The notes under the pieces are model-generated. The model saw only the letters and a program-made list of their open reading frames with translations. It ran no database searches and had not been told where the DNA came from. The translations under genes and the position numbers were made by a program. From Deltaproteobacteria bacterium (GTDB taxonomy: Bacteria; Desulfobacterota; GWC2-55-46; UBA9637): 63,968 nucleotides of DNA. How positions within the stretch are numbered: position 1 is the first letter of the stretch; each line of letters begins with the position of its first letter. Location: positions 1 through 63,968 of the forward strand of contig JAUYHF010000066.1 of assembly GCA_030690165.1 (NCBI GenBank), in the 5' to 3' direction. Of this stretch, positions 1 through 63,968 are shown piece after piece.

Positions 1-21
1 GAGTATGTCCTTTCCTGCCAT
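1..21 (-). CDS. transposase N-terminus, runs off window edge
   Basis: Only the first seven codons (MAGKDIL) are inside the window, read on the minus strand from an ATG at 19-21. A strong Shine-Dalgarno (AAGGAGGG on the minus strand, 26-33) sits just upstream. The MAGKDI start is typical, from memory, of ISNCY-type transposases. Seven residues are too few for a firm family call. The gene continues to the left of the window. Confidence 0.4.
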
Positions 22-160
22 TCTGCCCTCCTTAAAATAAGGACAGTTTAGCATCTCTGAATTAGAGCCTGCCCCTGAAGGCTTTAATCAGTGGACATTT
101 CTACTTTGGCAGAATAGGACATTATCACTTTGGGATTACAGCTCAAAAATATTGCCTGTC
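22..160 (-). mobile_element. insertion-sequence end and leader
   Basis: This is the non-coding stretch upstream of the partial transposase. On the minus strand it contains AGTAGAAATGTCCACTGA and CCAAAGTGATAATGTCCTA, the repeated GTCC-containing motifs usual at the ends of some insertion sequences. A related motif (AGAAATGTCCGCTTTTAG) recurs at 11887-11904. The outer boundary is not certain. From about 160 to 299 I see only AT-rich intergenic sequence leading to the next gene. Confidence 0.35.
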
Positions 161-299
161 AACCACAAATACAAATTGCACCTTAATTACACATTTAGAA
201 CTATATTTCACCTGATTTATTTGATGACTTTTTCTGATTTCTCTGATATAAATTTTTATATGCTTTAGGCTTTGGATTAGCTTTGAGATGGTTTTAATT

Positions 300-491
300 A
301 TGACTTATTTTCTAAGCGTACTGGGTTTGGTGCTTGTAATTGAGGGATTGCCATATTTTGCATTTCCTGCAAAGATAAAAGAGTGGGCTATCTCCCTGCA
401 AGAGTTGCCGGAGAGGACACTCCGCATTATGGGGTTTGTCTCCATAATAGCAGGTTTGCTTCTGGTCTATTTGGGCAGAAGGGTGTTTTGA
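300..491 (+). CDS. DUF2065 family small membrane protein
   Basis: 63 residues from the ATG at 300; an in-frame ATG at 288 is possible, but the family normally begins as seen from 300. The protein is an N-terminal hydrophobic segment (FLSVLGLVLVIEGLPYFAFP), a short polar linker rich in E/L/P/R, and a second hydrophobic helix (GFVSIIAGLLLVYLG). This is the DUF2065/YjeT pattern. It is probably an inner-membrane protein with two helices; function unknown. Its TGA at 489-491 overlaps the TTG start proposed for the SpoIID gene, which suggests translational coupling. Confidence 0.75.
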   Translation: MTYFLSVLGLVLVIEGLPYFAFPAKIKEWAISLQELPERTLRIMGFVSIIAGLLLVYLGRRVF

Positions 492-1621
492 AAAAGGGGT
501 TAAAGGTGCGGTGGTTTATTGCTTGCTGTTTACTGCTTTTTTTATTTTCCTGCGCCAGAGATACCTCTACTCCCTTCTCACAAGGTAAAGAAAAGATTAG
601 GATTGCGATATTGAAAGGCGCAAGAGACCTGAAAATAGGCGGGGTTGGGATAACAGCAGCCGGAACTGAATTTAATAAAGAAAATACAGCGCTGGTTGTG
701 TTGGAAGAGGAAGACATCTTAACTATAAACGGCAAAAAGATACCGGATTCGTCGGTAATATTCTCTTCAGAAAACGGGATACTCTATTTGAACGGCCGGC
801 CGTTCAGAGGGAAAATAGAAGTAATAAAAGACCAGCGAGGACTTCTGGTTGTAAATGAATTGCCGTTAGAGTTTTATATAACCGGTCTTATCAACCACGA
901 GATATCTTCAAAATGGCCGATAGAGGCTGTAAAAACGCAGGCTGTTATTGCGCGGACTTATGCTCTATATCAGAAGAAGAAAAAAGGCGCAGTAACCTAT
1001 CATATGGAATCAACCGTTATAGATCAGGTCTATTCAGGGAGCATTGCCGAGGATGACCGCTCCATTCATGCTGTTAAGGAGACTATTGGCGAGGTATTGA
1101 CCTATAATGGAGAATTAGCGCTGACTGTCTATCATTCAAACGGCGGCGGCGCAACAGAGGATTCTAAAAATGTCTGGGGCAAGGACTATCCATATCTGCG
1201 GCAGGTAAAAAGCCCGTTTGATAAGGATTCCCCTAATTTTTCATGGATGCTGAATATAAGCATGGGGTCCGTTGAAACAGCATTAAAGGGCGCAGGTTAT
1301 CAGGCAGCAGATGTCAAAGATATAATACCTTTATCCAGGACAAACAGCGGCAGGATAACAAGATTAAGGATACTTCATGGCAAAGGAGAATTAGAGATAA
1401 GCGGCGAGGACTTAAGAAAGGCTATCGGCTATGACAAGCTCAAAAGCGCCATGTTTACCGCTGAAAAGACAGACGGGTTGTTTGTGTTTAACGGGAAAGG
1501 CTCGGGCCACGGCGTGGGGTTATCACAGTGGGGCGCAAAAGGCATGGCGGAAGAGGGATACAGCTATACTGAAATACTTAAGCATTTCTATCCCGGCACA
1601 AGCCTTGAGCGAATATATTGA
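488..1621 (+). CDS. SpoIID/LytB-domain lipoprotein
   Basis: About 377 residues from a TTG at 488 that overlaps the previous stop; a GTG at 506 is an alternative. The N-terminus is basic, then hydrophobic, then a lipobox (LLFLFSC), so an exported lipoprotein is predicted. The SpoIID domain shows LEFYITGLINHEIS near residue 130, KTQAVIARTYAL, VYHSNGGG and the C-terminal SGHGVGLSQWGAKG near residue 340. In sporulators SpoIID is a lytic transglycosylase acting on peptidoglycan stripped of peptides. In Gram-negative bacteria such proteins are thought to act in wall remodelling or division. Its stop (1619-1621) overlaps the queA start by one base. Confidence 0.85.
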   Translation: MKKGLKVRWFIACCLLLFLFSCARDTSTPFSQGKEKIRIAILKGARDLKIGGVGITAAGTEFNKENTALVVLEEEDILTINGKKIPDSSVIFSSENGILYLNGRPFRGKIEVIKDQRGLLVVNELPLEFYITGLINHEISSKWPIEAVKTQAVIARTYALYQKKKKGAVTYHMESTVIDQVYSGSIAEDDRSIHAVKETIGEVLTYNGELALTVYHSNGGGATEDSKNVWGKDYPYLRQVKSPFDKDSPNFSWMLNISMGSVETALKGAGYQAADVKDIIPLSRTNSGRITRLRILHGKGELEISGEDLRKAIGYDKLKSAMFTAEKTDGLFVFNGKGSGHGVGLSQWGAKGMAEEGYSYTEILKHFYPGTSLERIY

Positions 1622-2781
1622 TGAGGCTTGCGGAGTTTGACTATTACCTTCCAAAGGGGCTTATTGCCCAGTTTCCCTGCGAGAGACGGGATAAATCCAG
1701 ACTGATGATTCTGAGTAGAAAGGATAGAACCATTGAACATAAAAACTTTTCTGACTTAACAGCATATCTTATGCCCGGCGATATTTTAATATTAAACAAT
1801 ACCAAGGTTATACCTGCAAGGCTCTTTGGGAAGAAAACAACAGGCGGCGCTGTAGAAGTTCTCTTAATACAGAAATCAGAAATTTCGCAGCCGAAGCCAA
1901 ATGGCGCCCCCCGCACTGCGCACCCTATATCCGTATCTGGGATAGAGGCATTCGGTGCAATATCCCAAACATGGAGTTGTCTTATAAGCCCAACCAGAGG
2001 GATTAAAAAAGGTTCCGTAATTGTCTTTGAACATGGACTAAAGGCTGCAATTATAGAAAAAGGAGTTGATGGAAATTGGGTTATTGAACTTTATGCGGAC
2101 ATTGAAATAGATAAGGCAATTGAGATGACCGGGAAGATGCCTCTCCCACCGTATATTAAAAGGGAGAAGGGACAGGATAAAATCTCTGAATTCGACAAGG
2201 AGAGGTATCAGACTGTATTTGCAAAAGAAAAAGGCGCCATCGCAGCGCCGACAGCAGGGCTGCATTTTACCGATGAACTTTTAAAAAAGATTAAATATCT
2301 CGGAGTGGAGATTTTTTATATAACCCTCCATACAGGACTTGGCACATTTAAGTCTGTAAAGACCGAGGATATAACAGAACACAAAATGGAATCCGAACAT
2401 TATAATATTGACCGTGCCGTATTTGAGGCTATAAAAAAGGCAAAAATGGAAAACCGGCGGGTCATTACGGTTGGATCAACTGTAACAAGGGCATTGGAGG
2501 CAATGGTCAATCCCCCCATCCCCCCTTTAGCAAAGGGGGGCGAGGGGGGATTTGGATGGGAAAGACCAATCTTAAGCGGCGCAACAGATCTATTTATCTA
2601 TCCAGGGTATAAATTTAATACAGCGGATGCCATCATCACAAATTTTCACCTTCCAAAATCAACCCTTATTATGTTAACGGCGGCATTTGCAGGAAGGGGA
2701 TTTATTATGAGGGCGTATGAAGAGGCCATAAGGCTTAGGTATAGATTTTTCAGTTATGGCGATGCAATGATAATATTGTAG
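1621..2781 (+). CDS. queA: S-adenosylmethionine:tRNA ribosyltransferase-isomerase
   Basis: 386 residues from ATG 1621. QueA transfers and isomerises the ribosyl group of SAM onto preQ1 at tRNA position 34 to give epoxyqueuosine. Family hallmarks are LAEFDYYLPKGLIAQ at the N-terminus, LNNTKVIPARLFG near residue 60, GAIAAPTAGLHFT near residue 205 and FIYPGYKF...ITNFHLPKSTL near the C-terminus. Two stretches look foreign. One is a Pro-rich segment around residues 85-105. The other is PPIPPLAKGGEGGF at about residues 297-311, encoded by a C/G-rich palindromic repeat (2510-2553) that keeps the frame. The rest is intact, so I expect an active enzyme. Confidence 0.95.
   Translation: MRLAEFDYYLPKGLIAQFPCERRDKSRLMILSRKDRTIEHKNFSDLTAYLMPGDILILNNTKVIPARLFGKKTTGGAVEVLLIQKSEISQPKPNGAPRTAHPISVSGIEAFGAISQTWSCLISPTRGIKKGSVIVFEHGLKAAIIEKGVDGNWVIELYADIEIDKAIEMTGKMPLPPYIKREKGQDKISEFDKERYQTVFAKEKGAIAAPTAGLHFTDELLKKIKYLGVEIFYITLHTGLGTFKSVKTEDITEHKMESEHYNIDRAVFEAIKKAKMENRRVITVGSTVTRALEAMVNPPIPPLAKGGEGGFGWERPILSGATDLFIYPGYKFNTADAIITNFHLPKSTLIMLTAAFAGRGFIMRAYEEAIRLRYRFFSYGDAMIIL
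2510..2553 (+). repeat. palindromic repeat inserted in frame in queA
   Basis: The core CCCCCCTTTAGCAAAGGGGGG-type palindrome is flanked by further C-runs and G-runs. It encodes NPPIPPLAKGGEGGF, a peptide I recognise as a recurrent translated repeat in many bacterial genomes. It lies between the conserved TRALEAM and TDLFIYPGY segments of QueA, where other QueA proteins have a short loop. The reading frame is preserved. Confidence 0.8.
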
Positions 2782-2869
2782 TATGAAAAATAATGTATTG
2801 AAAAATTATTTTTATTTGTTTAAGCTGTTTGGTAGTTTGGGCAAACGATTGAAAACAAGGAGGCATGAT

Positions 2870-5527
2870 ATGAGATTAAGGTTTTTGAATGTTTTAACGG
2901 CCGCGGTTTTGATGTGTATATTTTCAAGCCATGCAAATGCCCAGACAAAGGATGTATTCAAGACCAAACTTGACAACGGCATGACAGTCATCCTTGAAGA
3001 AGGTCATTCTGCCAGAGTTGTGGCGTTTCAGATGTTTGTCCGGACGGGCAGCGCAGATGAGAATGACAAAGAGGCCGGCATTGCCCATGTATTTGAGCAT
3101 ATGCTTTTTAAAGGAACTGAAAAGAGAAAGGTTGGGCAGATTGCAGGCGAGGTTGAGGCAGCGGGCGGATATATAAATGCCTATACATCTTATGACAACA
3201 CAGTATATCACCTTGCCGTGGCAAGCAGATATTTTGATACAGGGCTTGATATAATATCGGATGCAATACAGCGCTCATCCTTTGACCCGGATGAGCTTAA
3301 AAAAGAGCTTGAGGTTGTGCTTGAAGAAATCAGGATGGGAGAGGATAATCCCGGCAGGAAGCTTTACAAAAATATCTTTTCCACCGCATACACAACCCAT
3401 CCGTATAAAAGACCTGTCATAGGGTTTACTGATACGGTAAAAACATTTTCACGGGAACAGATTCTGGATTTCTTCAAAAAGTGGTATATCCCAAACAATA
3501 TGGTTCTGGTAGTAGTTGGAGACTTTGATAAAAACAAGGCGCTGGATGCCATAAAAAACAGTTTCAAGGGATTTAAACCGGACACTGAACCGCATAAACC
3601 AAGACCAGCCGAGCCTTCTCAGAAAGAACTCAAAACAAATATAGCAGCGGATGAAATAAAAGAAACCCACCTCGGCATGGCATTTCACATACCTGAGATG
3701 AGCCATCCTGACACATATGTAATAGATGTGCTGGCAAATATCCTTGGCCAGGGGGAAAGCTCAAGGCTCTATCAGGGTATTAAAGAAAAAAAACAGCTTG
3801 TCCACACTATCTCAACATATGCCATGACGCCAAAAGAGCCTGGTGTGTTTTTTGTGAATGCAACCCTTGAGGCAAAGAATGCAAAAAGAACAATCGAAGA
3901 GGTTTTGAAGGAGATTTACAGTATAAAGCATAACGGGGTTTCGGTTACCGAACTGAATAAGGCAAAGCTGAATCTTGAAAGCGACTTTGTATATGAGCGC
4001 GAGACCATGGAAGGAAGGGCAGGACAACTCGGACACTTTGAGGTTACGGCAGGAGACATAGCCTATGAAAAACAATATCTTGAAGGCATATCAAAGGTCA
4101 CATCTGAGGATATAAAGCGCATAACAAGACAGTATCTGAAAGAAGACAATATGACTGCGGCGCTTATACTCCCGAAACCTGATAAGGATATTATCAGCAA
4201 GGGAGATATCGTTTTGGCAGCAGGGGCGGCAGGGGTTTCATCAGGCATTGTATCAGGGCAGGAAGAAACCAGAAAGACAAATAATCTAAAAAGGGTTGAA
4301 GAACCGGTAAAGATAAAGCTCAAAAATGGGATAAGCCTTATTCTAAAGGAAGACCACTCCAGTCCTACGGTTAGTGTATATACAACATTTCCAGGCGGGT
4401 TAAGATATGAGGATGAAAAGACAAACGGCCTTGGAAATTTTGCGGCAGCCATGCTTACCAAAGGCACAGAAAAAAGAACAATGTTTGAACTGGCAAAAGA
4501 GATAGAAGGCATGGCAGGGAGTGTAAACGGTTTTTCAGGCAAGAATTCCATTGGTGTTTCAGGAAAATTTTTAAGCAGATATTTTGATAACGGCATTGAG
4601 ATTATTGCAGATTGCCTTCTGAATCCAACATTCCCTCAGGGAGAGTTGGAAAAAACAAAAAAAGAAATACTTGCGGACATAAAGAGGCAGGAGGATTATC
4701 TGCCCGGTTATACATTTAAACTCTTTTATAAAACGCTTTACGAAAGACATCCATACAGGATGCCTGTAATTGGAACCGAAAAGACTGTATCAGGCTTTAA
4801 GAGAAAAGACCTTATAGAGCATTATAAACGGCTCATAGTGCCGCAGAATATGGTTATCTCTATTGCGGGAGACATAAATAAGGATGAGGTTGCAGCAAAG
4901 ATTGAAGAACTATTCGGCAGTTTTAACAGAAAGGCCAAGCCATTGGCAGATCTGCCCATAGACGGCAGGCAAACCCATATCAAAAAAACCGGCGAGGTAA
5001 AAGAAAAACAGCAAACCCACATTGCGCTGGGGTTTCTTGGCGCGACCATTACCAGCGAGGCAAGATTTCCTCTTACTGTGCTCACAGAAATACTCTCCAG
5101 CCAGGGTGGAAGATTATTTATCGAGCTTCGGGATAAAGAAAGCCTTGCCTACGCCTTAAGCGTATTTTCAAGAGAAGGCGTCGAACCTGGAGCATTTGCT
5201 GTATATATTGGCGCAGCGCCTGAAAAGAAAGATAAGGCTATACAAGGCATATTAAGGGAATTAAAAAAGGTCATTACGGAAAAGGTCAGCGATGAAGAAT
5301 TAAAGAGGGCAAAAAGCGCGCTCATAGGTGGGTATGAAATGGGGCTTCAGGCAAACATGGCACAGGCAACAGACATGGCAACCAATGAACTTTACGGCCT
5401 TGGCTTTGACGAATACAAGAGATACCCTGGAAAGATAGAGGCGGTTACAACAGACGACATACTAAAGACAGCGCAGCGGTATATAAACCTGGATGCTTAT
5501 ACATTGAGTGTAGTTGGGCCGAAGTAA
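2870..5527 (+). CDS. two-domain M16 zinc peptidase, exported
   Basis: 885 residues from ATG 2870, chosen because AAGGAGG (2857-2863) lies just upstream and the protein then starts with a signal peptide (LNVLTAAVLMCIFSSHANAQ). The first half (to about residue 460) is a catalytic M16 unit. It has the inverted zinc motif HVFEH at residues 73-77 and the downstream Glu in EVVLEEIRMGEDNPG near residue 150. The second half (from about residue 480) has the same fold signature but lacks HxxEH (NFAAAMLTKGTEKR), so it is an inactive partner. Many bacteria encode these as two adjacent genes; here both are in one chain. Likely periplasmic or membrane-associated peptide degradation. Confidence 0.9.
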   Translation: MRLRFLNVLTAAVLMCIFSSHANAQTKDVFKTKLDNGMTVILEEGHSARVVAFQMFVRTGSADENDKEAGIAHVFEHMLFKGTEKRKVGQIAGEVEAAGGYINAYTSYDNTVYHLAVASRYFDTGLDIISDAIQRSSFDPDELKKELEVVLEEIRMGEDNPGRKLYKNIFSTAYTTHPYKRPVIGFTDTVKTFSREQILDFFKKWYIPNNMVLVVVGDFDKNKALDAIKNSFKGFKPDTEPHKPRPAEPSQKELKTNIAADEIKETHLGMAFHIPEMSHPDTYVIDVLANILGQGESSRLYQGIKEKKQLVHTISTYAMTPKEPGVFFVNATLEAKNAKRTIEEVLKEIYSIKHNGVSVTELNKAKLNLESDFVYERETMEGRAGQLGHFEVTAGDIAYEKQYLEGISKVTSEDIKRITRQYLKEDNMTAALILPKPDKDIISKGDIVLAAGAAGVSSGIVSGQEETRKTNNLKRVEEPVKIKLKNGISLILKEDHSSPTVSVYTTFPGGLRYEDEKTNGLGNFAAAMLTKGTEKRTMFELAKEIEGMAGSVNGFSGKNSIGVSGKFLSRYFDNGIEIIADCLLNPTFPQGELEKTKKEILADIKRQEDYLPGYTFKLFYKTLYERHPYRMPVIGTEKTVSGFKRKDLIEHYKRLIVPQNMVISIAGDINKDEVAAKIEELFGSFNRKAKPLADLPIDGRQTHIKKTGEVKEKQQTHIALGFLGATITSEARFPLTVLTEILSSQGGRLFIELRDKESLAYALSVFSREGVEPGAFAVYIGAAPEKKDKAIQGILRELKKVITEKVSDEELKRAKSALIGGYEMGLQANMAQATDMATNELYGLGFDEYKRYPGKIEAVTTDDILKTAQRYINLDAYTLSVVGPK

Positions 5528-5578
5528 GGGATATATAATTTATAAACCCTAAATTTTCCCAAGAAGGAGGATAATAAT

Positions 5579-7510
5579 ATGGGCAAAAATATTACACAGA
5601 AGATATTAGAGAACCATCTTACATCAGGCGAAATGGCCACTGACAATGAGATAGCCATAAAGATTGACCAAACCCTGACTCAGGATGCAACAGGCACAAT
5701 GGCCTATCTGCAGTTTGAGGCAATGGGCGTGCCGAGGGTCAAGACAAAGCTATCTGTGAGTTATGTTGACCACAATACGCTCCAGTACGGCGGTTTTGAA
5801 AATGCGGATGACCACAGGTTTTTACAAACCATTGCCGCTAAGCACGGCATCCAATTTTCAAGGCCCGGCAACGGTATATGCCATCAGGTTCATCTGGAGA
5901 GATTTGGCGCGCCGGGGCAGACTATGCTTGGTTCGGACAGTCATACGCCGACATGCGGCGGCCTTGGCATGATGGCAATTGGGGCAGGAGGTCTTGATGT
6001 GGCAGTTGCCATGGGCGGCGGGCCTTTTAACCTTATATACCCAAAGGTTGTACTGGTAAACCTCAAGGGTAAACTTAAACCGTGGGTTTCTGCAAAAGAT
6101 ATAATTCTTGAAGTCTTGAGAAAGATGACTGTAAAGGGCGGTGTTGGAAAAATTATTGAATACGGCGGCGAAGGTGTCCAGAGCCTTTCCGTTCCCGAAA
6201 GGGCTACTATTACCAATATGGGCGCAGAGCTTGGCGCAACAACATCCATATTCCCCAGCGATGGGATAACAAAGGAATTTTTAAAGGCGCAGAACAGGGA
6301 AAGAGACTGGCAAGAGCTTGCTGCTGACACGGATGCAAAATACGATGAAACAATTGAAATAAACCTAAGCAAGCTCGAACCAATGATTGCAAAGCCGCAC
6401 AGCCCTGATGCGGTCTGCAAGATATCTGAAGTTGAGGGTATGAAGGTTGATCAGGTCTGCATCGGAAGCTGCACAAATTCATCATTCAGGGATTTGATGA
6501 TTGTCGCTGACATATTTAAAAAGGGGAAATTCAAAGTTAATCCGAATATAAGCATGACCATATCCCCAGGCTCAAAACAGGTTCTGGAGATGATAACCCT
6601 TAATAAAGGGCTTGCAAGCCTTATTGGGGCAGGCGCAAGGATACTTGAGGCAGCATGCGGACCGTGCATAGGCAACGGTCAGTCGCCTCCGTCAAAGGGT
6701 GTATCTTTAAGGACATTTAACAGAAACTTTGAAGGCAGGAGCGGCACAAAAGACGCACAGGTCTATCTTTGCAGCCCTGAGGCCGCAGCAGCCGCAGCTA
6801 TCTACGGTGTGATAACAGACCCAAGGAAATTAGGCAAATATCCAAAGATAAAAATGCCGAAGGAATTCATGGTTGATGATTCAATGGTCATCCCGCCTGC
6901 AAAAGACCCGTCAAAGATAGAGATATTGAGAGGGCCGAATATAAAGCCATTGCCAGTGGCAATAAAAGTTCAGGGCGGCGTAAGCGGCAATACTTTAATA
7001 AAACTCGGCGACAATATTACAACAGACCACATCACGCCAGCAGGCACATGGCTTAAATACAGGAGCAATGTGCCGAAATATTCAGAATCCGTTTTTTCAG
7101 CCATTGACGCCCAGTTCCACGAAAAGGCAAAGGCTGCAAACGGCGGATTTGTTATTGCGGGCGAGAACTATGGACAAGGCTCTTCAAGGGAGCATGCCGC
7201 GCTATGCCCGATGTATCTCGGCATAAAGGGGATTATTGCAAAGAGCTTTGCCAGAATACACAAGGATAATCTTGTAAACTTCGGCATCCTGCCTCTATCA
7301 TTCACAAATCTGGCTGATTATGATGCAATAGACCAGGGCGATAAGCTGGAAATAAACGACCTGATAAACCAACTAAAGGCCGGGGATTCATTGACAATAA
7401 AGAATGTTGCAAAGAATAAAGAGATAAAGGTAAAACACGGCTTCAGCCCACGACAAGTTGACATTATACTTGCAGGCGGACTGCTGAACTTTACAAAAGG
7501 GGCGGTGTAA
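5579..7510 (+). CDS. aconitate hydratase
   Basis: 643 residues, with AAGGAGG about 10 bases upstream of ATG 5579. Aconitase interconverts citrate and isocitrate through a [4Fe-4S] cluster. Cluster cysteines are visible in CIGSCTNSS (about residues 294-302) and CGPCIGNG (about 361-368). The active-site segment SDSHTPTCGGLG lies near residue 121. The swivel domain has GENYGQGSSREHAA near the C-terminus. The length fits the shorter bacterial aconitase type rather than the ~900-residue AcnA. Citrate synthase lies in the same window (14470-15615). A rho-independent terminator follows. Confidence 0.93.
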   Translation: MGKNITQKILENHLTSGEMATDNEIAIKIDQTLTQDATGTMAYLQFEAMGVPRVKTKLSVSYVDHNTLQYGGFENADDHRFLQTIAAKHGIQFSRPGNGICHQVHLERFGAPGQTMLGSDSHTPTCGGLGMMAIGAGGLDVAVAMGGGPFNLIYPKVVLVNLKGKLKPWVSAKDIILEVLRKMTVKGGVGKIIEYGGEGVQSLSVPERATITNMGAELGATTSIFPSDGITKEFLKAQNRERDWQELAADTDAKYDETIEINLSKLEPMIAKPHSPDAVCKISEVEGMKVDQVCIGSCTNSSFRDLMIVADIFKKGKFKVNPNISMTISPGSKQVLEMITLNKGLASLIGAGARILEAACGPCIGNGQSPPSKGVSLRTFNRNFEGRSGTKDAQVYLCSPEAAAAAAIYGVITDPRKLGKYPKIKMPKEFMVDDSMVIPPAKDPSKIEILRGPNIKPLPVAIKVQGGVSGNTLIKLGDNITTDHITPAGTWLKYRSNVPKYSESVFSAIDAQFHEKAKAANGGFVIAGENYGQGSSREHAALCPMYLGIKGIIAKSFARIHKDNLVNFGILPLSFTNLADYDAIDQGDKLEINDLINQLKAGDSLTIKNVAKNKEIKVKHGFSPRQVDIILAGGLLNFTKGAV

Positions 7511-7566
7511 ATTGCAGGGGCAATCCCCCTGTGCTTGCCCTGTTCAAGTTTTGGAGTAAAATTAAA

Positions 7567-7602
7567 AGTCCTCGTCATAATTCATGGCGAGGGCTTTTTT
7601 GT
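7567..7602 (+). terminator. rho-independent terminator after aconitase
   Basis: The stem AGTCCTCGTCAT / ATGGCGAGGGCT has G-U pairs and a short AATTC loop. A run of six T follows directly, about 60 bases past the aconitase stop. Confidence 0.75.
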
Positions 7603-7643
7603 TAAGTTCACTTCCTTGCCCTTATTCTCACGGCGAGAAGCGC

Positions 7644-8534
7644 ATGGAGAATAACTTGTTAGGTTGCAGGACACAGGTAATAACCGACATACTAAAACAG
7701 GCTGAACATGGACTTCTTGACTGTTGCAAGGAATGCCCGTGGTCTCCTATAGATGAGCCATCTGTTGGTTTTGGTGTGAGTTGTACTGTTCATGGAATGA
7801 ATTGGAATATTGAGAACAAAGCAAATTCAATGATTATGGTCCAGGACCCTGGGGATACAACACCACATCGAACTGGCAGGTTGTGTGCAGTGCATAATGC
7901 TGAAAATCCTACAGATAAAACGGCACAGCAAAATTTACAGTTATGGAAAGCGGCAGTGTCTCTAAATTGGGATGCACCGGAAGACGATGAGTATTTGAAA
8001 AAGCATTACTGGACAAACACAATAATGCATGGCGCATCGGCTGAGACCGGGTTAAGAGAAAGAAGCAAATTTGAGACAGCAAGGGAATGCTGTTCTGACG
8101 TATTGGCATTACAGATATTGGCGTTAAAGCCAAAAGTCTTAATAGCCAGTGGTACTGTGGCTGTTAATAATCTGCACGATATTGGTGTTATTGCAAGAAA
8201 TTGGGCGTCAATAAGGCATGAATTCAATGCAGGTGCATATTGTGAAGAAGTCAATTCATGGAGAGGGCTGCCGTTATTCAAGGTATTTTGCACATACCAC
8301 ACATCAGCTGGAGTAGTTAATCGAACTCTATCCCGTAAGTATGATTCTGTAAAAACTGAAAAACTTATTGCTGAAAAATCCAAAATGCTAAATTCAACAG
8401 AATCAATAATTGGTTTTCTTTCAAGCTATGGAAAACCTGCCAGTAACGCGACAGATAGAGGCATGAGGTTCCTGCTAAACCATTGGTTAGATATTGGTTT
8501 GGAAATCAGAGAGCAATCAAAAAATACAACCTAA
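7644..8534 (+). CDS. uracil-DNA-glycosylase-fold protein, accessory
   Basis: 296 residues from ATG 7644. The segment SMIMVQDPGDTTPHRTGRLC resembles the glycosylase-superfamily loop with a PG motif. ALKPKVLIASGTVAVNNL matches the family's second beta strand region (compare KPEIIVALGTHAAQ in the classical UDG at 52803), and HTSAGVVNRTLSRKY sits where the HPS motif would be. The N-terminal part has several cysteines (LLDCCKECPW). Whether it is catalytic cannot be told. Its stop codon lies inside CCTAACA and GTTAGG lies near its start, as in an integron gene cassette. Some other family with a similar strand pattern is possible. Confidence 0.5.
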   Translation: MENNLLGCRTQVITDILKQAEHGLLDCCKECPWSPIDEPSVGFGVSCTVHGMNWNIENKANSMIMVQDPGDTTPHRTGRLCAVHNAENPTDKTAQQNLQLWKAAVSLNWDAPEDDEYLKKHYWTNTIMHGASAETGLRERSKFETARECCSDVLALQILALKPKVLIASGTVAVNNLHDIGVIARNWASIRHEFNAGAYCEEVNSWRGLPLFKVFCTYHTSAGVVNRTLSRKYDSVKTEKLIAEKSKMLNSTESIIGFLSSYGKPASNATDRGMRFLLNHWLDIGLEIREQSKNTT

Positions 8535-8575
8535 CAATCGCGCCAACTTGGACTGCCAAATCCACTTCGCCCCTT
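8530..8575 (+). other. attC-like half site
   Basis: CCTAACAATCGCGCCAAC followed by TTGGACTGCCAAA resembles the left half (R''-L'') of an integron attC site, as in Vibrio repeats that begin TAACAA...GGACTG. The gene's TAA stop lies inside it, as is usual for cassettes. The complementary right half ending in GTTRGGC is not seen downstream, and no integrase is in the window. Confidence 0.3.
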
Positions 8576-8705
8576 GGGGGAGAGAGGGACATCTCCAGTA
8601 TTCTCAGATAGTTCATGTGTGTAGTCTGAAACAAAATATTAGCATTGTGATTTTTGCATATCAAAAATGTACTGATATCTTATAGAGTACGAATTAAATT
8701 TAAAA

Positions 8706-8736
8706 AGAGGTTTGCAGCAAGATTGCAAAAACCTAT
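8706..8736 (-). terminator. terminator of toxin-antitoxin operon
   Basis: Read on the minus strand, AGGTTTTTGCA ... TGCAAACCT forms a stem followed by CTTTTTAAATTT. It begins right at the toxin stop codon (8733). Confidence 0.7.
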
Positions 8737-9023
8737 CTTTTTATTGTTTTAAGCAATTCCTTAAAATTAGCATAAACATCGCGTCTGTGTCCGATAAAAT
8801 GGATTTCTATGAGGCCTTCATCCTCGATTATCAGATAAATAACACGATATGTGCCAATGGCAAGGGAACGAAAGTCGGAAAGCTCGTCAACAAGCTCCTT
8901 TCCGGCAAACGGATTGTGTAGAAGTTCTTCAATGCCGCTTTTCAGGCCGGGTTTTATTGCAGGAGGAAGCTTTCTAATCGCATTCTTAGCTTCGAGCAGA
9001 TACCTGAATCTGAATCTTTTCAT
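8733..9023 (-). CDS. RelE/ParE-family toxin
   Basis: 96 residues. It opens FRFRYLLEAKNAIRKLPPAIK, then GIEELLHNPFAGKELVDELSDFRSLAIGTYRVIYLI, and ends EIHFIGHRRDVYANF. This is the compact beta-alpha pattern of RelE/ParE toxins, with the typical YRVIY strand and the GHRRDVY C-terminal basic motif of RelE-type mRNA interferases. Its ATG overlaps the antitoxin stop (ATGA at 9020-9023), so it is the second gene of the pair. Toxicity and target (ribosome-bound mRNA or gyrase) are inference from family. Confidence 0.85.
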   Translation of the reverse strand: MKRFRFRYLLEAKNAIRKLPPAIKPGLKSGIEELLHNPFAGKELVDELSDFRSLAIGTYRVIYLIIEDEGLIEIHFIGHRRDVYANFKELLKTIKR

Positions 9024-9289
9024 TCACCCCAAACCTCTTCGTGGGTATAAAACCTTCCTGCCTTTTGCTGTTTTTTTGCGCGCTCCAGAGCCTTCATGGT
9101 CTCTTTATCACTTAAGATATCTATTGTCTCCATCAGCCCTTCAAACCGCTCAATGTTTATCAAAATTCCCACAGGAATGCCGTTTTTTGTTATAGCAATG
9201 GTCTCGTCCATTTCTTCTACTTTTCTCATAATATCAAGAAAATCTCTTTTTGCCTGTGTAATAGGAATTACCTCCTGAACCTCTCTCAT
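9020..9289 (-). CDS. Phd/YefM-type antitoxin
   Basis: 89 residues from ATG at 9287-9289. A GGAGGT Shine-Dalgarno lies upstream, and the in-frame TTG further upstream is part of that ribosome-binding region. MREVQEVIPITQAKRDFLDIMRKVEE and ETIAITKNGIPVGILI are the standard Phd/YefM DNA-binding domain. The C-terminus (ALERAKKQQKAGRFYTHEEVWGE) is the toxin-binding tail. It neutralises the RelE-like partner and usually represses its own promoter together with it. A sigma-70-like promoter is visible upstream. Confidence 0.88.
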   Translation of the reverse strand: MREVQEVIPITQAKRDFLDIMRKVEEMDETIAITKNGIPVGILINIERFEGLMETIDILSDKETMKALERAKKQQKAGRFYTHEEVWGE

Positions 9290-9313
9290 ACGCACCTCCA
9301 AATTTTTATGACC

Positions 9314-9342
9314 ATTTTAATTTCAAAACTGCAAGAAGTCAA
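9314..9342 (-). promoter_or_regulatory. sigma-70-like promoter of the toxin-antitoxin operon
   Basis: On the minus strand TTGACT (9337-9342), a 17-base spacer and TAAAAT (9314-9319), about 25 bases upstream of the antitoxin ATG. Confidence 0.6.
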
Positions 9343-9415
9343 TTTCTTTTTACAAACCTTGTCCTTTTTTATGGATAAGAACATCTTCTGGGCCAAACCA
9401 GTTTCTTAATATCAT

Positions 9416-9640
9416 CTACTGTTCCAATAGAGACAGCTTTAGATATTTTTTTACCATCTTTGCTATCCTGTCTATATCACAAAACGGCAACTCTCCAAGG
9501 ACAGGGATACTGGTAAGCCTTTTTATCTCTGTTTGATTTGAAAAAAGGGTTTCATCAATAGCTAATGAAGGATAATTAAGTATGATGCCCTTAACCTCAA
9601 TGCCGGCAGATTGGGCATATCTGACTGTCAGTTTACAGCC
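9416..9640 (-). pseudogene. C-terminal fragment of a second dethiobiotin synthetase
   Basis: The translation LTVRYAQSAGIEVKGIILNYPSLAIDETLFSNQTEIKRLTSIPVLGELPFCD...MVKKYLKLSLLEQ aligns along its whole length with the C-terminal third of the bioD product encoded at 10982-11671. That protein has LTVRYAQSVGILVAGIILNYP...NQTEIKRLTNVPVAGELPFCD...MVKKYLKLSFLEE. The P-loop half is missing. Upstream of the homology the sequence changes abruptly into hairpin-rich, element-like DNA (9641-9720). It is a decayed duplicate, not a functional enzyme. Confidence 0.85.
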
Positions 9641-9654
9641 GGCAGTCAACCCCC

Positions 9655-9720
9655 ACACTTTGACCGCAGGGCATTATATCCTGCGGCAAGCCCCCACACC
9701 AAAATCTTTGGTGTGGGGGT
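9655..9720. repeat. tandem hairpins resembling an IS200/IS605-type end
   Basis: Two strong inverted repeats follow each other. CCGCAGG...CCTGCGG is at 9664-9686. CCCCCACACCAAA / TTTGGTGTGGGGG (13-bp arms, 3-base loop) is at 9691-9719. Such a CCCCCAC hairpin resembles the right end of IS200/IS605-family elements. It lies exactly where the bioD fragment is broken off. No transposase or TnpB gene remains. Confidence 0.5.
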
Positions 9721-9727
9721 AAACAAA

Positions 9728-9762
9728 AGCCCTCTTCAAAATAGTGGAGAGGGCTTTTTTGT
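9728..9762. terminator. bidirectional terminator hairpin
   Basis: The perfect stem AGCCCTCT / AGAGGGCT (9728-9755) has a T-run on the plus side and a TTTTGTTT tract on the minus side. It lies 18 bases beyond the stop of the cytochrome gene (9780), which it would end on the minus strand. Confidence 0.65.
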
Positions 9763-9779
9763 TCTCAGGGAACAGCTAT

Positions 9780-10922
9780 TTATAAAGGACTCTTTCTATA
9801 AAATATTTCATACGAAATAGGTTCTTTGCTTTCATAACCAATTCGTTTCCGACGCGACTCTGCCAACAAATGATAGCGAATGACAACCTCTATTACCTTC
9901 GGCACATTCCTTCCATTGGTGGAAAATGCTATCGTATAGGTACGAGGCTTAAGATATGGCAGTCGAGTATCCCAAAGCTCTATGATAAAAGGACGCCACA
10001 GGATAGCTCGTTTCAAGGTGTAGTGCTGTTCCTTTATAATCTTGCCGTTTATATCCATGAGCCTCAGGTCTACGGTGAGATGGCGGTCCGGGGTACCTGT
10101 AGGCAGATAGTGAGCCGCACCGATATTGGCAAGGGTAAGGGTATATTTCCGTTTGCCGGGCGCAGCAGCCTGTTCCTGCAGTTTGACCTGAAGTCCGTTT
10201 TTGACCGTATCCGGATCATGCCCTCCACGCCAGAGATGTCGGCGTATGATGCGAACCTTTCCACCGGCAACGATAGAACGTTGTAGTTCAGGCATGTGGC
10301 ATTGAACGCATTTCATCTCTATCTCCCCCGTGGACTTTATCTCTGCAACGGTCCCGCACGGCGGCATGCGGAAGAAAGTATCCCACCGTTTGCCGCTTAC
10401 CACATGACATCGCACACACACTTGATTCGGGTCGGTCATTCTGACAACGGCATGGGGTGAAGAGGTGCTGCCGTACGGGCCAAGAATACGACCCTCCCTC
10501 AGATGGCAGACATTGCAGGTGACGCCTTCACTTTGAAGTGTTGGATCAAAATTGGCATTCAGTTTCAGTATCGGATTCAACTTCTCCTTATCGTGGAAGC
10601 CAAGGACAAGTTCTTCCTGCTGATTCTCGAGCGGGATGTGGCAGTTTTTACATATCTGTTGAGAACCCTCAAAACGGAAATCAGCCTGAAAATATGGGTC
10701 TGTCCATGCCCTGCTGTGCATAGTGGTGGCCCATTCGTCATAAATCTCCTGGTGGCAACCTCTACAGGCCTTTGCACTCAGGTCTTTCATCAGTGCATGC
10801 ACAGGAATCGGCCGCTCAAATGCCTCTGATACCACAAAGATGTTCATGGGACGAATGAACCGCCAGAAGAGAAATAACCCTGCTGAAATTATAAGAAGCG
10901 CTATGATAATCCTTCTCTTCAT
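9780..10922 (-). CDS. membrane-anchored pentahaem cytochrome c
   Basis: 380 residues. An N-terminal signal anchor (RRIIIALLIISAGLFLFW) is followed by a periplasmic haem domain with five CXXCH motifs: CRGCH, CKNCH, CNVCH, CVRCH and CVQCH. The C-terminal third is haem-free and beta-rich (YTLTLANIGAAHYLPTGTPDRHLTVDLRL...). The opening AKACRGCHQEIYDEWATTMHSRAW is the layout seen in cytochrome c554-like multihaem proteins. It probably carries electrons in the periplasm; the partner and substrate cannot be inferred from neighbours. It stands between intact bioD and the bioD fragment, an arrangement suggesting insertion or duplication around it. Confidence 0.85.
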   Translation of the reverse strand: MKRRIIIALLIISAGLFLFWRFIRPMNIFVVSEAFERPIPVHALMKDLSAKACRGCHQEIYDEWATTMHSRAWTDPYFQADFRFEGSQQICKNCHIPLENQQEELVLGFHDKEKLNPILKLNANFDPTLQSEGVTCNVCHLREGRILGPYGSTSSPHAVVRMTDPNQVCVRCHVVSGKRWDTFFRMPPCGTVAEIKSTGEIEMKCVQCHMPELQRSIVAGGKVRIIRRHLWRGGHDPDTVKNGLQVKLQEQAAAPGKRKYTLTLANIGAAHYLPTGTPDRHLTVDLRLMDINGKIIKEQHYTLKRAILWRPFIIELWDTRLPYLKPRTYTIAFSTNGRNVPKVIEVVIRYHLLAESRRKRIGYESKEPISYEIFYRKSPL

Positions 10923-10981
10923 GCGATATATTTTATAAAGGAGAAAGAACGGCTCTTGAAGGTTTAAAGCGCCTTGTGCAT

Positions 10982-11671
10982 CTATTCTTCCAAAAATGAT
11001 AGTTTCAAGTATTTCTTCACCATCTTAGAAGCCCTATCCTCATCACAAAAAGGAAGTTCGCCGGCTACCGGAACATTGGTAAGTCTTTTTATCTCGGTCT
11101 GATTCAGAGATGAGACCTCCTCCATGGTAAACGCCGGATAATTGAGAATAATTCCAGCAACCAGGATGCCGACAGATTGTGCATACCTAACCGTGAGCAG
11201 CGTATGGTTTATTGCCCCGAGCCTTGATGCGGCAATGATTATAAGCGGCAGGTTGAGCAGTTTTATAAGGTCTGCAATAGTCTTATTCTCATTTATGGGC
11301 GCAAGCAATCCCCCAGCGCCTTCAACAAACATCATGCTGTGCCTTGATGCAAGTCTATCATAACATTCTTTTATCCTGTTTAAGTCTATATTTTTACCTT
11401 CAAGCCTCGATGCAATGCTTGGGGCAAGATGGGCCTTGAAGCGATATGGGTTTATTAAATCCATATCATCGTCAACACCCGACATCTTTTTAAGGAAAAG
11501 GGCATCCTGAGGCTCAAGCCCCCCGTTTTTTTCAGGGCATCCTGTTTCAACAGGCTTCATCACGCCGACATTAAAACTTTTTTCCCTTAGCGCCGATACG
11601 ATGCCGGCGGTAACAAAAGTTTTACCCACGCCTGTATCAGTGCCTGTGATAAAAAAACCTTTGGCTACCAT
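10982..11671 (-). CDS. bioD: ATP-dependent dethiobiotin synthetase
   Basis: 229 residues from the ATG at 11669-11671. BioD closes the ureido ring of dethiobiotin from 7,8-diaminopelargonate, CO2 and ATP, the penultimate step of biotin synthesis. The P-loop GTDTGVGKT is at residues 8-16, MKPVETG is the substrate loop, and VEGAGGLLAPI is the conserved central motif. The rest of the pathway is not adjacent. The shadow paralogue at 9416-9640 covers only its last third. An upstream in-frame extension exists but starts before any homology. Confidence 0.93.
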   Translation of the reverse strand: MVAKGFFITGTDTGVGKTFVTAGIVSALREKSFNVGVMKPVETGCPEKNGGLEPQDALFLKKMSGVDDDMDLINPYRFKAHLAPSIASRLEGKNIDLNRIKECYDRLASRHSMMFVEGAGGLLAPINENKTIADLIKLLNLPLIIIAASRLGAINHTLLTVRYAQSVGILVAGIILNYPAFTMEEVSSLNQTEIKRLTNVPVAGELPFCDEDRASKMVKKYLKLSFLEE

Positions 11672-11941
11672 AGTCAGGATAGTAGCAGAATAGAAAAATT
11701 CAGTCAAATTGACGAAATAACATTTTGCTAATTTTTTCTTTAAATAATAACCTCTTGAAATTTTGCTACCTGTCCTTTTGGGCAGGCAGTAAACCTTGCA
11801 GGATTAAGTAATAATAGAAAAATTCATGATATTAGTAGAATCCCATACGTTGCCTTGCGGCAAAAATATCTGTTGTCAACAAATAGAAATGTCCGCTTTT
11901 AGAGCAAATGAATTGTCCACTTTTTGATTGAAGGGTGTTTT
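11672..11941. other. intergenic region with insertion-sequence-like motifs
   Basis: There is no gene here. A small hairpin CCTGTCC/GGGCAGG lies near 11770. AGAAATGTCCGCTTTTAG and GAATTGTCCACTTTTTGA lie at 11887-11926, resembling the GTCC motifs at the left window edge. They may be a scar of the same kind of insertion sequence. Confidence 0.35.
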
Positions 11942-12808
11942 TTACCCATGTGTAGCTCCTTTTTCCACCATCTTTTTTAAAAACCCCAGATTTCGCCGGT
12001 CATTCTTCATATCCTTATCCTTTGGCGTTTCTATAATCTTTGGAATATCTGCAAATCTTTTGTCATTCATAAGAAGGCGAAAGGGCAGTTGCCCAAGCAT
12101 ACCTTTGCCGATATGCTCATGCCTGTCAACGCGGCTGCCAAGCCCCTTTTTGCAGTCATTCACATGAAAACATACCAGCCGGTCAATGCCGACAATCCTG
12201 TCAAATTCTTTCATCATAGTATCATAACCTTCAGCAGTAGAAATATCATACCCTGCTGCAAAGATATGGCAGGTGTCAAGGCATACCTTGATTCTCTCTT
12301 TATTCTTAACGCCATCTATAATGCGGGATAGATGCTCAAACCGATAACCGATACTCGTCCCCTGCCCTGCTGTTGTCTCCATGGCTATATCAACCGGCCA
12401 GCCATTTGTTTTTATAAAAATAAGATTGAAAGAGTTGGTAATATTCTTTATCCCTTCATCTTCACCTATGCCGAGGTGTGATCCGGGATGCATGACAATA
12501 TAAGGGATGCAAAGGATTCTGCAATGTTCCATTTCATTGATGAGCGCATTGATGGATTTGGTGCGAAGTGCGGGGCTGCCTGATGCCAGATTTATAAGGT
12601 ATGAATCGTGGGCAAGTATTTTGGATATATTGCTCTTTTTTCTCAGAGAGAAAAAGCGGTCTATCTCCTCTTCTTCAAAGACTTTGCCCCTCCACTGGGT
12701 TGCGTTTTTTGTGAATAGCTGGATTGCTGTGCAGGAAAGTTGATTTCCTCTTTCAATGGCCTTGTCCACTCCGCCTGCAATGGACATATGCGCGCCGAGG
12801 AGTATCAT
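11942..12808 (-). CDS. nfo: endonuclease IV (AP endonuclease)
   Basis: 288 residues, a normal length. Nfo cuts DNA 5' to abasic sites using three metal ions in a TIM barrel. Visible family signatures are LLGAHMSIAGGVDKAI at the start, MHPGSHLG, AMETTAGQG, KVCLDTCHIFAAGYD, FHVNDCKKGLGSRVDRHEHIGKG and a C-terminal IIETPKD. All metal-binding His/Glu/Asp positions are present in these motifs. Its ATG overlaps the TGA of the deacetylase gene upstream (ATGA, 12805-12808), so the two are co-translated. Confidence 0.95.
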   Translation of the reverse strand: MILLGAHMSIAGGVDKAIERGNQLSCTAIQLFTKNATQWRGKVFEEEEIDRFFSLRKKSNISKILAHDSYLINLASGSPALRTKSINALINEMEHCRILCIPYIVMHPGSHLGIGEDEGIKNITNSFNLIFIKTNGWPVDIAMETTAGQGTSIGYRFEHLSRIIDGVKNKERIKVCLDTCHIFAAGYDISTAEGYDTMMKEFDRIVGIDRLVCFHVNDCKKGLGSRVDRHEHIGKGMLGQLPFRLLMNDKRFADIPKIIETPKDKDMKNDRRNLGFLKKMVEKGATHG

Positions 12809-13773
12809 TTCTTCAAAAGCTCAGACACCTTTACAATCCTATAGCCCCTCTGCTCAAGGCCGTCTATAATTTCCGGTAGTTTGGCAGATACATGGCTCTC
12901 TTTTCTATCGGTGCCGAGGTGCATCAATACAATGCCGCCCTTAACCTCATGGCCGTCTTTATCAAAATTAAGAATCCTGTCCTTTATCTCATCTGCCGAA
13001 TGGTAAAACTCGGATTCTTCATTTGAAACCCAATCAAGGCTGTCAAGCGACTGCTTTATCTTGCGGTCTACTGTCCAACCCACATGCGTAAAGCCAGCCT
13101 CATACGCCCACTGCCGTATCTCGGCATTTTGCTCGCCGTAAGGCGCGCGCCATAATGGAGCCATATCCTTGCCTGTCAATTCCTTAAAGATTCCGGCGGT
13201 TTCTTTTAACTCTACTGTTATGAATTCCTTGTTAACACCAGGAAGAGTTTGCTGTTTAAAATTTTTCTCAAAGGTTGTAAGGTGTGGATGGGTAAGTGAA
13301 TGATTGCCTATCTCATGTCCATCTTCAACCATCTTAAAGACAATATCAGGGTATCTTTTTATAAAATCCCCTGTCAGGAATATTGTCGTCTTTATATTTT
13401 TTCCCCGCAGTATATTCAAAATCTCATCCGCATCCGTTGCCTCGCTGCCACCGTCAAATGTTACGGATAATTCATTTTTCAGCAAGTTGCCTCTTGTTAT
13501 ATCAGGCGCGGCAAATTTCGGTTTTAAAACAGGCGACAATTTAGATTTGGCCTTGATTCTGTTTTTTAGAATAGCATCACTATCAGACGCCTGAAGCTCC
13601 GTAATTTGGATTTCATGGCCGCCTTTCTCTGTCAGTAGAGCTTTATGAATTGAAGGAGGACTGTGCTTGTCAACAGATAGGACTGTGTAGGTATGTATAG
13701 CCGAAAGCGCAAGGATAGGCAATATTACAGGAACAAACCCATTTATTAGACCTTGTAGCGGGACCCTTCCCAT
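12805..13773 (-). CDS. polysaccharide deacetylase (NodB domain)
   Basis: 322 residues: an N-terminal membrane anchor (VPVILPILALSAIHTYTV), a variable linker to about residue 100, then a NodB domain. The domain shows SVTFDGGSEATDADEIL (motif 1, TFDGG instead of the usual TFDDG), HEIGNHSLTHPHL (metal His pair, motif 2), RAPYG (motif 3) and GIVLMHLG (catalytic His). CE4 enzymes remove acetyl groups from N-acetylated sugars in wall or capsule polymers. Here the domain faces the periplasm. The changed motif 1 may alter one metal ligand. It overlaps nfo by four bases. Confidence 0.85.
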   Translation of the reverse strand: MGRVPLQGLINGFVPVILPILALSAIHTYTVLSVDKHSPPSIHKALLTEKGGHEIQITELQASDSDAILKNRIKAKSKLSPVLKPKFAAPDITRGNLLKNELSVTFDGGSEATDADEILNILRGKNIKTTIFLTGDFIKRYPDIVFKMVEDGHEIGNHSLTHPHLTTFEKNFKQQTLPGVNKEFITVELKETAGIFKELTGKDMAPLWRAPYGEQNAEIRQWAYEAGFTHVGWTVDRKIKQSLDSLDWVSNEESEFYHSADEIKDRILNFDKDGHEVKGGIVLMHLGTDRKESHVSAKLPEIIDGLEQRGYRIVKVSELLKK

Positions 13774-13831
13774 ATTTTTCTATAGTATTCCTATCCAGGA
13801 AATGCCTGGGGTTTAAAACACCTATAAAATA

Positions 13832-14236
13832 TCACTCAAATATTATTTCCTTTACATTTTTTGCCGTAATCTTGTATGTTCCAAATGTAGTTGTTCCATA
13901 AAATCTCGATTCATCATCAAATGTAACCGCAACGACATCTCCATTACGGAGGGTTATCTGGGTATCTTTCTTGCCGCTGCCGGACTCGCCGATAAATACT
14001 ACCTTCTTTACCTTTTCAAATGGAATGCTGACAGAGCCCTTGCCCCTGAACCCCACAAAAAACAACTGACCTTCCCAGCTAACAAACCTGCATTTTGTAG
14101 ATATCCCCTGGTCATCTATGACCGTTGCAGAAAAATCAATCTCTGGTTTCGGGATTTCACTCTCAGGGGTCTTGCCCATGCCGGCAAAGACAACCCATCC
14201 GGCTATCAGCAGCAAAACAATCAGCAACCTCTTCAT
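13832..14236 (-). CDS. exported protein of unknown function
   Basis: 134 residues from the ATG at 14234-14236, chosen because AGGAGGTG lies just upstream. A further upstream frame would start inside the tRNA gene. It has a clear signal peptide (MKRLLIVLLLIAGWVVFAG), then a small beta-rich domain (IDFSATVIDDQGISTKCRFVSWEGQLFFVGFRGKGSVSIPFEKVKKVVFIG ... TLRNGDVVAVTFDDESRFYGTTTFGTYKITAKNVKEIIFE). The repeated short strands and the closing KNVKEIIF look like a secreted beta-sandwich or barrel. No family is recognised with confidence. Confidence 0.75.
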   Translation of the reverse strand: MKRLLIVLLLIAGWVVFAGMGKTPESEIPKPEIDFSATVIDDQGISTKCRFVSWEGQLFFVGFRGKGSVSIPFEKVKKVVFIGESGSGKKDTQITLRNGDVVAVTFDDESRFYGTTTFGTYKITAKNVKEIIFE

Positions 14237-14295
14237 CTTACACCTCCTATGTCTAACTGCAGCCTGCAAACCTAAAGTTTTGTACAGTATTTCAA

Positions 14296-14370
14296 TGGTG
14301 GGCGGTACTGGATTTGAACCAGTGACTTCCACCGTGTGAAGGTGACACTCTGCCGCTGAGTTAACCGCCC
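14296..14370 (-). tRNA. tRNA-Val (anticodon CAC)
   Basis: On the minus strand a full cloverleaf is present. Acceptor GGGCGGT pairs with ACCGCCC, the anticodon stem TCACC/GGTGG has loop TTCACAC (anticodon CAC), the T-arm is ACTGG TTCAAAT CCAGT, and CCA is encoded. Confidence 0.97.
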
Positions 14371-14469
14371 ATATATAAAGTTACAAGGTGCAAGTTTAAG
14401 CTTTTAAAATGGTATAGAAAGAATATCGGTAAGTCAAGAAAAAGGTGCTTAAACTTGGATCTTGCATCT

Positions 14470-15615
14470 TCATCTTTTGCTAATCGGCGCATATTTTTGA
14501 CTGCGTAGTCCTATATACTTCTGGTCAGGTCTGTAAATCTTGTTTGTCTTTAGCTGTTCAAGCCAGTGACTAAGCCAGCCTGCAACCCTGCCCATTGCAA
14601 ATATGGGCGTGAAAAGATCTGTCGGCATACCTATCTCCTGAAGCACTATGCCTGAATAAAAGTCAACATTAGGATAAAGTTTTTTAGCGGCAAGTTTTTC
14701 ATTCACTACTTTTTCAACCTCTTCTGCTATTTCCAATATCTTTCCACTGCCGTGGTTATTCTTAAAAAGTTTGTGAGCGTATGCCTGTAAAAATGTCGCC
14801 CTCGGGTCTTTTGTCTTATAGACCCTGTGCCCTACGCCCATTATCTTCTCGTGTCTTTCAATCATCTTTTCTATATACGGCCTTGCATTTTCCTTTGCGT
14901 CTATCTCCTTAAGCATGCGCACCACCTCTTCATTGGCCCCGCCGTGCAGAGGCCCGCTGAGTGTCCCGATAGCTGACGACACAACCGTATACGGGTCTGC
15001 AAGTGTTGATCCCACAACCCTTGCGCTGAATGTTGAGGCATTCATGGTATGGTCTGCATGAAGTATGAGCATTGCATCAATGATTTTTTCTGTAAAGGCA
15101 TCCGGCGCCTTCTCAAAGAGCATGTAGTAAAAATTTGCGGCAAATGAAAGGTCATTATTCGGCTGAATCGGCGCATCTCCGTGCCTCAGTCTTTCGCAGG
15201 CAGCAACTATAGTGGGCATCTTTGCAATCAGCCTTACAACAGACCAGTAACGGGTATCCTCGTTCATTACATCCCTTGCAGGATAATACATGCCCATGGC
15301 AGCCACTACAGATTGGAGATATTCCATCGGGTGACCGTTTTCCGGCAGAAACTCTATCATCCTGAGAATCTTGACCTTTAAGCGGGTGTGATAGGTTATA
15401 TCAGCCTTGAATTTTTTGTATTCAGATTTCGTAGGCAGTTTGCCAAAAAGCAGAAGATAAGCCACTTCAAGGAATGTGCTGTTTTCTGCAAGGACTTCAA
15501 CCGGTATGCCACGGTATTCAAGTATCCCCTTTTCGCCGTCAACATAGCTTATTGCAGATTCTGCGGCAGGGATGCCTGCAAGGCCCGGAATAACCCCCAT
15601 CTGTTTTTCTTCCAT
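14470..15615 (-). CDS. gltA: citrate synthase
   Basis: 381 residues from the ATG at 15613-15615, preceded by AAAGGAG. Citrate synthase condenses oxaloacetate and acetyl-CoA at the entry of the TCA cycle. The catalytic histidines are in SGPLHGGANE and MGVGHRVYKTKDPR, and the catalytic Asp in NVDFYSGIVL. The N-terminus MGVIPGLAGIPAAESAISYVDGEKGILEYRGIPVEVLAEN is the usual short-type start. Aconitase is encoded at 5579-7510, so two consecutive TCA enzymes are in the window but not in one operon. A promoter and an inverted repeat lie upstream. Confidence 0.95.
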   Translation of the reverse strand: MEEKQMGVIPGLAGIPAAESAISYVDGEKGILEYRGIPVEVLAENSTFLEVAYLLLFGKLPTKSEYKKFKADITYHTRLKVKILRMIEFLPENGHPMEYLQSVVAAMGMYYPARDVMNEDTRYWSVVRLIAKMPTIVAACERLRHGDAPIQPNNDLSFAANFYYMLFEKAPDAFTEKIIDAMLILHADHTMNASTFSARVVGSTLADPYTVVSSAIGTLSGPLHGGANEEVVRMLKEIDAKENARPYIEKMIERHEKIMGVGHRVYKTKDPRATFLQAYAHKLFKNNHGSGKILEIAEEVEKVVNEKLAAKKLYPNVDFYSGIVLQEIGMPTDLFTPIFAMGRVAGWLSHWLEQLKTNKIYRPDQKYIGLRSQKYAPISKR

Positions 15616-15673
15616 AGTTTTCTCTCCTTTCAAGTCTGAGTATGACCTGTCTGCCACGCGATATTTGTAAACC

Positions 15674-15698
15674 CCGTTAGAGATTTATCCTCTAACGG
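15674..15698 (-). promoter_or_regulatory. inverted repeat at the gltA transcription start
   Basis: CCGTTAGAG (15674-15682) and CTCTAACGG (15690-15698) form perfect 9-base arms with a 7-base spacer, about 60-85 bases upstream of the gltA ATG. They begin directly after the predicted -10 box. This could be a repressor operator or a 5'-end mRNA hairpin. No T-run follows, so it is not a terminator. Confidence 0.6.
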
Positions 15699-15702
15699 AG
15701 TA

Positions 15703-15732
15703 AATATACGCCTTAAAAATCTTTCATGTCAA
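15703..15732 (-). promoter_or_regulatory. sigma-70-like promoter of gltA
   Basis: On the minus strand TTGACA (15727-15732), an 18-base spacer and TATATT (15703-15708). Confidence 0.65.
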
Positions 15733-15861
15733 GGGTTATATAGGCTGGTGTACAATTCCTCTGGCCATTGACCAGCTTGTTTTAGTATGGTATTTAAACG
15801 ATATAAGCGCAATAACAGAAACTTTAGACTGCGGGTTTGAATTTGTGCTATTAGAGGTAAT

Positions 15862-16461
15862 ATGGATTATTCTATTGCCCCCGGATGGAAATGGGTTAGC
15901 GATAAAGAGGCTGTCGGATTATGCGAAAGGCTTAACATGTTGCCGCAACACAGGCTGCTCCTCTTGTCAGACGGCTCATTAACAAGGTTTTTAGAGGCGC
16001 TGAGCGGGTCTCCTGTTGATGTGGAAATAAAAAACTATGAGACCCGCAGACTAAACAAAGAAGAGGCAGCATATCTGGAGGTCCTTGCCTCTCAGGACGC
16101 AATCATCAGGGATGTATGGCTTATTCAGGATAGGAAAAAACTTGTGTACGCCCGCTCTGTATTTCCTTTGGCCGGGCTTGATAAAGATTTCCTGAATAAG
16201 ATAGCCACCAGTATAGAGCCGCTTGGTAGGAGTTTAACAGAACAGGGGCTTTTGACATTTAAAGACAAACTTGCAATATGCGCTGTGCATTGCAGCGATA
16301 TAAACAATCTCCTGAATCTTGCGCCTCGTGCCATTCTCTGGGCAAAGCGCTACAGACTGACAGCTCAGTCAGCTTCAGGGGGAAAGTGTATCACAGCATC
16401 TATAACAGAGATTTTTTCACCTGAACTTGTAGGCAAACCATCATTGAATGCAGAAAAATGA
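15862..16461 (+). CDS. ubiC: chorismate pyruvate-lyase-like protein
   Basis: 199 residues. UbiC removes pyruvate from chorismate to give 4-hydroxybenzoate, the head-group precursor of ubiquinone-type quinones. The family pattern is visible. LSDGSLTRFLEAL is near the N-terminus, DAIIRDVWLIQDRKKLVYARSVFP holds the substrate-binding Arg near residue 103, EPLGRSL follows, and a C-terminal ITEIFSPEL supplies the conserved Glu. The gene overlaps the ubiA start by four bases (ATGA at 16458), which strongly supports a linked role. Sequence conservation is modest, so the call leans on context as well. Confidence 0.8.
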   Translation: MDYSIAPGWKWVSDKEAVGLCERLNMLPQHRLLLLSDGSLTRFLEALSGSPVDVEIKNYETRRLNKEEAAYLEVLASQDAIIRDVWLIQDRKKLVYARSVFPLAGLDKDFLNKIATSIEPLGRSLTEQGLLTFKDKLAICAVHCSDINNLLNLAPRAILWAKRYRLTAQSASGGKCITASITEIFSPELVGKPSLNAEK

Positions 16462-17336
16462 CAACGCAGATATTATCAGATAAACTTATTGCTATAAGCG
16501 ATCTTGTGAGGCTTCCAAGACAATACGGAACTGTACTGGTTCTATGCCCAACCCTCTGGTCTCTATTTATAGCAACAGATGGCAGGCCGCCATTAAAGAT
16601 TCTTGGAATATTCATCCTCGGCACATTTCTGATGAGAAGCGCGGGCTGCGCAATCAATGATATTGCTGACAGGAACTTTGACAGGTTTGTGGAGAGGACA
16701 AAGACAAGGCCGCTGGCTGACGGAAGGCTTAATCTTACAGAGGCAGTAATAACATTCATCGGACTTTCATCTCTGGCCTTTGTCCTTGTATTATTTCTGA
16801 ACCCGCTGACAATAGCGCTTTCCGTCATAGGCATATCGCTGGCCGCCATTTACCCGTTTGTCAAAAGGGTAAGTCATCTGCCACAGGTCTTTCTCGGCAT
16901 AGCCTTCGGATGGGGCGCAATAATGGCATGGGCTGCCGTAAATAATACGATCGGCCTGCCTGCAATTTTAATATTCACAGCAAACATCTTTTGGTCAACT
17001 GCCTATGACACCATCTACGCCCTCATGGACAAGGAAGACGATATAAAGATAGGCGTGAAATCCACTGCAATCCTTTTTGGCAGTTATGTTTACAAGGCAT
17101 TATACCTGCTTTACGCAGCAGTTATCGTCATCCTTGCGCTTGCCGGGCTTGTCGCAAAAATGGGCGGCGCATATTTTGCCGTCCTTTTTTTGTCAGGCAT
17201 TATTCTTGAATATATGGTATTTATTTTAAAAAAATCTCCAACGAGAGATACGGCCTTTAGAATTTTTGTGGCCAATGCCGGGATAGGGTTGTTGATTTTG
17301 GCAGGCATATTTGCGGATTATGTCTTGTCAAAATAA
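16458..17336 (+). CDS. ubiA: 4-hydroxybenzoate polyprenyltransferase
   Basis: 292 residues, with about eight or nine membrane helices. UbiA attaches the polyprenyl tail to 4-hydroxybenzoate in the inner membrane. Both Mg2+/diphosphate motifs are present: NDIADRNFD near residue 70 and YALMDKEDDIKIGVKSTA near residue 190. It is co-translated with ubiC. The next pathway gene (ubiD, 28068) lies 10.7 kb downstream, beyond a restriction-modification island, although their close pairing elsewhere would predict adjacency. Confidence 0.94.
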   Translation: MTTQILSDKLIAISDLVRLPRQYGTVLVLCPTLWSLFIATDGRPPLKILGIFILGTFLMRSAGCAINDIADRNFDRFVERTKTRPLADGRLNLTEAVITFIGLSSLAFVLVLFLNPLTIALSVIGISLAAIYPFVKRVSHLPQVFLGIAFGWGAIMAWAAVNNTIGLPAILIFTANIFWSTAYDTIYALMDKEDDIKIGVKSTAILFGSYVYKALYLLYAAVIVILALAGLVAKMGGAYFAVLFLSGIILEYMVFILKKSPTRDTAFRIFVANAGIGLLILAGIFADYVLSK

Positions 17337-17372
17337 AAAAATAGATGCTCAAAGGCATAAAAAGATTTAGGC

Positions 17373-17462
17373 GCGGGGGATACCTTGTTTTATCAGCAGG
17401 AATATGCCTTTTAATTTTAAATTTGTGTATAGATGGAATAGAGGATAATGGTCGTTGTCCCT
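17373..17462 (+). repeat. hsdR-like repeat, copy 1
   Basis: GCGGGGGATACCTTG...TTTATCAGCAGGAATAT, then AAATTTGTG and GAGGATAATGGTCG. The same order of motifs recurs at 19081-19165 (copy 3), and the first part at 18369-18424 (copy 2). In copy 3 it encodes GDTLLYQQEYTL. It sits directly behind ubiA, at the left border of the accessory island. Confidence 0.7.
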
Positions 17463-17480
17463 GATTTCTAATTTTTTACG

Positions 17481-18453
17481 ATGAAGCAGTTAGAAAATAA
17501 AAAAGCGGTGGCGTCAATATACAGCCGTATCAGGGAGATTCTTGAGACTGCAAGAAGCAGTGCATATCGTGCCGTCAATTTTGCGATGGTTCAGGCATAT
17601 TGGCATATAGGCAGAGAAATCGTAGAGGAAGAGCAGCGCGGCAAGCAAAGAGCCGAATATGGCGCAGCCCTCATTGAAGGACTTTCTAAAAGACTTACTG
17701 CTGAATACGGTCAAGGATTTAATAAAACAAATCTTTGGTATATGAAGCAATTTTACCTTGCTTTCCAGAATCTCCACGCACTGCGTGGAGAATTGTCATG
17801 GACACACTACCGACTGTTATTAAAAGTAGAGAAGGACGAAACTCGGCAGTTTTATCTAAGCGAATGTGTGCAGAGCAACTGGAGCACCCGCCAGCTTGAG
17901 CGCCAGATAAATTCTTTCTATTATGAGCGTCTCCTTTCAAGCAGGGACAAGAAGACAGTTAAAAAAGAAATCCAGAAACTTGAACCATCCTTAAAGCCTG
18001 AAGATATTATTAAAGACCCCTATGTCCTCGAATTTCTAAATGTAAAAGATAATATCCGTTTTCTGGAGAAAGACCTTGAGAGTGCATTAATCGGGAAATT
18101 GAAGGAATTTCTGATTGAACTCGGCAAAGGGTTTTCATTTGTCGGCAGACAGCAACTAATTTCTGCAGAAGGAGACAATTTCTACATAGACCTTGTGTTC
18201 TACAATTATCTTCTGAAATGCTTTGTGCCTATTGATTTAAAGATAGGACGGCTGACACATCACGACATAGGGCAGATGGATTTCTATATTGAACGAGAAC
18301 AAGCGGCTTTTTGCTTCAAAGTACAAGTTATACCTGCCAACCGAAAAAGAATTGAAAGATGAATTGGAGCGGGGGGATACTTTGCCTGCCTGTCAGGCAG
18401 ACAGGCTTTATCAGAAGGAGTATGGGTTAATTCAACCAGAAGATTATTTATGA
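17481..18453 (+). pseudogene. DUF1016 (YhcG-type) nuclease, frameshifted near the C-terminus
   Basis: The frame from ATG 17481 encodes a typical DUF1016 protein. The N-terminal part (SAYRAVNFAMVQAYWHIGREIVEEEQ...LSWTHYRLLLKVEKDETRQFYL) is followed by the PDDEXK-like part (GKGFSFVGRQQLISAEGDNFYIDLVFYNYLLKCFVPIDLKIG, near residue 230). After GQMDFYI (about residue 270) homology stops and the frame ends at 18362. The usual C-terminus LFASKYKLYLPTEKELKDELE continues in another frame from 18307 and stops at 18453, fused to repeat copy 2. A deletion of roughly 30 codons with a frameshift is the simplest reading. Note DLK instead of ELK in the nuclease motif. Confidence 0.8.
18369..18424 (+). repeat. 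hsdR-like repeat, copy 2, carrying a 21-bp palindrome
   Basis: GCGGGGGGATACTTTG and CTTTATCAGAAGGAGTAT match the continuous sequence of copy 3 (19081-19112). Here they are split by 21 extra bases at 18385-18405. The insert is a palindrome (CCTGCCTGTC / AGGCAGACAGG type) and adds seven codons without shifting the frame. Confidence 0.75.
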
Positions 18454-18484
18454 GTAGAGATGTGGTAAAAAGGGGGATAATAAT

Positions 18485-18985
18485 ATGGAACTTATACCGC
18501 TTGATCCGATTGCTCAAAGAATATTACTGATAAGAGGTCATAGGGTTATGCTTGATAGTGACCTTGCCGAGATCTATGAAGTGCCCGCAAAAAGATTAAA
18601 TGAACAAGTCAGACGAAATATAAAGAGATTCCCTCCGGATTTTATGTTTCAACTGACTCCCGAAGAATTTACTTCTTTAAGGTCGCAAAATGCGACCTTA
18701 AAGATAGGGAGAGGACAACACAGAAAATATTTGCCTTATGCTTTTACAGAGCAAGGCGTGGCTATGCTTTCGGGAGTTCTAAACAGCGAACGCGCAATAG
18801 ATGTCAATGTAGCCATCATGAGGGCATTCGTTAAATTACGTGAATTTGCGATGACACATAAAGAGTTATCTCGCAAATTGAATACAATGGAAAATAAATA
18901 CGATTCACAGTTCAAAATTGTCTTTGACGCTATTCGCCAATTGATGACACCATCAGAGCCGAAAAGGAGAAAGATAGGCTTTTAG
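18485..18985 (+). CDS. ORF6N-domain protein
   Basis: 166 residues, with GGGGGATAAT upstream of ATG 18485. It carries the ORF6N DNA-binding domain: ILLIRGHRVMLDSDLAEIYEVPAKRLNEQVRRNIKRFPPDFMFQLT, then LRSQNATLKIGRGQHRKYLPYAFTEQGVAMLSGVLNSERAIDVNVAIMRAFVKLRE. The C-terminal part is a helical dimerisation-like segment. Such proteins occur in phages (anti-repressors) and as stand-alone regulators in accessory islands near restriction or toxin genes. No phage structural gene is nearby, so an island-linked regulator is likelier here. Function is not known. Confidence 0.85.
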   Translation: MELIPLDPIAQRILLIRGHRVMLDSDLAEIYEVPAKRLNEQVRRNIKRFPPDFMFQLTPEEFTSLRSQNATLKIGRGQHRKYLPYAFTEQGVAMLSGVLNSERAIDVNVAIMRAFVKLREFAMTHKELSRKLNTMENKYDSQFKIVFDAIRQLMTPSEPKRRKIGF

Positions 18986-19008
18986 AATGAAACAGAAAGC
19001 TGGTAACT

Positions 19009-19134
19009 ATGCCAAAGATAAACGAAGCCGCAGATATTGACTTTAAGGTGATTGAAAGACTCCAGCAACTCGGCTGGAAGCGGGGGGATACATTGCTTTA
19101 TCAGCAGGAGTATACATTGAGTCTAAATTTGTGA
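19009..19134 (+). pseudogene. N-terminal fragment resembling HsdR, contains repeat copy 3
   Basis: The 41-residue frame MPKINEAADIDFKVIERLQQLGWK then RGDTLLYQQEYTLSLNL resembles the very N-terminus of type I restriction R subunits and stops abruptly. It is unrelated to the start of the intact hsdR at 23997, so it comes from a different system. Its second half is repeat copy 3 (19081-19165). Confidence 0.5.
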
Positions 19135-19253
19135 TGAGGATAACAGGATAATGGTCGCTGTGCCTAAATTTTCCCATTAATTCAAAATTCAAGGCCTGAC
19201 ACCATCCACCCTTGCGACCAGAAAAGGATGACATAAATAGTTAGGAGCCACTA

Positions 19254-21560
19254 ATGGACCAGGCAACACATAATAAAATAGTCTCTTTTATCTGGGGGAT
19301 CGCTGACGACGTGCTCCGCGACCTTTTCAAGCGTGGTAAATACCCCGATGTGATCCTGCCGATGTGCGTCATCCGGCGCATGGACGCAGTTCTTGAGCCG
19401 ACCAAGCAGAAGGTGCTCGACACCAAAAAGATGCTCGACGCGGCAAGGATAACCGAGCAGCGCGCCGCGCTTTGCAATGCCGCGGGGCAGGCTTTTTATA
19501 ACACCTCAAAGTTTACCCTGCGCGATCTTAAATCCCGCGGCAGTCAGCAGCAGCTACTTGCTGATTTTGAGGACTACCTCAACGGATTTTCACCGAACGT
19601 TCAGGACATCCTCGAAAATTTCAAGTTCAGAAACCAACTACAAACGCTTTCTAAGGCCGACGCGATCGGCACACTGATCAACAAGTTCCTTGATCCCGAC
19701 ATAGACCTCTCTCCTGCCGGTATCGACAATCATTCAATGGGTACGGTCTTCGAGGAACTGGTCCGCAAGTTTAACGAGGAGAACAATGAAGAAGCGGGCG
19801 AGCATTGGACCCCGAGGGATGCCGTGCGATTGATGTCTAATCTCGTGTTCCTGCCCATCGAAGCAGAAATCAAGTCTGGCACGTATCTGCTTTACGATGG
19901 AGTCTGTGGGACAGGTGGGATGCTAACAGTGGGAGAGGAGACAATAACGGCAATTGCCGCGAAGCGCAAACAACAGGTCAAGTGCCTGCTATACGGACAG
20001 GAGATCAACCCGGAGACTTACGCCGTCTGCAAGGCTGATATGCTGTTAAAGGGGGAGGGTGAAAGCGCTGACCACATTGTCGGCGGTGCGGAATGGTCTA
20101 CCCTCGCCCACGACGCCTTTCCGGCCCAGGAGTTTGACTTCATGCTCTCTAATCCGCCCTACGGGAAAAGCTGGAAGAAGGATCTTGAAACGATGGGCGG
20201 CAAAGACGGGATGCGCGACCCTCGCTTCAAAGTAATGCACAATGGGGAGGAGCTTTCGCTTGTCACCCGTTCAAGTGACGGGCAGATGCTCTTCCTCGCC
20301 AACATGGCCTCGAAGATGAATGCCAAATCTGCTCTCGGCAGCCGAATCGCCGAAGTTCACAACGGCTCGTCACTTTTTACAGGAGACGCCGGTCAGGGCG
20401 AGAGCAACATCCGACGCTGGCTGATTGAGAACGATTGGCTCGAAGCGATCGTTGCCCTGCCGCTCAACCTTTTTTACAACACCGGCATCGCCACTTACAT
20501 ATGGGTGCTGTCCAACAAGAAGCCCGCGCACCGCAATGGAAAAGTGCAGTTAATCGACGCCACTCAGTGGTTTAAGCCGTTACGCAAAAACCTCGGCAAG
20601 AAGAACTGCGAGCTTGCGCCCGAGGATATAGACCGCATCAGCCGCACCTTTCTCGACTTCAAGGAGACGTCCGAATCGAAGATATTCCTCAACGCCGCCT
20701 TTGGCTATTGGAAGGTCACGGTCGAGCGCCCGCTGCGCCTGCACAGCCAACTCACCCTGAAGGCCATCGAGACCTTGCGTTTCACCTCCGGCGACGAAGA
20801 CCTGCGCGCCCCGCTCTTTGATGAGTTCGGCGAAGATATTTTTACCAGGTTTCCCAAGGTGTCCGCTGCGCTGGAGAAACGGCTTGCGGAATGGGGCAAT
20901 GACGAGGAAGAAGGTGAAGAGGACGAGGGTGGCAGCGCGAAGAAGGGACTGCCCGAGAAGAAGAAAAAGAAACTGCTCGACCCGAAGACCTGGGAACGTG
21001 ACGGACGTCTGGTCGATGTAGCCACGAAACTGCGCGCCGCGCTGGGCGAATCAGTACATGAAGATCACAACCTTTTTCGCGATCGTGTGGACGCCGCGCT
21101 CAAGAAGGCGGGTATTAAACTTGCCGCCGCTGACCTGAAGCAGATCCTCAAGGCCGTGAGCTGGCGTGTGGAGACCGCACCGTGCGTCATCGCCAAGATA
21201 CACAAACCCGGAAAAACCAAACCTGATCCAGTCCGCGGCCTTTACGAGGCAACGATTGACGGCAAGCCCGCCATCGTCGAATATGAGACCGACTCCGACC
21301 TACGCGACACAGAGCAAATACCGCTACTGGAAGAGGGTGGAATTACGGCCTTCATCCGCCGTGAGGTGTTGCCCTATACCCCGGATGCGTGGATCAAAGA
21401 GGATGCCACCAAGATCGGGTACGAGGTGAGCTTCACCCGGCATTTTTATAAACCTCAGCCACTGCGAACACTGGAAGAGATCAGCGCCGACATCCTGGCT
21501 ATAGAGAAAGAGGCCGAAGGGCTGCTGGATGGATTGCTAAAGAAAGGGGTGCCTTCATGA
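19254..21560 (+). CDS. hsdM: type I restriction-modification DNA methyltransferase subunit
   Basis: 768 residues, longer than the usual ~500 because of a C-terminal extension from about residue 530. This includes an acidic/lysine-rich linker (EEEGEEDEGG...EKKKKK). HsdM methylates adenine in the site chosen by HsdS. An N-terminal helical domain (IVSFIWGIADDVLRDLFKRGKYPDVILPMCVIRRMD) precedes the N6-adenine methylase core. SAM motif I (DGVCGTGGML) is near residue 218 and catalytic NPPYG near residue 300. Codon and base composition are visibly GC-richer than the flanking ubi genes, a sign of transfer. It overlaps the next gene by four bases. Confidence 0.95.
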   Translation: MDQATHNKIVSFIWGIADDVLRDLFKRGKYPDVILPMCVIRRMDAVLEPTKQKVLDTKKMLDAARITEQRAALCNAAGQAFYNTSKFTLRDLKSRGSQQQLLADFEDYLNGFSPNVQDILENFKFRNQLQTLSKADAIGTLINKFLDPDIDLSPAGIDNHSMGTVFEELVRKFNEENNEEAGEHWTPRDAVRLMSNLVFLPIEAEIKSGTYLLYDGVCGTGGMLTVGEETITAIAAKRKQQVKCLLYGQEINPETYAVCKADMLLKGEGESADHIVGGAEWSTLAHDAFPAQEFDFMLSNPPYGKSWKKDLETMGGKDGMRDPRFKVMHNGEELSLVTRSSDGQMLFLANMASKMNAKSALGSRIAEVHNGSSLFTGDAGQGESNIRRWLIENDWLEAIVALPLNLFYNTGIATYIWVLSNKKPAHRNGKVQLIDATQWFKPLRKNLGKKNCELAPEDIDRISRTFLDFKETSESKIFLNAAFGYWKVTVERPLRLHSQLTLKAIETLRFTSGDEDLRAPLFDEFGEDIFTRFPKVSAALEKRLAEWGNDEEEGEEDEGGSAKKGLPEKKKKKLLDPKTWERDGRLVDVATKLRAALGESVHEDHNLFRDRVDAALKKAGIKLAAADLKQILKAVSWRVETAPCVIAKIHKPGKTKPDPVRGLYEATIDGKPAIVEYETDSDLRDTEQIPLLEEGGITAFIRREVLPYTPDAWIKEDATKIGYEVSFTRHFYKPQPLRTLEEISADILAIEKEAEGLLDGLLKKGVPS

Positions 21561-22678
21561 AGAAAGCGAACAAGCCGCCAGTCCGCAGTCCTAAAAGATC
21601 TTCGAGAGATCTCTCATTGGCAAAGGCACCGGCTCCCATCGACCAAGTAACATTGCTCCACGACCTGCGCGCGCTCGTCCGGACTGCGCGTCATCGGATT
21701 GCAACAGCCGCCAACTCCACCTACACGCTGCTGTGTTGGCAGGTTGGGCGCCGCCTACTGCGAGAGAACCTGCAAGCTGGGCGCGCAGCCTACGGCAAGC
21801 AGATTCTTGCGACCGTGTCGCAAGAATTAACCGTCGAGTTCGGTGCCGGTTTCGATTACACCGCACTGACCCGAATGGCCCGTTTTGCCGAATGGATGAC
21901 CGATGAACAGATTATTGCGACGCTGTCGCAAACATTAAGCTGGAGCCACTTCGTTGAACTGCTGCCGATCAAAGACCCGCTGGCCCGCGACTTTTACGCC
22001 GAAATGTGCCGGATCGAACGGTGGGACGTGCGCACGCTGCGGCAGAAGATCGGCGGCATGCTGTACCAGCGCACCGCGCTGTCGAAGAAGCCGCAGGCCG
22101 TCATCTCGGCGGAGATCGGCAAACTGCGCGACGGGCAGATGAGCCCCGACACCGTGTTCCGCGATCCCTACCTGCTCGACCTGCTGGGGCTCAAAGGGGC
22201 ATACAGCGAACGTGACCTCGAAAGTGCCATCCTGCGCGAGATCGAAGGAGTACTGCTGGAGCTGGGCACCGGCTTTGCCTTCGTGGCCCGGCAAAAGCGC
22301 ATGAGCGTTGGTAAGGACGACTTTCACCTCGACCTGCTCTTCTTCCACCGCCACCTGCGCCGGCTGATTGCCGTCGAATTGAAGCTGGAATCATTCCAGC
22401 CTGCGCATGTCGGCCAAATGGAGCTGTACCTACGCTGGCTGGACAAACACGAACGTGCTCCCGGCGAAGAAGCCCCGATCGGACTCATCCTGTGCGCGTC
22501 CGCCGACATCGAGCAGGTTGAGTTGCTTCAGCTCGATGCCAAATCCATCCGCGTCAGCGAGTACCTCACGGAGTTGCCGCCGCTGCCATTGCTGCGCGAG
22601 CGGTTACACATGGCGATTGAGCACGCACGGGAAAGCGCCGCTCGACGACAGCCCGAAACGGAGGGAGGGCATTCATGA
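21557..22678 (+). CDS. DUF1016 (YhcG-type) PDDEXK nuclease inside the type I operon
   Basis: 373 residues, intact. The N-terminal DUF1016_N region (HRIATAANSTYTLLCWQVGRRLLRENLQ ... LSQTLSWSHFVELLPIKDPLARDFYAEM) is followed by the nuclease domain near residues 235-345. That domain shows GTGFAFVARQKRMSVGKDDFHLDLLFFHRHLRRLIAVELKLE, with D and ExK metal-binding positions visible, then GQMELYLRWLD and PIGLILCAS. It overlaps hsdM (ATGA at 21557) and hsdS (four bases at 22675), so it is translated with the methylase and specificity subunits. It may add a second nuclease activity or assist the type I complex; that is inference. It is the only undamaged DUF1016 copy in the window. Confidence 0.92.
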   Translation: MKKANKPPVRSPKRSSRDLSLAKAPAPIDQVTLLHDLRALVRTARHRIATAANSTYTLLCWQVGRRLLRENLQAGRAAYGKQILATVSQELTVEFGAGFDYTALTRMARFAEWMTDEQIIATLSQTLSWSHFVELLPIKDPLARDFYAEMCRIERWDVRTLRQKIGGMLYQRTALSKKPQAVISAEIGKLRDGQMSPDTVFRDPYLLDLLGLKGAYSERDLESAILREIEGVLLELGTGFAFVARQKRMSVGKDDFHLDLLFFHRHLRRLIAVELKLESFQPAHVGQMELYLRWLDKHERAPGEEAPIGLILCASADIEQVELLQLDAKSIRVSEYLTELPPLPLLRERLHMAIEHARESAARRQPETEGGHS

Positions 22679-24000
22679 TCGCTAATCTTAAACCATATCC
22701 GGAATACAAGGAGACTGTTCTACCTTGGATCGGGCACGTACCAGGGCACTGGGGTCAACTGAGAGCAAAATATTTATTTCGTGAGGTCGACGACCGTTCT
22801 ACAACTGGGAGGGAGGAACTACTATCGGTGTCCCACCTGACTGGCGTAACTCCGCGCAGTCAGAAGACGGTCACGATGTTTCTCGCAAAGTCAAATGTTG
22901 GCCATAAGATCTGCCGCCCCGGTGACGCGTTAATTAACACTATGTGGGCGTGGATGGGTGCGTTAGGTGTCGCACGGCATGATGGAATCGTTAGCCCATC
23001 CTACGGGGTTTATCGCCCCCTGGATGGCTGCGCTATATTGCCAAGTTTTGCTGATCACCTATTGCGAACGCCAACCTACGTTGCTGAATATCATCGGCGC
23101 TCCACAGGTGTAAACAGTTCAAGGCTGCGTCTTTACCCTGAACAATTTCTGAAGATTGAAGTTGTAGTTCCCCCTCTTAATGAGCAGGCGGCGATTGTGC
23201 GGTTTCTGGATTGGATGAACGGGCGACTTGATCGGGCGATCAGGGCGAAGCGGAAGGAGCTCGCGTTGATTAGCGAAATGCTCTCTGTCGTTACTGAAAA
23301 CGCACTACGACTAGAAGGTACGAGAAGACTACGCCTATCCGTCGTAGCAGAAGAAATGTCACGTCCAATTGACAGGCGAGCCAATCAAAATTATACACGT
23401 ATCGGTCTCTATAATCGCGGGCGTGGTATTTTCCACAAAACGACTACTGACGGAGCAGAACTTGGTGACTCAGACTTCTTCTGGATAGAAGACGGCGATT
23501 TAGTTATCAGTGGGCAATTCGCTTGGGAGGGTGCCGTGGCTCTGGCAAGGGGCAAGGATTCAGGCACCATCGCCTCACATCGTTATCCAGTCTTACGCGG
23601 CCGAAAGGAATATGTGTCCTCTTCAGTGCTTTTTGCACTGTTTCGGACATCTTTTGGATCTATGCTGCTGAACCACAACTCGCGTGGTGCTGCAGGACGG
23701 AACAGGCCATTGAATGCTGCAAGTCTTCTCAAGGAGACAATCCCCATACCACCGAAAGCCGCACAAGCACGAATCACAGAGTTGATAGATCAAGAGTATG
23801 CAGTTAATCAGTCCCTATCACAGTTTGTTAAATGTATTAATGAATACCGCACCCGTCTTGTCGCTGATGTGGTGACCGGCAAGCTCGATTTACGCGAGGT
23901 GGCGGCGAAGTTGCCTGAAGAAGCGCCAGCCGAGATTATTGAAAATGAAACGGCTCTGGGCGATGAGACCGAAAACATTAAAGAGGAGGAGACTGTATGA
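22675..24000 (+). CDS. hsdS: type I restriction-modification specificity subunit
   Basis: 441 residues. HsdS holds two target-recognition domains joined by long helices. The first unit opens KETVLPWIGHVPGHWGQLRAKYLF. Its end has IVVPPLNEQAAIVRFLD, here written VVVPPLNEQAAIVRFLDWMNGRLDRAIRAKRKELALI, the first spacer helix. The second unit ends with IPIPPKAAQARITELIDQEY...LVADVVTGKLDLREVA. The tail is acidic. It overlaps hsdR by four bases (23997). The DNA target cannot be read from sequence. Confidence 0.93.
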   Translation: MIANLKPYPEYKETVLPWIGHVPGHWGQLRAKYLFREVDDRSTTGREELLSVSHLTGVTPRSQKTVTMFLAKSNVGHKICRPGDALINTMWAWMGALGVARHDGIVSPSYGVYRPLDGCAILPSFADHLLRTPTYVAEYHRRSTGVNSSRLRLYPEQFLKIEVVVPPLNEQAAIVRFLDWMNGRLDRAIRAKRKELALISEMLSVVTENALRLEGTRRLRLSVVAEEMSRPIDRRANQNYTRIGLYNRGRGIFHKTTTDGAELGDSDFFWIEDGDLVISGQFAWEGAVALARGKDSGTIASHRYPVLRGRKEYVSSSVLFALFRTSFGSMLLNHNSRGAAGRNRPLNAASLLKETIPIPPKAAQARITELIDQEYAVNQSLSQFVKCINEYRTRLVADVVTGKLDLREVAAKLPEEAPAEIIENETALGDETENIKEEETV

Positions 24001-27000
24001 CTACTGACACGAGCGAGAAGGGACTGGAGACGCTGATCATGCGGCACATGGCCGGCACGGACGGCCTCGCCGTCGTCCCGAACCGGGTCGCCGAAAAACC
24101 ACCACCGTACGGCGGCACCGGCTACACGGCAGGGAGTGCGCAAGACTACGACCGCGCCCATGCGCTCGACGTGCCGCAGCTCTTCTCCTTCCTCCGTGCG
24201 ACTCAACCGGAGGCGTTCAAGAAACTGACGATGGGCGATGCGAACGACGCCAAAGACATTAACCGTCTTAAGTTTCTCGCCCGACTTTCCACTGAGATTG
24301 GCAAGCGCGGCGTCATTGATGTTATACGAAAGGGAATAGGCCACGGGCCGCTGCATTTTGATCTCTTCTATGGAACGCCGTCACCGGGAAATGCCAAGGC
24401 CGAGGCTCTGCACGCGCAGAATCGTTTTTCCATCACGCGCCAGCTCGCCTACAGCATGGACGATACGCGCCGGGCCCTCGATTTATGTCTGTTCATCAAT
24501 GGGCTTCCGATTGCCACCTTCGAGTTGAAAAATAGCCTCACTAAACAGAACGTAGAAGATGCAGTTCATCAATACAAACGCAACCGCGACCCGCGAGAGC
24601 GGCTGTTTGAGTTTGGCCGCTGCGTGGTGCATTTTGCCGTGGACGATAGCGAGGTGCAGATGTGTACGGAACTTCGCGGCAAAGGTTCTTGGTTTCTCCC
24701 GTTCAACAAAGGATATAATGACGGTGCCGGCAATCCGCCAAATCCAAATGGCCTCAAGACTGATTACCTTTGGAAAGAGGTTCTCACCCCGACAGGGCTT
24801 ACCAACATCCTTGAGAACTATGCGCAGATAGTAGAGGAAAAAGACCCGCGCACCGGCAGGAAAAAACGCAAGCAGGTGTGGCCGCGCTACCACCAGCTCG
24901 GAGTGGTTAGGCAGGCGCTCTCTGACGTGCAATCGCACGGCGCAGGCAAGCGCTATCTGATCCAGCATTCGGCGGGGAGCGGTAAATCAAACTCCATTGC
25001 CTGGCTCTCGCACCAGCTTATCGGCCTGAAACGAAACGAGAAGGAAGTCTTCACCTCGGTAATAGTCGTCACCGACCGGCGTCTTCTCGACCAACAGATA
25101 CAGACAACCATCAAACAGTTCATGCAGGTTGGCGCGACCGTAGGGCACGCCGAGCGCTCCGGTGACCTGCGTAAATTCATTGAAGAAGGGAAAAAGATCA
25201 TCGTCTCGACGGTGCAGAAGTTCCCCTTCATCCTCGACGAGATCTCCACGGAGGGGAGTAAGACCTTCGCCATTGTCATCGACGAGGCGCACTCGAGCCA
25301 AGGTGGAAAGACATCGGCGGCGATTAACGAGGCACTTACCGCAAAGAAGAAGGACGACGATGAGCCTGACCCAGAGGATACTGTAAATGAAGCTTTAGAA
25401 AAAAGGATGGCGGCACGCAAGATGCTCACGAATGCCAGTTATTTTGCTTTCACCGCCACACCCAAGAATAAGACGCTGGAGATGTTCGGTAAAGCACTGC
25501 CGCCCGACGCAGCGGGTAAGGTCAAGCACCGGTCGTTCCACAGCTACACCATGAAGCAGGCGATCGAAGAAGGCTTCATCCTTGACGTGCTCAGGAACTA
25601 CACACCGGTTGACAGCTACTATAAGCTGGTCAAGAAAACTGAAGATGACCCGGAGTTCGACACCAAAAAGGCTAAGAAGAAGCTGCGCCGGTATGTGGAG
25701 AGCCACGACCATGCCATCCGGCTCAAGGCCGAGATTATGGTAGACCATTTCCACGAGCAGGTGCTTGCGTCAGGGAAGATCGGCGGACAGGCGCGCGCTA
25801 TGGTGGTCACGAGCGGCATTGCACGGGCTATCCAATACTTCCACGCCTTCAAGACGTATCTCGTTGAGCGCAAGAGCCCTTACCAGGCGATTGTGGCGTT
25901 CTCGGGCGAGCACGAATATGGTGGTGCAAAGGTCAGCGAAGTTTCTCTCAACGGTTTTTCAAGCAATGAGATCGCCGCCAAGATACAGACCGACCCTTAC
26001 CGTTTTCTGATCTGCGCCGACAAGTTCCAGACCGGCTATGACGAGCCCCTCTTGCACACGATGTATGTGGATAAGCCGCTATCCGGGATCAAGACGGTGC
26101 AGACCCTTTCGCGGCTCAATCGCGCGCACCCGCAGAAACACGACTGTTTTGTGCTCGACTTTCAGAATAACAGCGAGGCGATCATCTTAGCCTTCCAGGA
26201 TTACTACCGCACTACTCTACTTGCCGATGAGACTGATCCCAATAAACTGCATGACCTGAAGACAGCTCTGGATGCGGCGCAGGTGTATTCGCCGGAGCAT
26301 GTCAAGCAGGTAGTGGAGTTGTTCCTTGGTGGGGCGGAGCGCGATAAACTCGATCCGATCCTTGACGAATGTGTGGTGGCCTATGTTGACCGGCTCGACG
26401 AGGACGGACAGGTAGATTTCAAGGGAAAGGCCAAAATGTTCTGCCGAACTTACAATTTCCTTTCCTCGTTGATTACCTATAGCAACGCGGAATGGGAAAA
26501 GCTCTCGATATTGCTCAATCTGCTCGTCCCCAAGTTGCCGGCGCCGATAGATGATGACCTTGCCAAGGGCATACTCGAAGCGATTGACATGGACAGCTAC
26601 CGCGTCGAGAAAAAGGCAGTGCAGAAGATCGCACTGAAGGACAAGGATTCGGACATCGAGCCCGTACCAACGGACGCAGGCGGCCGCAAGAGCGAGCCGG
26701 AACTCGACCGGCTCAGCAATATCCTGAAGACGTTCAATGAGCAATTTGGTACCCTTTTCACCGATAACGACCGCGTTGCGAAGCGAATCCGCGATGACAT
26801 AGCGCCGAAAGTTGCCGCTGATGCGGCTTACAAGAATGCGAAAGAAAATACTCCGCACACCGCGCGCATGGCCCATGATCAGGCACTCAGCAAGGTGATG
26901 CAGTCCCTCTTGACCGAAGACACCCAGGTCTATAAGCAGTTCGTGGAGAACGAATCTTTCAAAAGGTTTGTCAGCGATATGGTGTATGCGATCACGAATC

Positions 27001-27005
27001 AGTGA
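23997..27005 (+). CDS. hsdR: type I restriction endonuclease subunit
   Basis: 1002 residues, full length. HsdR is the ATP-driven translocase and nuclease of the complex. The N-terminal PDDEXK nuclease has ALDLCLFINGLPIATFELKN, with ELK near residue 175. The helicase part has P-loop SAGSGKSNSI near residue 326, DEAH in VIDEAHSSQGG near residue 428, and FTATPKNKTLEMFG. Motif VI lies in TVQTLSRLNRAHPQK. The C-terminal helical region (KRIRDDIAPKVAADAAY) would bind the methylase core. No truncation or frameshift is seen, so the system looks functional. Confidence 0.95.
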   Translation: MTTDTSEKGLETLIMRHMAGTDGLAVVPNRVAEKPPPYGGTGYTAGSAQDYDRAHALDVPQLFSFLRATQPEAFKKLTMGDANDAKDINRLKFLARLSTEIGKRGVIDVIRKGIGHGPLHFDLFYGTPSPGNAKAEALHAQNRFSITRQLAYSMDDTRRALDLCLFINGLPIATFELKNSLTKQNVEDAVHQYKRNRDPRERLFEFGRCVVHFAVDDSEVQMCTELRGKGSWFLPFNKGYNDGAGNPPNPNGLKTDYLWKEVLTPTGLTNILENYAQIVEEKDPRTGRKKRKQVWPRYHQLGVVRQALSDVQSHGAGKRYLIQHSAGSGKSNSIAWLSHQLIGLKRNEKEVFTSVIVVTDRRLLDQQIQTTIKQFMQVGATVGHAERSGDLRKFIEEGKKIIVSTVQKFPFILDEISTEGSKTFAIVIDEAHSSQGGKTSAAINEALTAKKKDDDEPDPEDTVNEALEKRMAARKMLTNASYFAFTATPKNKTLEMFGKALPPDAAGKVKHRSFHSYTMKQAIEEGFILDVLRNYTPVDSYYKLVKKTEDDPEFDTKKAKKKLRRYVESHDHAIRLKAEIMVDHFHEQVLASGKIGGQARAMVVTSGIARAIQYFHAFKTYLVERKSPYQAIVAFSGEHEYGGAKVSEVSLNGFSSNEIAAKIQTDPYRFLICADKFQTGYDEPLLHTMYVDKPLSGIKTVQTLSRLNRAHPQKHDCFVLDFQNNSEAIILAFQDYYRTTLLADETDPNKLHDLKTALDAAQVYSPEHVKQVVELFLGGAERDKLDPILDECVVAYVDRLDEDGQVDFKGKAKMFCRTYNFLSSLITYSNAEWEKLSILLNLLVPKLPAPIDDDLAKGILEAIDMDSYRVEKKAVQKIALKDKDSDIEPVPTDAGGRKSEPELDRLSNILKTFNEQFGTLFTDNDRVAKRIRDDIAPKVAADAAYKNAKENTPHTARMAHDQALSKVMQSLLTEDTQVYKQFVENESFKRFVSDMVYAITNQ

Positions 27006-27141
27006 TGTATTTGTATGATAATTGGAACTGCTCTATTTAAAACTATTTGCTTCATGATTCTGCACATGTTTAAAATTCATTGTCAGATATTATCCAACAT
27101 CACTTCCAAGGAAATTGCAATTGTGGAGGGGAGAATATGAA

Positions 27142-27736
27142 ATGTCAGCCATAGTAACCGCCGAACATAAGACATTTCTTAAAGAGATAAAAGAGCGCAT
27201 ATACAAAGCTCAATATGACGCCCTCAAAGCTGTAAACAAAGAGCTTATAAATCTGTATTGGGACATAGGCAGATCAATAGTGGCAAAGCAGGAAAAGCTC
27301 GGCTGGGGCAAGTCAATTGTGGAAACACTTTCAAAAGACCTGCAAAAAGAGTTCCCGGGGATAGTGGGATTTTCAAGTGCAAATCTTTGGAGAATGCGCA
27401 ATTTCTATCTCACATACTTTTCAAATGAAAAACTCGCACCAATGGTGCGAGAAATTAGCTGGACGAAAAATGTCATTATCATGGAGCGTTGCAAAGACAA
27501 TATCCGGCGCAACAGTAAGTCCGCGTGGTTCTAAAACCGAGATGGTACATCACGTTATTCATGCTATTGACAGAGATTTTACGGTTGCGGATATAGAAAA
27601 AAAATGTCCTGCTGTTAGCCGGGATATGATACGAACAGTTCTTAAATCTATGCAGAAAGCCGGCGAGGTTGAATGTGTCGGGCGAGGACCAGGCGCATTA
27701 TGGAAGAAAAAGGGTATTACCTCTAAAAGAGGGTAA
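27142..27736 (+). pseudogene. composite relic: DUF1016 N-terminus joined to a Fic-type winged helix
   Basis: From ATG 27142 (GGAGGGGAG upstream) the frame encodes a DUF1016 N-terminus (AQYDALKAVNKELINLYWDIGRSIVAKQEKLGWGKSIVETLSKDLQKEFPG ... EISWTKNVIIMERCKDN). It breaks off and stops at 27534. In a different frame from about 27503 to 27736 follows FTVADIEKKCPAVSRDMIRTVLKSMQKAGEVECVGRGPGALWKKKG. This matches the C-terminal winged helix found in Fic-family proteins. Two unrelated gene ends have been joined by deletion or recombination at the right border of the defence island. Confidence 0.7.
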
Positions 27737-27822
27737 TAAAGAGGATAATAACTAAATGAAACCATCCGTGGCATTTTTTACACCTTAGGTGTTACATTGT
27801 CTTACATAAATGGAGGTGCGGT

Positions 27823-28044
27823 ATGCTGGATACAATTACCATAAGATTACCCGGGAAATTACAGAAGTTGCTGGACATTGTAGCAAAGAGCGAAAAGACC
27901 TCAAGCAACGAGATTATCAGAGAGGCTATTGTCCGCTATCTTGCCGTAAGACGCTTTAAGCAATTGAGGAAACAGGTCTTACACTTTACAGAGGCGGTTC
28001 TACCCGAACACATTGATGGATCTATTTGCAGAAATAAAAAATGA
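27823..28044 (+). CDS. ribbon-helix-helix (CopG/MetJ-fold) protein, probably orphan antitoxin
   Basis: 73 residues, with GGAGGTGCGGT upstream of ATG 27823. MLDTITIRLPGKLQKLLDIVAKSEKTSSNEIIREAIVRYLA is a standard RHH DNA-binding domain. The tail (RRFKQLRKQVLHFTEAVLPEHIDGSICRNKK) begins like the toxin-binding region of VapB/CopG-type antitoxins (QLRKQVLPFAEA...). It then departs from the expected sequence and ends in a short basic stretch, which suggests a frameshift. No toxin gene follows; ubiD starts 24 bases later. It may still repress its own promoter. Confidence 0.65.
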   Translation: MLDTITIRLPGKLQKLLDIVAKSEKTSSNEIIREAIVRYLAVRRFKQLRKQVLHFTEAVLPEHIDGSICRNKK

Positions 28045-28067
28045 CGCAGGTATAAGTGTGAGGGCTT

Positions 28068-29525
28068 ATGATATTTAACGACCTTCGGGAATTTTTAAAC
28101 CATCTGGAATCAAAGAACCTTTTAAAGAGGGTAAGGGTTCCGGTTGACGCAAATCTTGAGATTGCAGGGATAATGGGCAGGCTTGTAAAAAAGGGCGGGC
28201 CTGCCGTGATATTTGAGAACGTTAAGGGCTATACCATGCCTGTGGTTGCAAACCTTTTTGGAACAGAGGAGAGGGTTGCGATAGGGCTTGACATTACAGA
28301 GGATGAGTTTATTGAGATTGGGAAATGGATTGCGTATCTGCAAAGACCTAAACCGCCTGAGGGATTGTGGGAGACAATAAAGAGCATCCCGTCTTTTGGA
28401 AAGATGCTTATGCTAAATCCCAAGACCGTCAGAAGCGGGCCGTGTCAGGAAGTGGTTCTGCAGGGAGATGATGTTGATCTCTCAAAGTTTCCTATTATAA
28501 AGTGCTGGCCTGGGGATGCAGGCCCTCTAATAACATGGCCGCTTGTTATTACGCAGGGGCATGACGGCGGGCAGGTGAATGTGGGCGTTTACAGGATGCA
28601 GTATCTTGACAAAAAGAGGGTGATCATGCGGTGGTTGAAACACAGGGGCGGCGCTCATCATCAGAGGCTGTGGCAGGAAAAAGGTCTGCCCATGCCTGTA
28701 GCAGTTGCCATAGGGTGTGAGCCTGCTACCATCATAGCCGCTGTAACGCCTGTGCCTGAGGATGTGAGTGAATTTCTCTTTGCAGGTATTTTGCGAAAAA
28801 AGGCGATTGAACTTGTGGAATGTAAAACCAATTCACTGAAAGTTCCTGCAACAGCAGAGATTGTGTTTGAAGGCGAAATCCGCCATGAAGATACAGCAAT
28901 GGAAGGCCCGTTCGGAGACCACACAGGTTATTATAACAGCGCTGAGCCGTTTCCGGTCTTTCATATCAAATGTATAACTCACAGAAAAAATCCGTTGTAT
29001 CTTACGACCATTACCGGCAGGCCGCCAAAAGAGGATGCCATTATTGGCATGGCGCTCAACAAGATGTTTTTGCCGAGTCTTCAACTTCAGTTTCCCGAGG
29101 TTGTAGATTTCAGCCTTCCCATGGAGGCGGTTTCTTACCGCATCGCTGTTGTCTCAATCAAAAAACAATATCCTGGTCATGCAAAACGGATAATGATGGG
29201 CATCTGGGGAGTGCTTAAGCAGTTCATGTATGTAAAGTATATCATTGTGGTTGATGATGATATAAATGTCCATGATTGGAACGATGTGGTCTGGGCCATA
29301 TCAACGCGGGTTGATCCGAAAAGGGATGTAATGATTATTGAGGACACGCCCATAGATTATCTGGATTTTTCATCAACAGTTGCAGAACTGGGAAGCAAGA
29401 TGGGGATAGACGCAACCATGAAAAAACCGCCGGAAGTCAGCAGAGAATGGGGCAAAAAGATTGAGATGGATAAGGTAATCGAAGAGCTGATAAATAAAAG
29501 ATGGAAGGAGTATGGATTAGATTAA
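28068..29525 (+). CDS. ubiD: UbiD-family decarboxylase
   Basis: 485 residues. UbiD removes the carboxylate from 3-polyprenyl-4-hydroxybenzoate using prenylated FMN made by UbiX (not in the window). The FMN/metal region is seen in NVGVYRMQYLDKKRVIMRWLKHRGGAHHQ (about residues 166-195). The conserved acidic segment HEDTAMEGPFGDHTGYYNSAEPFPVF is near residue 275. ITGRPPKEDAIIGMALNKMF and the C-terminal VVDDDINVHDWNDVVWAIST follow. It belongs functionally with ubiC-ubiA at 15862-17336 but is separated from them by the restriction-modification island. Confidence 0.92.
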   Translation: MIFNDLREFLNHLESKNLLKRVRVPVDANLEIAGIMGRLVKKGGPAVIFENVKGYTMPVVANLFGTEERVAIGLDITEDEFIEIGKWIAYLQRPKPPEGLWETIKSIPSFGKMLMLNPKTVRSGPCQEVVLQGDDVDLSKFPIIKCWPGDAGPLITWPLVITQGHDGGQVNVGVYRMQYLDKKRVIMRWLKHRGGAHHQRLWQEKGLPMPVAVAIGCEPATIIAAVTPVPEDVSEFLFAGILRKKAIELVECKTNSLKVPATAEIVFEGEIRHEDTAMEGPFGDHTGYYNSAEPFPVFHIKCITHRKNPLYLTTITGRPPKEDAIIGMALNKMFLPSLQLQFPEVVDFSLPMEAVSYRIAVVSIKKQYPGHAKRIMMGIWGVLKQFMYVKYIIVVDDDINVHDWNDVVWAISTRVDPKRDVMIIEDTPIDYLDFSSTVAELGSKMGIDATMKKPPEVSREWGKKIEMDKVIEELINKRWKEYGLD

Positions 29526-29542
29526 CTGCCCATAACAAACAA

Positions 29543-30640
29543 ATGACGGAAGACGAGAAAAAGGATTTCACATCGGCGTTTAAACCGGCCGGCAAAGCCA
29601 GAATACTTGTGGCTGACGATGATAAGTTTTATCTCAAGATTTACTCGGACCTTATCAATGCGCTTGGCTACGAATGTCTGACGGTAGAAAACGGCCTTGA
29701 GGCGTTGGAGAAGGCAAGATATTTTCATCCTGATATCATCGTTACTGATGTGCTGATGCCGGGCATGGACGGCTTCGAGTTGACCAAGAGGCTCAAACAG
29801 GACCCGATTACCGTGCATATACCTGTTTTAATAGTTACTTCGCTTTCAGACAGCCAATCTAAAATTATAGGGCTTGAACATGGCGCAAATGAGTTTTTGT
29901 CAAAGCCAATTGATGAAACAGAATTTCGCATCAGGGTAAGCAACATGCTTAAGATTAAATATTATGAAGACTTTCTGCTGGACAGATCTAATTCATTGGA
30001 AGGAGAGCTTATTAGCAAAAGGTCCGAACTCAAAGAGGCATTTGAAAAGATTAAAAACGGCTATACCGAAACTGTTTACAGACTTACCCTCGCTGCCGAA
30101 TACAGGGATACGGATACAGGTAAACACATCAAAAGGATAAGCCTCTATTCTCAGCTAATTGCAAGATACCTTAAACTCGACGAACAAAAGGTTGAAGTAA
30201 TATTTTTTGCAAGCCCCATGCATGATGTAGGCAAAATTGGCATACCTGACTCCATACTTCTTAAACCCGGCAGCCTTACAAAAGAAGAATTTGAAATAAT
30301 GAAAACTCATACCACGATAGGGGCAGGCATCCTGCGAGGCTCTGATTCTGAGATACTTAAAACAGCCGAGGAAATAGCGCTTTCCCATCATGAATTATGG
30401 AATGGAAACGGTTATCCAAGAGGACTTAAAAATGAAGAGATTCCGCTGCCAGGACGGATTGTAAGTATAGTTGACAGCTATGACGCCATAAGAAGCAAAA
30501 GGCCGTATAAAAAATCTTTTGACCACAATACTGCCTGCGATAAACTAACTGAATCAAAGGCGCGCTACGACCCTGTTATATTCAATGCCTTTCATGATTG
30601 CAGCAAAGAATTCAAAAGATTGTTTGATGAAAATCAGTAA
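29543..30640 (+). CDS. response regulator with HD-GYP domain
   Basis: 365 residues from ATG 29543; an in-frame ATG at 29501 inside ubiD is possible, and neither has a clear Shine-Dalgarno. The receiver domain (about residues 20-135) has ILVADDD, the phospho-acceptor Asp in DIIVTDVLMPGMDGFEL and K in FLSKPID. A short linker helix leads to an HD-GYP domain with HDVGKIGIPDSILLKPG, HHELWNGNGYPRGL (GYP intact) and SIVDSYDAI. HD-GYP proteins hydrolyse cyclic di-GMP, so this links phosphorelay input to c-di-GMP turnover. The cognate kinase is not adjacent. Confidence 0.9.
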   Translation: MTEDEKKDFTSAFKPAGKARILVADDDKFYLKIYSDLINALGYECLTVENGLEALEKARYFHPDIIVTDVLMPGMDGFELTKRLKQDPITVHIPVLIVTSLSDSQSKIIGLEHGANEFLSKPIDETEFRIRVSNMLKIKYYEDFLLDRSNSLEGELISKRSELKEAFEKIKNGYTETVYRLTLAAEYRDTDTGKHIKRISLYSQLIARYLKLDEQKVEVIFFASPMHDVGKIGIPDSILLKPGSLTKEEFEIMKTHTTIGAGILRGSDSEILKTAEEIALSHHELWNGNGYPRGLKNEEIPLPGRIVSIVDSYDAIRSKRPYKKSFDHNTACDKLTESKARYDPVIFNAFHDCSKEFKRLFDENQ

Positions 30641-30714
30641 AAGGCTATTTCATATGTAAAATGGCGGGTTTTCTATGGCTATTTTACTGGTATACCTCAT
30701 GGCATGCTCTATTT

Positions 30715-31431
30715 ATGACAACCGAATCTCAAAAATTTGATTCCTTTGGCAAGGAGTGGTGGAACCCCAAAGGAAGGCTTGCATCTTTGCACAAGATAAA
30801 CCCTTTGAGGTTTCAGTATTTCTCCGGTAAAATGGGAAGTCTTAAAGACAAAAGGATTCTTGATGTCGGCTGCGGCGGGGGAATTTTGTCAGAGGAGTTT
30901 GCAAAGGCAGGCGCGCTGGTAACAGGGATAGATTTATCTCCGGTTGCCCTTGATGCTGCAAAAATCCATGCAAAGGAATCAAGCCTTGAAATAGATTACA
31001 GACTGATTTCACCATCTGAACTTATTGCCAATAGGCAGATCCCCGACCTAAAGGTCGGGGGCTACATGGGGGAGAGTTACGACGCTGTTATCTGCGCAGA
31101 GGTTCTGGAGCATGTGGATGACCTTGCCGGGTTTTTAAAAGAATGCTGCGGGCTTCTTAAAAAGGGCGGCTATTTATTTTTCTCTACAATAAACAAAACA
31201 GTCTCTGCCAGATTTTTTGCAATATTTGTTGCGGAAAACTTTTACATGGTTCCAAAGGGAACCCATGACTACAATAGATTTATAAGGCCGTCTGCGCTTG
31301 CGGACATTCTAAAACGGAATGGTGTTTCTGTTGAAGAGATAAAAGGCATGACCTTTGACCCGCTTCATTTTGCGTTTAAGATTTCAGAAAATACCAATAT
31401 AAATTATCTTGGGTATGGAGTGAAAAAGTAG
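30715..31431 (+). CDS. ubiG: 3-demethylubiquinone O-methyltransferase-like protein
   Basis: 238 residues from ATG 30715; an upstream in-frame ATG at 30661 adds a non-conserved hydrophobic stretch. TTESQKFDSFGKEWWNPKGRLASLHKINPLR is the usual UbiG start. SAM-binding motif I is ILDVGCGGGILSEEFAKAGA, followed by TGIDLSPVALDAA, AEVLEHVDD and LKKGGYLFFSTIN. UbiG methylates hydroxyl groups on the quinone ring. An in-frame insertion near residues 105-121 (QIPDLKVGGYMGE) comes from a palindromic repeat at 31041-31060. Together with ubiC, ubiA and ubiD it indicates a hydroxybenzoate-derived quinone; ubiquinone itself is not proven. Confidence 0.88.
   Translation: MTTESQKFDSFGKEWWNPKGRLASLHKINPLRFQYFSGKMGSLKDKRILDVGCGGGILSEEFAKAGALVTGIDLSPVALDAAKIHAKESSLEIDYRLISPSELIANRQIPDLKVGGYMGESYDAVICAEVLEHVDDLAGFLKECCGLLKKGGYLFFSTINKTVSARFFAIFVAENFYMVPKGTHDYNRFIRPSALADILKRNGVSVEEIKGMTFDPLHFAFKISENTNINYLGYGVKK
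31041..31060 (+). repeat. palindrome inserted in frame in ubiG
   Basis: CCCCGACCT AA AGGTCGGGG has perfect 9-base arms. With the bases around it (GCAGAT upstream, GGCTACATGGGG downstream) it encodes IPDLKVGGYMG in the middle of the methyltransferase domain, between SPSELI and YDAVICAEVLEH. Confidence 0.8.
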
Positions 31432-31444
31432 AGGTTTAAAAAAC

Positions 31445-34111
31445 ATGGCCTTTTCGGATAGGGCAAAAGATTTTCTTGCGCTTGTTTCAAGGCCTGGCAG
31501 GTATATAGGCGGCGAGATAAACTCGGTTAAAAAAGACCTTTCAAGCATAAGCCTTAAGTTCGGCCTTGCATTTCCTGATGTCTATGAGGTTGGCATGAGC
31601 CATCTCGGAATGCAGATTCTATATCAGATATTGAACAGCAGGGCTGATATAGCGTGTGAGAGGGTCTTTTCGCCGTGGGCTGATATGGAAAAGCTCCTGA
31701 GAGATAAGGGGCTTCCGCTTGTAACACTTGAATCTAATATTCCACTGGACGAACTGGATGTGCTTGGTTTTTCAATCCAATATGAGCTTTCCTATACAAA
31801 TATCCTGAACATTCTTGATCTCGGAAATATCCCTCTCTATTCAAAAGACAGAGACGAAACACATCCGCTTATAATCGGCGGCGGTCCTGTTGTATTCAAC
31901 CCGGAACCTATTGCAGACTTCTTTGATATATTTGTCCTTGGCGACGGGGAAGAGGTTGTATTAGAGATTGCAGATGTTGTGATAAACTGTAAGGCCCATA
32001 AATGGAAACGCGGGGATTTGCTTAAGAAGCTGGCTCAGATTGAAGGTGTGTATGTGCCGTCATTTTTTGATTTTAAATACAATACAGATGGAACCATTAA
32101 AGAAATAATCCCCCTGCTGAAAGATTATGAATGTGTAAATAAAAGGATAGTTGCGGACATAAATACTTTACCGCTGCCAATAAGGCCTGTTGTGCCTTTT
32201 CCGCAGATTGTCCATGATCATCTTACCGTGGAGATAAACAGGGGATGCACAAGGGGGTGCAGATTCTGTCAGGCGGGTATGATTTACAGGCCTAACAGGG
32301 AAAGGTCGCCTGAAAACATAATAAAGATAATTGAGGAGGAATTGAAAAATACAGGTTATGGTGAGGTGTCTTTTTTATCATTAAGCTCAGGGGACTACTC
32401 CTGTATACAGGATGTGCTGATAAATTTTATGGACAGGTTCGCAGATAAAAAGATAGCTGTGTCTCTTCCGTCCATGCGGGTAGGAACACTTAAACAAGGG
32501 CTTATTGAAGAAATAAAGAGGGTTCGGAAAACCGGTTTTACAATGGCGCCTGAGGCAGGAAGCGAAAGACTGAGACATGTGATAAACAAGGTGGTCTCAG
32601 AAGATGCCCTGATAGAAACTGCGGGAAATGCCTTTGATATGGGATGGAGGTCAATAAAGCTCTATTACATGATAGGACTTCCAACAGAAACCATTAACGA
32701 TATCATGGGAATTGTTGAGCTGTCCGGCAGGGTTCAGGAAGCCGGTAAAAGGCATGGCAAAAGGCCAGCGGTAAATGTCAGCGTTTCTCAATTCATACCA
32801 AAACCGCATACGCCGTTTCAGTGGGAACCGCAGATAAAAACAGATGAATGTCTGGAGAGGCAGACATTCTTAAGAAAGGAACTCAAGAAGCGCAGGCTTG
32901 ATTTTAAATGGCATGACGCAAGGATGAGTTTTATGGAGGGTGTGTTTTCAAGAGGCGATAGAAGGCTTTCAGGTGTCATCATGGCCGCGTTTGAGGCCGG
33001 CTGCCGTTTTGACGGCTGGGGGGAGCAGTTCAGATTTGATATCTGGGAAAGGGTGTTTAAAGACTCAGGGATTGACCCGGAATTTTATACACACAGAAGG
33101 CGGGACAGGGATGAGGTGTTTCCCTGGGAACATCTCAACACAAGGGTTGATAAAGAGTTTTTGTATAAAGAATACGAAAGGTCTCTCTTGCTTGAAGATA
33201 CGGCTGACTGTAAGACAGACAAATGCAGTATCTGCGGCATATGCGACCACAAGGTTATAAGGAATGTAAGCTTCTATGAAAGACAGGCTATAGGCTATAG
33301 TCGAGAGGCAACAGGTAAAACCCATAGTCCATTGCCCATTGCCCATAGCCCATCGCCTATATTCAAGGTTGGGCTCACCTTCTCCAAAACAGGGCAGATG
33401 AAGTATCTTGGGCATCTGGAGCTTGTAACCCTGTTTTTTAGGGCAATAAGAAGGGCGGACATCCCTATTGTTTATTCTGCCGGTTTTCATCCGCTTCCAA
33501 AAATAGTTTTTAGCCAGCCCCTTCCTGTGGGTATAGAAAGTATTGCGGAAGAGGCAGTTCTGGAATTAACAGAACATATGAAGCCGGATGAAATTCATAA
33601 AAGGCTCAATACGGCGCTGCCTGACGGAATTAAGATTTTAGAAACAAGGGATATACCATTGAAACTTCATTCGGTCTCTGCTATTATCACTGAGACAACC
33701 TATCTGATTTCCGCGGCTGCTGATTTATCGGCGTCTTTAACCTTGTTTACCGGAAACCCGACAGAAGGCCGGGTCGCGCAGTTGCAAGGGCTTATAAACA
33801 GAGTTTTGGAAAAGGATGAGATTATCGTCCATCAACAAAGGGAAGAAAAGAAAAGGAGTATAAACATAAGACCGCTTATAAAAAAACTTTTCCTCGCAGA
33901 TGATAATGTCACAATCCAATTGACGCTTGATAGGGGGGAAAGAGGAAGCGTAAGACCTTATGAGGTAATAGCATATCTTTTTGGCATCTCTCTTAATGAC
34001 AGCCGTCTTTTCCAAATATTAAAAATAAAAGGAGAGGGTAAAACGATTACACAGATTACGAAAGAAGATTACACAGATAAAGAAAAAGTTAGTTTTTCAA
34101 AATCTGTGTAA
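31445..34111 (+). CDS. radical SAM protein fused to DUF2344
   Basis: 888 residues, the fused form of two protein families (TIGR03960-type radical SAM and TIGR03936/DUF2344). The N-terminal part resembles a B12-binding-like fold (LAFPDVYEVGMSHLGMQILY...GFSIQYELSYTNIL). The radical SAM core has the cluster motif CTRGCRFC near residue 267, then SLSSGDYS and MAPEAGSERLR. A cysteine cluster (CKTDKCSICGICDHK) near residue 590 ends it. DUF2344 starts at FKVGLTFSKTGQMKYLGHLELV. The linker HSPLPIAHSPSPI (33318-33357) and the last ~20 residues come from repeats. The role is unknown; in many genomes it sits beside RNase G, as here. Confidence 0.88.
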   Translation: MAFSDRAKDFLALVSRPGRYIGGEINSVKKDLSSISLKFGLAFPDVYEVGMSHLGMQILYQILNSRADIACERVFSPWADMEKLLRDKGLPLVTLESNIPLDELDVLGFSIQYELSYTNILNILDLGNIPLYSKDRDETHPLIIGGGPVVFNPEPIADFFDIFVLGDGEEVVLEIADVVINCKAHKWKRGDLLKKLAQIEGVYVPSFFDFKYNTDGTIKEIIPLLKDYECVNKRIVADINTLPLPIRPVVPFPQIVHDHLTVEINRGCTRGCRFCQAGMIYRPNRERSPENIIKIIEEELKNTGYGEVSFLSLSSGDYSCIQDVLINFMDRFADKKIAVSLPSMRVGTLKQGLIEEIKRVRKTGFTMAPEAGSERLRHVINKVVSEDALIETAGNAFDMGWRSIKLYYMIGLPTETINDIMGIVELSGRVQEAGKRHGKRPAVNVSVSQFIPKPHTPFQWEPQIKTDECLERQTFLRKELKKRRLDFKWHDARMSFMEGVFSRGDRRLSGVIMAAFEAGCRFDGWGEQFRFDIWERVFKDSGIDPEFYTHRRRDRDEVFPWEHLNTRVDKEFLYKEYERSLLLEDTADCKTDKCSICGICDHKVIRNVSFYERQAIGYSREATGKTHSPLPIAHSPSPIFKVGLTFSKTGQMKYLGHLELVTLFFRAIRRADIPIVYSAGFHPLPKIVFSQPLPVGIESIAEEAVLELTEHMKPDEIHKRLNTALPDGIKILETRDIPLKLHSVSAIITETTYLISAAADLSASLTLFTGNPTEGRVAQLQGLINRVLEKDEIIVHQQREEKKRSINIRPLIKKLFLADDNVTIQLTLDRGERGSVRPYEVIAYLFGISLNDSRLFQILKIKGEGKTITQITKEDYTDKEKVSFSKSV
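33286..33357 (+). repeat. repeat-derived linker in the radical SAM gene
   Basis: GGCTATAGTCGAGAGGC followed by three to four near-copies of CCATTGCCCAT / CCCATAGCCCAT, encoding THSPLPIAHSPSP. It lies exactly between the radical SAM half and the DUF2344 half and keeps the frame. Confidence 0.65.
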
Positions 34112-34135
34112 TCGTATTCTAAAATCTGTGTAATC
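34045..34135. repeat. direct and inverted GATTACACAGAT repeats
   Basis: GATTACACAGAT occurs at 34045 and 34067, and its inverse ATCTGTGTAATC at 34102 and 34124, so the cluster can fold into a long hairpin. It encodes the last residues of the radical SAM protein (ITQITKEDYTDKEK...), supplies its stop codon, and ends 11 bases before the rng start. Confidence 0.8.
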
Positions 34136-34145
34136 ATCTTAAAAT

Positions 34146-35639
34146 ATGAAACATTCAGGAAATGAAATTATTATAAATTACAGCCCGCATGAAACAAGGC
34201 TTGCAGTTCTGCAGGGCGGCAGGCTTGTGGAATTTTATCTGGAGAGACCAAAGGACAGGGGCCTCAGCGGAAACATTTACAAAGGAAAGGTTGCAAGGGT
34301 GCTACCCGGGATGCAGGCTGCGTTTATTGATATCGGTTTGGAAAGAACGGCATTTCTTCATGCGACAGATGTTTATGAGACATTTGATGAATTTGAAGAC
34401 ATCTCAAAAGATGGGGAAGACGAGGTAAGAGAGAAACAATCCAGATATGCCCCTATTCAGGACATCATAAAAGAAGGTCAGGAGATTATGGTTCAGGTAA
34501 CAAAGGAACCTATGGGCAGCAAAGGCGCAAGGATTACATCCCACATCTCTCTTCCCGGAAGACAGATTGTTTTTATGCCGTCAGATGACCATATCGGTAT
34601 TTCCAGGAGGATAGAAAACGAAAAAGAAAGAAGAAGGTTGCGGGATATTGTGGCAAAACTCAGGCCGTCGGGTTCAGGTTTTATAATACGCACTGCATGC
34701 GAAGGGATGAAGGAAAATGATATAAGGGCTGATATGGATTTTCTTATAAAATTATGGGCCGATATACTTAAAAAAAGAGAAAAAGCGCCGGCTCCGGCTC
34801 TGTTATATCAGGAATTGGATCTAACATTAAGGACGATAAGAGACATCTTTACCAGTGATGTGGACAGATTAGTTATAGATTCCATAGAGGAATATGAAAG
34901 GGCAGTAAGATTTGCAGAAGACTTTATGCCTGAGCTAAAGCATCGCATTGAATTATATGAAAAAGAGGAACCGATATTTGACACATACGGGGTTGAAATA
35001 GAGCTTGCAGACGCCGCTTCCAAAAAAGTCTGGCTAAAATCAGGCGGCTACATCATCATAGACCAGATGGAGGCGCTGACTGCCATAGATGTTAATACAG
35101 GCAAATATGTCGGTAAAAAAAACTCGGAGGAGACAGTCCTCAAGACAAATATGGAGGCTGTAAAAGAGATTGTCTATCAGTTAAAGCTCAGGAACATAGG
35201 CGGCATAATTGTCCTTGACCTGATAGACATGACAAAGTCAGCCAACAGGGAAAAGGTTTACAATGCTTTAAAAGAGGCGCTTAAAGGAGATAAGGCAAGG
35301 ACAAATATCCTGAAGATATCTGAAATGGGCCTTATAGAGATGACAAGAAAAAGGAGCAGGGAAAGCATAAATCAACTCCTCTGCGAGCCGTGTCCCTACT
35401 GCGAAGGAAACGGAATTGTAAAATCAAAGGATGCTGTGATAATGGAGATTTACAGGGAACTTATAAAGGAACTGCCAAAGAGACGGCGAAAAATCAACCT
35501 TTATGTCCATCCTGTGATTGCAGAGCTTCTGTATGGAGAAAGCGAGCATATAATAGAGGGCCTGGAAAAAAGATTTAAAAAAAGGGTTGCCATCAAGACA
35601 TTAAGCAGTCTTCACCAGGAGCAGTATGAGGTGGTGTAA
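34146..35639 (+). CDS. rng: ribonuclease G
   Basis: 497 residues. RNase G/E family: endonuclease for rRNA 5' processing and mRNA decay. An S1-like RNA-binding region is at residues 38-125 (GNIYKGKVARVLPGMQAAFIDIGLERTAFLH). The DNase I-like catalytic part carries the Mg2+ aspartates in LTAIDVNTGKYVG (about 312) and GIIVLDLIDM (about 354). The zinc-link motif CEPCPYCEGNG is near residue 414. The length fits RNase G without the long RNase E scaffold tail. No clear Shine-Dalgarno precedes ATG 34146, because repeat DNA fills the gap to the upstream gene. Confidence 0.93.
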   Translation: MKHSGNEIIINYSPHETRLAVLQGGRLVEFYLERPKDRGLSGNIYKGKVARVLPGMQAAFIDIGLERTAFLHATDVYETFDEFEDISKDGEDEVREKQSRYAPIQDIIKEGQEIMVQVTKEPMGSKGARITSHISLPGRQIVFMPSDDHIGISRRIENEKERRRLRDIVAKLRPSGSGFIIRTACEGMKENDIRADMDFLIKLWADILKKREKAPAPALLYQELDLTLRTIRDIFTSDVDRLVIDSIEEYERAVRFAEDFMPELKHRIELYEKEEPIFDTYGVEIELADAASKKVWLKSGGYIIIDQMEALTAIDVNTGKYVGKKNSEETVLKTNMEAVKEIVYQLKLRNIGGIIVLDLIDMTKSANREKVYNALKEALKGDKARTNILKISEMGLIEMTRKRSRESINQLLCEPCPYCEGNGIVKSKDAVIMEIYRELIKELPKRRRKINLYVHPVIAELLYGESEHIIEGLEKRFKKRVAIKTLSSLHQEQYEVV

Positions 35640-35710
35640 ATTTTAATCCAGCCTGAACCCAATATCTATTTCCATTGCCCATCTCGTGACAGTTAGTCAT
35701 AATCTTTGGG

Positions 35711-35739
35711 TTGACTTTTTATTTTTAGTCTATTATTAT
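35711..35739 (+). promoter_or_regulatory. sigma-70-like promoter of the ion/osmolyte cluster
   Basis: TTGACT (35711-35716), a 17-base spacer and TATTAT (35734-35739). A TATAAT at 35747-35752 is an alternative -10 without a good -35. Confidence 0.6.
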
Positions 35740-35756
35740 TGCTGCATATAATTTTT

Positions 35757-35846
35757 GCGGACGGACGCGCCTGAATTTTATTCAGGAGAGAAGGCCAGTG
35801 ATTAAACACTTAAACAGATGGTGTTATTGCTGGCCTTTTTTATTTT
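35757..35846 (+). promoter_or_regulatory. structured leader with intrinsic terminator, candidate riboswitch
   Basis: The leader between promoter and antiporter gene has a dense G/C motif GCGGACGGACGCG, a perfect hairpin CCTGAA-TTTTA-TTCAGG (35770-35786), and AGAG. A terminator stem AAGGCCAG / CTGGCCTT (35791-35798 with 35830-35837) with inner AACAC/GTGTT is followed by TTTTTATTTTT. The terminator lies before the start codon, so it must be read through for expression; this is the plan of a transcription-terminating riboswitch or attenuator. Given the downstream cation transporter, a Na+ or Li+ sensing class is the first candidate. I cannot verify a class match here. Confidence 0.55.
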
Positions 35847-35866
35847 TAGTCGGTAGAGGTGGGTTC

Positions 35867-37075
35867 ATGGATGTATCCGAGTTTTTTCTTAAATTGCTCT
35901 TGATAATCATTTCCGCAAAATTTTTTGCCGAGGTGTTTACATATCTGCATCTTCCCTCTGTTCTTGGTGAAGTTATAGCAGGGATTATCATTGGCCCAAG
36001 TTTATTAGGTTTTATAGAGCCTGATGCGACATTTCATCTCCTTGCCGAAATCGGGATACTCCTTCTCCTCTTTGAGGTGGGGCTTGAGACCGATGTGGGG
36101 CAGATTATCAAGGTGGGTATTCAATCTACCCTTGTGGCAATAACAGGCGTTGTAATTCCTGCAGCGTTTGGTTTCTGGGTATCATATAACTGGTTTGGGC
36201 TACCTTTGATAGCATCCCTTTTTGTAGGCGGAACCATTGTCGCCACCAGTATCGGCATTACCGTAAGGGTTCTGACAGATTTAAAGAAGCAGAGTACAGT
36301 TGTTTCAAAGATTGTATTAGGCGCTGCTGTTCTGGATGATGTAATCGGTGTCGTCGTGCTGGCAGTGCTATATGACTTTGCCGTAAAAGGGACTGTCAGC
36401 ATCATGGATACAGGAAGGATTCTGCTTTTCATTACAGTATTCCTGATATTCGCGCCTGTTATTACAAAAATGTTTGTACCCATGATGGCAAAACTTTCAT
36501 CCGCAAGTAAAACAAAGGGCATGATACCGGCCCTTATTGTATCACTGATACTGGGTCTGGCTGTCATCTCCCATAAAGTCGGTGCGCCGGAGATTTTAGG
36601 CTCGTTTGCAGCAGGCATTGCCATGGCAAGAAGATTCTTCCTTCCTCTGGGTTCAACCAATGCACATTACAGCCATAAGATGGCGGAAAAGATAGAAGAA
36701 AGCATGAAACCGATAATAGAACTATTTGTTCCGGTATTTTTTGTTATGGTTGGCGCCTCTATAGATTTTAGGGTAATTGATATTACATCAGGTGCATTCT
36801 GGGGTTTTGCAGGAATACTTACTGTAATTGCCATAATCACAAAGATGACAAGCGGCTTATGGGTGAGAGGCGGCTGGAATAAAAAACTCTCAACAGGGAT
36901 TGCCATGGTGCCCAGAGGCGAGGTAGGGCTTATATTTGCAGAGATCGGCAAAAGGAGCAAAATATTTGATGAAACCACCTATGCTGTTATTATCTTCGTT
37001 GTAGCATTTACAACACTCTTTGCTCCACTGGCACTCAAATATGTAATGAAGGATGACGATAAAGACCCTTCTTAA
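35867..37075 (+). CDS. CPA2-type Na+/H+ (or K+/H+) antiporter
   Basis: 402 residues from ATG 35867 (GTAGAGGTGG upstream); an earlier in-frame ATG at 35798 lies inside the terminator hairpin and is rejected. About 12 membrane helices. The CPA2 core motifs are LPSVLGEVIAGIIIGPSLLG near residue 30, LLLLFEVGLETD, the ion-binding pair in GAAVLDDVIGVV near residue 162, and FAAGIAMAR. There is no C-terminal RCK/TrkA-N domain, unlike KefB/KefC. It exchanges a monovalent cation for protons; which cation is inference. First gene of the osmoadaptation cluster. Confidence 0.9.
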   Translation: MDVSEFFLKLLLIIISAKFFAEVFTYLHLPSVLGEVIAGIIIGPSLLGFIEPDATFHLLAEIGILLLLFEVGLETDVGQIIKVGIQSTLVAITGVVIPAAFGFWVSYNWFGLPLIASLFVGGTIVATSIGITVRVLTDLKKQSTVVSKIVLGAAVLDDVIGVVVLAVLYDFAVKGTVSIMDTGRILLFITVFLIFAPVITKMFVPMMAKLSSASKTKGMIPALIVSLILGLAVISHKVGAPEILGSFAAGIAMARRFFLPLGSTNAHYSHKMAEKIEESMKPIIELFVPVFFVMVGASIDFRVIDITSGAFWGFAGILTVIAIITKMTSGLWVRGGWNKKLSTGIAMVPRGEVGLIFAEIGKRSKIFDETTYAVIIFVVAFTTLFAPLALKYVMKDDDKDPS

Positions 37076-37087
37076 TGGAGGATTAAG

Positions 37088-38101
37088 ATGATTCTCATAT
37101 GGCTTGAATTTATCCTCTGCTCTGCGGTGATTATTTACTGCGGGTCAAAACTATCCATATATGGTGATGTCATTGCTGAGAAGACGGGTCTTGGCAGGGC
37201 ATGGATAGGTCTTGTCCTTATGGCAACAGTAACATCCCTGCCTGAGTTGATTACCGGTATCAGCTCTGTTGCCATTGCCGATGTGCCTAATATTGCCCTT
37301 GGCGATATAATGGGAAGTTGCGTTTTTAATATCTTCATCATTGCAATAATGGACGTCCTGAATGGTCAAAAACCAATATTCTCGAAGGCAGAGCATGGAC
37401 ATATTCTTTCAGCAGGGTTTGGCATCATACTCATCAGTCTTGCATCCATCTCTATAATGGCAAACGCAAATATACCTGCCATTGGCCACATCGGATTATA
37501 TAGCCCTGCTATTATTGTGATTTACTTTATTGGGATAAGGGGCGTGTTTTTCTTTGAAAAGAAAAGGATAAAAGAATTTGTCGGCGATATGGCCCAGACA
37601 ATTCAGTATGACCATATAACCACAAGAGAGGCGGTGGTTAAATATTCTATAAATGCCTTGTTCATCATAGGCGCTGCCACATGGCTTCCATTTATAGGCG
37701 ATAGACTTGCTGAAGAGACAGGTCTTGGAAGGAGTTTTGTCGGGACTGTTTTCATAGCCTTGACCACATCGCTTCCTGAAGTGGTGGTATCCATCGCAGC
37801 CCTTAAAATTGGCGCAACGGATATGGCCATAGCAAACCTCTTTGGAAGCAATATATTCAATATCTTCATCCTTGCCATAGACGATATATTTTATACCAAA
37901 GGGCTCATCCTTGCTCATGTCTCAATGAATCACGCTGTTACAGGATTTATGGCCGTGCTAATGACCGGGATTGCCGTTGTAGGATTGACATACAGGCTTG
38001 AGAAGAAGGCATTTTTGAGGCTTGGGTGGGATGCTGTAGCCATAATCATCGCATATCTTGTAAATATATATATCCTCTATTCACTGCGAGGGCAGGGATA
38101 A
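37088..38101 (+). CDS. Na+/Ca2+ antiporter family protein (CaCA)
   Basis: 337 residues, with GGAGG upstream of ATG 37088. The two inverted alpha repeats of the Ca2+:cation antiporter family are plain. GLGRAWIGLVLMATVTSLPELITGI (about residues 34-58) and GLGRSFVGTVFIALTTSLPEVVVSI (about 211-235) each carry the ion-coordinating Glu in SLPE. Each is followed by a GD/N-rich second helix (GDIMGSCVFNIFII, ANLFGSNIFNIFIL). About ten helices. It probably moves Ca2+ (or Na+) out of the cell. The stop overlaps the next ATG by one base. Confidence 0.92.
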   Translation: MILIWLEFILCSAVIIYCGSKLSIYGDVIAEKTGLGRAWIGLVLMATVTSLPELITGISSVAIADVPNIALGDIMGSCVFNIFIIAIMDVLNGQKPIFSKAEHGHILSAGFGIILISLASISIMANANIPAIGHIGLYSPAIIVIYFIGIRGVFFFEKKRIKEFVGDMAQTIQYDHITTREAVVKYSINALFIIGAATWLPFIGDRLAEETGLGRSFVGTVFIALTTSLPEVVVSIAALKIGATDMAIANLFGSNIFNIFILAIDDIFYTKGLILAHVSMNHAVTGFMAVLMTGIAVVGLTYRLEKKAFLRLGWDAVAIIIAYLVNIYILYSLRGQG

Positions 38102-38979
38102 TGGCAAAGATAATAATGTTTACAGACCTTGACGGCACATTACTGCACCCGAAAACCTATTTTTTTGACGCAGCGATGCCTGCACTCAAACTGATAAAGG
38201 AAAAAGATATACCCCTCATCCTCTGCTCAAGCAAGACAAGGACGGAAATAGAGGTTTACCGAAAGAAGCTTGATAACCAACACCCCTTTATTTCTGAAAA
38301 TGGGGGAGGGATATTTATTCCGGAGGGATATTTCGGTTTTAATCCGCCTAAGGCGGAGGAGGGTGACTTGAGAGATGGTTGCCGTATGATTACCTTAGGC
38401 AAGTCATACAGCGAAATAAGAAAGGCCTTTATTACAATTCGTGAAAGGCTGGGGATAAAGGCAAAAGGCTTTGGCGATATGAGCGTTAAAGAGATAGCAG
38501 CCCTGGCAGGCCTGACATTAACAGAGGCAGAGCTTGCAAAACAGAGGGAATTTGATGAACCTTTTTTATTTGAAGATTTGTCCCCGCAGGTCTTAAGCGG
38601 GGAAGGGGAGATGCGGATTAAAGAGTTTTTAAAGGCAATTGAAGACGCATGTCTTCATTGGACTCAGGGAAGGTTTTACCATATCCTTGGAGATAACGAT
38701 AAAGGGAAGGCAGTTAGAGTTCTGAAGGGGTTTTACGAAAAGGCCTATGGCAGGATTAAGACAATAGGTCTTGGAGATAGGTTCAACGACCTTCCGCTGT
38801 TAAAGCAAGTGGATTATCCTGTGCTTGTTCAGGATGAAGATGGTTCTTATGATGCAAGGGTGAATATGCCAAATCTGATAAGGGCGGACGGCATTGGTCC
38901 TGAGGGGTGGAATAAGGAAGTGATAAAAGTAATAGAAGCAGACGTTAAAAAAGCGCACAAACAGTATATTTTTCCCTGA
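38101..38979 (+). CDS. mannosyl-3-phosphoglycerate phosphatase-like HAD hydrolase
   Basis: 292 residues from ATG 38101, which overlaps the previous stop. HAD-IIB phosphatase: nucleophile motif FTDLDGTLL at residues 5-13, LILCSSKTRTEIE (motif 2 Ser), HPFISENGGGIFIP, and the C-terminal GDNDKGKAVRVL and GLGDRFNDLPLL (motifs 3/4). This order is specific to the MpgP/YedP group, which removes phosphate from mannosyl- or glucosyl-3-phosphoglycerate. With the GpgS-type synthase at 43556 in the same cluster it probably makes free glucosylglycerate. Confidence 0.85.
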   Translation: MAKIIMFTDLDGTLLHPKTYFFDAAMPALKLIKEKDIPLILCSSKTRTEIEVYRKKLDNQHPFISENGGGIFIPEGYFGFNPPKAEEGDLRDGCRMITLGKSYSEIRKAFITIRERLGIKAKGFGDMSVKEIAALAGLTLTEAELAKQREFDEPFLFEDLSPQVLSGEGEMRIKEFLKAIEDACLHWTQGRFYHILGDNDKGKAVRVLKGFYEKAYGRIKTIGLGDRFNDLPLLKQVDYPVLVQDEDGSYDARVNMPNLIRADGIGPEGWNKEVIKVIEADVKKAHKQYIFP

Positions 38980-38984
38980 GAACC

Positions 38985-39030
38985 CCCTACGTCCTTCCCC
39001 CTCCATTCATGGAAGAGGATTAAGGCGGGG
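38985..39030. repeat. C/G-rich imperfect palindrome
   Basis: CCTTCCCCCTCCATTCATGG then AAGAGGATTAAGGCGGGGGATG. Imperfect inverted C-runs and G-runs in the gap between the phosphatase and glycerate kinase genes, of the same general type as the queA repeat. Confidence 0.5.
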
Positions 39031-39104
39031 GATGTTTTCATGAGCATGGGCGGCAAATTATCCTTGTCACGAAAGTTTAGGAAAAAAAGCAAGACATATT
39101 TCTC

Positions 39105-40442
39105 ATGAGACGAAAAGAACTTTATTCTATATTTTACGCTGGGGTGGAGGCGGTGGATCCATACAGGCTTGTTTTGCAGGCCGTGCGCCTTGATGAGAGG
39201 AATCTCAAGATTGGAGATATGTCCTATGACCTGAACCATTTTAAAAATATCATAGTAATCGGGGCTGGCAAGGCAGCAGCCCCAATGGCTCAGGCAATAG
39301 AATCCGTCTTAGGCAGGTTTATTGCCGATGGCAGAATAATCGTGAAATACGGTCATGCAGCAATACTGAAAAGGATAAAGGTGATGGAGGCGTCTCATCC
39401 TGTGCCTGATGAGGCTGGGGTAAAAGAGACAGAGAATATTATCAAAATGCTGCAAAGGGCTGATGAACAAACCCTCGTTATATGCCTCATCTCAGGCGGC
39501 GCTTCTGCCTTATTGGTCTCGCCTGCTGACAGCATAACTCTTGAAGACAAAAAGATTGTAACAGAGCTTCTTCTCAAGGCGGGCGCAACGATAGATGAGT
39601 TAAACACTGTCCGAAAGCATTTATCCAAAGTAAAAGGAGGAAGGCTTATCCAGATTGCATCTCCTGTTGCTGTAGTAACCCTCATACTCTCGGATGTCAT
39701 AGGCGACAGGCTTGATGTGATAGCATCAGGCCCGACAACGCCTGACCCTACTACATTCAAGGATGCAATGGCTGTAATAAAAAAATATCGCATTGAAAAA
39801 AGACTGCCCTCAAAGGTATTAAAGCTTTTAAGGCAGGGTATCAACGGCATGATAAAGGATACCCCAAAGGGAGATGAGTCTTTTTTTAGAAAGACAAAGG
39901 CTGTTGTTATCGGAAGCCTTAAAAATGCGATTGCCTCTGCAAGGGGAAAGGCCATATCTCTCGGTTTTAACACTGATATCATCACCTATGAGCTTCAGGG
40001 AGAGGCAAGAGATGCCGCCAGATACCTATCTGCAAGGGCTATAGAGGTGCGGAATTCCACAAAAAAAAGGGGAAATCCTCGCTGCCTCATTTCTGGTGGA
40101 GAAACAACTGTTACTGTCAAGGGAAAGGGAGTTGGCGGCAGGAATCAGGAGCTTGCCCTATCCTTTGCAATGGAGATAGAAGGGATGAAAGGGATAATCA
40201 TGCTTTCTGCTGGCACAGACGGAACAGACGGGCCTACAGATGCTGCCGGCGCAATCGTAAATGGAAATACTGCGATATTGGCAAGGGAACTTGGCATTAT
40301 CCCGGAAATTTACCTTGAGAATAACAACTCCTATAACTTTTTTAAGAGGCTTGATTTCCTGTCTAAGAGAAGATACCATTTCCTGACAGGCCCTACAGGA
40401 ACGAATGTTATGGATATACAAATTATACTTGTGGAGAGATGA
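39105..40442 (+). CDS. glycerate 2-kinase (GckA/MOFRL type)
   Basis: 445 residues. The DUF4147 N-terminal domain has VIGAGKAAAPMAQAIE near residue 50, EASHPVPDEAG and LISGGASALL. The MOFRL C-terminal domain has CLISGGETTVTVKGKGVGGRNQELALSFA and LSAGTDGTDGPTDAAGAIV. It phosphorylates D-glycerate to 2-phosphoglycerate, feeding free glycerate into glycolysis. In this cluster it would recycle or control glycerate, the aglycone of glucosylglycerate; that link is inference. It overlaps the next gene by four bases. Confidence 0.9.
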   Translation: MRRKELYSIFYAGVEAVDPYRLVLQAVRLDERNLKIGDMSYDLNHFKNIIVIGAGKAAAPMAQAIESVLGRFIADGRIIVKYGHAAILKRIKVMEASHPVPDEAGVKETENIIKMLQRADEQTLVICLISGGASALLVSPADSITLEDKKIVTELLLKAGATIDELNTVRKHLSKVKGGRLIQIASPVAVVTLILSDVIGDRLDVIASGPTTPDPTTFKDAMAVIKKYRIEKRLPSKVLKLLRQGINGMIKDTPKGDESFFRKTKAVVIGSLKNAIASARGKAISLGFNTDIITYELQGEARDAARYLSARAIEVRNSTKKRGNPRCLISGGETTVTVKGKGVGGRNQELALSFAMEIEGMKGIIMLSAGTDGTDGPTDAAGAIVNGNTAILARELGIIPEIYLENNNSYNFFKRLDFLSKRRYHFLTGPTGTNVMDIQIILVER

Positions 40443-41608
40443 CATATATGGCAAAGACAGCAATAGTCATCCCTGCCTATATCAAGGCAGATTCTCCACA
40501 GGAAATCAGTAAAACCACAGGGTTCAAGATGCTCAAGAGGGCGCTGAAAAGCCTTGAAATCCTTAAAAACGGAGAGTTGGATATTATCCTTCCATTTTGT
40601 ATTGAAGGGAAAGGTATAGATGAAGATACTGCAAAGGGATACCACTCCCTGTTAATGGAAACTCTCGCATATCCTTTTCCTTTTAGAAGGGTTATCTTAA
40701 CAGCATATAATCTTAACGCAGTAAAAGAGCGCATCTTACGAAATGGATTTTCTGATATTGCGGAAAAATTGAATGTGTGCGGTTTTCCTAATATAAGGAA
40801 TTGCGGTCTTATAATTTCTCAGGCATTAGGCGCAGAGGTTACTATCTTTCTGGATAACGACGAGATAATAGAAGACCCTGATTTCCTGCATGTAGCGCTG
40901 GAAGGAGTTACGGAGCCTGCCGATGGTATGAAAATGGATGGAAAGGGCGGGTTATATATATCAAAGGATGGCGGGATTTATGAAAAAACCACCCCTCCAT
41001 GGTGGCAGGTTTCGTGGAACAAATCAAAGTTGTTTCAAGCTGTCTGGGAAGCTATAATTGAGAGCAAAGATAGGTTTGTTGAGTCTCCGGTGGTGTTGGG
41101 CGGCAACCTCGTTCTTAGCCGAAGGCTTTTTGAGCGCATACCTTTTGACCCGTTAATTCCACGTGGTGAGGATATAGATTATCTGATAAATGCGCGACTT
41201 GCCGGTTTAAAGGTATTATTTGATAAACACCTTAAGATAAAACATCTTCCTTTAGAAAGAACCTTCTCATACAGGAAGGAAGAGTTGAAGGGGGATATAG
41301 AGAGGTTTCTTTACGAAAGGGCAAAGGTTATGGGTCATAAAGGGTTGAACCTGTCCCCTTACCCGGGATATTTTTTAAAATGGGATATGGAAATTAAGGC
41401 TGTGATTACTATTATACTGTTTTCTCTCTATCTGGCTTCAAACAATCAATGGGTAGAATCTATAAAAGTTTATACTTATCTCAAATCTTTGTTTAGGAAA
41501 AGGAAAGATATAGGATTTTATAAACAATTCAGGCAGAGATGGGCGCCCTTTATGGAGTTTATAAGGCTTGATGGGTTAAAGGATATACTTAAGGAAAGTT
41601 CTTTATAA
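40439..41608 (+). CDS. GT-A fold glycosyltransferase, substrate unknown
   Basis: 389 residues from ATG 40439 (or 386 from ATG 40448). It starts TAIVIPAYIKADSPQEISKTTGFKMLKRALKSLEIL, a family-2-like nucleotide-sugar fold. A metal-binding acidic motif lies in VTIFLDNDEIIEDPDFL near residue 142, VVLGGNLVLSRRLF follows, and the candidate catalytic Asp is in PRGEDIDYLINARLAGL. The C-terminal 100 residues are helical. No transmembrane segment is strong. It sits between glycerate kinase and the Ggs-like gene, so a role in a glycerate-linked saccharide is plausible but not shown. Confidence 0.75.
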   Translation: MTYMAKTAIVIPAYIKADSPQEISKTTGFKMLKRALKSLEILKNGELDIILPFCIEGKGIDEDTAKGYHSLLMETLAYPFPFRRVILTAYNLNAVKERILRNGFSDIAEKLNVCGFPNIRNCGLIISQALGAEVTIFLDNDEIIEDPDFLHVALEGVTEPADGMKMDGKGGLYISKDGGIYEKTTPPWWQVSWNKSKLFQAVWEAIIESKDRFVESPVVLGGNLVLSRRLFERIPFDPLIPRGEDIDYLINARLAGLKVLFDKHLKIKHLPLERTFSYRKEELKGDIERFLYERAKVMGHKGLNLSPYPGYFLKWDMEIKAVITIILFSLYLASNNQWVESIKVYTYLKSLFRKRKDIGFYKQFRQRWAPFMEFIRLDGLKDILKESSL

Positions 41609-41612
41609 AATT

Positions 41613-42833
41613 ATGGCAATAAATCCGGAGAAGATAGATATCCTTGTTGGAATTGCAAGCTATAACAACGCAAAAACCATTGGCCATGTAGTAAGGGCAG
41701 TGGGCGCCGGGCTTGCAAAATATTTTCCTGATAAGAAGGCTGTTATACTTAATTCAGACGGAGGCTCTGCAGATGGAACGCCTGATATTGTAAGAAATGC
41801 CTCATTTGACCATGCAGCCATTTTCCTCTCCCATCCTGTTTATCCTGCGCACAGGATAAGTGTCCCTTACAACGGGATACCCGGCAAGGGGAGCGCATTC
41901 AGGGCAATATTTCAAAAGGCTGTAGAACTCAATGCTGACGCGTGCTGCGCGGTAGATGCAGATTTGAGAAGTATAACACCGGAATGGGTGGAACTGCTTC
42001 TCTCTCCTGTAATAAAAAGGGGTTTTGATTTTGTTGCTCCATTCTACAACAGGCACAAATTCGACGGCACCATAACTAATTCAATTGTATATCCCATGAC
42101 AAGGGCATTATACGGCCACAGCATAAGACAGCCTATTGGAGGCGACTTCGGTTTTTCAGGAGCGATGGCTGAGTTTTATTCTAAGCAGGATGTATGGGAG
42201 ACCCATGTGGCCCGTTTTGGCATAGACATATGGATGACCACTGAGGCCATTGCCAATAATTTCAAGGTCTGCCAGACATTCCTCGGCGCAAAACTCCATG
42301 ACCCAAAAGACCCGGGTGCAGACCTGTCAGATATGCTCCTTCAGGTGGTTGTTAGCTTATTTAATCTTACTGAGAAACATTTTGAAGTGTGGAAGAATAT
42401 AAGGGGCTTGCGGGACATCCCTACATTCGGATTCAGATATCATGTTGGTCTTGAACCCGTAAAGGTGAATGTAGCGAGGATGCTGGATATATTCAGGACC
42501 GGCGTCAGAGACCTTAAACCTATTTTACTTGAAATATTGGGTCCTGGCGATTTTGGAGAGATAGAAATTATTTGCCAGCGCCCTGATAAAGATTTCAGGT
42601 TTCCCATAGGTTTATGGGTAAGGATTATCTATGATTATGCCTTGACCTATCATAGAAAGAAGATGTCCTCTGAGCATCTTTTAAAATCCCTTGTCCACTT
42701 ATACCTTGGAAAGACCGCATCCTTTATTATGGAGGTTGCTGATACTGACCACGAGGGCGCAGAGGCAGAGATCGAGAAGCTATGCCGTGAGTTTGAGGAA
42801 AGGAAAGATTATCTTATAAATAACTGGAATTGA
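41613..42833 (+). CDS. glucosylglycerate synthase-like glycosyltransferase
   Basis: 406 residues. It opens ILVGIASYNNAKTIGHVVRAV, then VILNSDGGSADGTPDIV, YNGIPGKGSAFRAIF, the DXD-type AVDADLRSITPEWVELL near residue 113, FDGTITNSIVYPMTRALYG and RQPIGGDFGFSGAM. From memory this order is that of glucosylglycerate synthase (Ggs, Persephonella type), which uses GDP-glucose and free D-glycerate in one step. That would fit the glycerate kinase two genes upstream. Related enzymes use other sugars or acceptors, so the exact product is uncertain. Confidence 0.65.
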   Translation: MAINPEKIDILVGIASYNNAKTIGHVVRAVGAGLAKYFPDKKAVILNSDGGSADGTPDIVRNASFDHAAIFLSHPVYPAHRISVPYNGIPGKGSAFRAIFQKAVELNADACCAVDADLRSITPEWVELLLSPVIKRGFDFVAPFYNRHKFDGTITNSIVYPMTRALYGHSIRQPIGGDFGFSGAMAEFYSKQDVWETHVARFGIDIWMTTEAIANNFKVCQTFLGAKLHDPKDPGADLSDMLLQVVVSLFNLTEKHFEVWKNIRGLRDIPTFGFRYHVGLEPVKVNVARMLDIFRTGVRDLKPILLEILGPGDFGEIEIICQRPDKDFRFPIGLWVRIIYDYALTYHRKKMSSEHLLKSLVHLYLGKTASFIMEVADTDHEGAEAEIEKLCREFEERKDYLINNWN

Positions 42834-42844
42834 GGAGGTGCATT

Positions 42845-43546
42845 ATGGAAAAGTTTGGTGAGATATTGTTTCAGCCATTCAGGGATTTCTGGGCATGGTT
42901 TGTTAAATTTGCGCCCAATCTTATGGCGATGCTGATTATCATTATAGCCGGATTAATATTCGCATGGCTGATAAGAGTGGTGATATTAAGGGCGCTCAGG
43001 GCTCTCAATTTTGATACATGGAGCGATAGAGCGGGATTGACCGCCCTTATTAGAAAGGGTGATGTATGGGCAAAGCCGTCGGAGTTTTTCGGCCATGTGG
43101 TTTACCTGTTGCTTGTTGTTGTGTTTGTGATGATAGGATTAGATGCCTTGCAGATACCGGTAATAGCCAACCTCTTATCGCAATTTCTCCTTTACTTGCC
43201 GCGCGCGCTTTCTGCCATTCTTATTCTCATTATCGGATATATCATTGCAGGATTTTTAAGCAGAGGGGTGTTGATAGCTGCTGTCAACAGCGGTTACCAC
43301 CATGCAAAACTTATTGCTGAAGCAGCGAGGCTTTTGCTCATTGTGCTGATTCTTGCCATGGCCCTTGAGCAGCTTCAGATAGCGCCGGGCATAGTGATAG
43401 CAGCCTTTTCCATAATCTTTGGGGGTATTGTCCTGGCGCTTTCCATAGCCTTTGGCGTTGGAGGAATAGATGCGGCAAAGAGGATAATAGAAAAGGGCAC
43501 AGAAGAGAAGAAGGAAGATAAGGGAAGAGATATAGAACATATTTAG
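42845..43546 (+). CDS. small MscS-related membrane protein (conserved TM-helix type)
   Basis: 233 residues from ATG 42845, chosen for GAGGAGGTG just upstream. It has about five hydrophobic helices, including two similar ones (LMAMLIIIIAGLIFAWLIRVVILRAL and LSAILILIIGYIIAGFLSRGVLIAAV). These are the TM-helix repeats found in mechanosensitive-channel-like proteins. A final helix (IVIAAFSIIFGGIVLALSIAFGVGG) resembles the MscS pore helix. The beta-domain and cytoplasmic cage of a full MscS are missing. It may be a membrane partner of the complete MscS at 44794. Confidence 0.75.
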   Translation: MEKFGEILFQPFRDFWAWFVKFAPNLMAMLIIIIAGLIFAWLIRVVILRALRALNFDTWSDRAGLTALIRKGDVWAKPSEFFGHVVYLLLVVVFVMIGLDALQIPVIANLLSQFLLYLPRALSAILILIIGYIIAGFLSRGVLIAAVNSGYHHAKLIAEAARLLLIVLILAMALEQLQIAPGIVIAAFSIIFGGIVLALSIAFGVGGIDAAKRIIEKGTEEKKEDKGRDIEHI

Positions 43547-43555
43547 GAGGTCTAA

Positions 43556-44764
43556 ATGGCAGATTTTTATCAGACAGGCATTATTATTACACTGCACAAG
43601 CTGGGTAGGCCAAGCCTTGAAAGGATAGAATCTGAGATGGTAGAGTTTTCCAAACAGCGGCCTATTGCCCTCGTGCTTCCCGCCCTTTACACAGAATTTC
43701 AGGCCCCTGCCTTACAGGGAATCATAGACGAGTTGAAAAAGGTTAAATATGTGAATGAGATTGTCCTTACCCTGGGCAGGGCAACTGATGAGGAGTTTAA
43801 AAAGGCAAAGGAGTTTATGGCGCAAATCCCTTATGAGGTGAAGATAATCCACAATGAGGGGAAGAGAATTAAAGAGATATACGCAACCCTTGAGAGAAAC
43901 GGCCTCTGGGCAGGAGAAGATGGAAAGGGCCGTTCAGCATGGATAGCCTATGGATATATCCTTGCGAACGGAAAGTCTGATGTTATTGCCCTGCATGACT
44001 GCGACATCATCACTTATAATAGAGAGATGTTAGCGAGACTCTGCTATCCTGTAACAAACCCGAATATAGATGTGGTCTTTTGCAAGGGTTTTTACAGCAG
44101 GATTACAGACAGGATGCACGGAAGGGTGACGAGACTGCTCATAACTCCGCTTGTAAGGGCATTACAAAAACTCGTAGGTTTTCACCCGTTTCTTGTGTTT
44201 CTGGATAGTTTCAGATACCCCCTTGCAGGCGAGTTTTGCATGATTACGGATTTGGCGAGGGCCAACAGGATTCCATGGGACTGGGGGCTTGAGGTCGGGG
44301 TGCTGGCTGAGGTCTTCAGAAACTACTCACCTCAAAGGGTGTGCCAGGTGGATATTGCGGAAAACTATGAACACAAGCATCAGTCCCTTTCAGCGGACGA
44401 CGCAGGAAAAGGGCTTATGAAGATGTGTATTGACATATCCAAATCCATGTTCAGAACCCTGGCTGCCGGAGGGGTCATTTTTTCAGATAACCTTTTTAAA
44501 TCCCTTGAAGTAACATACCTGAGGCTTGCTGAGGATACTATAGTAAAATACGAGGCTGATGCTGCTATCAATGGCCTTGTATTTGACAGACACGAAGAGG
44601 CAAAGGCAGTGGAGGCATTTGCAAATGCAATAAAACAGGGAGCTAAGGTGTTTATGGAAAATCCTATGGGGACGCCACTTATACCAAACTGGAACAGGAT
44701 AACATCAGCAATTCCAGGGATTCTTGATATGTTAAAAAAGGCGGTAGAGGAAGATAACCGGTAA
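43556..44764 (+). CDS. gpgS: glucosyl-3-phosphoglycerate synthase (GpgS type)
   Basis: 402 residues, with AGGAGG upstream of ATG 43556. GpgS joins glucose from a nucleotide sugar to 3-phosphoglycerate. Diagnostic segments are IALVLPALYTEFQAPALQGIIDELKKVKYVNEIVLTLG, the GKGRSAWIAYGYILANGKSDVIALHDCDIITYNREML metal motif near residue 140, RYPLAGEFCMITDLAR, DWGLEVGVLAEVFRN and DIAENYEHKHQSLS. The product would be dephosphorylated by the MpgP-like enzyme at 38101. It lies between the two mechanosensitive-channel-type genes, so synthesis and release of the osmolyte are encoded side by side. Confidence 0.88.
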   Translation: MADFYQTGIIITLHKLGRPSLERIESEMVEFSKQRPIALVLPALYTEFQAPALQGIIDELKKVKYVNEIVLTLGRATDEEFKKAKEFMAQIPYEVKIIHNEGKRIKEIYATLERNGLWAGEDGKGRSAWIAYGYILANGKSDVIALHDCDIITYNREMLARLCYPVTNPNIDVVFCKGFYSRITDRMHGRVTRLLITPLVRALQKLVGFHPFLVFLDSFRYPLAGEFCMITDLARANRIPWDWGLEVGVLAEVFRNYSPQRVCQVDIAENYEHKHQSLSADDAGKGLMKMCIDISKSMFRTLAAGGVIFSDNLFKSLEVTYLRLAEDTIVKYEADAAINGLVFDRHEEAKAVEAFANAIKQGAKVFMENPMGTPLIPNWNRITSAIPGILDMLKKAVEEDNR

Positions 44765-44793
44765 TCTTCCCTGTCCGTCAGGAGGTATAGATT

Positions 44794-45825
44794 ATGACTA
44801 AAGATATAATGATTTTTATTGCAATCTTTCTTGCCATTTCATCTGCCGCATTGCTTGTGAGAAAACTTACACTCAGCATGATGGGACGATGGGCAAGGAA
44901 GACAGAAACAAAGGTTGACAATATTATCCTGGAGTCTACAAGGCACCCTTCGATTTACTGGTCTATTGCCATAGGCCTGTATGTGGCTATTGGGTCATCT
45001 TCCTTTCCTCCAAAGTTTGTAGATTATTCTCTTAAAACCATCCATATACTTATTGTCTTATCTGTAACGCTGGCATTGGCAAATCTGATTTCCAGACTCA
45101 TACAATATGCAATAGAGAGCAGAGAACTTCCTCTGCCTGCAACAGGTTTATCCCGGACAATCATAAAGGCGGTTGGCCTTACTATCGGAATCCTCATTAT
45201 ACTCAGCAGTCTTGGCATATCCATAACGCCTATCATCACTGCACTCGGCGTTGGCGGTCTCGCTGTAGCCCTTGCCCTTCAGGACACACTATCCAATCTC
45301 TTTGCAGGCATCCATATTTTAGTTGAGAGGCCAATAAGGATTGGCGATTATATAAAGCTAAGCAGCGGGGAGGAAGGTTATGTGATGGATATTGGCTGGA
45401 GGACTACCCGGATAAGGATGCTTGCAAATAATGTTATTATCATACCGAACAATAAACTATCCCAGAGCATTATAACTAATTATTACTACCCTGAAAAACG
45501 GATGTCGCTATTAATCCCAATTGGTGTGAGCTATGATTCTGACCCTGACAGGGTGGAAAAAATCCTTGTTCAAGAGGCTCAAAAGGCTGCCGGCGAGATA
45601 GCAGGCCTTTTAAAAGAGCCGCCGCCGTTTGTAAGGTTCATTCCAGGGTTTGGCGATTCATCGTTAAATTTTACGCTTATATGCCAGGTCGCTGAGTATG
45701 TTGATCAGTATATTGTCCAGCATGAACTCCGAAAGAGGATATTAAAAAGATTTAAAGAAGAGGGCATTGAAATCCCATTTCCAATCAGGACAGTATACCT
45801 CAAACAGACAAAGGAGCAGATATGA
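44794..45825 (+). CDS. MscS-family mechanosensitive channel
   Basis: 343 residues, with GTCAGGAGG upstream of ATG 44794. Three or four membrane helices. The pore helix ITALGVGGLAVALALQDTLSNLFAGIHILVERPIRIGDYIKL (about residues 148-190) has the family's Gly/Ala packing pattern. The beta domain is EGYVMDIGWRTTRIRMLANNVIIIPNNKLSQSIITNYY and the cytoplasmic alpha/beta domain follows. It opens under membrane tension and lets small solutes out during osmotic downshift. It overlaps the next gene by four bases. Confidence 0.93.
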   Translation: MTKDIMIFIAIFLAISSAALLVRKLTLSMMGRWARKTETKVDNIILESTRHPSIYWSIAIGLYVAIGSSSFPPKFVDYSLKTIHILIVLSVTLALANLISRLIQYAIESRELPLPATGLSRTIIKAVGLTIGILIILSSLGISITPIITALGVGGLAVALALQDTLSNLFAGIHILVERPIRIGDYIKLSSGEEGYVMDIGWRTTRIRMLANNVIIIPNNKLSQSIITNYYYPEKRMSLLIPIGVSYDSDPDRVEKILVQEAQKAAGEIAGLLKEPPPFVRFIPGFGDSSLNFTLICQVAEYVDQYIVQHELRKRILKRFKEEGIEIPFPIRTVYLKQTKEQI

Positions 45826-47099
45826 GAATGTTTTTCTTAGGCGCAGGTCTGATAGTCTCTGTGTTGATTGCAATAGTTTCTATTGCAGGCAGGGCTCCGG
45901 TTCTAAAAGAACCTGAAACATCAGATGCCCGCGCAGAAACAAAGGAAGTTAATGAGGTCAAGGAAACATACAGGGAGATAGACGGTATCATGAGATCAAA
46001 TGAAACCATATATGAGATATTTAAGAGGCATGGCCTTGATATACAGGAACTCCTTCAAATGAGAGAGGCGTCTACAGATGTTTTCAGGCTTAGACATGTA
46101 TCTGCCGGGCAGAGTTATAAACTGCTTGTAGACGAGCAGAAAAGGTTGCGCTCTTTTGTCTATAGAATAAATGATGATTCACTGCTCAAGATTGTGAGGG
46201 AAGATGATGGATTCACTGCTGAGAAGATTGCTGTGGAATATGAAAAGAGGATAGCCGCGATAGAGGGCGCCATAGAGGCCAATCTCTTTTCATCCATTGG
46301 CGGTGGAAAAGATAGACAAAGGCTTGCGCTGAACCTCTCTGACATCTTTGCGTGGGATATAGATTTTACAACAGATATGAGAAATGGTGATATTTTCAAG
46401 ATTATCGTTGAAGAGCTTTATGAGAATGGCGGGTTTAAGCGATACGGCAACATACTTGCGGCCGAGTTTGTAAATAACGGCGAAACATATCATGCCTATA
46501 GGTTTGAATACGGCGATATGCAGGGATACTATGACAGAGAGGGGAAATCACTACGGCGGGCATTTTTAAAGGCGCCTTTGAATTATCGTCGCATAAGCTC
46601 AGGTTTTTCCAGAGGGCGGTTTCATCCAATATTGAAAAAATACAGACCCCATCACGGTGTTGATTACGCAACCTCAGTCGGCACACCTGTATCAGCAGTG
46701 GGAGACGGGACAGTGTTATTTGCAGGATACAGGGGGGACTATGGCAAGCTCATTATCATACGGCACCCCAATGGATACGAAACAAGATACGGGCACCTCT
46801 CCAGATTTGCCAGAGGTGTTAAGAAGGGGGGAAAGATTAAACAGGGCGATACCATCGGCTATGTGGGATCTACAGGCCTTACCACTGGACCGCATCTCCA
46901 TTATGAGATGAGGCTGAATAATAGATTTATCAATCCACTGAAAACACGAATCCCTGCTGGGCGGCCTTTACCCGATGCTGCACAAAAGGAGTTTATTCAA
47001 TTGGCGAATACCATGACTGTCATGCTTGCCTCCATGAATCCAGCGGTGACAGCAGTGGCAGCAAAAGATGGTGTAGAGACTGTGGATGAAAAGATGTAG
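45822..47099 (+). CDS. M23 metallopeptidase, membrane-anchored
   Basis: 425 residues. An N-terminal anchor (FLGAGLIVSVLIAIVSIAG) leads to a LysM-like/OapA-like region (ETIYEIFKRHGLDIQELLQM), a middle domain (RQRLALNLSDIFAWDIDFTTDMRNGDIFKIIVEELYENG), then the LytM/M23 peptidase. That domain has HHGVDYATSVGTPVSAVGDGTV near residue 278, GYETRYGHLSRF and GPHLHYE near residue 357. The zinc ligands (H, D, H of HLH) are all there, so it should be an active peptidoglycan endopeptidase. Wall remodelling fits the osmotic-stress neighbours. Confidence 0.92.
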   Translation: MRMFFLGAGLIVSVLIAIVSIAGRAPVLKEPETSDARAETKEVNEVKETYREIDGIMRSNETIYEIFKRHGLDIQELLQMREASTDVFRLRHVSAGQSYKLLVDEQKRLRSFVYRINDDSLLKIVREDDGFTAEKIAVEYEKRIAAIEGAIEANLFSSIGGGKDRQRLALNLSDIFAWDIDFTTDMRNGDIFKIIVEELYENGGFKRYGNILAAEFVNNGETYHAYRFEYGDMQGYYDREGKSLRRAFLKAPLNYRRISSGFSRGRFHPILKKYRPHHGVDYATSVGTPVSAVGDGTVLFAGYRGDYGKLIIIRHPNGYETRYGHLSRFARGVKKGGKIKQGDTIGYVGSTGLTTGPHLHYEMRLNNRFINPLKTRIPAGRPLPDAAQKEFIQLANTMTVMLASMNPAVTAVAAKDGVETVDEKM

Positions 47100-47182
47100 T
47101 TGGTGTTCATTATAAAAATTAAGAGGAAATAAGTTTATTCTGTTTGACCCTGCTTCAGGAAGAAGGCTCTAAAGGATTCTTA

Positions 47183-47875
47183 ATGGATATAAAACCGATT
47201 GAACCATTTGTATTTTACTCCAGTCTCCATCTGGTGGAACTGACGGGCATCAGGGCATCCACACTGATGGAACTGGCGCAGCATTTGCGTGAGGTCAACG
47301 GCTCATGCATTTATCACCATACTCACCAGTTCGTTCAACAGCATCAGTATCTTGCCCCTGAGCCGGCCAATGATTTTGCCTGCTGGGCGTCAGATACGCT
47401 CGGCGATGAGCGCCTTGGGGAAGCGCTTGAGGCAATTGATATCATGGAGCATCCCAGCATCAGATCCATCAGGGAGGCTCTCATCAGGGTTATAGAAGAT
47501 TCTCTGAATAGCCGCCCGCGTTTGAAAATCATTTCTGCCCCGGAAGGGGAGGAGTTCGACTTTCTGAAGTCTGTCAGTTTTGTATTTCCTACAGGACACA
47601 AGGCGGCAAGTCTTGAAGAGTTTGCAGACTGTATCAGCCGGATAAGCCTCAATTCCATCTATTTTCACATGTTTGAGGCAAGGTTAAGGCTTGAACGGCC
47701 TACCAATGACTTTTCAAACTGGCTTGCAGCCTCGCTCAATGAAGATAGTCTGGCTGCAAAACTGGCGCAGACAGACCCGTATACGCAGACAGGTGAAGGG
47801 ATAAGGTCCGCAATCCTGAGGATGCTGAATAAAAGGATTGCGGTTTTGAGGAGCGCAGGCAATGACAATGCTTGA
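47183..47875 (+). CDS. DUF5752 family protein
   Basis: 230 residues from ATG 47183 (AAAGGA upstream). Two similar halves of about 100 residues each are visible. FVFYSSLHLVELTGIRASTLMELAQHLREVNGSCIYHHTHQFVQ...NDFACWASDTLGDERLGEAL is echoed by FVFPTGHKAASLEEFADCISRISLNSIYFHMFEARLRL...NDFSNWLAASLNEDSLAAKL. This is the DUF5752 layout as I recall it. Function unknown. It overlaps the treT start, so it is probably made with TreT and may assist it. Confidence 0.75.
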   Translation: MDIKPIEPFVFYSSLHLVELTGIRASTLMELAQHLREVNGSCIYHHTHQFVQQHQYLAPEPANDFACWASDTLGDERLGEALEAIDIMEHPSIRSIREALIRVIEDSLNSRPRLKIISAPEGEEFDFLKSVSFVFPTGHKAASLEEFADCISRISLNSIYFHMFEARLRLERPTNDFSNWLAASLNEDSLAAKLAQTDPYTQTGEGIRSAILRMLNKRIAVLRSAGNDNA

Positions 47876-49079
47876 CAGATACGAGCCCATAGTCGGCAGG
47901 GGTGTGATTGATGAACTATATCTCCTCTCAGACCGTCTAAAAAACAGGTCTATTCAGCATATCAATTCCACCGCAGTAGGCGGGGGCGTTGCTGAAATCC
48001 TCAATCGAATGCTCCCTCTCCTGAAGGAAATCGGCGTCAATGCAAAGTGGGATGTTATAAAAGGGGGAGAGCAGTTTTTTGATGTAACAAAGAAGATACA
48101 TAATGCCCTGCATGGAATGCGCGAGGCGATAACGCCTGAGATGTGGGATGTCTTCTGGAAGACCAACGAGCGTAATTGCGCAGAGCTGGAATGTTCGGCT
48201 GACATCGTGTTCATCCACGACCCGCAGCCCATAGCCCTCATAAACCAGAAGGATGCGAGGCGCAACAAATGGATATGGAGGTGTCATGTTGACATATCCA
48301 ATGCCCAGACACGGGTCCTCGATGTATTGCGTGGGTATATCGTGAGATACGATGCAACGGTATTTTCAGCGCCGTCATTTGCAAAAGAGCTCCCGGTCAG
48401 ACAGTTCCTCATATCCCCTTCCATTGACCCGCTGAGCGACAAAAACAGGGATCTGCCGCAGGAGGCTATTGATGAGGTTCTGTCATTCTATGGGATAAAA
48501 AATGACAAGCCGATGCTCACCCAGATTTCAAGATTCGATTATCTTAAAGATCCAATAGGTGTCATCGAGGTCTACAGAAAGGTTAAACGTTATATAGATT
48601 GCCAGCTGGTGCTGGCAGGAGGGACATCTGCCGACGATCCAGAGTCTGCTGAGGTCTTGCAGGCTGTAAGTCGTTCAGCAGAAGGGGATCCCGATATCCA
48701 TATCCTGCTTATGCCTTATAACGATATCCATGTCAATGCGCTCCAGCGCGCCTCAACAGTGATTATTCAGAAATCCATACGCGAGGGTTTTGGCCTTACT
48801 GTTGCAGAGGCGCTGTGGAAGGGGAAACCGGTTGTGGCATCTGCTGTGGGCGGCATTCCCCTCCAGATAAGGCATAAATACCACGGTCTTTTGTGCCACA
48901 GCATTGACGGCGCAGCCGTTGCTGTAAAGCAGCTGCTCCAGAACCCTGAATACGCCCAAAGGCTTGGCGCCAACGGCAGGGAGCATGTGCGGCAGAACTT
49001 TTTGCTGACGCGCCATCTGAGAGAATATCTGTTGTTGTTCTTGTCACTCTATACTACTGAAGATATACTTTACCTATGA
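47862..49079 (+). CDS. treT: trehalose synthase TreT-type glycosyltransferase
   Basis: 405 residues from ATG 47862 (ATG 47868 is an alternative). GT4 fold with N-terminal IQHINSTAVGGGVAEILNRMLPLLKEIGVNAKWDVIKGG, WRCHVDIS, LTQISRFDYLKDPIGVIEVYR, the donor-binding motif SIREGFGLTVAEALWKGKPVVASAVGGIPLQI and a C-terminal helix. TreT makes trehalose directly from a nucleotide-glucose and glucose. Its stop overlaps an ATG that begins the damaged trehalose-6-phosphate synthase, so two trehalose routes were in one operon. Confidence 0.85.
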   Translation: MTMLDRYEPIVGRGVIDELYLLSDRLKNRSIQHINSTAVGGGVAEILNRMLPLLKEIGVNAKWDVIKGGEQFFDVTKKIHNALHGMREAITPEMWDVFWKTNERNCAELECSADIVFIHDPQPIALINQKDARRNKWIWRCHVDISNAQTRVLDVLRGYIVRYDATVFSAPSFAKELPVRQFLISPSIDPLSDKNRDLPQEAIDEVLSFYGIKNDKPMLTQISRFDYLKDPIGVIEVYRKVKRYIDCQLVLAGGTSADDPESAEVLQAVSRSAEGDPDIHILLMPYNDIHVNALQRASTVIIQKSIREGFGLTVAEALWKGKPVVASAVGGIPLQIRHKYHGLLCHSIDGAAVAVKQLLQNPEYAQRLGANGREHVRQNFLLTRHLREYLLLFLSLYTTEDILYL

Positions 49080-49841
49080 AGATAACACTGAGACTCATAT
49101 TCGCCCTTGTCATTGCAGTAGCCAGCGTTGCAGGCGTATCTGCATATCTCACTGTTCAATCTGAAAAGGCCAGACTTACCTTAGAATTGGAGCACCGCGC
49201 ATACCACATTGATAAAACCTTTCCCTATCAGCGTCAGTTTTGAGGGTTTTTTGGATAAAACGGTTGCGGGTGAAGAACGGGAGGCGCTTAAGAAAAATAT
49301 ACTCAAGGAGATAGGTGTTGAGGCAATATACCTTGGGGTAGGTGTTGACCGAATTGATTATACCAAGGGTATCCCTGAGCGCTTCAGGGCAATTGAGCGG
49401 TTTCTGGAGAAATACCCGGAATTTATGGAGAAGTTTACTTTTGTTGAACTGGGCGCCCCAAGCCGGACGCATATCAAACGATACCATGACCTGCTGGCAG
49501 AGGTGGAAGAGACAGTTGATGTAATCAACTGGCGTTTTCGCACAAAGGCATGGAAGCCGATTGTGTTTCTTAAGGGACATCACAGCCATGAAACCATCAA
49601 TCCTTTCTACAGGGCATCCGATATCTGCATGGTAACTTACTTGCATGACGGGATGAATCTGGTTGCCAAGAAATTTGTTGCCTCCCGTGATGAGGATGAT
49701 GGCGCGCTGATTCTCAGCCAATTCGCCGGCGCTTCCCGTGAGTTGAAAGATGCAATTATTATCAATCCTTATGACATTGAGGCCGGCAGACGCCATCTAT
49801 ATAAAAAATCGCCTTGTTTCTGGATTATGACGGGACATTAG
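49076..49841 (+). pseudogene. trehalose-6-phosphate synthase, deletion-damaged
   Basis: From ATG 49076 comes a membrane-anchored N-terminus (MKITLRLIFALVIAVASVAG...LTLELEHRA) as in some proteobacterial TPS proteins. The frame stops at 49243. In another frame from about 49209 the donor-binding half of TPS continues ([89 protein letters not shown]). It ends after INPYDIEA at 49841. The acceptor half of several hundred codons is gone, and so is the C-terminal end, which passes straight into otsB. It cannot make an active synthase. Two deletions in one original TPS gene are the simplest explanation. Confidence 0.8.
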
Positions 49842-50527
49842 TCCCGATCCGGAAAGACCCTGCGCAGTGTATCGTATCCGAAAAAATAAAAAAACAACTC
49901 CAATTGCTGGCCGGTTCTAATCGTTGTTATTTGACAATTTTAAGTGGAAGATCATTGTCGGATATAAAGAAAATGGTCGGCCTTCAGAATATCTATTATG
50001 GAGGCAATCACGGTTTTGATATCTCCGGCCCCCGGATAAGATATACGCATCCTCACACGCTATTAACAAAACCTGTTATTGATAAGATAAAACATTTGCT
50101 GGTAAAAGAGATTAAAAATATAGATGGCGCATGGATTGAGGATAAGAAATTTACCATAAGCCTTCACTTCCGCTCCGTTAAAAAGGAAGATATCTCATCT
50201 GTCAAAAATGTGTTGCATAGGGCGGTAGCCGATTTTTGTGAAAGCGAATCTTTATCTATAATCAAAGGCAAGAAGGTCCTGGAATTAGCTCCTTATACCT
50301 CATGGGATAAGGGGAGGGCTGCCCTTTGGATTTTAAGGCAATTGAAACATCGGTGTTTGCCAATATATATTGGCGATGACCGGACAGATGAGACTGCCTT
50401 TAAAGCGCTTCGCAAACAAGGTATTACGATACGGGTTGGGAAGTCAAAGAGGAGCGCCGCAGATTTCTATCTTAAGGGTTATTGGGAGGTTTCACGATTA
50501 CTGCGGGAAATTTTACATTTTTTTTAA
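49814..50527 (+). CDS. otsB: trehalose-6-phosphate phosphatase
   Basis: 237 residues from a TTG at 49814, directly after an in-frame stop. The HAD nucleophile motif FLDYDGTLVPI sits at the extreme N-terminus. LTILSGRSL, YYGGNHGFDISGP, AWIEDKKFTISLHFRSV, ELAPYTSWDKGRAALWIL and IYIGDDRTDETAFKAL follow in family order. It hydrolyses trehalose-6-phosphate. The unusual start, overlapping the TPS relic, suggests that the deletion removed its natural start or a TPS-OtsB fusion linker. With TPS broken its substrate supply is doubtful. Confidence 0.85.
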   Translation: MFLDYDGTLVPIRKDPAQCIVSEKIKKQLQLLAGSNRCYLTILSGRSLSDIKKMVGLQNIYYGGNHGFDISGPRIRYTHPHTLLTKPVIDKIKHLLVKEIKNIDGAWIEDKKFTISLHFRSVKKEDISSVKNVLHRAVADFCESESLSIIKGKKVLELAPYTSWDKGRAALWILRQLKHRCLPIYIGDDRTDETAFKALRKQGITIRVGKSKRSAADFYLKGYWEVSRLLREILHFF

Positions 50528-50580
50528 TCCGTCATAGCCATCTTGACGCAATGTATCTTTGCTGGTAAGATAAAAACACT

Positions 50581-51765
50581 ATGATATTAAATAACAAAAA
50601 AATAGTCCTTGGCATTACAGGCGGGATAGCTGCATACAAGGCCCTGGAGGTCGCAAGGATTTTCATTAAAAACGAGGCCCTGGTTTGGCCTGTTATGACA
50701 AAGGCAGCAGCAAATTTTATAACCCCGCTGAGCCTTCAGACAATTGCTGGAAATCCTGTCAGCCAGGATATGTTTGACCTTACCCATGAGTCACGGATTT
50801 CTCATATTGATTTGGCAGAAAAGGCGGATATTGTAGTTATTGCCCCTGCAACGGCAAATATCATAGGGAAGGTTGCATCAGGCATCGCGGATGACCTTTT
50901 GACAACTGTTATTATGGCCACAAATGCCCCTGTGCTTTTTGCGCCGGCAATGAATTCCAATATGTATGAAAATAAGATTGTCCAGCATAATATTGAAAAA
51001 CTCAGAAAACTTGGCTACTGCTTCATTGGACCTGAAGATGGCGAGCTTGCCTGCGGTTATGAAGGCAAAGGGCGGCTTGCGCCGGTTGAGGATATTATAG
51101 ATGCGGCAGAGGAATGTCTTGCGCCGAAAGATCTCAAGAATGAGAAGGTATTGGTTACTGCCGGGCCGACAAGAGAGGCAATAGACCCGGTAAGATTTAT
51201 CTCCAATCCGTCGTCAGGCAGGATGGGATACGCTATTGCAAGGGCTGCCAGAAGACGGGGCGCAGAGGTTGTTCTGGTTAGCGGACCTTCTTATCTCAAG
51301 CCTCCAAGGGGTGTTACATTCATAAAAATCCAAACCGCAGAAGATATGGCAGAGGCCAGCATGAGACACTATCCCCAATCTACGATAGTTATAATGGCTG
51401 CTGCTGTATCTGACTACAGGCCAAAGATAAGCCATAGAAAGAAGGTAAAAAAAGAGGAGGCAAGGTTCAATATAGAGCTGGAGAGGACTCAGGATATACT
51501 TAAAGAGATGGGAAGGAGGAAAAGGGGTCAGTTCCTTGTTGGTTTTGCCCTTGAGACAGAAGATATACTGGCAAATGCAAGGAAAAAGCTGAAAGATAAA
51601 AAGCTTGATTTTATAATTGCAAATGGCCCTGCGAGTTTTGATGGAGAGGTAACACGGGTGACCGTTATAGGCAAGGAAGACGAGGTGGAAGAATTGCCCC
51701 TTTTGCCCAAAAATGAGGTGGCCGAGCGGATATTGGATAAGGTTGTAAAGGAGTTAAGGAGTTAA
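50581..51765 (+). CDS. coaBC: bifunctional phosphopantothenoylcysteine decarboxylase/synthetase
   Basis: 394 residues. CoaC half (residues 1-190): LGITGGIAAYKALEVARIF, the catalytic His in HESRISHIDLAEKADIVVIAPATANIIGK, PAMNSNMYEN, and the flap Cys in GELACGYEGKGRL. CoaB half: VLVTAGPTREAIDPVRFISNPSSGRMGYAIARAA, MAAAVSDYRPK, VGFALETED and DFIIANGP. The two make 4'-phosphopantetheine precursors for coenzyme A from phosphopantothenate and cysteine. Its end overlaps four copies of an 8-base tandem repeat. Confidence 0.95.
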   Translation: MILNNKKIVLGITGGIAAYKALEVARIFIKNEALVWPVMTKAAANFITPLSLQTIAGNPVSQDMFDLTHESRISHIDLAEKADIVVIAPATANIIGKVASGIADDLLTTVIMATNAPVLFAPAMNSNMYENKIVQHNIEKLRKLGYCFIGPEDGELACGYEGKGRLAPVEDIIDAAEECLAPKDLKNEKVLVTAGPTREAIDPVRFISNPSSGRMGYAIARAARRRGAEVVLVSGPSYLKPPRGVTFIKIQTAEDMAEASMRHYPQSTIVIMAAAVSDYRPKISHRKKVKKEEARFNIELERTQDILKEMGRRKRGQFLVGFALETEDILANARKKLKDKKLDFIIANGPASFDGEVTRVTVIGKEDEVEELPLLPKNEVAERILDKVVKELRS

Positions 51766-51776
51766 GGAGTTAAGGA
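51745..51776 (+). repeat. 8-base tandem repeat at the coaBC stop
   Basis: Four head-to-tail units: GTAAAGGA then three GTTAAGGA. The coaBC stop codon falls inside the third unit. Confidence 0.85.
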
Positions 51777-51800
51777 GATTTTGGCGCATGGGTTTATTCT

Positions 51801-52655
51801 TCAGCTTTTAATTATGTGAAGGGCCTTTTCCATGGCGGTTTCCCAGTCTTTTCCATTCCGCTTCAACTTTTTTAAATGACTTCTTAATCTCTTAGCGGTA
51901 TCTAATCTTGCCCTGCCGGTTGGGTCATCTCTGAAGCATTTTGCCTTAGGGCCGTGGGTTAAAAAATCCTTAATGGCTGTTAGAGAGCGGTTATAATATT
52001 CTCTTCGTTCCTCTGTGCTTAAAACCCATCTGGATGATGAGGAGAACATACTGACCATGTTCTGCCACTGTTCTAATCTATGTATGAGAAGTATGCTTGA
52101 AAAAATGGTCTTGTTTGTTCTGAAAGACAGGGGCGTGTCTTCAAGTATATTTTTTAAAAGACCGTCATTCCCCCGATGAACCCTTTTGGATATTCTGGAA
52201 GAGAGCTTCCAGACGCTTTTATCAGCGAGGGCGTCAAACCGTATCTCCCAGTATGTATGCTTGAGAACCCTGCTGGAAAATGATTGAATAAACTTTTCAG
52301 GGATATAATAGTTGTGGGCAATGGTGTCTGCTGCAAGATGGCTGATATACCCATAGGCAAAGGCCTTTTGAGAGTCTGTCCTGGCGCTTTTCAGCACCTT
52401 AAGGCCGATCCTCCAGTTATGGCAGTGTTTTAAAGTTTCTGTCATGTTTTTGCCAACAACTATATCAGCGCTTATATTCCCATAGAGATAATCATAAGGA
52501 AATGCCAGCAGAAGCCCCTGCAGCGACAGCGGCAGAAATCTCAAATTGTTTAATATGTCCCTGCCGAACTCCAGATGCGCTGCAGGCCCCCAAGCATATA
52601 CATTGTCGGGAATAAGAACAAAAATGATAAAAATCATAATGGCTGAAAAATACAT
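51801..52655 (-). CDS. exported zinc-dependent phospholipase C-like protein
   Basis: 284 residues with a signal peptide (SAIMIFIIFVLIPDNVYAWG). The mature N-terminus WGPAAHLEFGRDIL supplies the N-terminal Trp/His seen in zinc-dependent phospholipase C. ADIVVGKN, KHCHNWRIGL and KAFAYGYISHLAADTIAHNYYIP carry the further Asp/His ligands. The second half is helical and not conserved. The family hydrolyses phospholipid head groups in some bacteria, but this branch is uncharacterised and may act in the periplasm. It is transcribed toward coaBC (convergent). Confidence 0.8.
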   Translation of the reverse strand: MYFSAIMIFIIFVLIPDNVYAWGPAAHLEFGRDILNNLRFLPLSLQGLLLAFPYDYLYGNISADIVVGKNMTETLKHCHNWRIGLKVLKSARTDSQKAFAYGYISHLAADTIAHNYYIPEKFIQSFSSRVLKHTYWEIRFDALADKSVWKLSSRISKRVHRGNDGLLKNILEDTPLSFRTNKTIFSSILLIHRLEQWQNMVSMFSSSSRWVLSTEERREYYNRSLTAIKDFLTHGPKAKCFRDDPTGRARLDTAKRLRSHLKKLKRNGKDWETAMEKALHIIKS

Positions 52656-52748
52656 GATAAAATATTACAGCAAAAAAGATAGGATGTAAACCCAATAGAT
52701 GGAGGTTGGAGATTAGAGAAGACAGTAAGCAGTGAGAGTTCGTAGAAA

Positions 52749-52790
52749 CTGGCTTCGGCATGAGCCAGCCGAACGGTCTTTAGACCCGTT
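52749..52790 (+). other. double hairpin in the UDG leader
   Basis: CTGGCT-N8-AGCCAG (52749-52768) is followed by AACGGTCT-TT-AGACCCGTT (52772-52790). The second ends directly before the AAAGGAG ribosome-binding site of the gene at 52803. Compact adjacent hairpins of this kind could be a repeat element or a regulatory leader. Confidence 0.55.
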
Positions 52791-52802
52791 AAAGGAGATA
52801 AT

Positions 52803-53507
52803 ATGGCGGATACAGGAGTATTTTATAAGAAGTTAGCAACGGATGCAAAGAATTACCTCCTCTACCTGAAGGAGATTGGGATAGAAGAACTGCCTGTGCA
52901 AAAGACAGGGGTCAGGGGTCAGGGGGCACTTTCATCTCTTGAGTCTGTCCGTGAAGAGTTGGGGGATTGCAGGAGATGCAAACTACACGAACAAAGAACA
53001 AATATCGTCTTCGGAGTCGGCAATCCCAAAGCCAGGCTTATATTTGTCGGCGAAGGCCCGGGAGAGGATGAAGACCTTCAGGGAGAACCTTTTGTCGGCA
53101 GGGCAGGTCAGTTGTTGACAAAGATGATTGAGGCAATGGGATTAAAAAGAGGAGATGTGTATATCTGCAATGTTGTAAAATGCAGGCCGCCGGAAAACCG
53201 CCCCCCCCAGCCTGACGAAATTTTAACATGCCGGCCATTTCTTGAAAAACAGATCAACGCAATAAAACCGGAGATAATTGTCGCCCTCGGAACCCATGCG
53301 GCACAAACGCTTTTAAACACACCTGAAAAGATAAGCGCGCTTCGCGGAAGATTTCACTGGTACAGAAATAATATCTTACTCATGCCGACATTCCACCCTT
53401 CCTATCTCCTGAGGAGTCCGGAAAAGAAAAAAGAGGTATGGGAGGACATGAAAACTGTACTGGCCAAACTTGGATTAAAAGTCCCTGAAAGTAAAAAGCC
53501 AGTATGA
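52803..53507 (+). CDS. family 4 uracil-DNA glycosylase
   Basis: 234 residues, with AAAGGAG upstream. It removes uracil from DNA in base-excision repair and carries a [4Fe-4S] cluster. The ligand cysteines are in LGDCRRCKLHEQRTNIVFG (two), NVVKC and ILTCRPFL. Catalytic motifs are GEGPGEDEDLQGEPFVGRAGQLLTKMI and the C-terminal MPTFHPSYLLR. EIIVALGTHAAQTLL is the strand compared above with the UDG-like gene at 7644. The linker TGVRGQGAL is encoded by a 7-base tandem repeat (52906-52926). Confidence 0.93.
   Translation: MADTGVFYKKLATDAKNYLLYLKEIGIEELPVQKTGVRGQGALSSLESVREELGDCRRCKLHEQRTNIVFGVGNPKARLIFVGEGPGEDEDLQGEPFVGRAGQLLTKMIEAMGLKRGDVYICNVVKCRPPENRPPQPDEILTCRPFLEKQINAIKPEIIVALGTHAAQTLLNTPEKISALRGRFHWYRNNILLMPTFHPSYLLRSPEKKKEVWEDMKTVLAKLGLKVPESKKPV
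52906..52926 (+). repeat. 7-base tandem repeat inside the UDG gene
   Basis: Three units of CAGGGGT (the last ends GGGGG), in frame, in the non-conserved linker between the N-terminal helix and the first cluster cysteines. Confidence 0.75.
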
Positions 53508-53791
53508 TATGCGCTATCGTTTATCATCCTGATTACCTTAGGCATAAAACCGGCGTTGGCCATCCTGAATCTCCTGACAGGCTGACAGCCATCATGCGCA
53601 GATTAGACGAGTCCGGCCTTCTTAAAAAACTAATCCTGATTGAACCTAATCCAGCCAAAGAAGAAGACATACTCCTTGTTCACTCAAAAAGGCATTTCGA
53701 GACAATAAAAAATGCATCTGAGGGCATTTATTGCAAATTGTTCCACATTGAGTTAAATTATAAATCATGGTCAGACTTGAAGAAATTATAG
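53504..53791 (+). pseudogene. histone-deacetylase/AcuC-like gene, truncated
   Basis: 95 residues. CAIVYHPDYLRHKTGVGHPESPDRLTAIMRRLDESGLLKKLILIEPNPAKEEDILLVHSKRHFETIKN is the N-terminus of the class II histone-deacetylase-like family, normally above 300 residues. From about residue 70 the sequence is unrelated, and the frame ends at 53791 inside the spoT start region. The zinc-binding His/Asp centre is missing, so it is not catalytic. It overlaps the UDG stop by four bases. Confidence 0.8.
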
Positions 53792-55953
53792 ATAAAATAT
53801 CCGCCTACAATCCTGCGGCAGACCTTGAGCTTATAAAAAAGGCATATATCTTTTCTGCCAAGGTTCATCAGGGGCAGGTGCGTTTATCAGGAGAGCCTTA
53901 TCTCAGCCATATTATTGAGGTGGCCAATACTCTGGCAAATATGCAGATGGATGTGACAACCGTTGTGGCTGGTATCCTCCATGATACAGTTGAGGATACA
54001 TTGACGACCATAGATAAGATTAAAGAGCTGTTTGGCGAAAATGTTGCAATGCTTGTGGACGGGGTTACAAAGATAGGAAAGATAAGTTTTGAGAGTAAGG
54101 GCGCATCAGGAGAGGAGCGTCAGGCAGAGAACTTCCGCAAAATGATAATTGCCATGGCAGAAGACATCAGGGTCATTATGATAAAACTTGCCGACAGGCT
54201 GCACAACATGCGGACGCTCTCTGCCCTTGCGCCTGAAAAAAGACTAAAAATAGCCCAGGAAACTATGGATATCTATGTGCCGATTGCAAATCGTCTCGGC
54301 ATCGGCTGGATAAAAATAGAACTGGAAGACCTTTCCTTCAATTATCAGAAGCCTGATGACTACAAAGAACTTGAGGAGCGGCTTGCCACAGAAAAAGAGG
54401 AGAGGGAGAGATATATCCAGGAGGTTAAGGCAATCATAGAAAAGAGGCTTGCTGAATATACTTTGAAGGCTGAAGTTACCGGCAGGCCAAAGCATATTTA
54501 CAGCATGTACAAGAAGATGTTGAAAGACGGGATTTCGCTTGAGCATATCTATGATGTCCTTGCATTCAGGATTATCGTGGGTACAGTTAAAGAATGTTAC
54601 GAAGCCCTTGGTATTATCCACTCTGCATGGAAGCCGATACCGGGAAGATTTAAAGACTACATTGCCATACCTAAGCCAAATATGTATCAGTCTTTGCACA
54701 CAAGCGTAATAGGGCCTTACGGCGAAAGGATTGAGATACAGATAAGGACAGAAGAGATGCATAAGATCGCAGAAGAGGGCATTGCAGCACACTGGAGATA
54801 TAAGGAAGGCAAGGCAATGCTTGAAAAGGATGACAAGCAGTTTGCGTGGCTCAGGCAGATGATGGAGTGGCAGAAGGATACGAAGGATGCAAAGGAGTTC
54901 ATGGATACTATGAAGATGGACCTCTTTTCCGAGGAGGTATTTGTCTTTACGCCAAAGGGCGCCGTAAAAGATCTGCCAAAAGGCGCTACGGCTGTGGATT
55001 TTGCGTATGCCGTGCATACAGATGTGGGACACAGATGCTCAGCCGCAAGGGTTAATGGAAGGCTTGTGCCTTTGAAATATCAGCTTAAAAACGGCGATAT
55101 GGTGGAGATAATAACATCGCAGAATCACGCGCCAAGCAAGGACTGGCTTAATTTTGTAGTCACATCAAGGGCAAAGGCAAAGATAAGACAATTGGTAAAG
55201 ACAGAAGAGCGCGAAAAGAGCATAACCCTTGGCAAGGAGATATGCGATAAGGACTTTAAAAGGCATGATGTGGACTTCCATAAACTGCTCAAATCAGGCG
55301 AATTGGATAAGATTGCAAGAGAAGGGTTTGGCCTTTCATCGGTTGACGACGCCCTTGCCGGCATAGGTTACGGCAAACTGTCCAGCCACCAGCTTCTGGG
55401 CAAACTTCTTCCGCCGGAAAAGATCCAGGCGCATCCGGAGGTATCTGCATTTAAAAAAGTTTTACAGAGATTTACCCCCTATAGATTCAATCGGGGGCTT
55501 AAAAAGGCCCCGCGTGAGGCTGTGCTTGTAAAAGGCATAGATGATGTTATGATAAAATTTGCAAAGTGTTGCAACCCACTGTATGGTGATGACATAGTGG
55601 GATTTATTAGCAGAGGTAGCGGTGTTGCTGTTCATTTAAAGAATTGTCCAAGCATAAAACACAGCGACACTGAACGGTTGATAGATGTTGCATGGGATAA
55701 AGGCTTAAAAACAGTCCGTCCTGCAAAGCTTAGGGTTGTATGCCATGACGAAAAGGGGCTGCTGGTAAATATGAGCAGCGTCATTACAGCGCAGGAGGCG
55801 AATATTATAAATGCCGCGATTACGACTACGGCTGACAAAAAAGCAATATGTATATTTGAGATAGAGGTAAACAGCCTTGAACATCTGATGAATATTATCA
55901 ACGGCCTTAAGAAGGTTAAAAAGGTTATAAAGGTGGAAAGGGTGGAGGGGTAA
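53767..55953 (+). CDS. bifunctional (p)ppGpp synthetase/hydrolase
   Basis: 728 residues, RelA/SpoT homologue. Order: HD hydrolase domain with GILHDTVEDT near residue 70 and KLADRLHNMRTL (metal motif intact, so hydrolysis is expected). The synthetase domain has GRPKHIYSMYKKML, YDVLAFRIIVGTVKECYEALG, GRFKDYIAIPKPNMYQSLHTSV and EIQIRTEEMHKIAEEGIAAHWRYKEG. TGS lies near residue 395 (VFVFTPKGAVKDLPKGATAVDFAYAVHTDVGHRCSAARVNG). A zinc-finger-like segment (KFAKCCNPLYGDDIVGFISRGSGVAVHLKNC) and a C-terminal ACT domain follow. It controls the stringent response. Confidence 0.95.
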   Translation: MVRLEEIIDKISAYNPAADLELIKKAYIFSAKVHQGQVRLSGEPYLSHIIEVANTLANMQMDVTTVVAGILHDTVEDTLTTIDKIKELFGENVAMLVDGVTKIGKISFESKGASGEERQAENFRKMIIAMAEDIRVIMIKLADRLHNMRTLSALAPEKRLKIAQETMDIYVPIANRLGIGWIKIELEDLSFNYQKPDDYKELEERLATEKEERERYIQEVKAIIEKRLAEYTLKAEVTGRPKHIYSMYKKMLKDGISLEHIYDVLAFRIIVGTVKECYEALGIIHSAWKPIPGRFKDYIAIPKPNMYQSLHTSVIGPYGERIEIQIRTEEMHKIAEEGIAAHWRYKEGKAMLEKDDKQFAWLRQMMEWQKDTKDAKEFMDTMKMDLFSEEVFVFTPKGAVKDLPKGATAVDFAYAVHTDVGHRCSAARVNGRLVPLKYQLKNGDMVEIITSQNHAPSKDWLNFVVTSRAKAKIRQLVKTEEREKSITLGKEICDKDFKRHDVDFHKLLKSGELDKIAREGFGLSSVDDALAGIGYGKLSSHQLLGKLLPPEKIQAHPEVSAFKKVLQRFTPYRFNRGLKKAPREAVLVKGIDDVMIKFAKCCNPLYGDDIVGFISRGSGVAVHLKNCPSIKHSDTERLIDVAWDKGLKTVRPAKLRVVCHDEKGLLVNMSSVITAQEANIINAAITTTADKKAICIFEIEVNSLEHLMNIINGLKKVKKVIKVERVEG

Positions 55954-56003
55954 ATAATTGCATCTTGAAAGTTTTTTTGGCTTTTGCTAAAGTTTTATCA
56001 TCC

Positions 56004-56088
56004 GGAGGGTTAGGCTAATGGTAAGTCACTGGTCTTGAAAACCAGCGGGCGAAAGCCCTTGGGGGTTCGAGTCCCTCACCCTCCGCCA
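56004..56088 (+). tRNA. tRNA-Ser (anticodon UGA)
   Basis: Acceptor GGAGGGT pairs with ACCCTCC, anticodon stem CTGGT/ACCAG has loop CTTGAAA (anticodon TGA), the long variable arm is GGGCGAAAGCCC, the T-arm is GGGGG TTCGAGT CCCTC, and CCA is encoded. Confidence 0.96.
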
Positions 56089-56098
56089 TCTATTATTA

Positions 56099-56132
56099 AG
56101 GGGTTAGCCATTTATGGTTAGCTCCTTTTCTG
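56099..56132 (+). terminator. possible terminator after tRNA-Ser
   Basis: GGGGTTAGCCAT / ATGGTTAGCTCC forms an imperfect stem followed by TTTTC. It lies 10 bases after the tRNA. Confidence 0.45.
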
Positions 56133-56157
56133 TTTCAACCGAAGGAATGCAGTCGAT

Positions 56158-57741
56158 CTATTGGCGATAATAAACTGTTAGGCTGCTTTCCACGGCCTTT
56201 ATGGCATCAGTTGCCGAACTCATTATTCCGCCAGTGTAACCAGAGCCTTCGCCTATCGGGTACAAGTTTTTTATGTTAATTGATTCATATCTATCGCTGC
56301 GTTTAATTCTTATCGGGGCCGAAGTCCTTGTTTCCGCACCTAACAATGTCGCATGATGCAAGATGGCAAGCGGATAATCCGTTTTCCATATATTAAATGC
56401 GGATAGAAGCGCTGTATTTACAAATGCCGGAAGAATACCGTTCATATCAACGGAAGCTGCCCCCATTGCCGAGGAGTTTTCATTCAAGCTGACTGAGGAT
56501 TTTCCGGATAAATAATCTGCCAGATTCTGTGCCGGAATCTGCCATGTGCCTCCTACTGAATTAAAGGCCTTTCGTTCTATGGCCTTCTGAAATTCAATTC
56601 CGGCCAGGGGATCGGTCGAACCATAATCTCCTGTATTACAGGTTACTACTATTGCCGCATTGGAAAATGCCGATGCCCTCTGCGAATAACTCATGCCGTT
56701 TACGACAAGCATGCCGTCTTCAGAAGAAGCGTTTATCACCTCGCCTCCGGGGCACATGCAGAATGTATTTATTCCTCTCCCGTTTATTTTATCGTTGTAG
56801 TTAAAGGAATAGCTTGCGGCCCCGATACCGCAGTAATCCTTATATTTATCGCCGTATCTTAGAAGGTTTATAACCTCTACCGGGTGCTCAAGCCTCATGC
56901 CGACTGAAATCGGTTTTTGTTCAATAATAATGCCCTTTTTATGCATCATCTCAAACGTATCGCGCGCGGAATGTCCTACGGCAAGATAAATGCTCGTAGC
57001 CCGATATTCCTTCTCTCCGTTTATTACAACGCCCATTGCCTTATCATCCGATATAAGTATATCCGTCATTTTTGAGCCGTAATATATCTCACCGCCCTCC
57101 GCAAGGATATAGTCCCGTATATTACGCACTATTCGGCAGAGCACATCCGTTCCCAGATGAGGTTTACCGACATATGCTATCTTTTCCGGCGCACCGAACC
57201 TGATATACGTATCGAGGACTCTATTTACATATTCCGTATTGTTAATCCTTGAAAAGAGCTTGCCGTCGGAATATGAACCTGCTCCGCCTTCGCCGAACTG
57301 GATATTTGATTCGGGATTCAAAATCTTTTCTTTTATAAATTTTTGAATGTCTACAGAACGCTCTTCTATCTTTTTTCCCCTCTCAAATATAATGGGTTTA
57401 AGTCCATATTCGATAAGCTCAAGAGCTGCGAACATTCCTGCAGGGCCAAAACCTATAATGATAGGCTTATGAATAGAATTTATTTTTCTTCTTTCTGGCT
57501 TTATTTTTTCAGTGTATAAGGGAAAGGCATTCGCGTTGACAAAACTGTCCGGGGTATTTACAGCTATCGAAATATCGTAGTAGAACTGGTCTTTGTTGCT
57601 CGCATCAAGCGTTTTGGCGAGTATCTTAATAAAGCATATAGTCTCTTTGTAAATATTTAGCTTTTCCGAGACGGCCTTTACATATTCATCGACCCCATCC
57701 TTTTCAACGGGTATCCGCAAATTGTTTACTATTAAATTCAA
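56158..57741 (-). CDS. FAD-dependent dehydrogenase (COG2509 type)
   Basis: 527 residues, with GGAGGTG upstream. A small N-terminal ferredoxin-like region (about 1-85) precedes the FAD domain. The domain has the dinucleotide motif IIIGFGPAGMFAALELIEYGLKPIIFERG near residue 94, QFGEGGAGSYSDGKLFSR, IYLAVGHSARDTFEM and a C-terminal NLYPIGEGSGYTGGIMSSATDAIKAVE. CMCPGGEVINASSEDGMLVVNGMS is the family's conserved cysteine-containing loop. Function is not established; an oxidoreductase with flavin is all the sequence supports. Confidence 0.88.
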   Translation of the reverse strand: MNLIVNNLRIPVEKDGVDEYVKAVSEKLNIYKETICFIKILAKTLDASNKDQFYYDISIAVNTPDSFVNANAFPLYTEKIKPERRKINSIHKPIIIGFGPAGMFAALELIEYGLKPIIFERGKKIEERSVDIQKFIKEKILNPESNIQFGEGGAGSYSDGKLFSRINNTEYVNRVLDTYIRFGAPEKIAYVGKPHLGTDVLCRIVRNIRDYILAEGGEIYYGSKMTDILISDDKAMGVVINGEKEYRATSIYLAVGHSARDTFEMMHKKGIIIEQKPISVGMRLEHPVEVINLLRYGDKYKDYCGIGAASYSFNYNDKINGRGINTFCMCPGGEVINASSEDGMLVVNGMSYSQRASAFSNAAIVVTCNTGDYGSTDPLAGIEFQKAIERKAFNSVGGTWQIPAQNLADYLSGKSSVSLNENSSAMGAASVDMNGILPAFVNTALLSAFNIWKTDYPLAILHHATLLGAETRTSAPIRIKRSDRYESINIKNLYPIGEGSGYTGGIMSSATDAIKAVESSLTVYYRQ

Positions 57742-58060
57742 AACACCTCCGACCTAAAATATTGCAGCTTACGCACAGCACGGATATTTCTTACTCGCCT
57801 GAGATTTATTAAAGCCATTTTGCACCTTCCGTAATATATTAATTTGGTATCATACTATAACGGGAAGAGAATTGTTAATAGATTAATTAGGAAAAAGGGT
57901 ATACTGCTGGGGGTCAGACTTGATAATTGACATTGGGCTAAAAGAGGACTCTGCCTATTCAGCTAAGCATGGCGCATAGTTCTCAATCTACAACTCTCAC
58001 TTTCAAAGACACCGTACTTTCCTATCTTCATCAATATTATTTTGTATTAAACCTGATATT
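57742..58060. other. intergenic region between FAD dehydrogenase and prfC
   Basis: There is no gene on either strand. The FAD-dehydrogenase ribosome-binding site is at 57750. GGGGTCAGACTTGATAATTG at about 57909-57928 resembles short interspersed repeats that accompany transposase relics. The rest is AT-rich without clear structure. Confidence 0.45.
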
Positions 58061-59656
58061 TTATTCAACTATGGGTGAATCGAGAAATTCTATGGCAGGG
58101 TTGTTTTCGGAAAAATAGTTTAAAGACCAATCCGATGAGAAAAGAATAACCCTTCGCTCTTGATCGTCTGTTGCCAATGCCCCTCCTTGAGGCAAACGTC
58201 CTTCTAAGACTTTATTTTCTGGAGAGGAACCCAGCCATTTCAAAATCTTCCACGGCTTCATTTCAAGGCTGGACTCGGCTCCATATTCGTCTTTCAAACG
58301 ATATTGTAAAACCTCGAACTGCAAAGGCCCTACAGCTCCCAAAAGAGGGGTCGTGCTCCGTGAGTGCTGCAGATAAAAGGCTTGTACAACGTCCTCGGCA
58401 AGAAGATGATCCAACCCCTTGCGGAAAGCTTTATAATTTGACGTTACCACATTTTGCAAATAGGCAAAATATTCCGGTGCAAAACGGGGAATTTCTTCAA
58501 GAACAAGATCGGAATCAGTACTGATCGTATCGCCTATACGAAAATCCAATTTTGTAACAAAACCAATTATATCGCCGGGATACGCCTCGCTAATAACCTC
58601 CCTGCTGCGTCCAAAAAGATTAAATGAATCCGACAAACGAATATCGCGCCCTGACCTGGCATGATAGAGCTTCATATCACGATAAAATCTACCTGAACAA
58701 ACTCTGGCAAAAACCACTCGGTCCCTGTGTAAGTGGTTCATATTTGCCTGGACTTTAAAAACAAACGAGGAAAAGTGCAGGTGATCCAACGGAATCAAAC
58801 CTTGTTTTGCTTTTCTGGGAACGGGTTCCGGCGAATATTCCAGGAATCCATTTAACAGCAAATCCACACCGAAATTATTGGCAGCACTTCCAAAAAAGAC
58901 TGGTGTTGTTTTTCCATGAAGTACCGCGTTGATATCAAATCCGCCATGAGCATCGTCCAACATCTGCAACTCTTCAACAACATCAAGATACGTCTGCTCA
59001 AATAGCAGATCTTTAACGATCGGGTCTGCAAGGTCAGTTACAGAAACCGGTGCTTTATACGCTCCGCTCGGAACTTTTTCAAAAAGATGGACTTCCTTTT
59101 TAAGCCGGTCATAAATTCCTTTGAACTCCGCACCATTTCCCAAAGGCCAGTTAACCGGAAACGCATGCAGGTTAAGGACTTTTTCCAATTGATCAATCAG
59201 TTCCAATGACGATTTCGCGGGCCTGTCGAGTTTATTCATGAACGTGAAAATAGGAATGCCCCGTTTACGGCAGATCTCAAAAAGCTTGATAGTCTGGCTT
59301 TCAATGCCTTTCCCGGCATCGATCACCATTATAACCGAATCAACCGCCATCAAAACACGATATGTGTCCTCGGAAAAATCCTTATGTCCGGGAGTATCGA
59401 GCAGATTTAATTTGTAATCTCCATAATCAAATTGCAGAACCGTTGACGAGATCGAGATACCGCGCTTCTTTTCCAGCTCCATCCAATCAGAGGTGGTTTC
59501 GCGCTGCTTCTTCTTAGCTGTCACTGATCCGGCCAATTCCAAAGCTCCACCATATAACAACAACTTTTCAGTCAGAGTTGTTTTCCCAGCGTCGGGATGG
59601 GAAATAATAGCAAACGTCCTACGGCGCGAAGCTTCTCTTATGATCTGCTCATCCAT
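58061..59656 (-). CDS. prfC: peptide chain release factor 3
   Basis: 531 residues. GTPase that recycles RF1/RF2 from the ribosome after termination. The G domain has FAIISHPDAGKTTLTEKLLL (P-loop, about residues 15-34) and the RF3-type GSVTAKKKQRETTSDWMELEKKRGISISSTVLQF. LLDTPGHKDFSEDTYR and FMNKLDRPAKSS (NKxD) follow. Domains II and III are complete, with GSAANNFGVDLLLNGFLEYSPEP and FQVVTSNYKAF-like YLQNVVTSNYKAFRKGLDH. The long switch I insertion separates it from EF-G. Confidence 0.95.
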   Translation of the reverse strand: MDEQIIREASRRRTFAIISHPDAGKTTLTEKLLLYGGALELAGSVTAKKKQRETTSDWMELEKKRGISISSTVLQFDYGDYKLNLLDTPGHKDFSEDTYRVLMAVDSVIMVIDAGKGIESQTIKLFEICRKRGIPIFTFMNKLDRPAKSSLELIDQLEKVLNLHAFPVNWPLGNGAEFKGIYDRLKKEVHLFEKVPSGAYKAPVSVTDLADPIVKDLLFEQTYLDVVEELQMLDDAHGGFDINAVLHGKTTPVFFGSAANNFGVDLLLNGFLEYSPEPVPRKAKQGLIPLDHLHFSSFVFKVQANMNHLHRDRVVFARVCSGRFYRDMKLYHARSGRDIRLSDSFNLFGRSREVISEAYPGDIIGFVTKLDFRIGDTISTDSDLVLEEIPRFAPEYFAYLQNVVTSNYKAFRKGLDHLLAEDVVQAFYLQHSRSTTPLLGAVGPLQFEVLQYRLKDEYGAESSLEMKPWKILKWLGSSPENKVLEGRLPQGGALATDDQERRVILFSSDWSLNYFSENNPAIEFLDSPIVE

Positions 59657-59724
59657 ATTTTATTTGTTCATCCTTTACAATTAATTATTATCTACTCTAA
59701 ATCCTAAATCTGGGGACACCATAC

Positions 59725-59825
59725 TCATTTGCGGCGTAAATAGGACACTTCGTCTGTCAGCATTTTGTATAGCGTAATTCCTAATGCATAAATATCAGTG
59801 CGCGGGTCTTTTGGATTTGCGCAAC
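59725..59825 (-). pseudogene. serine/threonine protein kinase fragment
   Basis: On the minus strand ANPKDPRTDIYALGITLYKMLTDEVSYLRRK then stop. DIYALGITLYKMLT is kinase subdomain IX of Hanks-type kinases. Nothing of the ATP-binding lobe or the catalytic loop remains. It lies just behind prfC in a cluster of decayed genes. Confidence 0.65.
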
Positions 59826-59856
59826 GATGGTGATGGAAGGTTGCAATTCATTATAT

Positions 59857-60036
59857 CTATATAGGAATTTCTTCAGGTTTAAGCCAGATAATTTTGCCAT
59901 TACGCCAGATGACAATCGGATTACCGGCTTGCTTATGGTGAAGGAGCGCCACTTGAACAGCCTTTTTTAAAGCTTTGTCTATCGGAACCCCTGCTTTAAA
60001 AATCTCATCTATTGTTTTTTCTGGTTTCTTTTTCAT
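59857..60036 (-). CDS. small protein with NPIVIWRNGKIIWLKPEEI motif
   Basis: 59 residues from the ATG at 60034-60036; an upstream in-frame ATG at 60072 adds a non-conserved stretch. A basic N-terminus (KKKPEKTIDEIFKAGVPIDKALKKAVQVALLHHKQ) leads to a short beta-rich end (AGNPIVIWRNGKIIWLKPEEIPI). A decayed second copy of the C-terminal half is at 60768-60850. I recognise the pattern as a small uncharacterised protein seen near toxin-antitoxin-type genes. Function unknown. Confidence 0.6.
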   Translation of the reverse strand: MKKKPEKTIDEIFKAGVPIDKALKKAVQVALLHHKQAGNPIVIWRNGKIIWLKPEEIPI

Positions 60037-60106
60037 GCCTTGATTGTCCCACAAACATATCCCATATTTCAATATTGTTTATCTTTTTGTTCGTCCGCTG
60101 TCATAG

Positions 60107-60703
60107 CTATTCCAAATACTTTATTCTTTCTATCATCTCCGCTGGAGATGACAGATATTTTTTTAGTTCACGAGGCAGTTTTTCAGTCAGCTTATATGTA
60201 GAGACGCCTATTGGCTTTTTCGTATCTTTCAATGCATACGCAACTATTGTACGGTTTTTGTCCTTACATAATATAATTCCGCCTATCTCCAGAAAATCAA
60301 AGGAGTATTCATCTTTAATAGCAAGCTTTGCCTGATGACGATATTTTTCCGGTACAGTTTTATCAAAACTGGTCTGATTTGCCATATATCTTTCAAATGT
60401 GCCTGCTTCAAGCTGGTTTATCAGTACATCTTTTGTCCAGCCGAACTTCTTTGTTATCTTGATGTAAAACTCACGCTGAATATCATCCTTGCAGCGTTGC
60501 ATTATGATGACATTTTTAGTCCAGCTAATTTCTCCAACCAATGGTTGGAGTTTTGAATCGTCCTTGTATGGTGAGTAGAACTGCCGCATATTCCATAGAT
60601 TTTGGACAGAAAACCCCTGAATTCCCGGAAATTCCTTTTGCAAATCCTTTGCTAAGGTCTCTACAATTGCCTTGCCCCAGCCGAGATTCTCCTGCTTTGC
60701 CAC
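60107..60703 (-). pseudogene. DUF1016 (YhcG-type) relic lacking N-terminus and nuclease core
   Basis: The open frame starts inside the family (AKQENLGWGKAIVETLAKDLQKEFPGIQGFSVQNLWNMRQFY) because the first ~50 residues are gone. It continues correctly through EISWTKNVIIMQRCKDDIQREFYIKITKKFGWTKDVL and KLAIKDEYSFDFLEIG. It then jumps directly (near 60285) to GIILCKDKNRTIVAYALKDTKKPIGVSTYKLTEKLP, skipping the whole PDDEXK segment in frame. It resembles the relic at 27142 closely. It is not expected to cut DNA. Confidence 0.8.
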
Positions 60704-60767
60704 AATTGATTATTATGTTAGGGGGAGAGATTTTGAAAGACGGGACAATAACATGATGAAACATTAG

Positions 60768-60850
60768 TTCTGAACAGGAATTCCTTCAGGCTTGATCCAC
60801 ACAATTTTACCATCGCGCCAGATAACAATCGGATTACTGGCGTGAGGTCG
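60768..60850 (-). pseudogene. second, decayed copy of the small NPIVIWR protein
   Basis: ASNPIVIWRDGKIVWIKPEGIPVQN matches the C-terminal half of the protein at 59857-60036. The expected N-terminal half is not in the same frame. The two copies bracket the DUF1016 relic. Confidence 0.6.
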
Positions 60851-60980
60851 TAGAGTGCATAGACCATTTCGTAATCTATTTTTTATATTTGCGAATTTAA
60901 GATTTACGGGAAGCGTCCCTATATTTCCCCCAAGAAGAAAGACCTGATCCCCTTCCTTGCGCATGGAACAGCTAAAACCG

Positions 60981-61586
60981 TCAGTTCTTTCTCCCCGGAA
61001 TCATGGGCAGGATCATGGGCACTTCTTTTTGATAATTTCTGTAAACAGCTCCTAATTCCCTTGATAGACGCCTGTCTTCCCTGACTGTGCCGATAATCAT
61101 ATATATAGCAAGAATAAGATATCCGAGAAATTGTGGTAATGGGGCGCCTGTCATTGATGCCGCAAAAAATATGATGCCTCCGAAATACATTGGATGCCGC
61201 ACTATCCCATATAATCCTCGTTTACTAATAACCGTTTCTTTTTCTTTCTGTTGATCTCCGTATACCTTTTGCCTGATCCCGATAAACTCACGTATATCAA
61301 TGGAAGCAAACGATCCTGCAATTACTATTACTCCGGAAGCCAATAGAATATATTTACATATCACCAGAAAAGGAGAGAGAGCTATAATAATCGGACCAGG
61401 TATTGTACTCTGCCAGTATAACAGAGGCAATACTGTTATGATAGAAAACAAATTATAGAAAATCCGGTAAAAGGCGAATTTTTCTCCCAACTGCTTTTTA
61501 AATTTTGTAGTTGTTTTTGTTGCAACAAGGAAACTGTGCAGAAAGCACCAGAGAATCCAGAGAGCGCATAAGAGAAAATATTCCAT
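60981..61586 (-). CDS. isoprenylcysteine carboxyl methyltransferase-like membrane protein
   Basis: 201 residues with four or five hydrophobic helices (LLCALWILWCFLHSFLVA, IFYNLFSIITVLPLLYW, LSPFLVICKYILLASGVIVIAG, FLGYLILAIYMIIG). The C-terminal motif of the ICMT/PEMT fold is present: GLYGIVRHPMYFGGIIFFAAS and REDRRLSRELGAVYRNYQKEVP. The His/Arg and Glu positions there bind SAM in the family. The natural substrate (a lipid, isoprenoid or thiol) cannot be read from sequence. Confidence 0.8.
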   Translation of the reverse strand: MEYFLLCALWILWCFLHSFLVATKTTTKFKKQLGEKFAFYRIFYNLFSIITVLPLLYWQSTIPGPIIIALSPFLVICKYILLASGVIVIAGSFASIDIREFIGIRQKVYGDQQKEKETVISKRGLYGIVRHPMYFGGIIFFAASMTGAPLPQFLGYLILAIYMIIGTVREDRRLSRELGAVYRNYQKEVPMILPMIPGRKN

Positions 61587-61736
61587 TAGTGATTAGTCTA
61601 AATTGAATTAAGGGTAATATCAATTGAATTAATGACAAGAAAATAGACCGGATCCTCGCCCCCCAGATCCTAATGAACGGCAGACCTAAGGGAAAAACGG
61701 GTCAGGCCGACCAAGACTGGCCAGTAAAAAACATGA
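61587..61736. other. intergenic region, no gene recognised
   Basis: 150 bases with a C-run (CGCCCCCCAG) and a GGCC-containing imperfect palindrome (CAGGCCGACCAAGACTGGCCAG, part only quoted by position 61704-61725). It may serve as the terminator of the RluA-type gene on the minus strand. No T-run is convincing. Confidence 0.35.
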
Positions 61737-62729
61737 TTAATACGGGAAGTTCTCCTTTATTGTCCTGGAGTTTTTGCATATAAATAATTTCATGTCCTCA
61801 GGAATGGGCGCTTCAAATACCGCCAATTCATTAGATATAGGATGGCGTATCTCAAGACGTGATGCGTGAAGAAGGTGCCGCGGAACCTCCATCCATGGGA
61901 GCGGCTCATAATTTCCATCCTTGACTTTTCTTATAAATTCAAGAAATTCATTGTCTGTCCTGCCATAGAGCTTATCGCCCACCAGAGGATGACCAACGTG
62001 TGCCAGATGAATCCTTATCTGGTTCGTCCTGCCCGTTACCGGAATGCACCTTACCACAGTTGACGACGCAAAACGTTCCATAACCTCGAAAGAAGTGGCA
62101 GCATATTTAGCGCCTTCAACTTTTTCGGTCACTACTTTCCTTCTTATCGAAATACAGCTATCCTTATCATGCGCCAAATAACCCTTGACCTCAAACGAGG
62201 GGTCTCTGACAACTCCACGGACAACCGCAATATACTCCTTTGCCACTTCGCCAGCTTCAAATTGCCGCAATAGAGACCTGTGAGCAATATTCGTTTTAGC
62301 AGCGATGATGATGCCGCTTGTTTCACGGTCCAGTCTGTGCGCTAAATGTATAGTGCCGCTAAATCCACTGCCTGTCATGCGTTCACGCAAACGATTGATT
62401 AATGTATTCTTGATGTAGTTGCCATCCGCATGCGATGGCAAATTCCCAGGCTTATTCACAACTATAAATGTTTCTTCCTCATGGATAATTTGAAAATTCA
62501 TATCAACGGGAGGTTCTCGGTGAAAATCGGAATACACGACAATATCATTTATTTTCAGCAGATGATCAGGCTTTATCTCCCTGCTGTTAACCGTCACCTT
62601 CCCAATTCTTATAATCTGCTCCCATTCCTCAGGAGTACGATACTTGAACCGCTCTGAAAGAAAATCCATCAAACTTCTGCCTGCAAAGCGCGATGAGATT
62701 TTCGATGAAAGTGTTGTTTTTTCTGTCAT
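61737..62729 (-). CDS. RluA-family pseudouridine synthase
   Basis: 330 residues. An N-terminal S4-like RNA-binding region (RSLMDFLSERFKYRTPEEWEQIIRIGKVTVNSREIKPDHLLKINDIVVY) precedes the catalytic domain. That domain has FIVVNKPGNLPSHADG near residue 88, the catalytic Asp in AHRLDRETSGIIIAAKT (D134), VTGRTNQIRIHLAHVGHPLVGDKLYG and a C-terminal RHLLHASRLEIRHP. It isomerises uridine to pseudouridine in rRNA or tRNA; which position is not clear without closer comparison with RluA, RluC and RluD. Confidence 0.92.
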   Translation of the reverse strand: MTEKTTLSSKISSRFAGRSLMDFLSERFKYRTPEEWEQIIRIGKVTVNSREIKPDHLLKINDIVVYSDFHREPPVDMNFQIIHEEETFIVVNKPGNLPSHADGNYIKNTLINRLRERMTGSGFSGTIHLAHRLDRETSGIIIAAKTNIAHRSLLRQFEAGEVAKEYIAVVRGVVRDPSFEVKGYLAHDKDSCISIRRKVVTEKVEGAKYAATSFEVMERFASSTVVRCIPVTGRTNQIRIHLAHVGHPLVGDKLYGRTDNEFLEFIRKVKDGNYEPLPWMEVPRHLLHASRLEIRHPISNELAVFEAPIPEDMKLFICKNSRTIKENFPY

Positions 62730-62750
62730 TGGATGTTCGCCTTTAAGAGC

Positions 62751-63819
62751 AGGGGACGTTGATACCTAAACATCATATTGCTTTTACATCCTTGTTACCA
62801 AATAAACGCGATATGCTGGCTGATGCAACACCCAAATGACGAGCCATTTCCGCCGATGATAAGCCAAGTTCCGCACGGCCGCGCGAAGCAATGACCGCCC
62901 TCAACCGGCTAACTACCCGCCTGCGCACGCCGTTCATGACTTCCATCGGGCTGATGCCGGTCTTATCGCACTCTTGGTCGATAATTTTTCGCAGAGTCAT
63001 CCCGGATCGTTTTAACTTGAGCTGACGAAGTTCCCGCTCTTCAGTCTCTTTGAGCACCGCATGAACAAAGTCACTGCTGCCCAGTATCCGCTCATCACCC
63101 TCATCATTCATCCCGATTCTGCGTCTGGCTATGACTTGGGACCAGCCTCCAAGACTGCGGAGAAGCCCGCCGCCTGTCAACTCGCTCTGGCGTCCTAATC
63201 CGATCCCTTCCAGCATGAACTTGCGATACTCCGACAGGCTTTTTCGTCTCGTGCTGCCAAACTGCAACAGCACATAATCAGGGTTCATCCAAGAATGCTT
63301 GGCTTTTCCAATAATAGCCCTATGGCCGCAAAAGATATAGTTGTCAAGTTCTTCTATTGTCTTGATGGTGTTTGCTCTGATTGGATTTAGGTGGATGTAT
63401 CGAACCAATGCAATAAGGTAGCTGTCCTCATCGCAGAGAATTGATTTGTAACGGTTTTCGAACAAATGTCCGCTGCGCTTATGGCGGCGGTTGTAATATT
63501 GTGCATACCAAGTGAGAAGTTTCCTCATTACAGCGGATATGCCATGGTTGCCGCTCTTAAAAAGAATATGGACGTGGTTATCCATTAATACCCAGGCAAA
63601 GACAGAACAATCTCCATCTTTAACATTCTGTCCGAGGCGTTCAAGAAAACGTTCTTTGTCCTGATTGTCATCGAATATATTAGCCTTGTTGATTCCACGC
63701 ACCATGATATGGTGTAGCGCTCCTGGCGCATCGAGTCTTGCCTGTCGCGACATAACGAAATGTTATGAAAAATAATAGCTCTTGTCAACCAATTAGTTTA
63801 TTAGGTATCAACGTCCCCT
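62751..63819 (-). mobile_element. Y1-transposase element with 19-bp terminal inverted repeats
   Basis: AGGGGACGTTGATACCTAA at 62751-62769 has its exact reverse complement, TTAGGTATCAACGTCCCCT, at 63801-63819. The 1069-base interval holds one gene, a Y1 tyrosine transposase. The right end touches the stop codon of the next gene (63818-63820). Confidence 0.8.
62773..63753 (-). CDS. REP-associated-type Y1 tyrosine transposase
   Basis: 326 residues. The Y1_Tnp domain has RLDAPGALHHIMVRGINK, the metal-binding HVH of MDNHVHILF (H60, H62), the Tyr region WYAQYYNRRHKRSGHLFENRYKS and YIHLNPIRANTI. The C-terminal third carries a helix-turn-helix-like end (SAEMARHLGVASASISRLFG), probably for DNA binding. 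Such enzymes cut single-stranded DNA at hairpins and are tied to interspersed palindromes in many genomes. The start is at the ATG 63751-63753. Confidence 0.92.
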   Translation of the reverse strand: MSRQARLDAPGALHHIMVRGINKANIFDDNQDKERFLERLGQNVKDGDCSVFAWVLMDNHVHILFKSGNHGISAVMRKLLTWYAQYYNRRHKRSGHLFENRYKSILCDEDSYLIALVRYIHLNPIRANTIKTIEELDNYIFCGHRAIIGKAKHSWMNPDYVLLQFGSTRRKSLSEYRKFMLEGIGLGRQSELTGGGLLRSLGGWSQVIARRRIGMNDEGDERILGSSDFVHAVLKETEERELRQLKLKRSGMTLRKIIDQECDKTGISPMEVMNGVRRRVVSRLRAVIASRGRAELGLSSAEMARHLGVASASISRLFGNKDVKAI

Positions 63820-63968
63820 AATTCTCTATGAATGAGTTAATCACCTGCGGCAATATATTTAATATATCCCCTGCCATCATGCCAACCTGCCCCTTTTCCT
63901 TTGCCGCCTCATCCCCTGCCAATCCATGCAGATATACCCCTATCCTTGCGGCATCAATATGGCTGTAA
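63818..63968 (-). CDS. nnr: NAD(P)H-hydrate dehydratase/epimerase, C-terminus only
   Basis: The last 49 residues are in the window ([49 protein letters not shown]). [14 protein letters not shown]...GMMAGDIL is the C-terminal end of the ADP-dependent NAD(P)H-hydrate dehydratase (YjeF_C, NnrD part of Nnr), which repairs hydrated nicotinamide cofactors. The gene continues to the right of the window. Its TAG stop lies where the Y1 element's inverted repeat begins. Confidence 0.8.

Follow-up and report, generated by a model that had tools for sequence, protein, structure and literature searches.

A previously undescribed terminator-coupled leader element, most likely a riboswitch, before Na+ export and compatible-solute genes of uncultured bacteria

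Known ion-sensing RNAs and the antiporter leader

Gene control is known to sense alkali cations in few ways; for Na+, these are a single class of riboswitch, some rare variants belonging to a second class, and a single proven protein (PMC9337991). The validated class, Na+-I, is an ON switch acting via a terminator and controls nhaD, napA-like 'kefB' and osmolyte genes, and the c-di-AMP riboswitch (ydaO) occurs in tandem with it (PMC9337991). The nhaA-I motif is a Li+ riboswitch with Na+-II variants (RF03057), and nhaA-II is a further Li+ riboswitch (RF03038; PMC9646797, PMC9337991).

The window analysed here (the whole stretch of 63,968 nt of contig JAUYHF010000066.1) had been proposed in an earlier note to carry a cation-sensing riboswitch in the leader of an osmoadaptation cluster. 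The parts named there, i.e. a promoter, a G/C motif, a hairpin, an AGAG stretch and a terminator with a T-run ahead of an antiporter gene, are all present in the sequence. The promoter-like site (TTGACT-17-TATTAT, 35711–35739, forward strand as for all features below, sigma-70-like with 10/12 matches) was the top sigma-70-like site in a 3 kb scan. Downstream of it, GCGGACGGACGCG starts at position 35757, and family conservation together with the predicted fold points to a short stem, P1, at 35757–35768 (GCG / loop GACGGA / CGC). This is followed by the P2 hairpin CCTGAAT-TTT-ATTCAGG (35770–35786), seven base pairs without a mismatch, by the purine tail GGAGAG (35785–35790) and by a predicted intrinsic terminator, GGCCAG...CTGGCC-T6 (35793–35841). 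The latter was not listed by a pattern scan for terminators in which the loop was limited to 8 bases. The folding energy of the leader was -38.2 kcal/mol, compared with -19.0 ± 2.9 kcal/mol for shuffled sequences (z = -6.6, 0/200 as good), and its most stable ligand-free predicted fold contains P1, P2 and the terminator together.

The first gene under the leader (35867–37075) encodes a NapA-type Na+/H+ antiporter by domain match (CPA2, PF00999); its best solved relatives are the Na+/H+ antiporter structures 5bz2/4bwz (E = 9e-54), with KefC far off. Its start codon is most likely ATG 35867, after AGAGGTGGG; the start given in the list of open reading frames, GTG 35798, falls inside the terminator. 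The in-frame GTG extension (35798–35866) thus traverses the terminator, and automatic annotation may add a false 23-residue N-terminus to the antiporter.

Searches with cmscan against Rfam 15 at the gathering score returned nothing in the leader, and up to E = 10 positions 35640–35900 gave no Na+-I, nhaA-I, nhaA-II or c-di-AMP riboswitch match. The only leader matches up to that value (XIST A repeat, Thr leader and RefA5) were far below the cut-offs and unrelated. When nine members of the family described below were searched at a permissive E-value, the only matches touching the element were miRNA models on the long P2 of one of them (L060), again far below the cut-off. Likewise, RF03071 (Na+-I, gathering threshold 40.5 bits) had no hit over the cut-off in six carrying genomes, and RF03057 and RF03038 had none above it in five. 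Judged by sequence, the element is not a member of any of the tested families, and its assignment to the DUF1646/Na+-I, nhaA-I/II or c-di-AMP families, as the earlier note had suggested, was not borne out. That the Rfam models had missed a divergent Na+-I, nhaA-I or nhaA-II member is very improbable: the kinds of target gene are indeed shared with Na+-I and the nhaA families (PMC9337991, PMC9646797), but even the lenient search and the carrying genomes tested gave no such match, and the conserved sequences both differ from the Na+-I consensus and occupy other structural positions.

Family size, conserved core and covariation

When 59 related genomes were searched at the DNA level, the leader turned up in three others, where it precedes the orthologous antiporter (L034), lies behind an hppA-like gene (L035) or precedes an NhaD antiporter (L036). 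A covariance model (R1) matched 16 of the 63 genomes of the class at E below 2e-6. With a pattern search, a scan of 84,980 species genomes with a pattern that demanded the exact core, and a second model (R2), a total of 39 places were compiled in roughly 30 genomes of at least two phylum-level groups, all carriers being metagenome-assembled genomes of uncultured bacteria labelled Nitrospirae, Nitrospiria, Thermodesulfovibrionia, 'Deltaproteobacteria', Desulfuromonadales or uncultured bacterium. The recurrence of core and terminator at 39 loci excludes a chance origin of the leader element. The earlier note would have taken two outcomes, in combination, as refuting its proposal, absence of any covariance-model hit and lack of conservation in the leaders of orthologous genes; the former was indeed obtained, while the segment proved to be kept in leaders, including that of the orthologous antiporter in L034.

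Species-scan matches were judged real when a hairpin and a T-run, neither of them part of the search pattern, stood directly behind the core, as was the case for 27 of 99; the ~70 others came from unrelated taxa and, like one viral match, lacked a terminator and were regarded as chance. Inspected model hits at E ~5e-5 or weaker were also attributed to chance, a hit in G041:C39 (E = 3.7e-5) being a real member. A second genomic copy in C62, with 3 mismatches, lay within an open reading frame, had no terminator and was rejected. In genome G022, the leader of the antiporter orthologue (67% identical; L005:1150-1500) is devoid of the element, which is found instead before nhaD (L062).

The consensus of 35 aligned members reads GCGGACKGACGCGCC, a variable hairpin, GGARAG, 1–2 bases, GGCY and the terminator, of which P1 with its GACKGA loop, the variable P2 and the GGARAG tail make up a conserved domain of ~40 nt. 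Because the species scan demanded the exact core, its invariance is partly a consequence of the search; model searches free of this demand added only three members with core changes (L194, L197 and L198). Within the alignment P1 was invariant except for the fourth base of its loop. It offers no compensatory changes, the sole change (in L194) being uncompensated, and its pairing is therefore best described as a putative helix. At that locus (L194:1501-1549) the third P1 pair is broken (CGC to GGC) ~186 nt before a gene for a regulator-like ATPase, and the element may be degenerating or have been put to a new use.

In P2 the base is conserved and the upper part varies freely in both sequence and length. 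Across the alignment 93.1% of P2 cells were paired, as against 84% after shuffling and 31–64% in slid controls, and double-change cells numbered 34 compared with 10.6 in shuffled alignments (0/500). The second C-G pair of P2, otherwise invariant, is exchanged for U-A in L197 and U.G in L198, so this pair is supported too. Covariation, which the earlier note had suggested looking for in related leaders, was thus found for P2, and it is in P2 only that the structured domain shows the compensatory changes expected of a riboswitch.

An association was seen between position four of the P1 loop and the variable purine of the tail (a loop G was always accompanied by a tail G, a loop T by either purine; Fisher p = 7e-5, uncorrected for sequence relatedness), as would be expected if loop and tail touch. 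A terminator folds in 35/35 aligned members, beginning 1–2 nt after GGARAG at the conserved GGC, so that the abutment of an aptamer-like domain on the 5' terminator arm, noted before in the window, is an arrangement recurring in many genomes. The first two bases of this arm (GG) are invariant and their 3' partners are C or T, a modest hint that GG may also serve the upstream domain. Further upstream, TTGAC or TTGTC was present ~43 bases before the element at 26 of the 39 places compared with 7% of random places, suggesting that the RNA probably begins ~10 bases before P1. The element accordingly has the position of a 5' leader, with a promoter-like signal upstream in most members and, in every aligned one, an expression platform downstream.

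Genes behind the element

Salt genes were the first downstream genes in 32 of the 37 members that could be read. Na+/H+ antiporters made up 22 of these (13 NhaD and nine NapA-type CPA2), and genes of glucosyl/mannosylglycerate synthesis another seven (three glucosyl-3-phosphoglycerate synthases, GpgS; one GpgS-like gene; three of the mannosyl-3-phosphoglycerate phosphatase family, MPGP), followed by two Na+/Ca2+ exchanger family genes and one CitMHS/ArsB permease. The remaining five comprised three small unknown proteins, one universal stress protein and one regulator-like gene.

Most gene types of the operon in the window were found elsewhere singly, immediately 3' of the element. Behind the antiporter, itself one such type, lie a Na+/Ca2+ exchanger family gene (PF01699, 37088–38101), homologues of which directly follow the element in L091 and L097; an MPGP family gene (38104–38979), with homologues so placed in L096, L119 and L139; and, after a glycerate 2-kinase-like gene assigned by domain match (DUF4147/MOFRL, 39105–40442) and a 389-aa gene for which profile searches gave no Pfam or NCBIfam match (40439–41608, flanked by osmolyte genes), a weakly GpgS-like glycosyltransferase gene (41613–42833), similar to the gene immediately 3' of the element in L058.

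The leader keeps the same set of functions while gene order changes, which is good evidence for control in cis by a common salt signal. The association with an osmoadaptation cluster, proposed from the window alone, therefore extends across genomes as a recurrent placement of the element before Na+ transporters and osmolyte genes. A constitutive terminator or an independent small RNA, uncoupled from the next gene, is an improbable explanation; a promoter-like sequence and a strong terminator would yield a discrete RNA of ~95 nt, but this would leave unexplained the prevalence of salt genes in first position across two phylum-level groups with differing gene orders, and several elements sit between genes on the same strand.

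In four loci (L119, L139, L142 and L151) the element is located 20–96 nt behind an hppA-like pyrophosphatase gene, a position in which it may attenuate read-through from hppA into the salt gene that follows. The small proteins first behind the element belong to one family (MGFFGNLFGKKEELPPLDPASPAAKRMDKF...; L133:847-1269, forward strand; L105:6610-7032, reverse strand; L158:700-1221, forward strand). All three carriers are labelled Nitrospirae, the L133 protein has no Pfam or NCBIfam match, and these are possibly members of an unrecognised salt-stress protein family.

Proposed mechanism, ligand and relation to known systems

Collectively, these observations make it probable that the leader belongs to a hitherto undescribed class of terminator-coupled RNAs that act in cis, most likely as riboswitches, and govern Na+ export and compatible-solute genes. 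In the mechanism we propose, the P1 loop would form, together with the GGARAG tail, a putative site at which a salt-linked ligand binds, Na+ being the most likely candidate. Without ligand, the terminator would be completed by its GGC arm and by the AGAG..UUUU extension, keeping the operon off; with ligand bound, the aptamer would retain the tail (perhaps together with GGC), the terminator base would fail to close and the antiporter/osmolyte operon would be transcribed. The ON direction is suggested by analogy with Na+-I, which prevents termination (PMC9337991), and the stability of P1, P2 and terminator together in the ligand-free fold is consistent with termination by default. As this predicted fold accommodates P1 and P2 alongside the terminator, competition would have to arise from the overlap of tail and GGC and from putative tertiary contacts.

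An attractive direct switch, in which the conserved GCC would pair with GGC in the 5' arm of the terminator, was considered and rejected. This alternative helix can form in all aligned members, but in the window it is 4.1 kcal/mol worse than P2, and the U-A exchange in L197 favours P2; it survives only as a conformation that the bound RNA might adopt.

The same features were weighed in terms of a protein-dependent attenuator, in which an RNA-binding protein at the P1 loop and GGARAG tail decides termination according to salt. The short invariant core (15 bases plus GGARAG) would suit a protein site as well, and the predicted fold has no clear mutually exclusive helix in the absence of a binder. 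However, no regulator gene consistently adjoins the element, and a co-inherited protein would have had to follow the same core into two phylum-level groups, so that we regard this explanation as unlikely.

For a riboswitch, the target genes favour Na+ as the likeliest ligand. Cation sensing, as proposed in the earlier note, is an expectation drawn from the neighbouring genes, while the conserved terminator-coupled leader at Na+ genes was confirmed and the named families were not. A new-class riboswitch that senses c-di-AMP, K+, Li+, pH or a metabolite of the osmolyte pathway instead has a small but appreciable likelihood. In its favour, a c-di-AMP synthase domain is encoded in 17 of the 18 carrying genomes tested, so an attempt to dismiss c-di-AMP through absence of the synthase failed, and seven members stand before glucosyl/mannosylglycerate synthesis genes. 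Against this, the commonest targets are Na+/H+ antiporters (22/37), and the sole tested genome with no synthase hit (G117, 95% complete) has two elements.

We put forward, tentatively and as a possibility short of probable, that the element is a new class of compact (~40 nt) riboswitch for Na+, without structural kinship to Na+-I or nhaA-I and independently evolved, which runs the Na+-export and glucosyl/mannosylglycerate programme of uncultured bacteria. If so, a further, unrelated RNA would share the targets of Na+-I, and selective recognition of Na+ would have been achieved by RNA on more than one occasion, here with an element among the smallest ion aptamers. The element would also mark a salt regulon, including unannotated genes, in groups known mainly from metagenomes. 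It is short and self-contained, which makes the question of its ligand directly testable.

A literature search, with most subscription papers and supplements beyond its reach, retrieved neither the core sequence nor a description of such a motif. What is new here is most likely the element family, salt-responsive, terminator-coupled and riboswitch-like; riboswitches of this kind are themselves known. Like Na+-I, the element is associated with Na+ transporter and osmolyte genes, including nhaD and NapA-type antiporters annotated kefB, and combines a short two-hairpin domain with a terminator adjoining or overlapping the aptamer (PMC9337991). In sequence it is unlike the Na+-I consensus (RF03071; GGUUGGG...CUUUCAAGA...ugGGGUGg), in which conservation resides in the P1 base and the P2 loop GGGUG, whereas here it resides in the loop of the first hairpin and the 3' purine tail. 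Control of Na+/H+ (Li+) antiporter genes is shared with nhaA-I and nhaA-II (PMC9646797, PMC9337991). Unlike these, the element targets NhaD and NapA, with no NhaA among the 37 first genes. The ydaO riboswitch for c-di-AMP likewise has osmotic-stress genes as targets, and it is much larger than the ~40 nt element.
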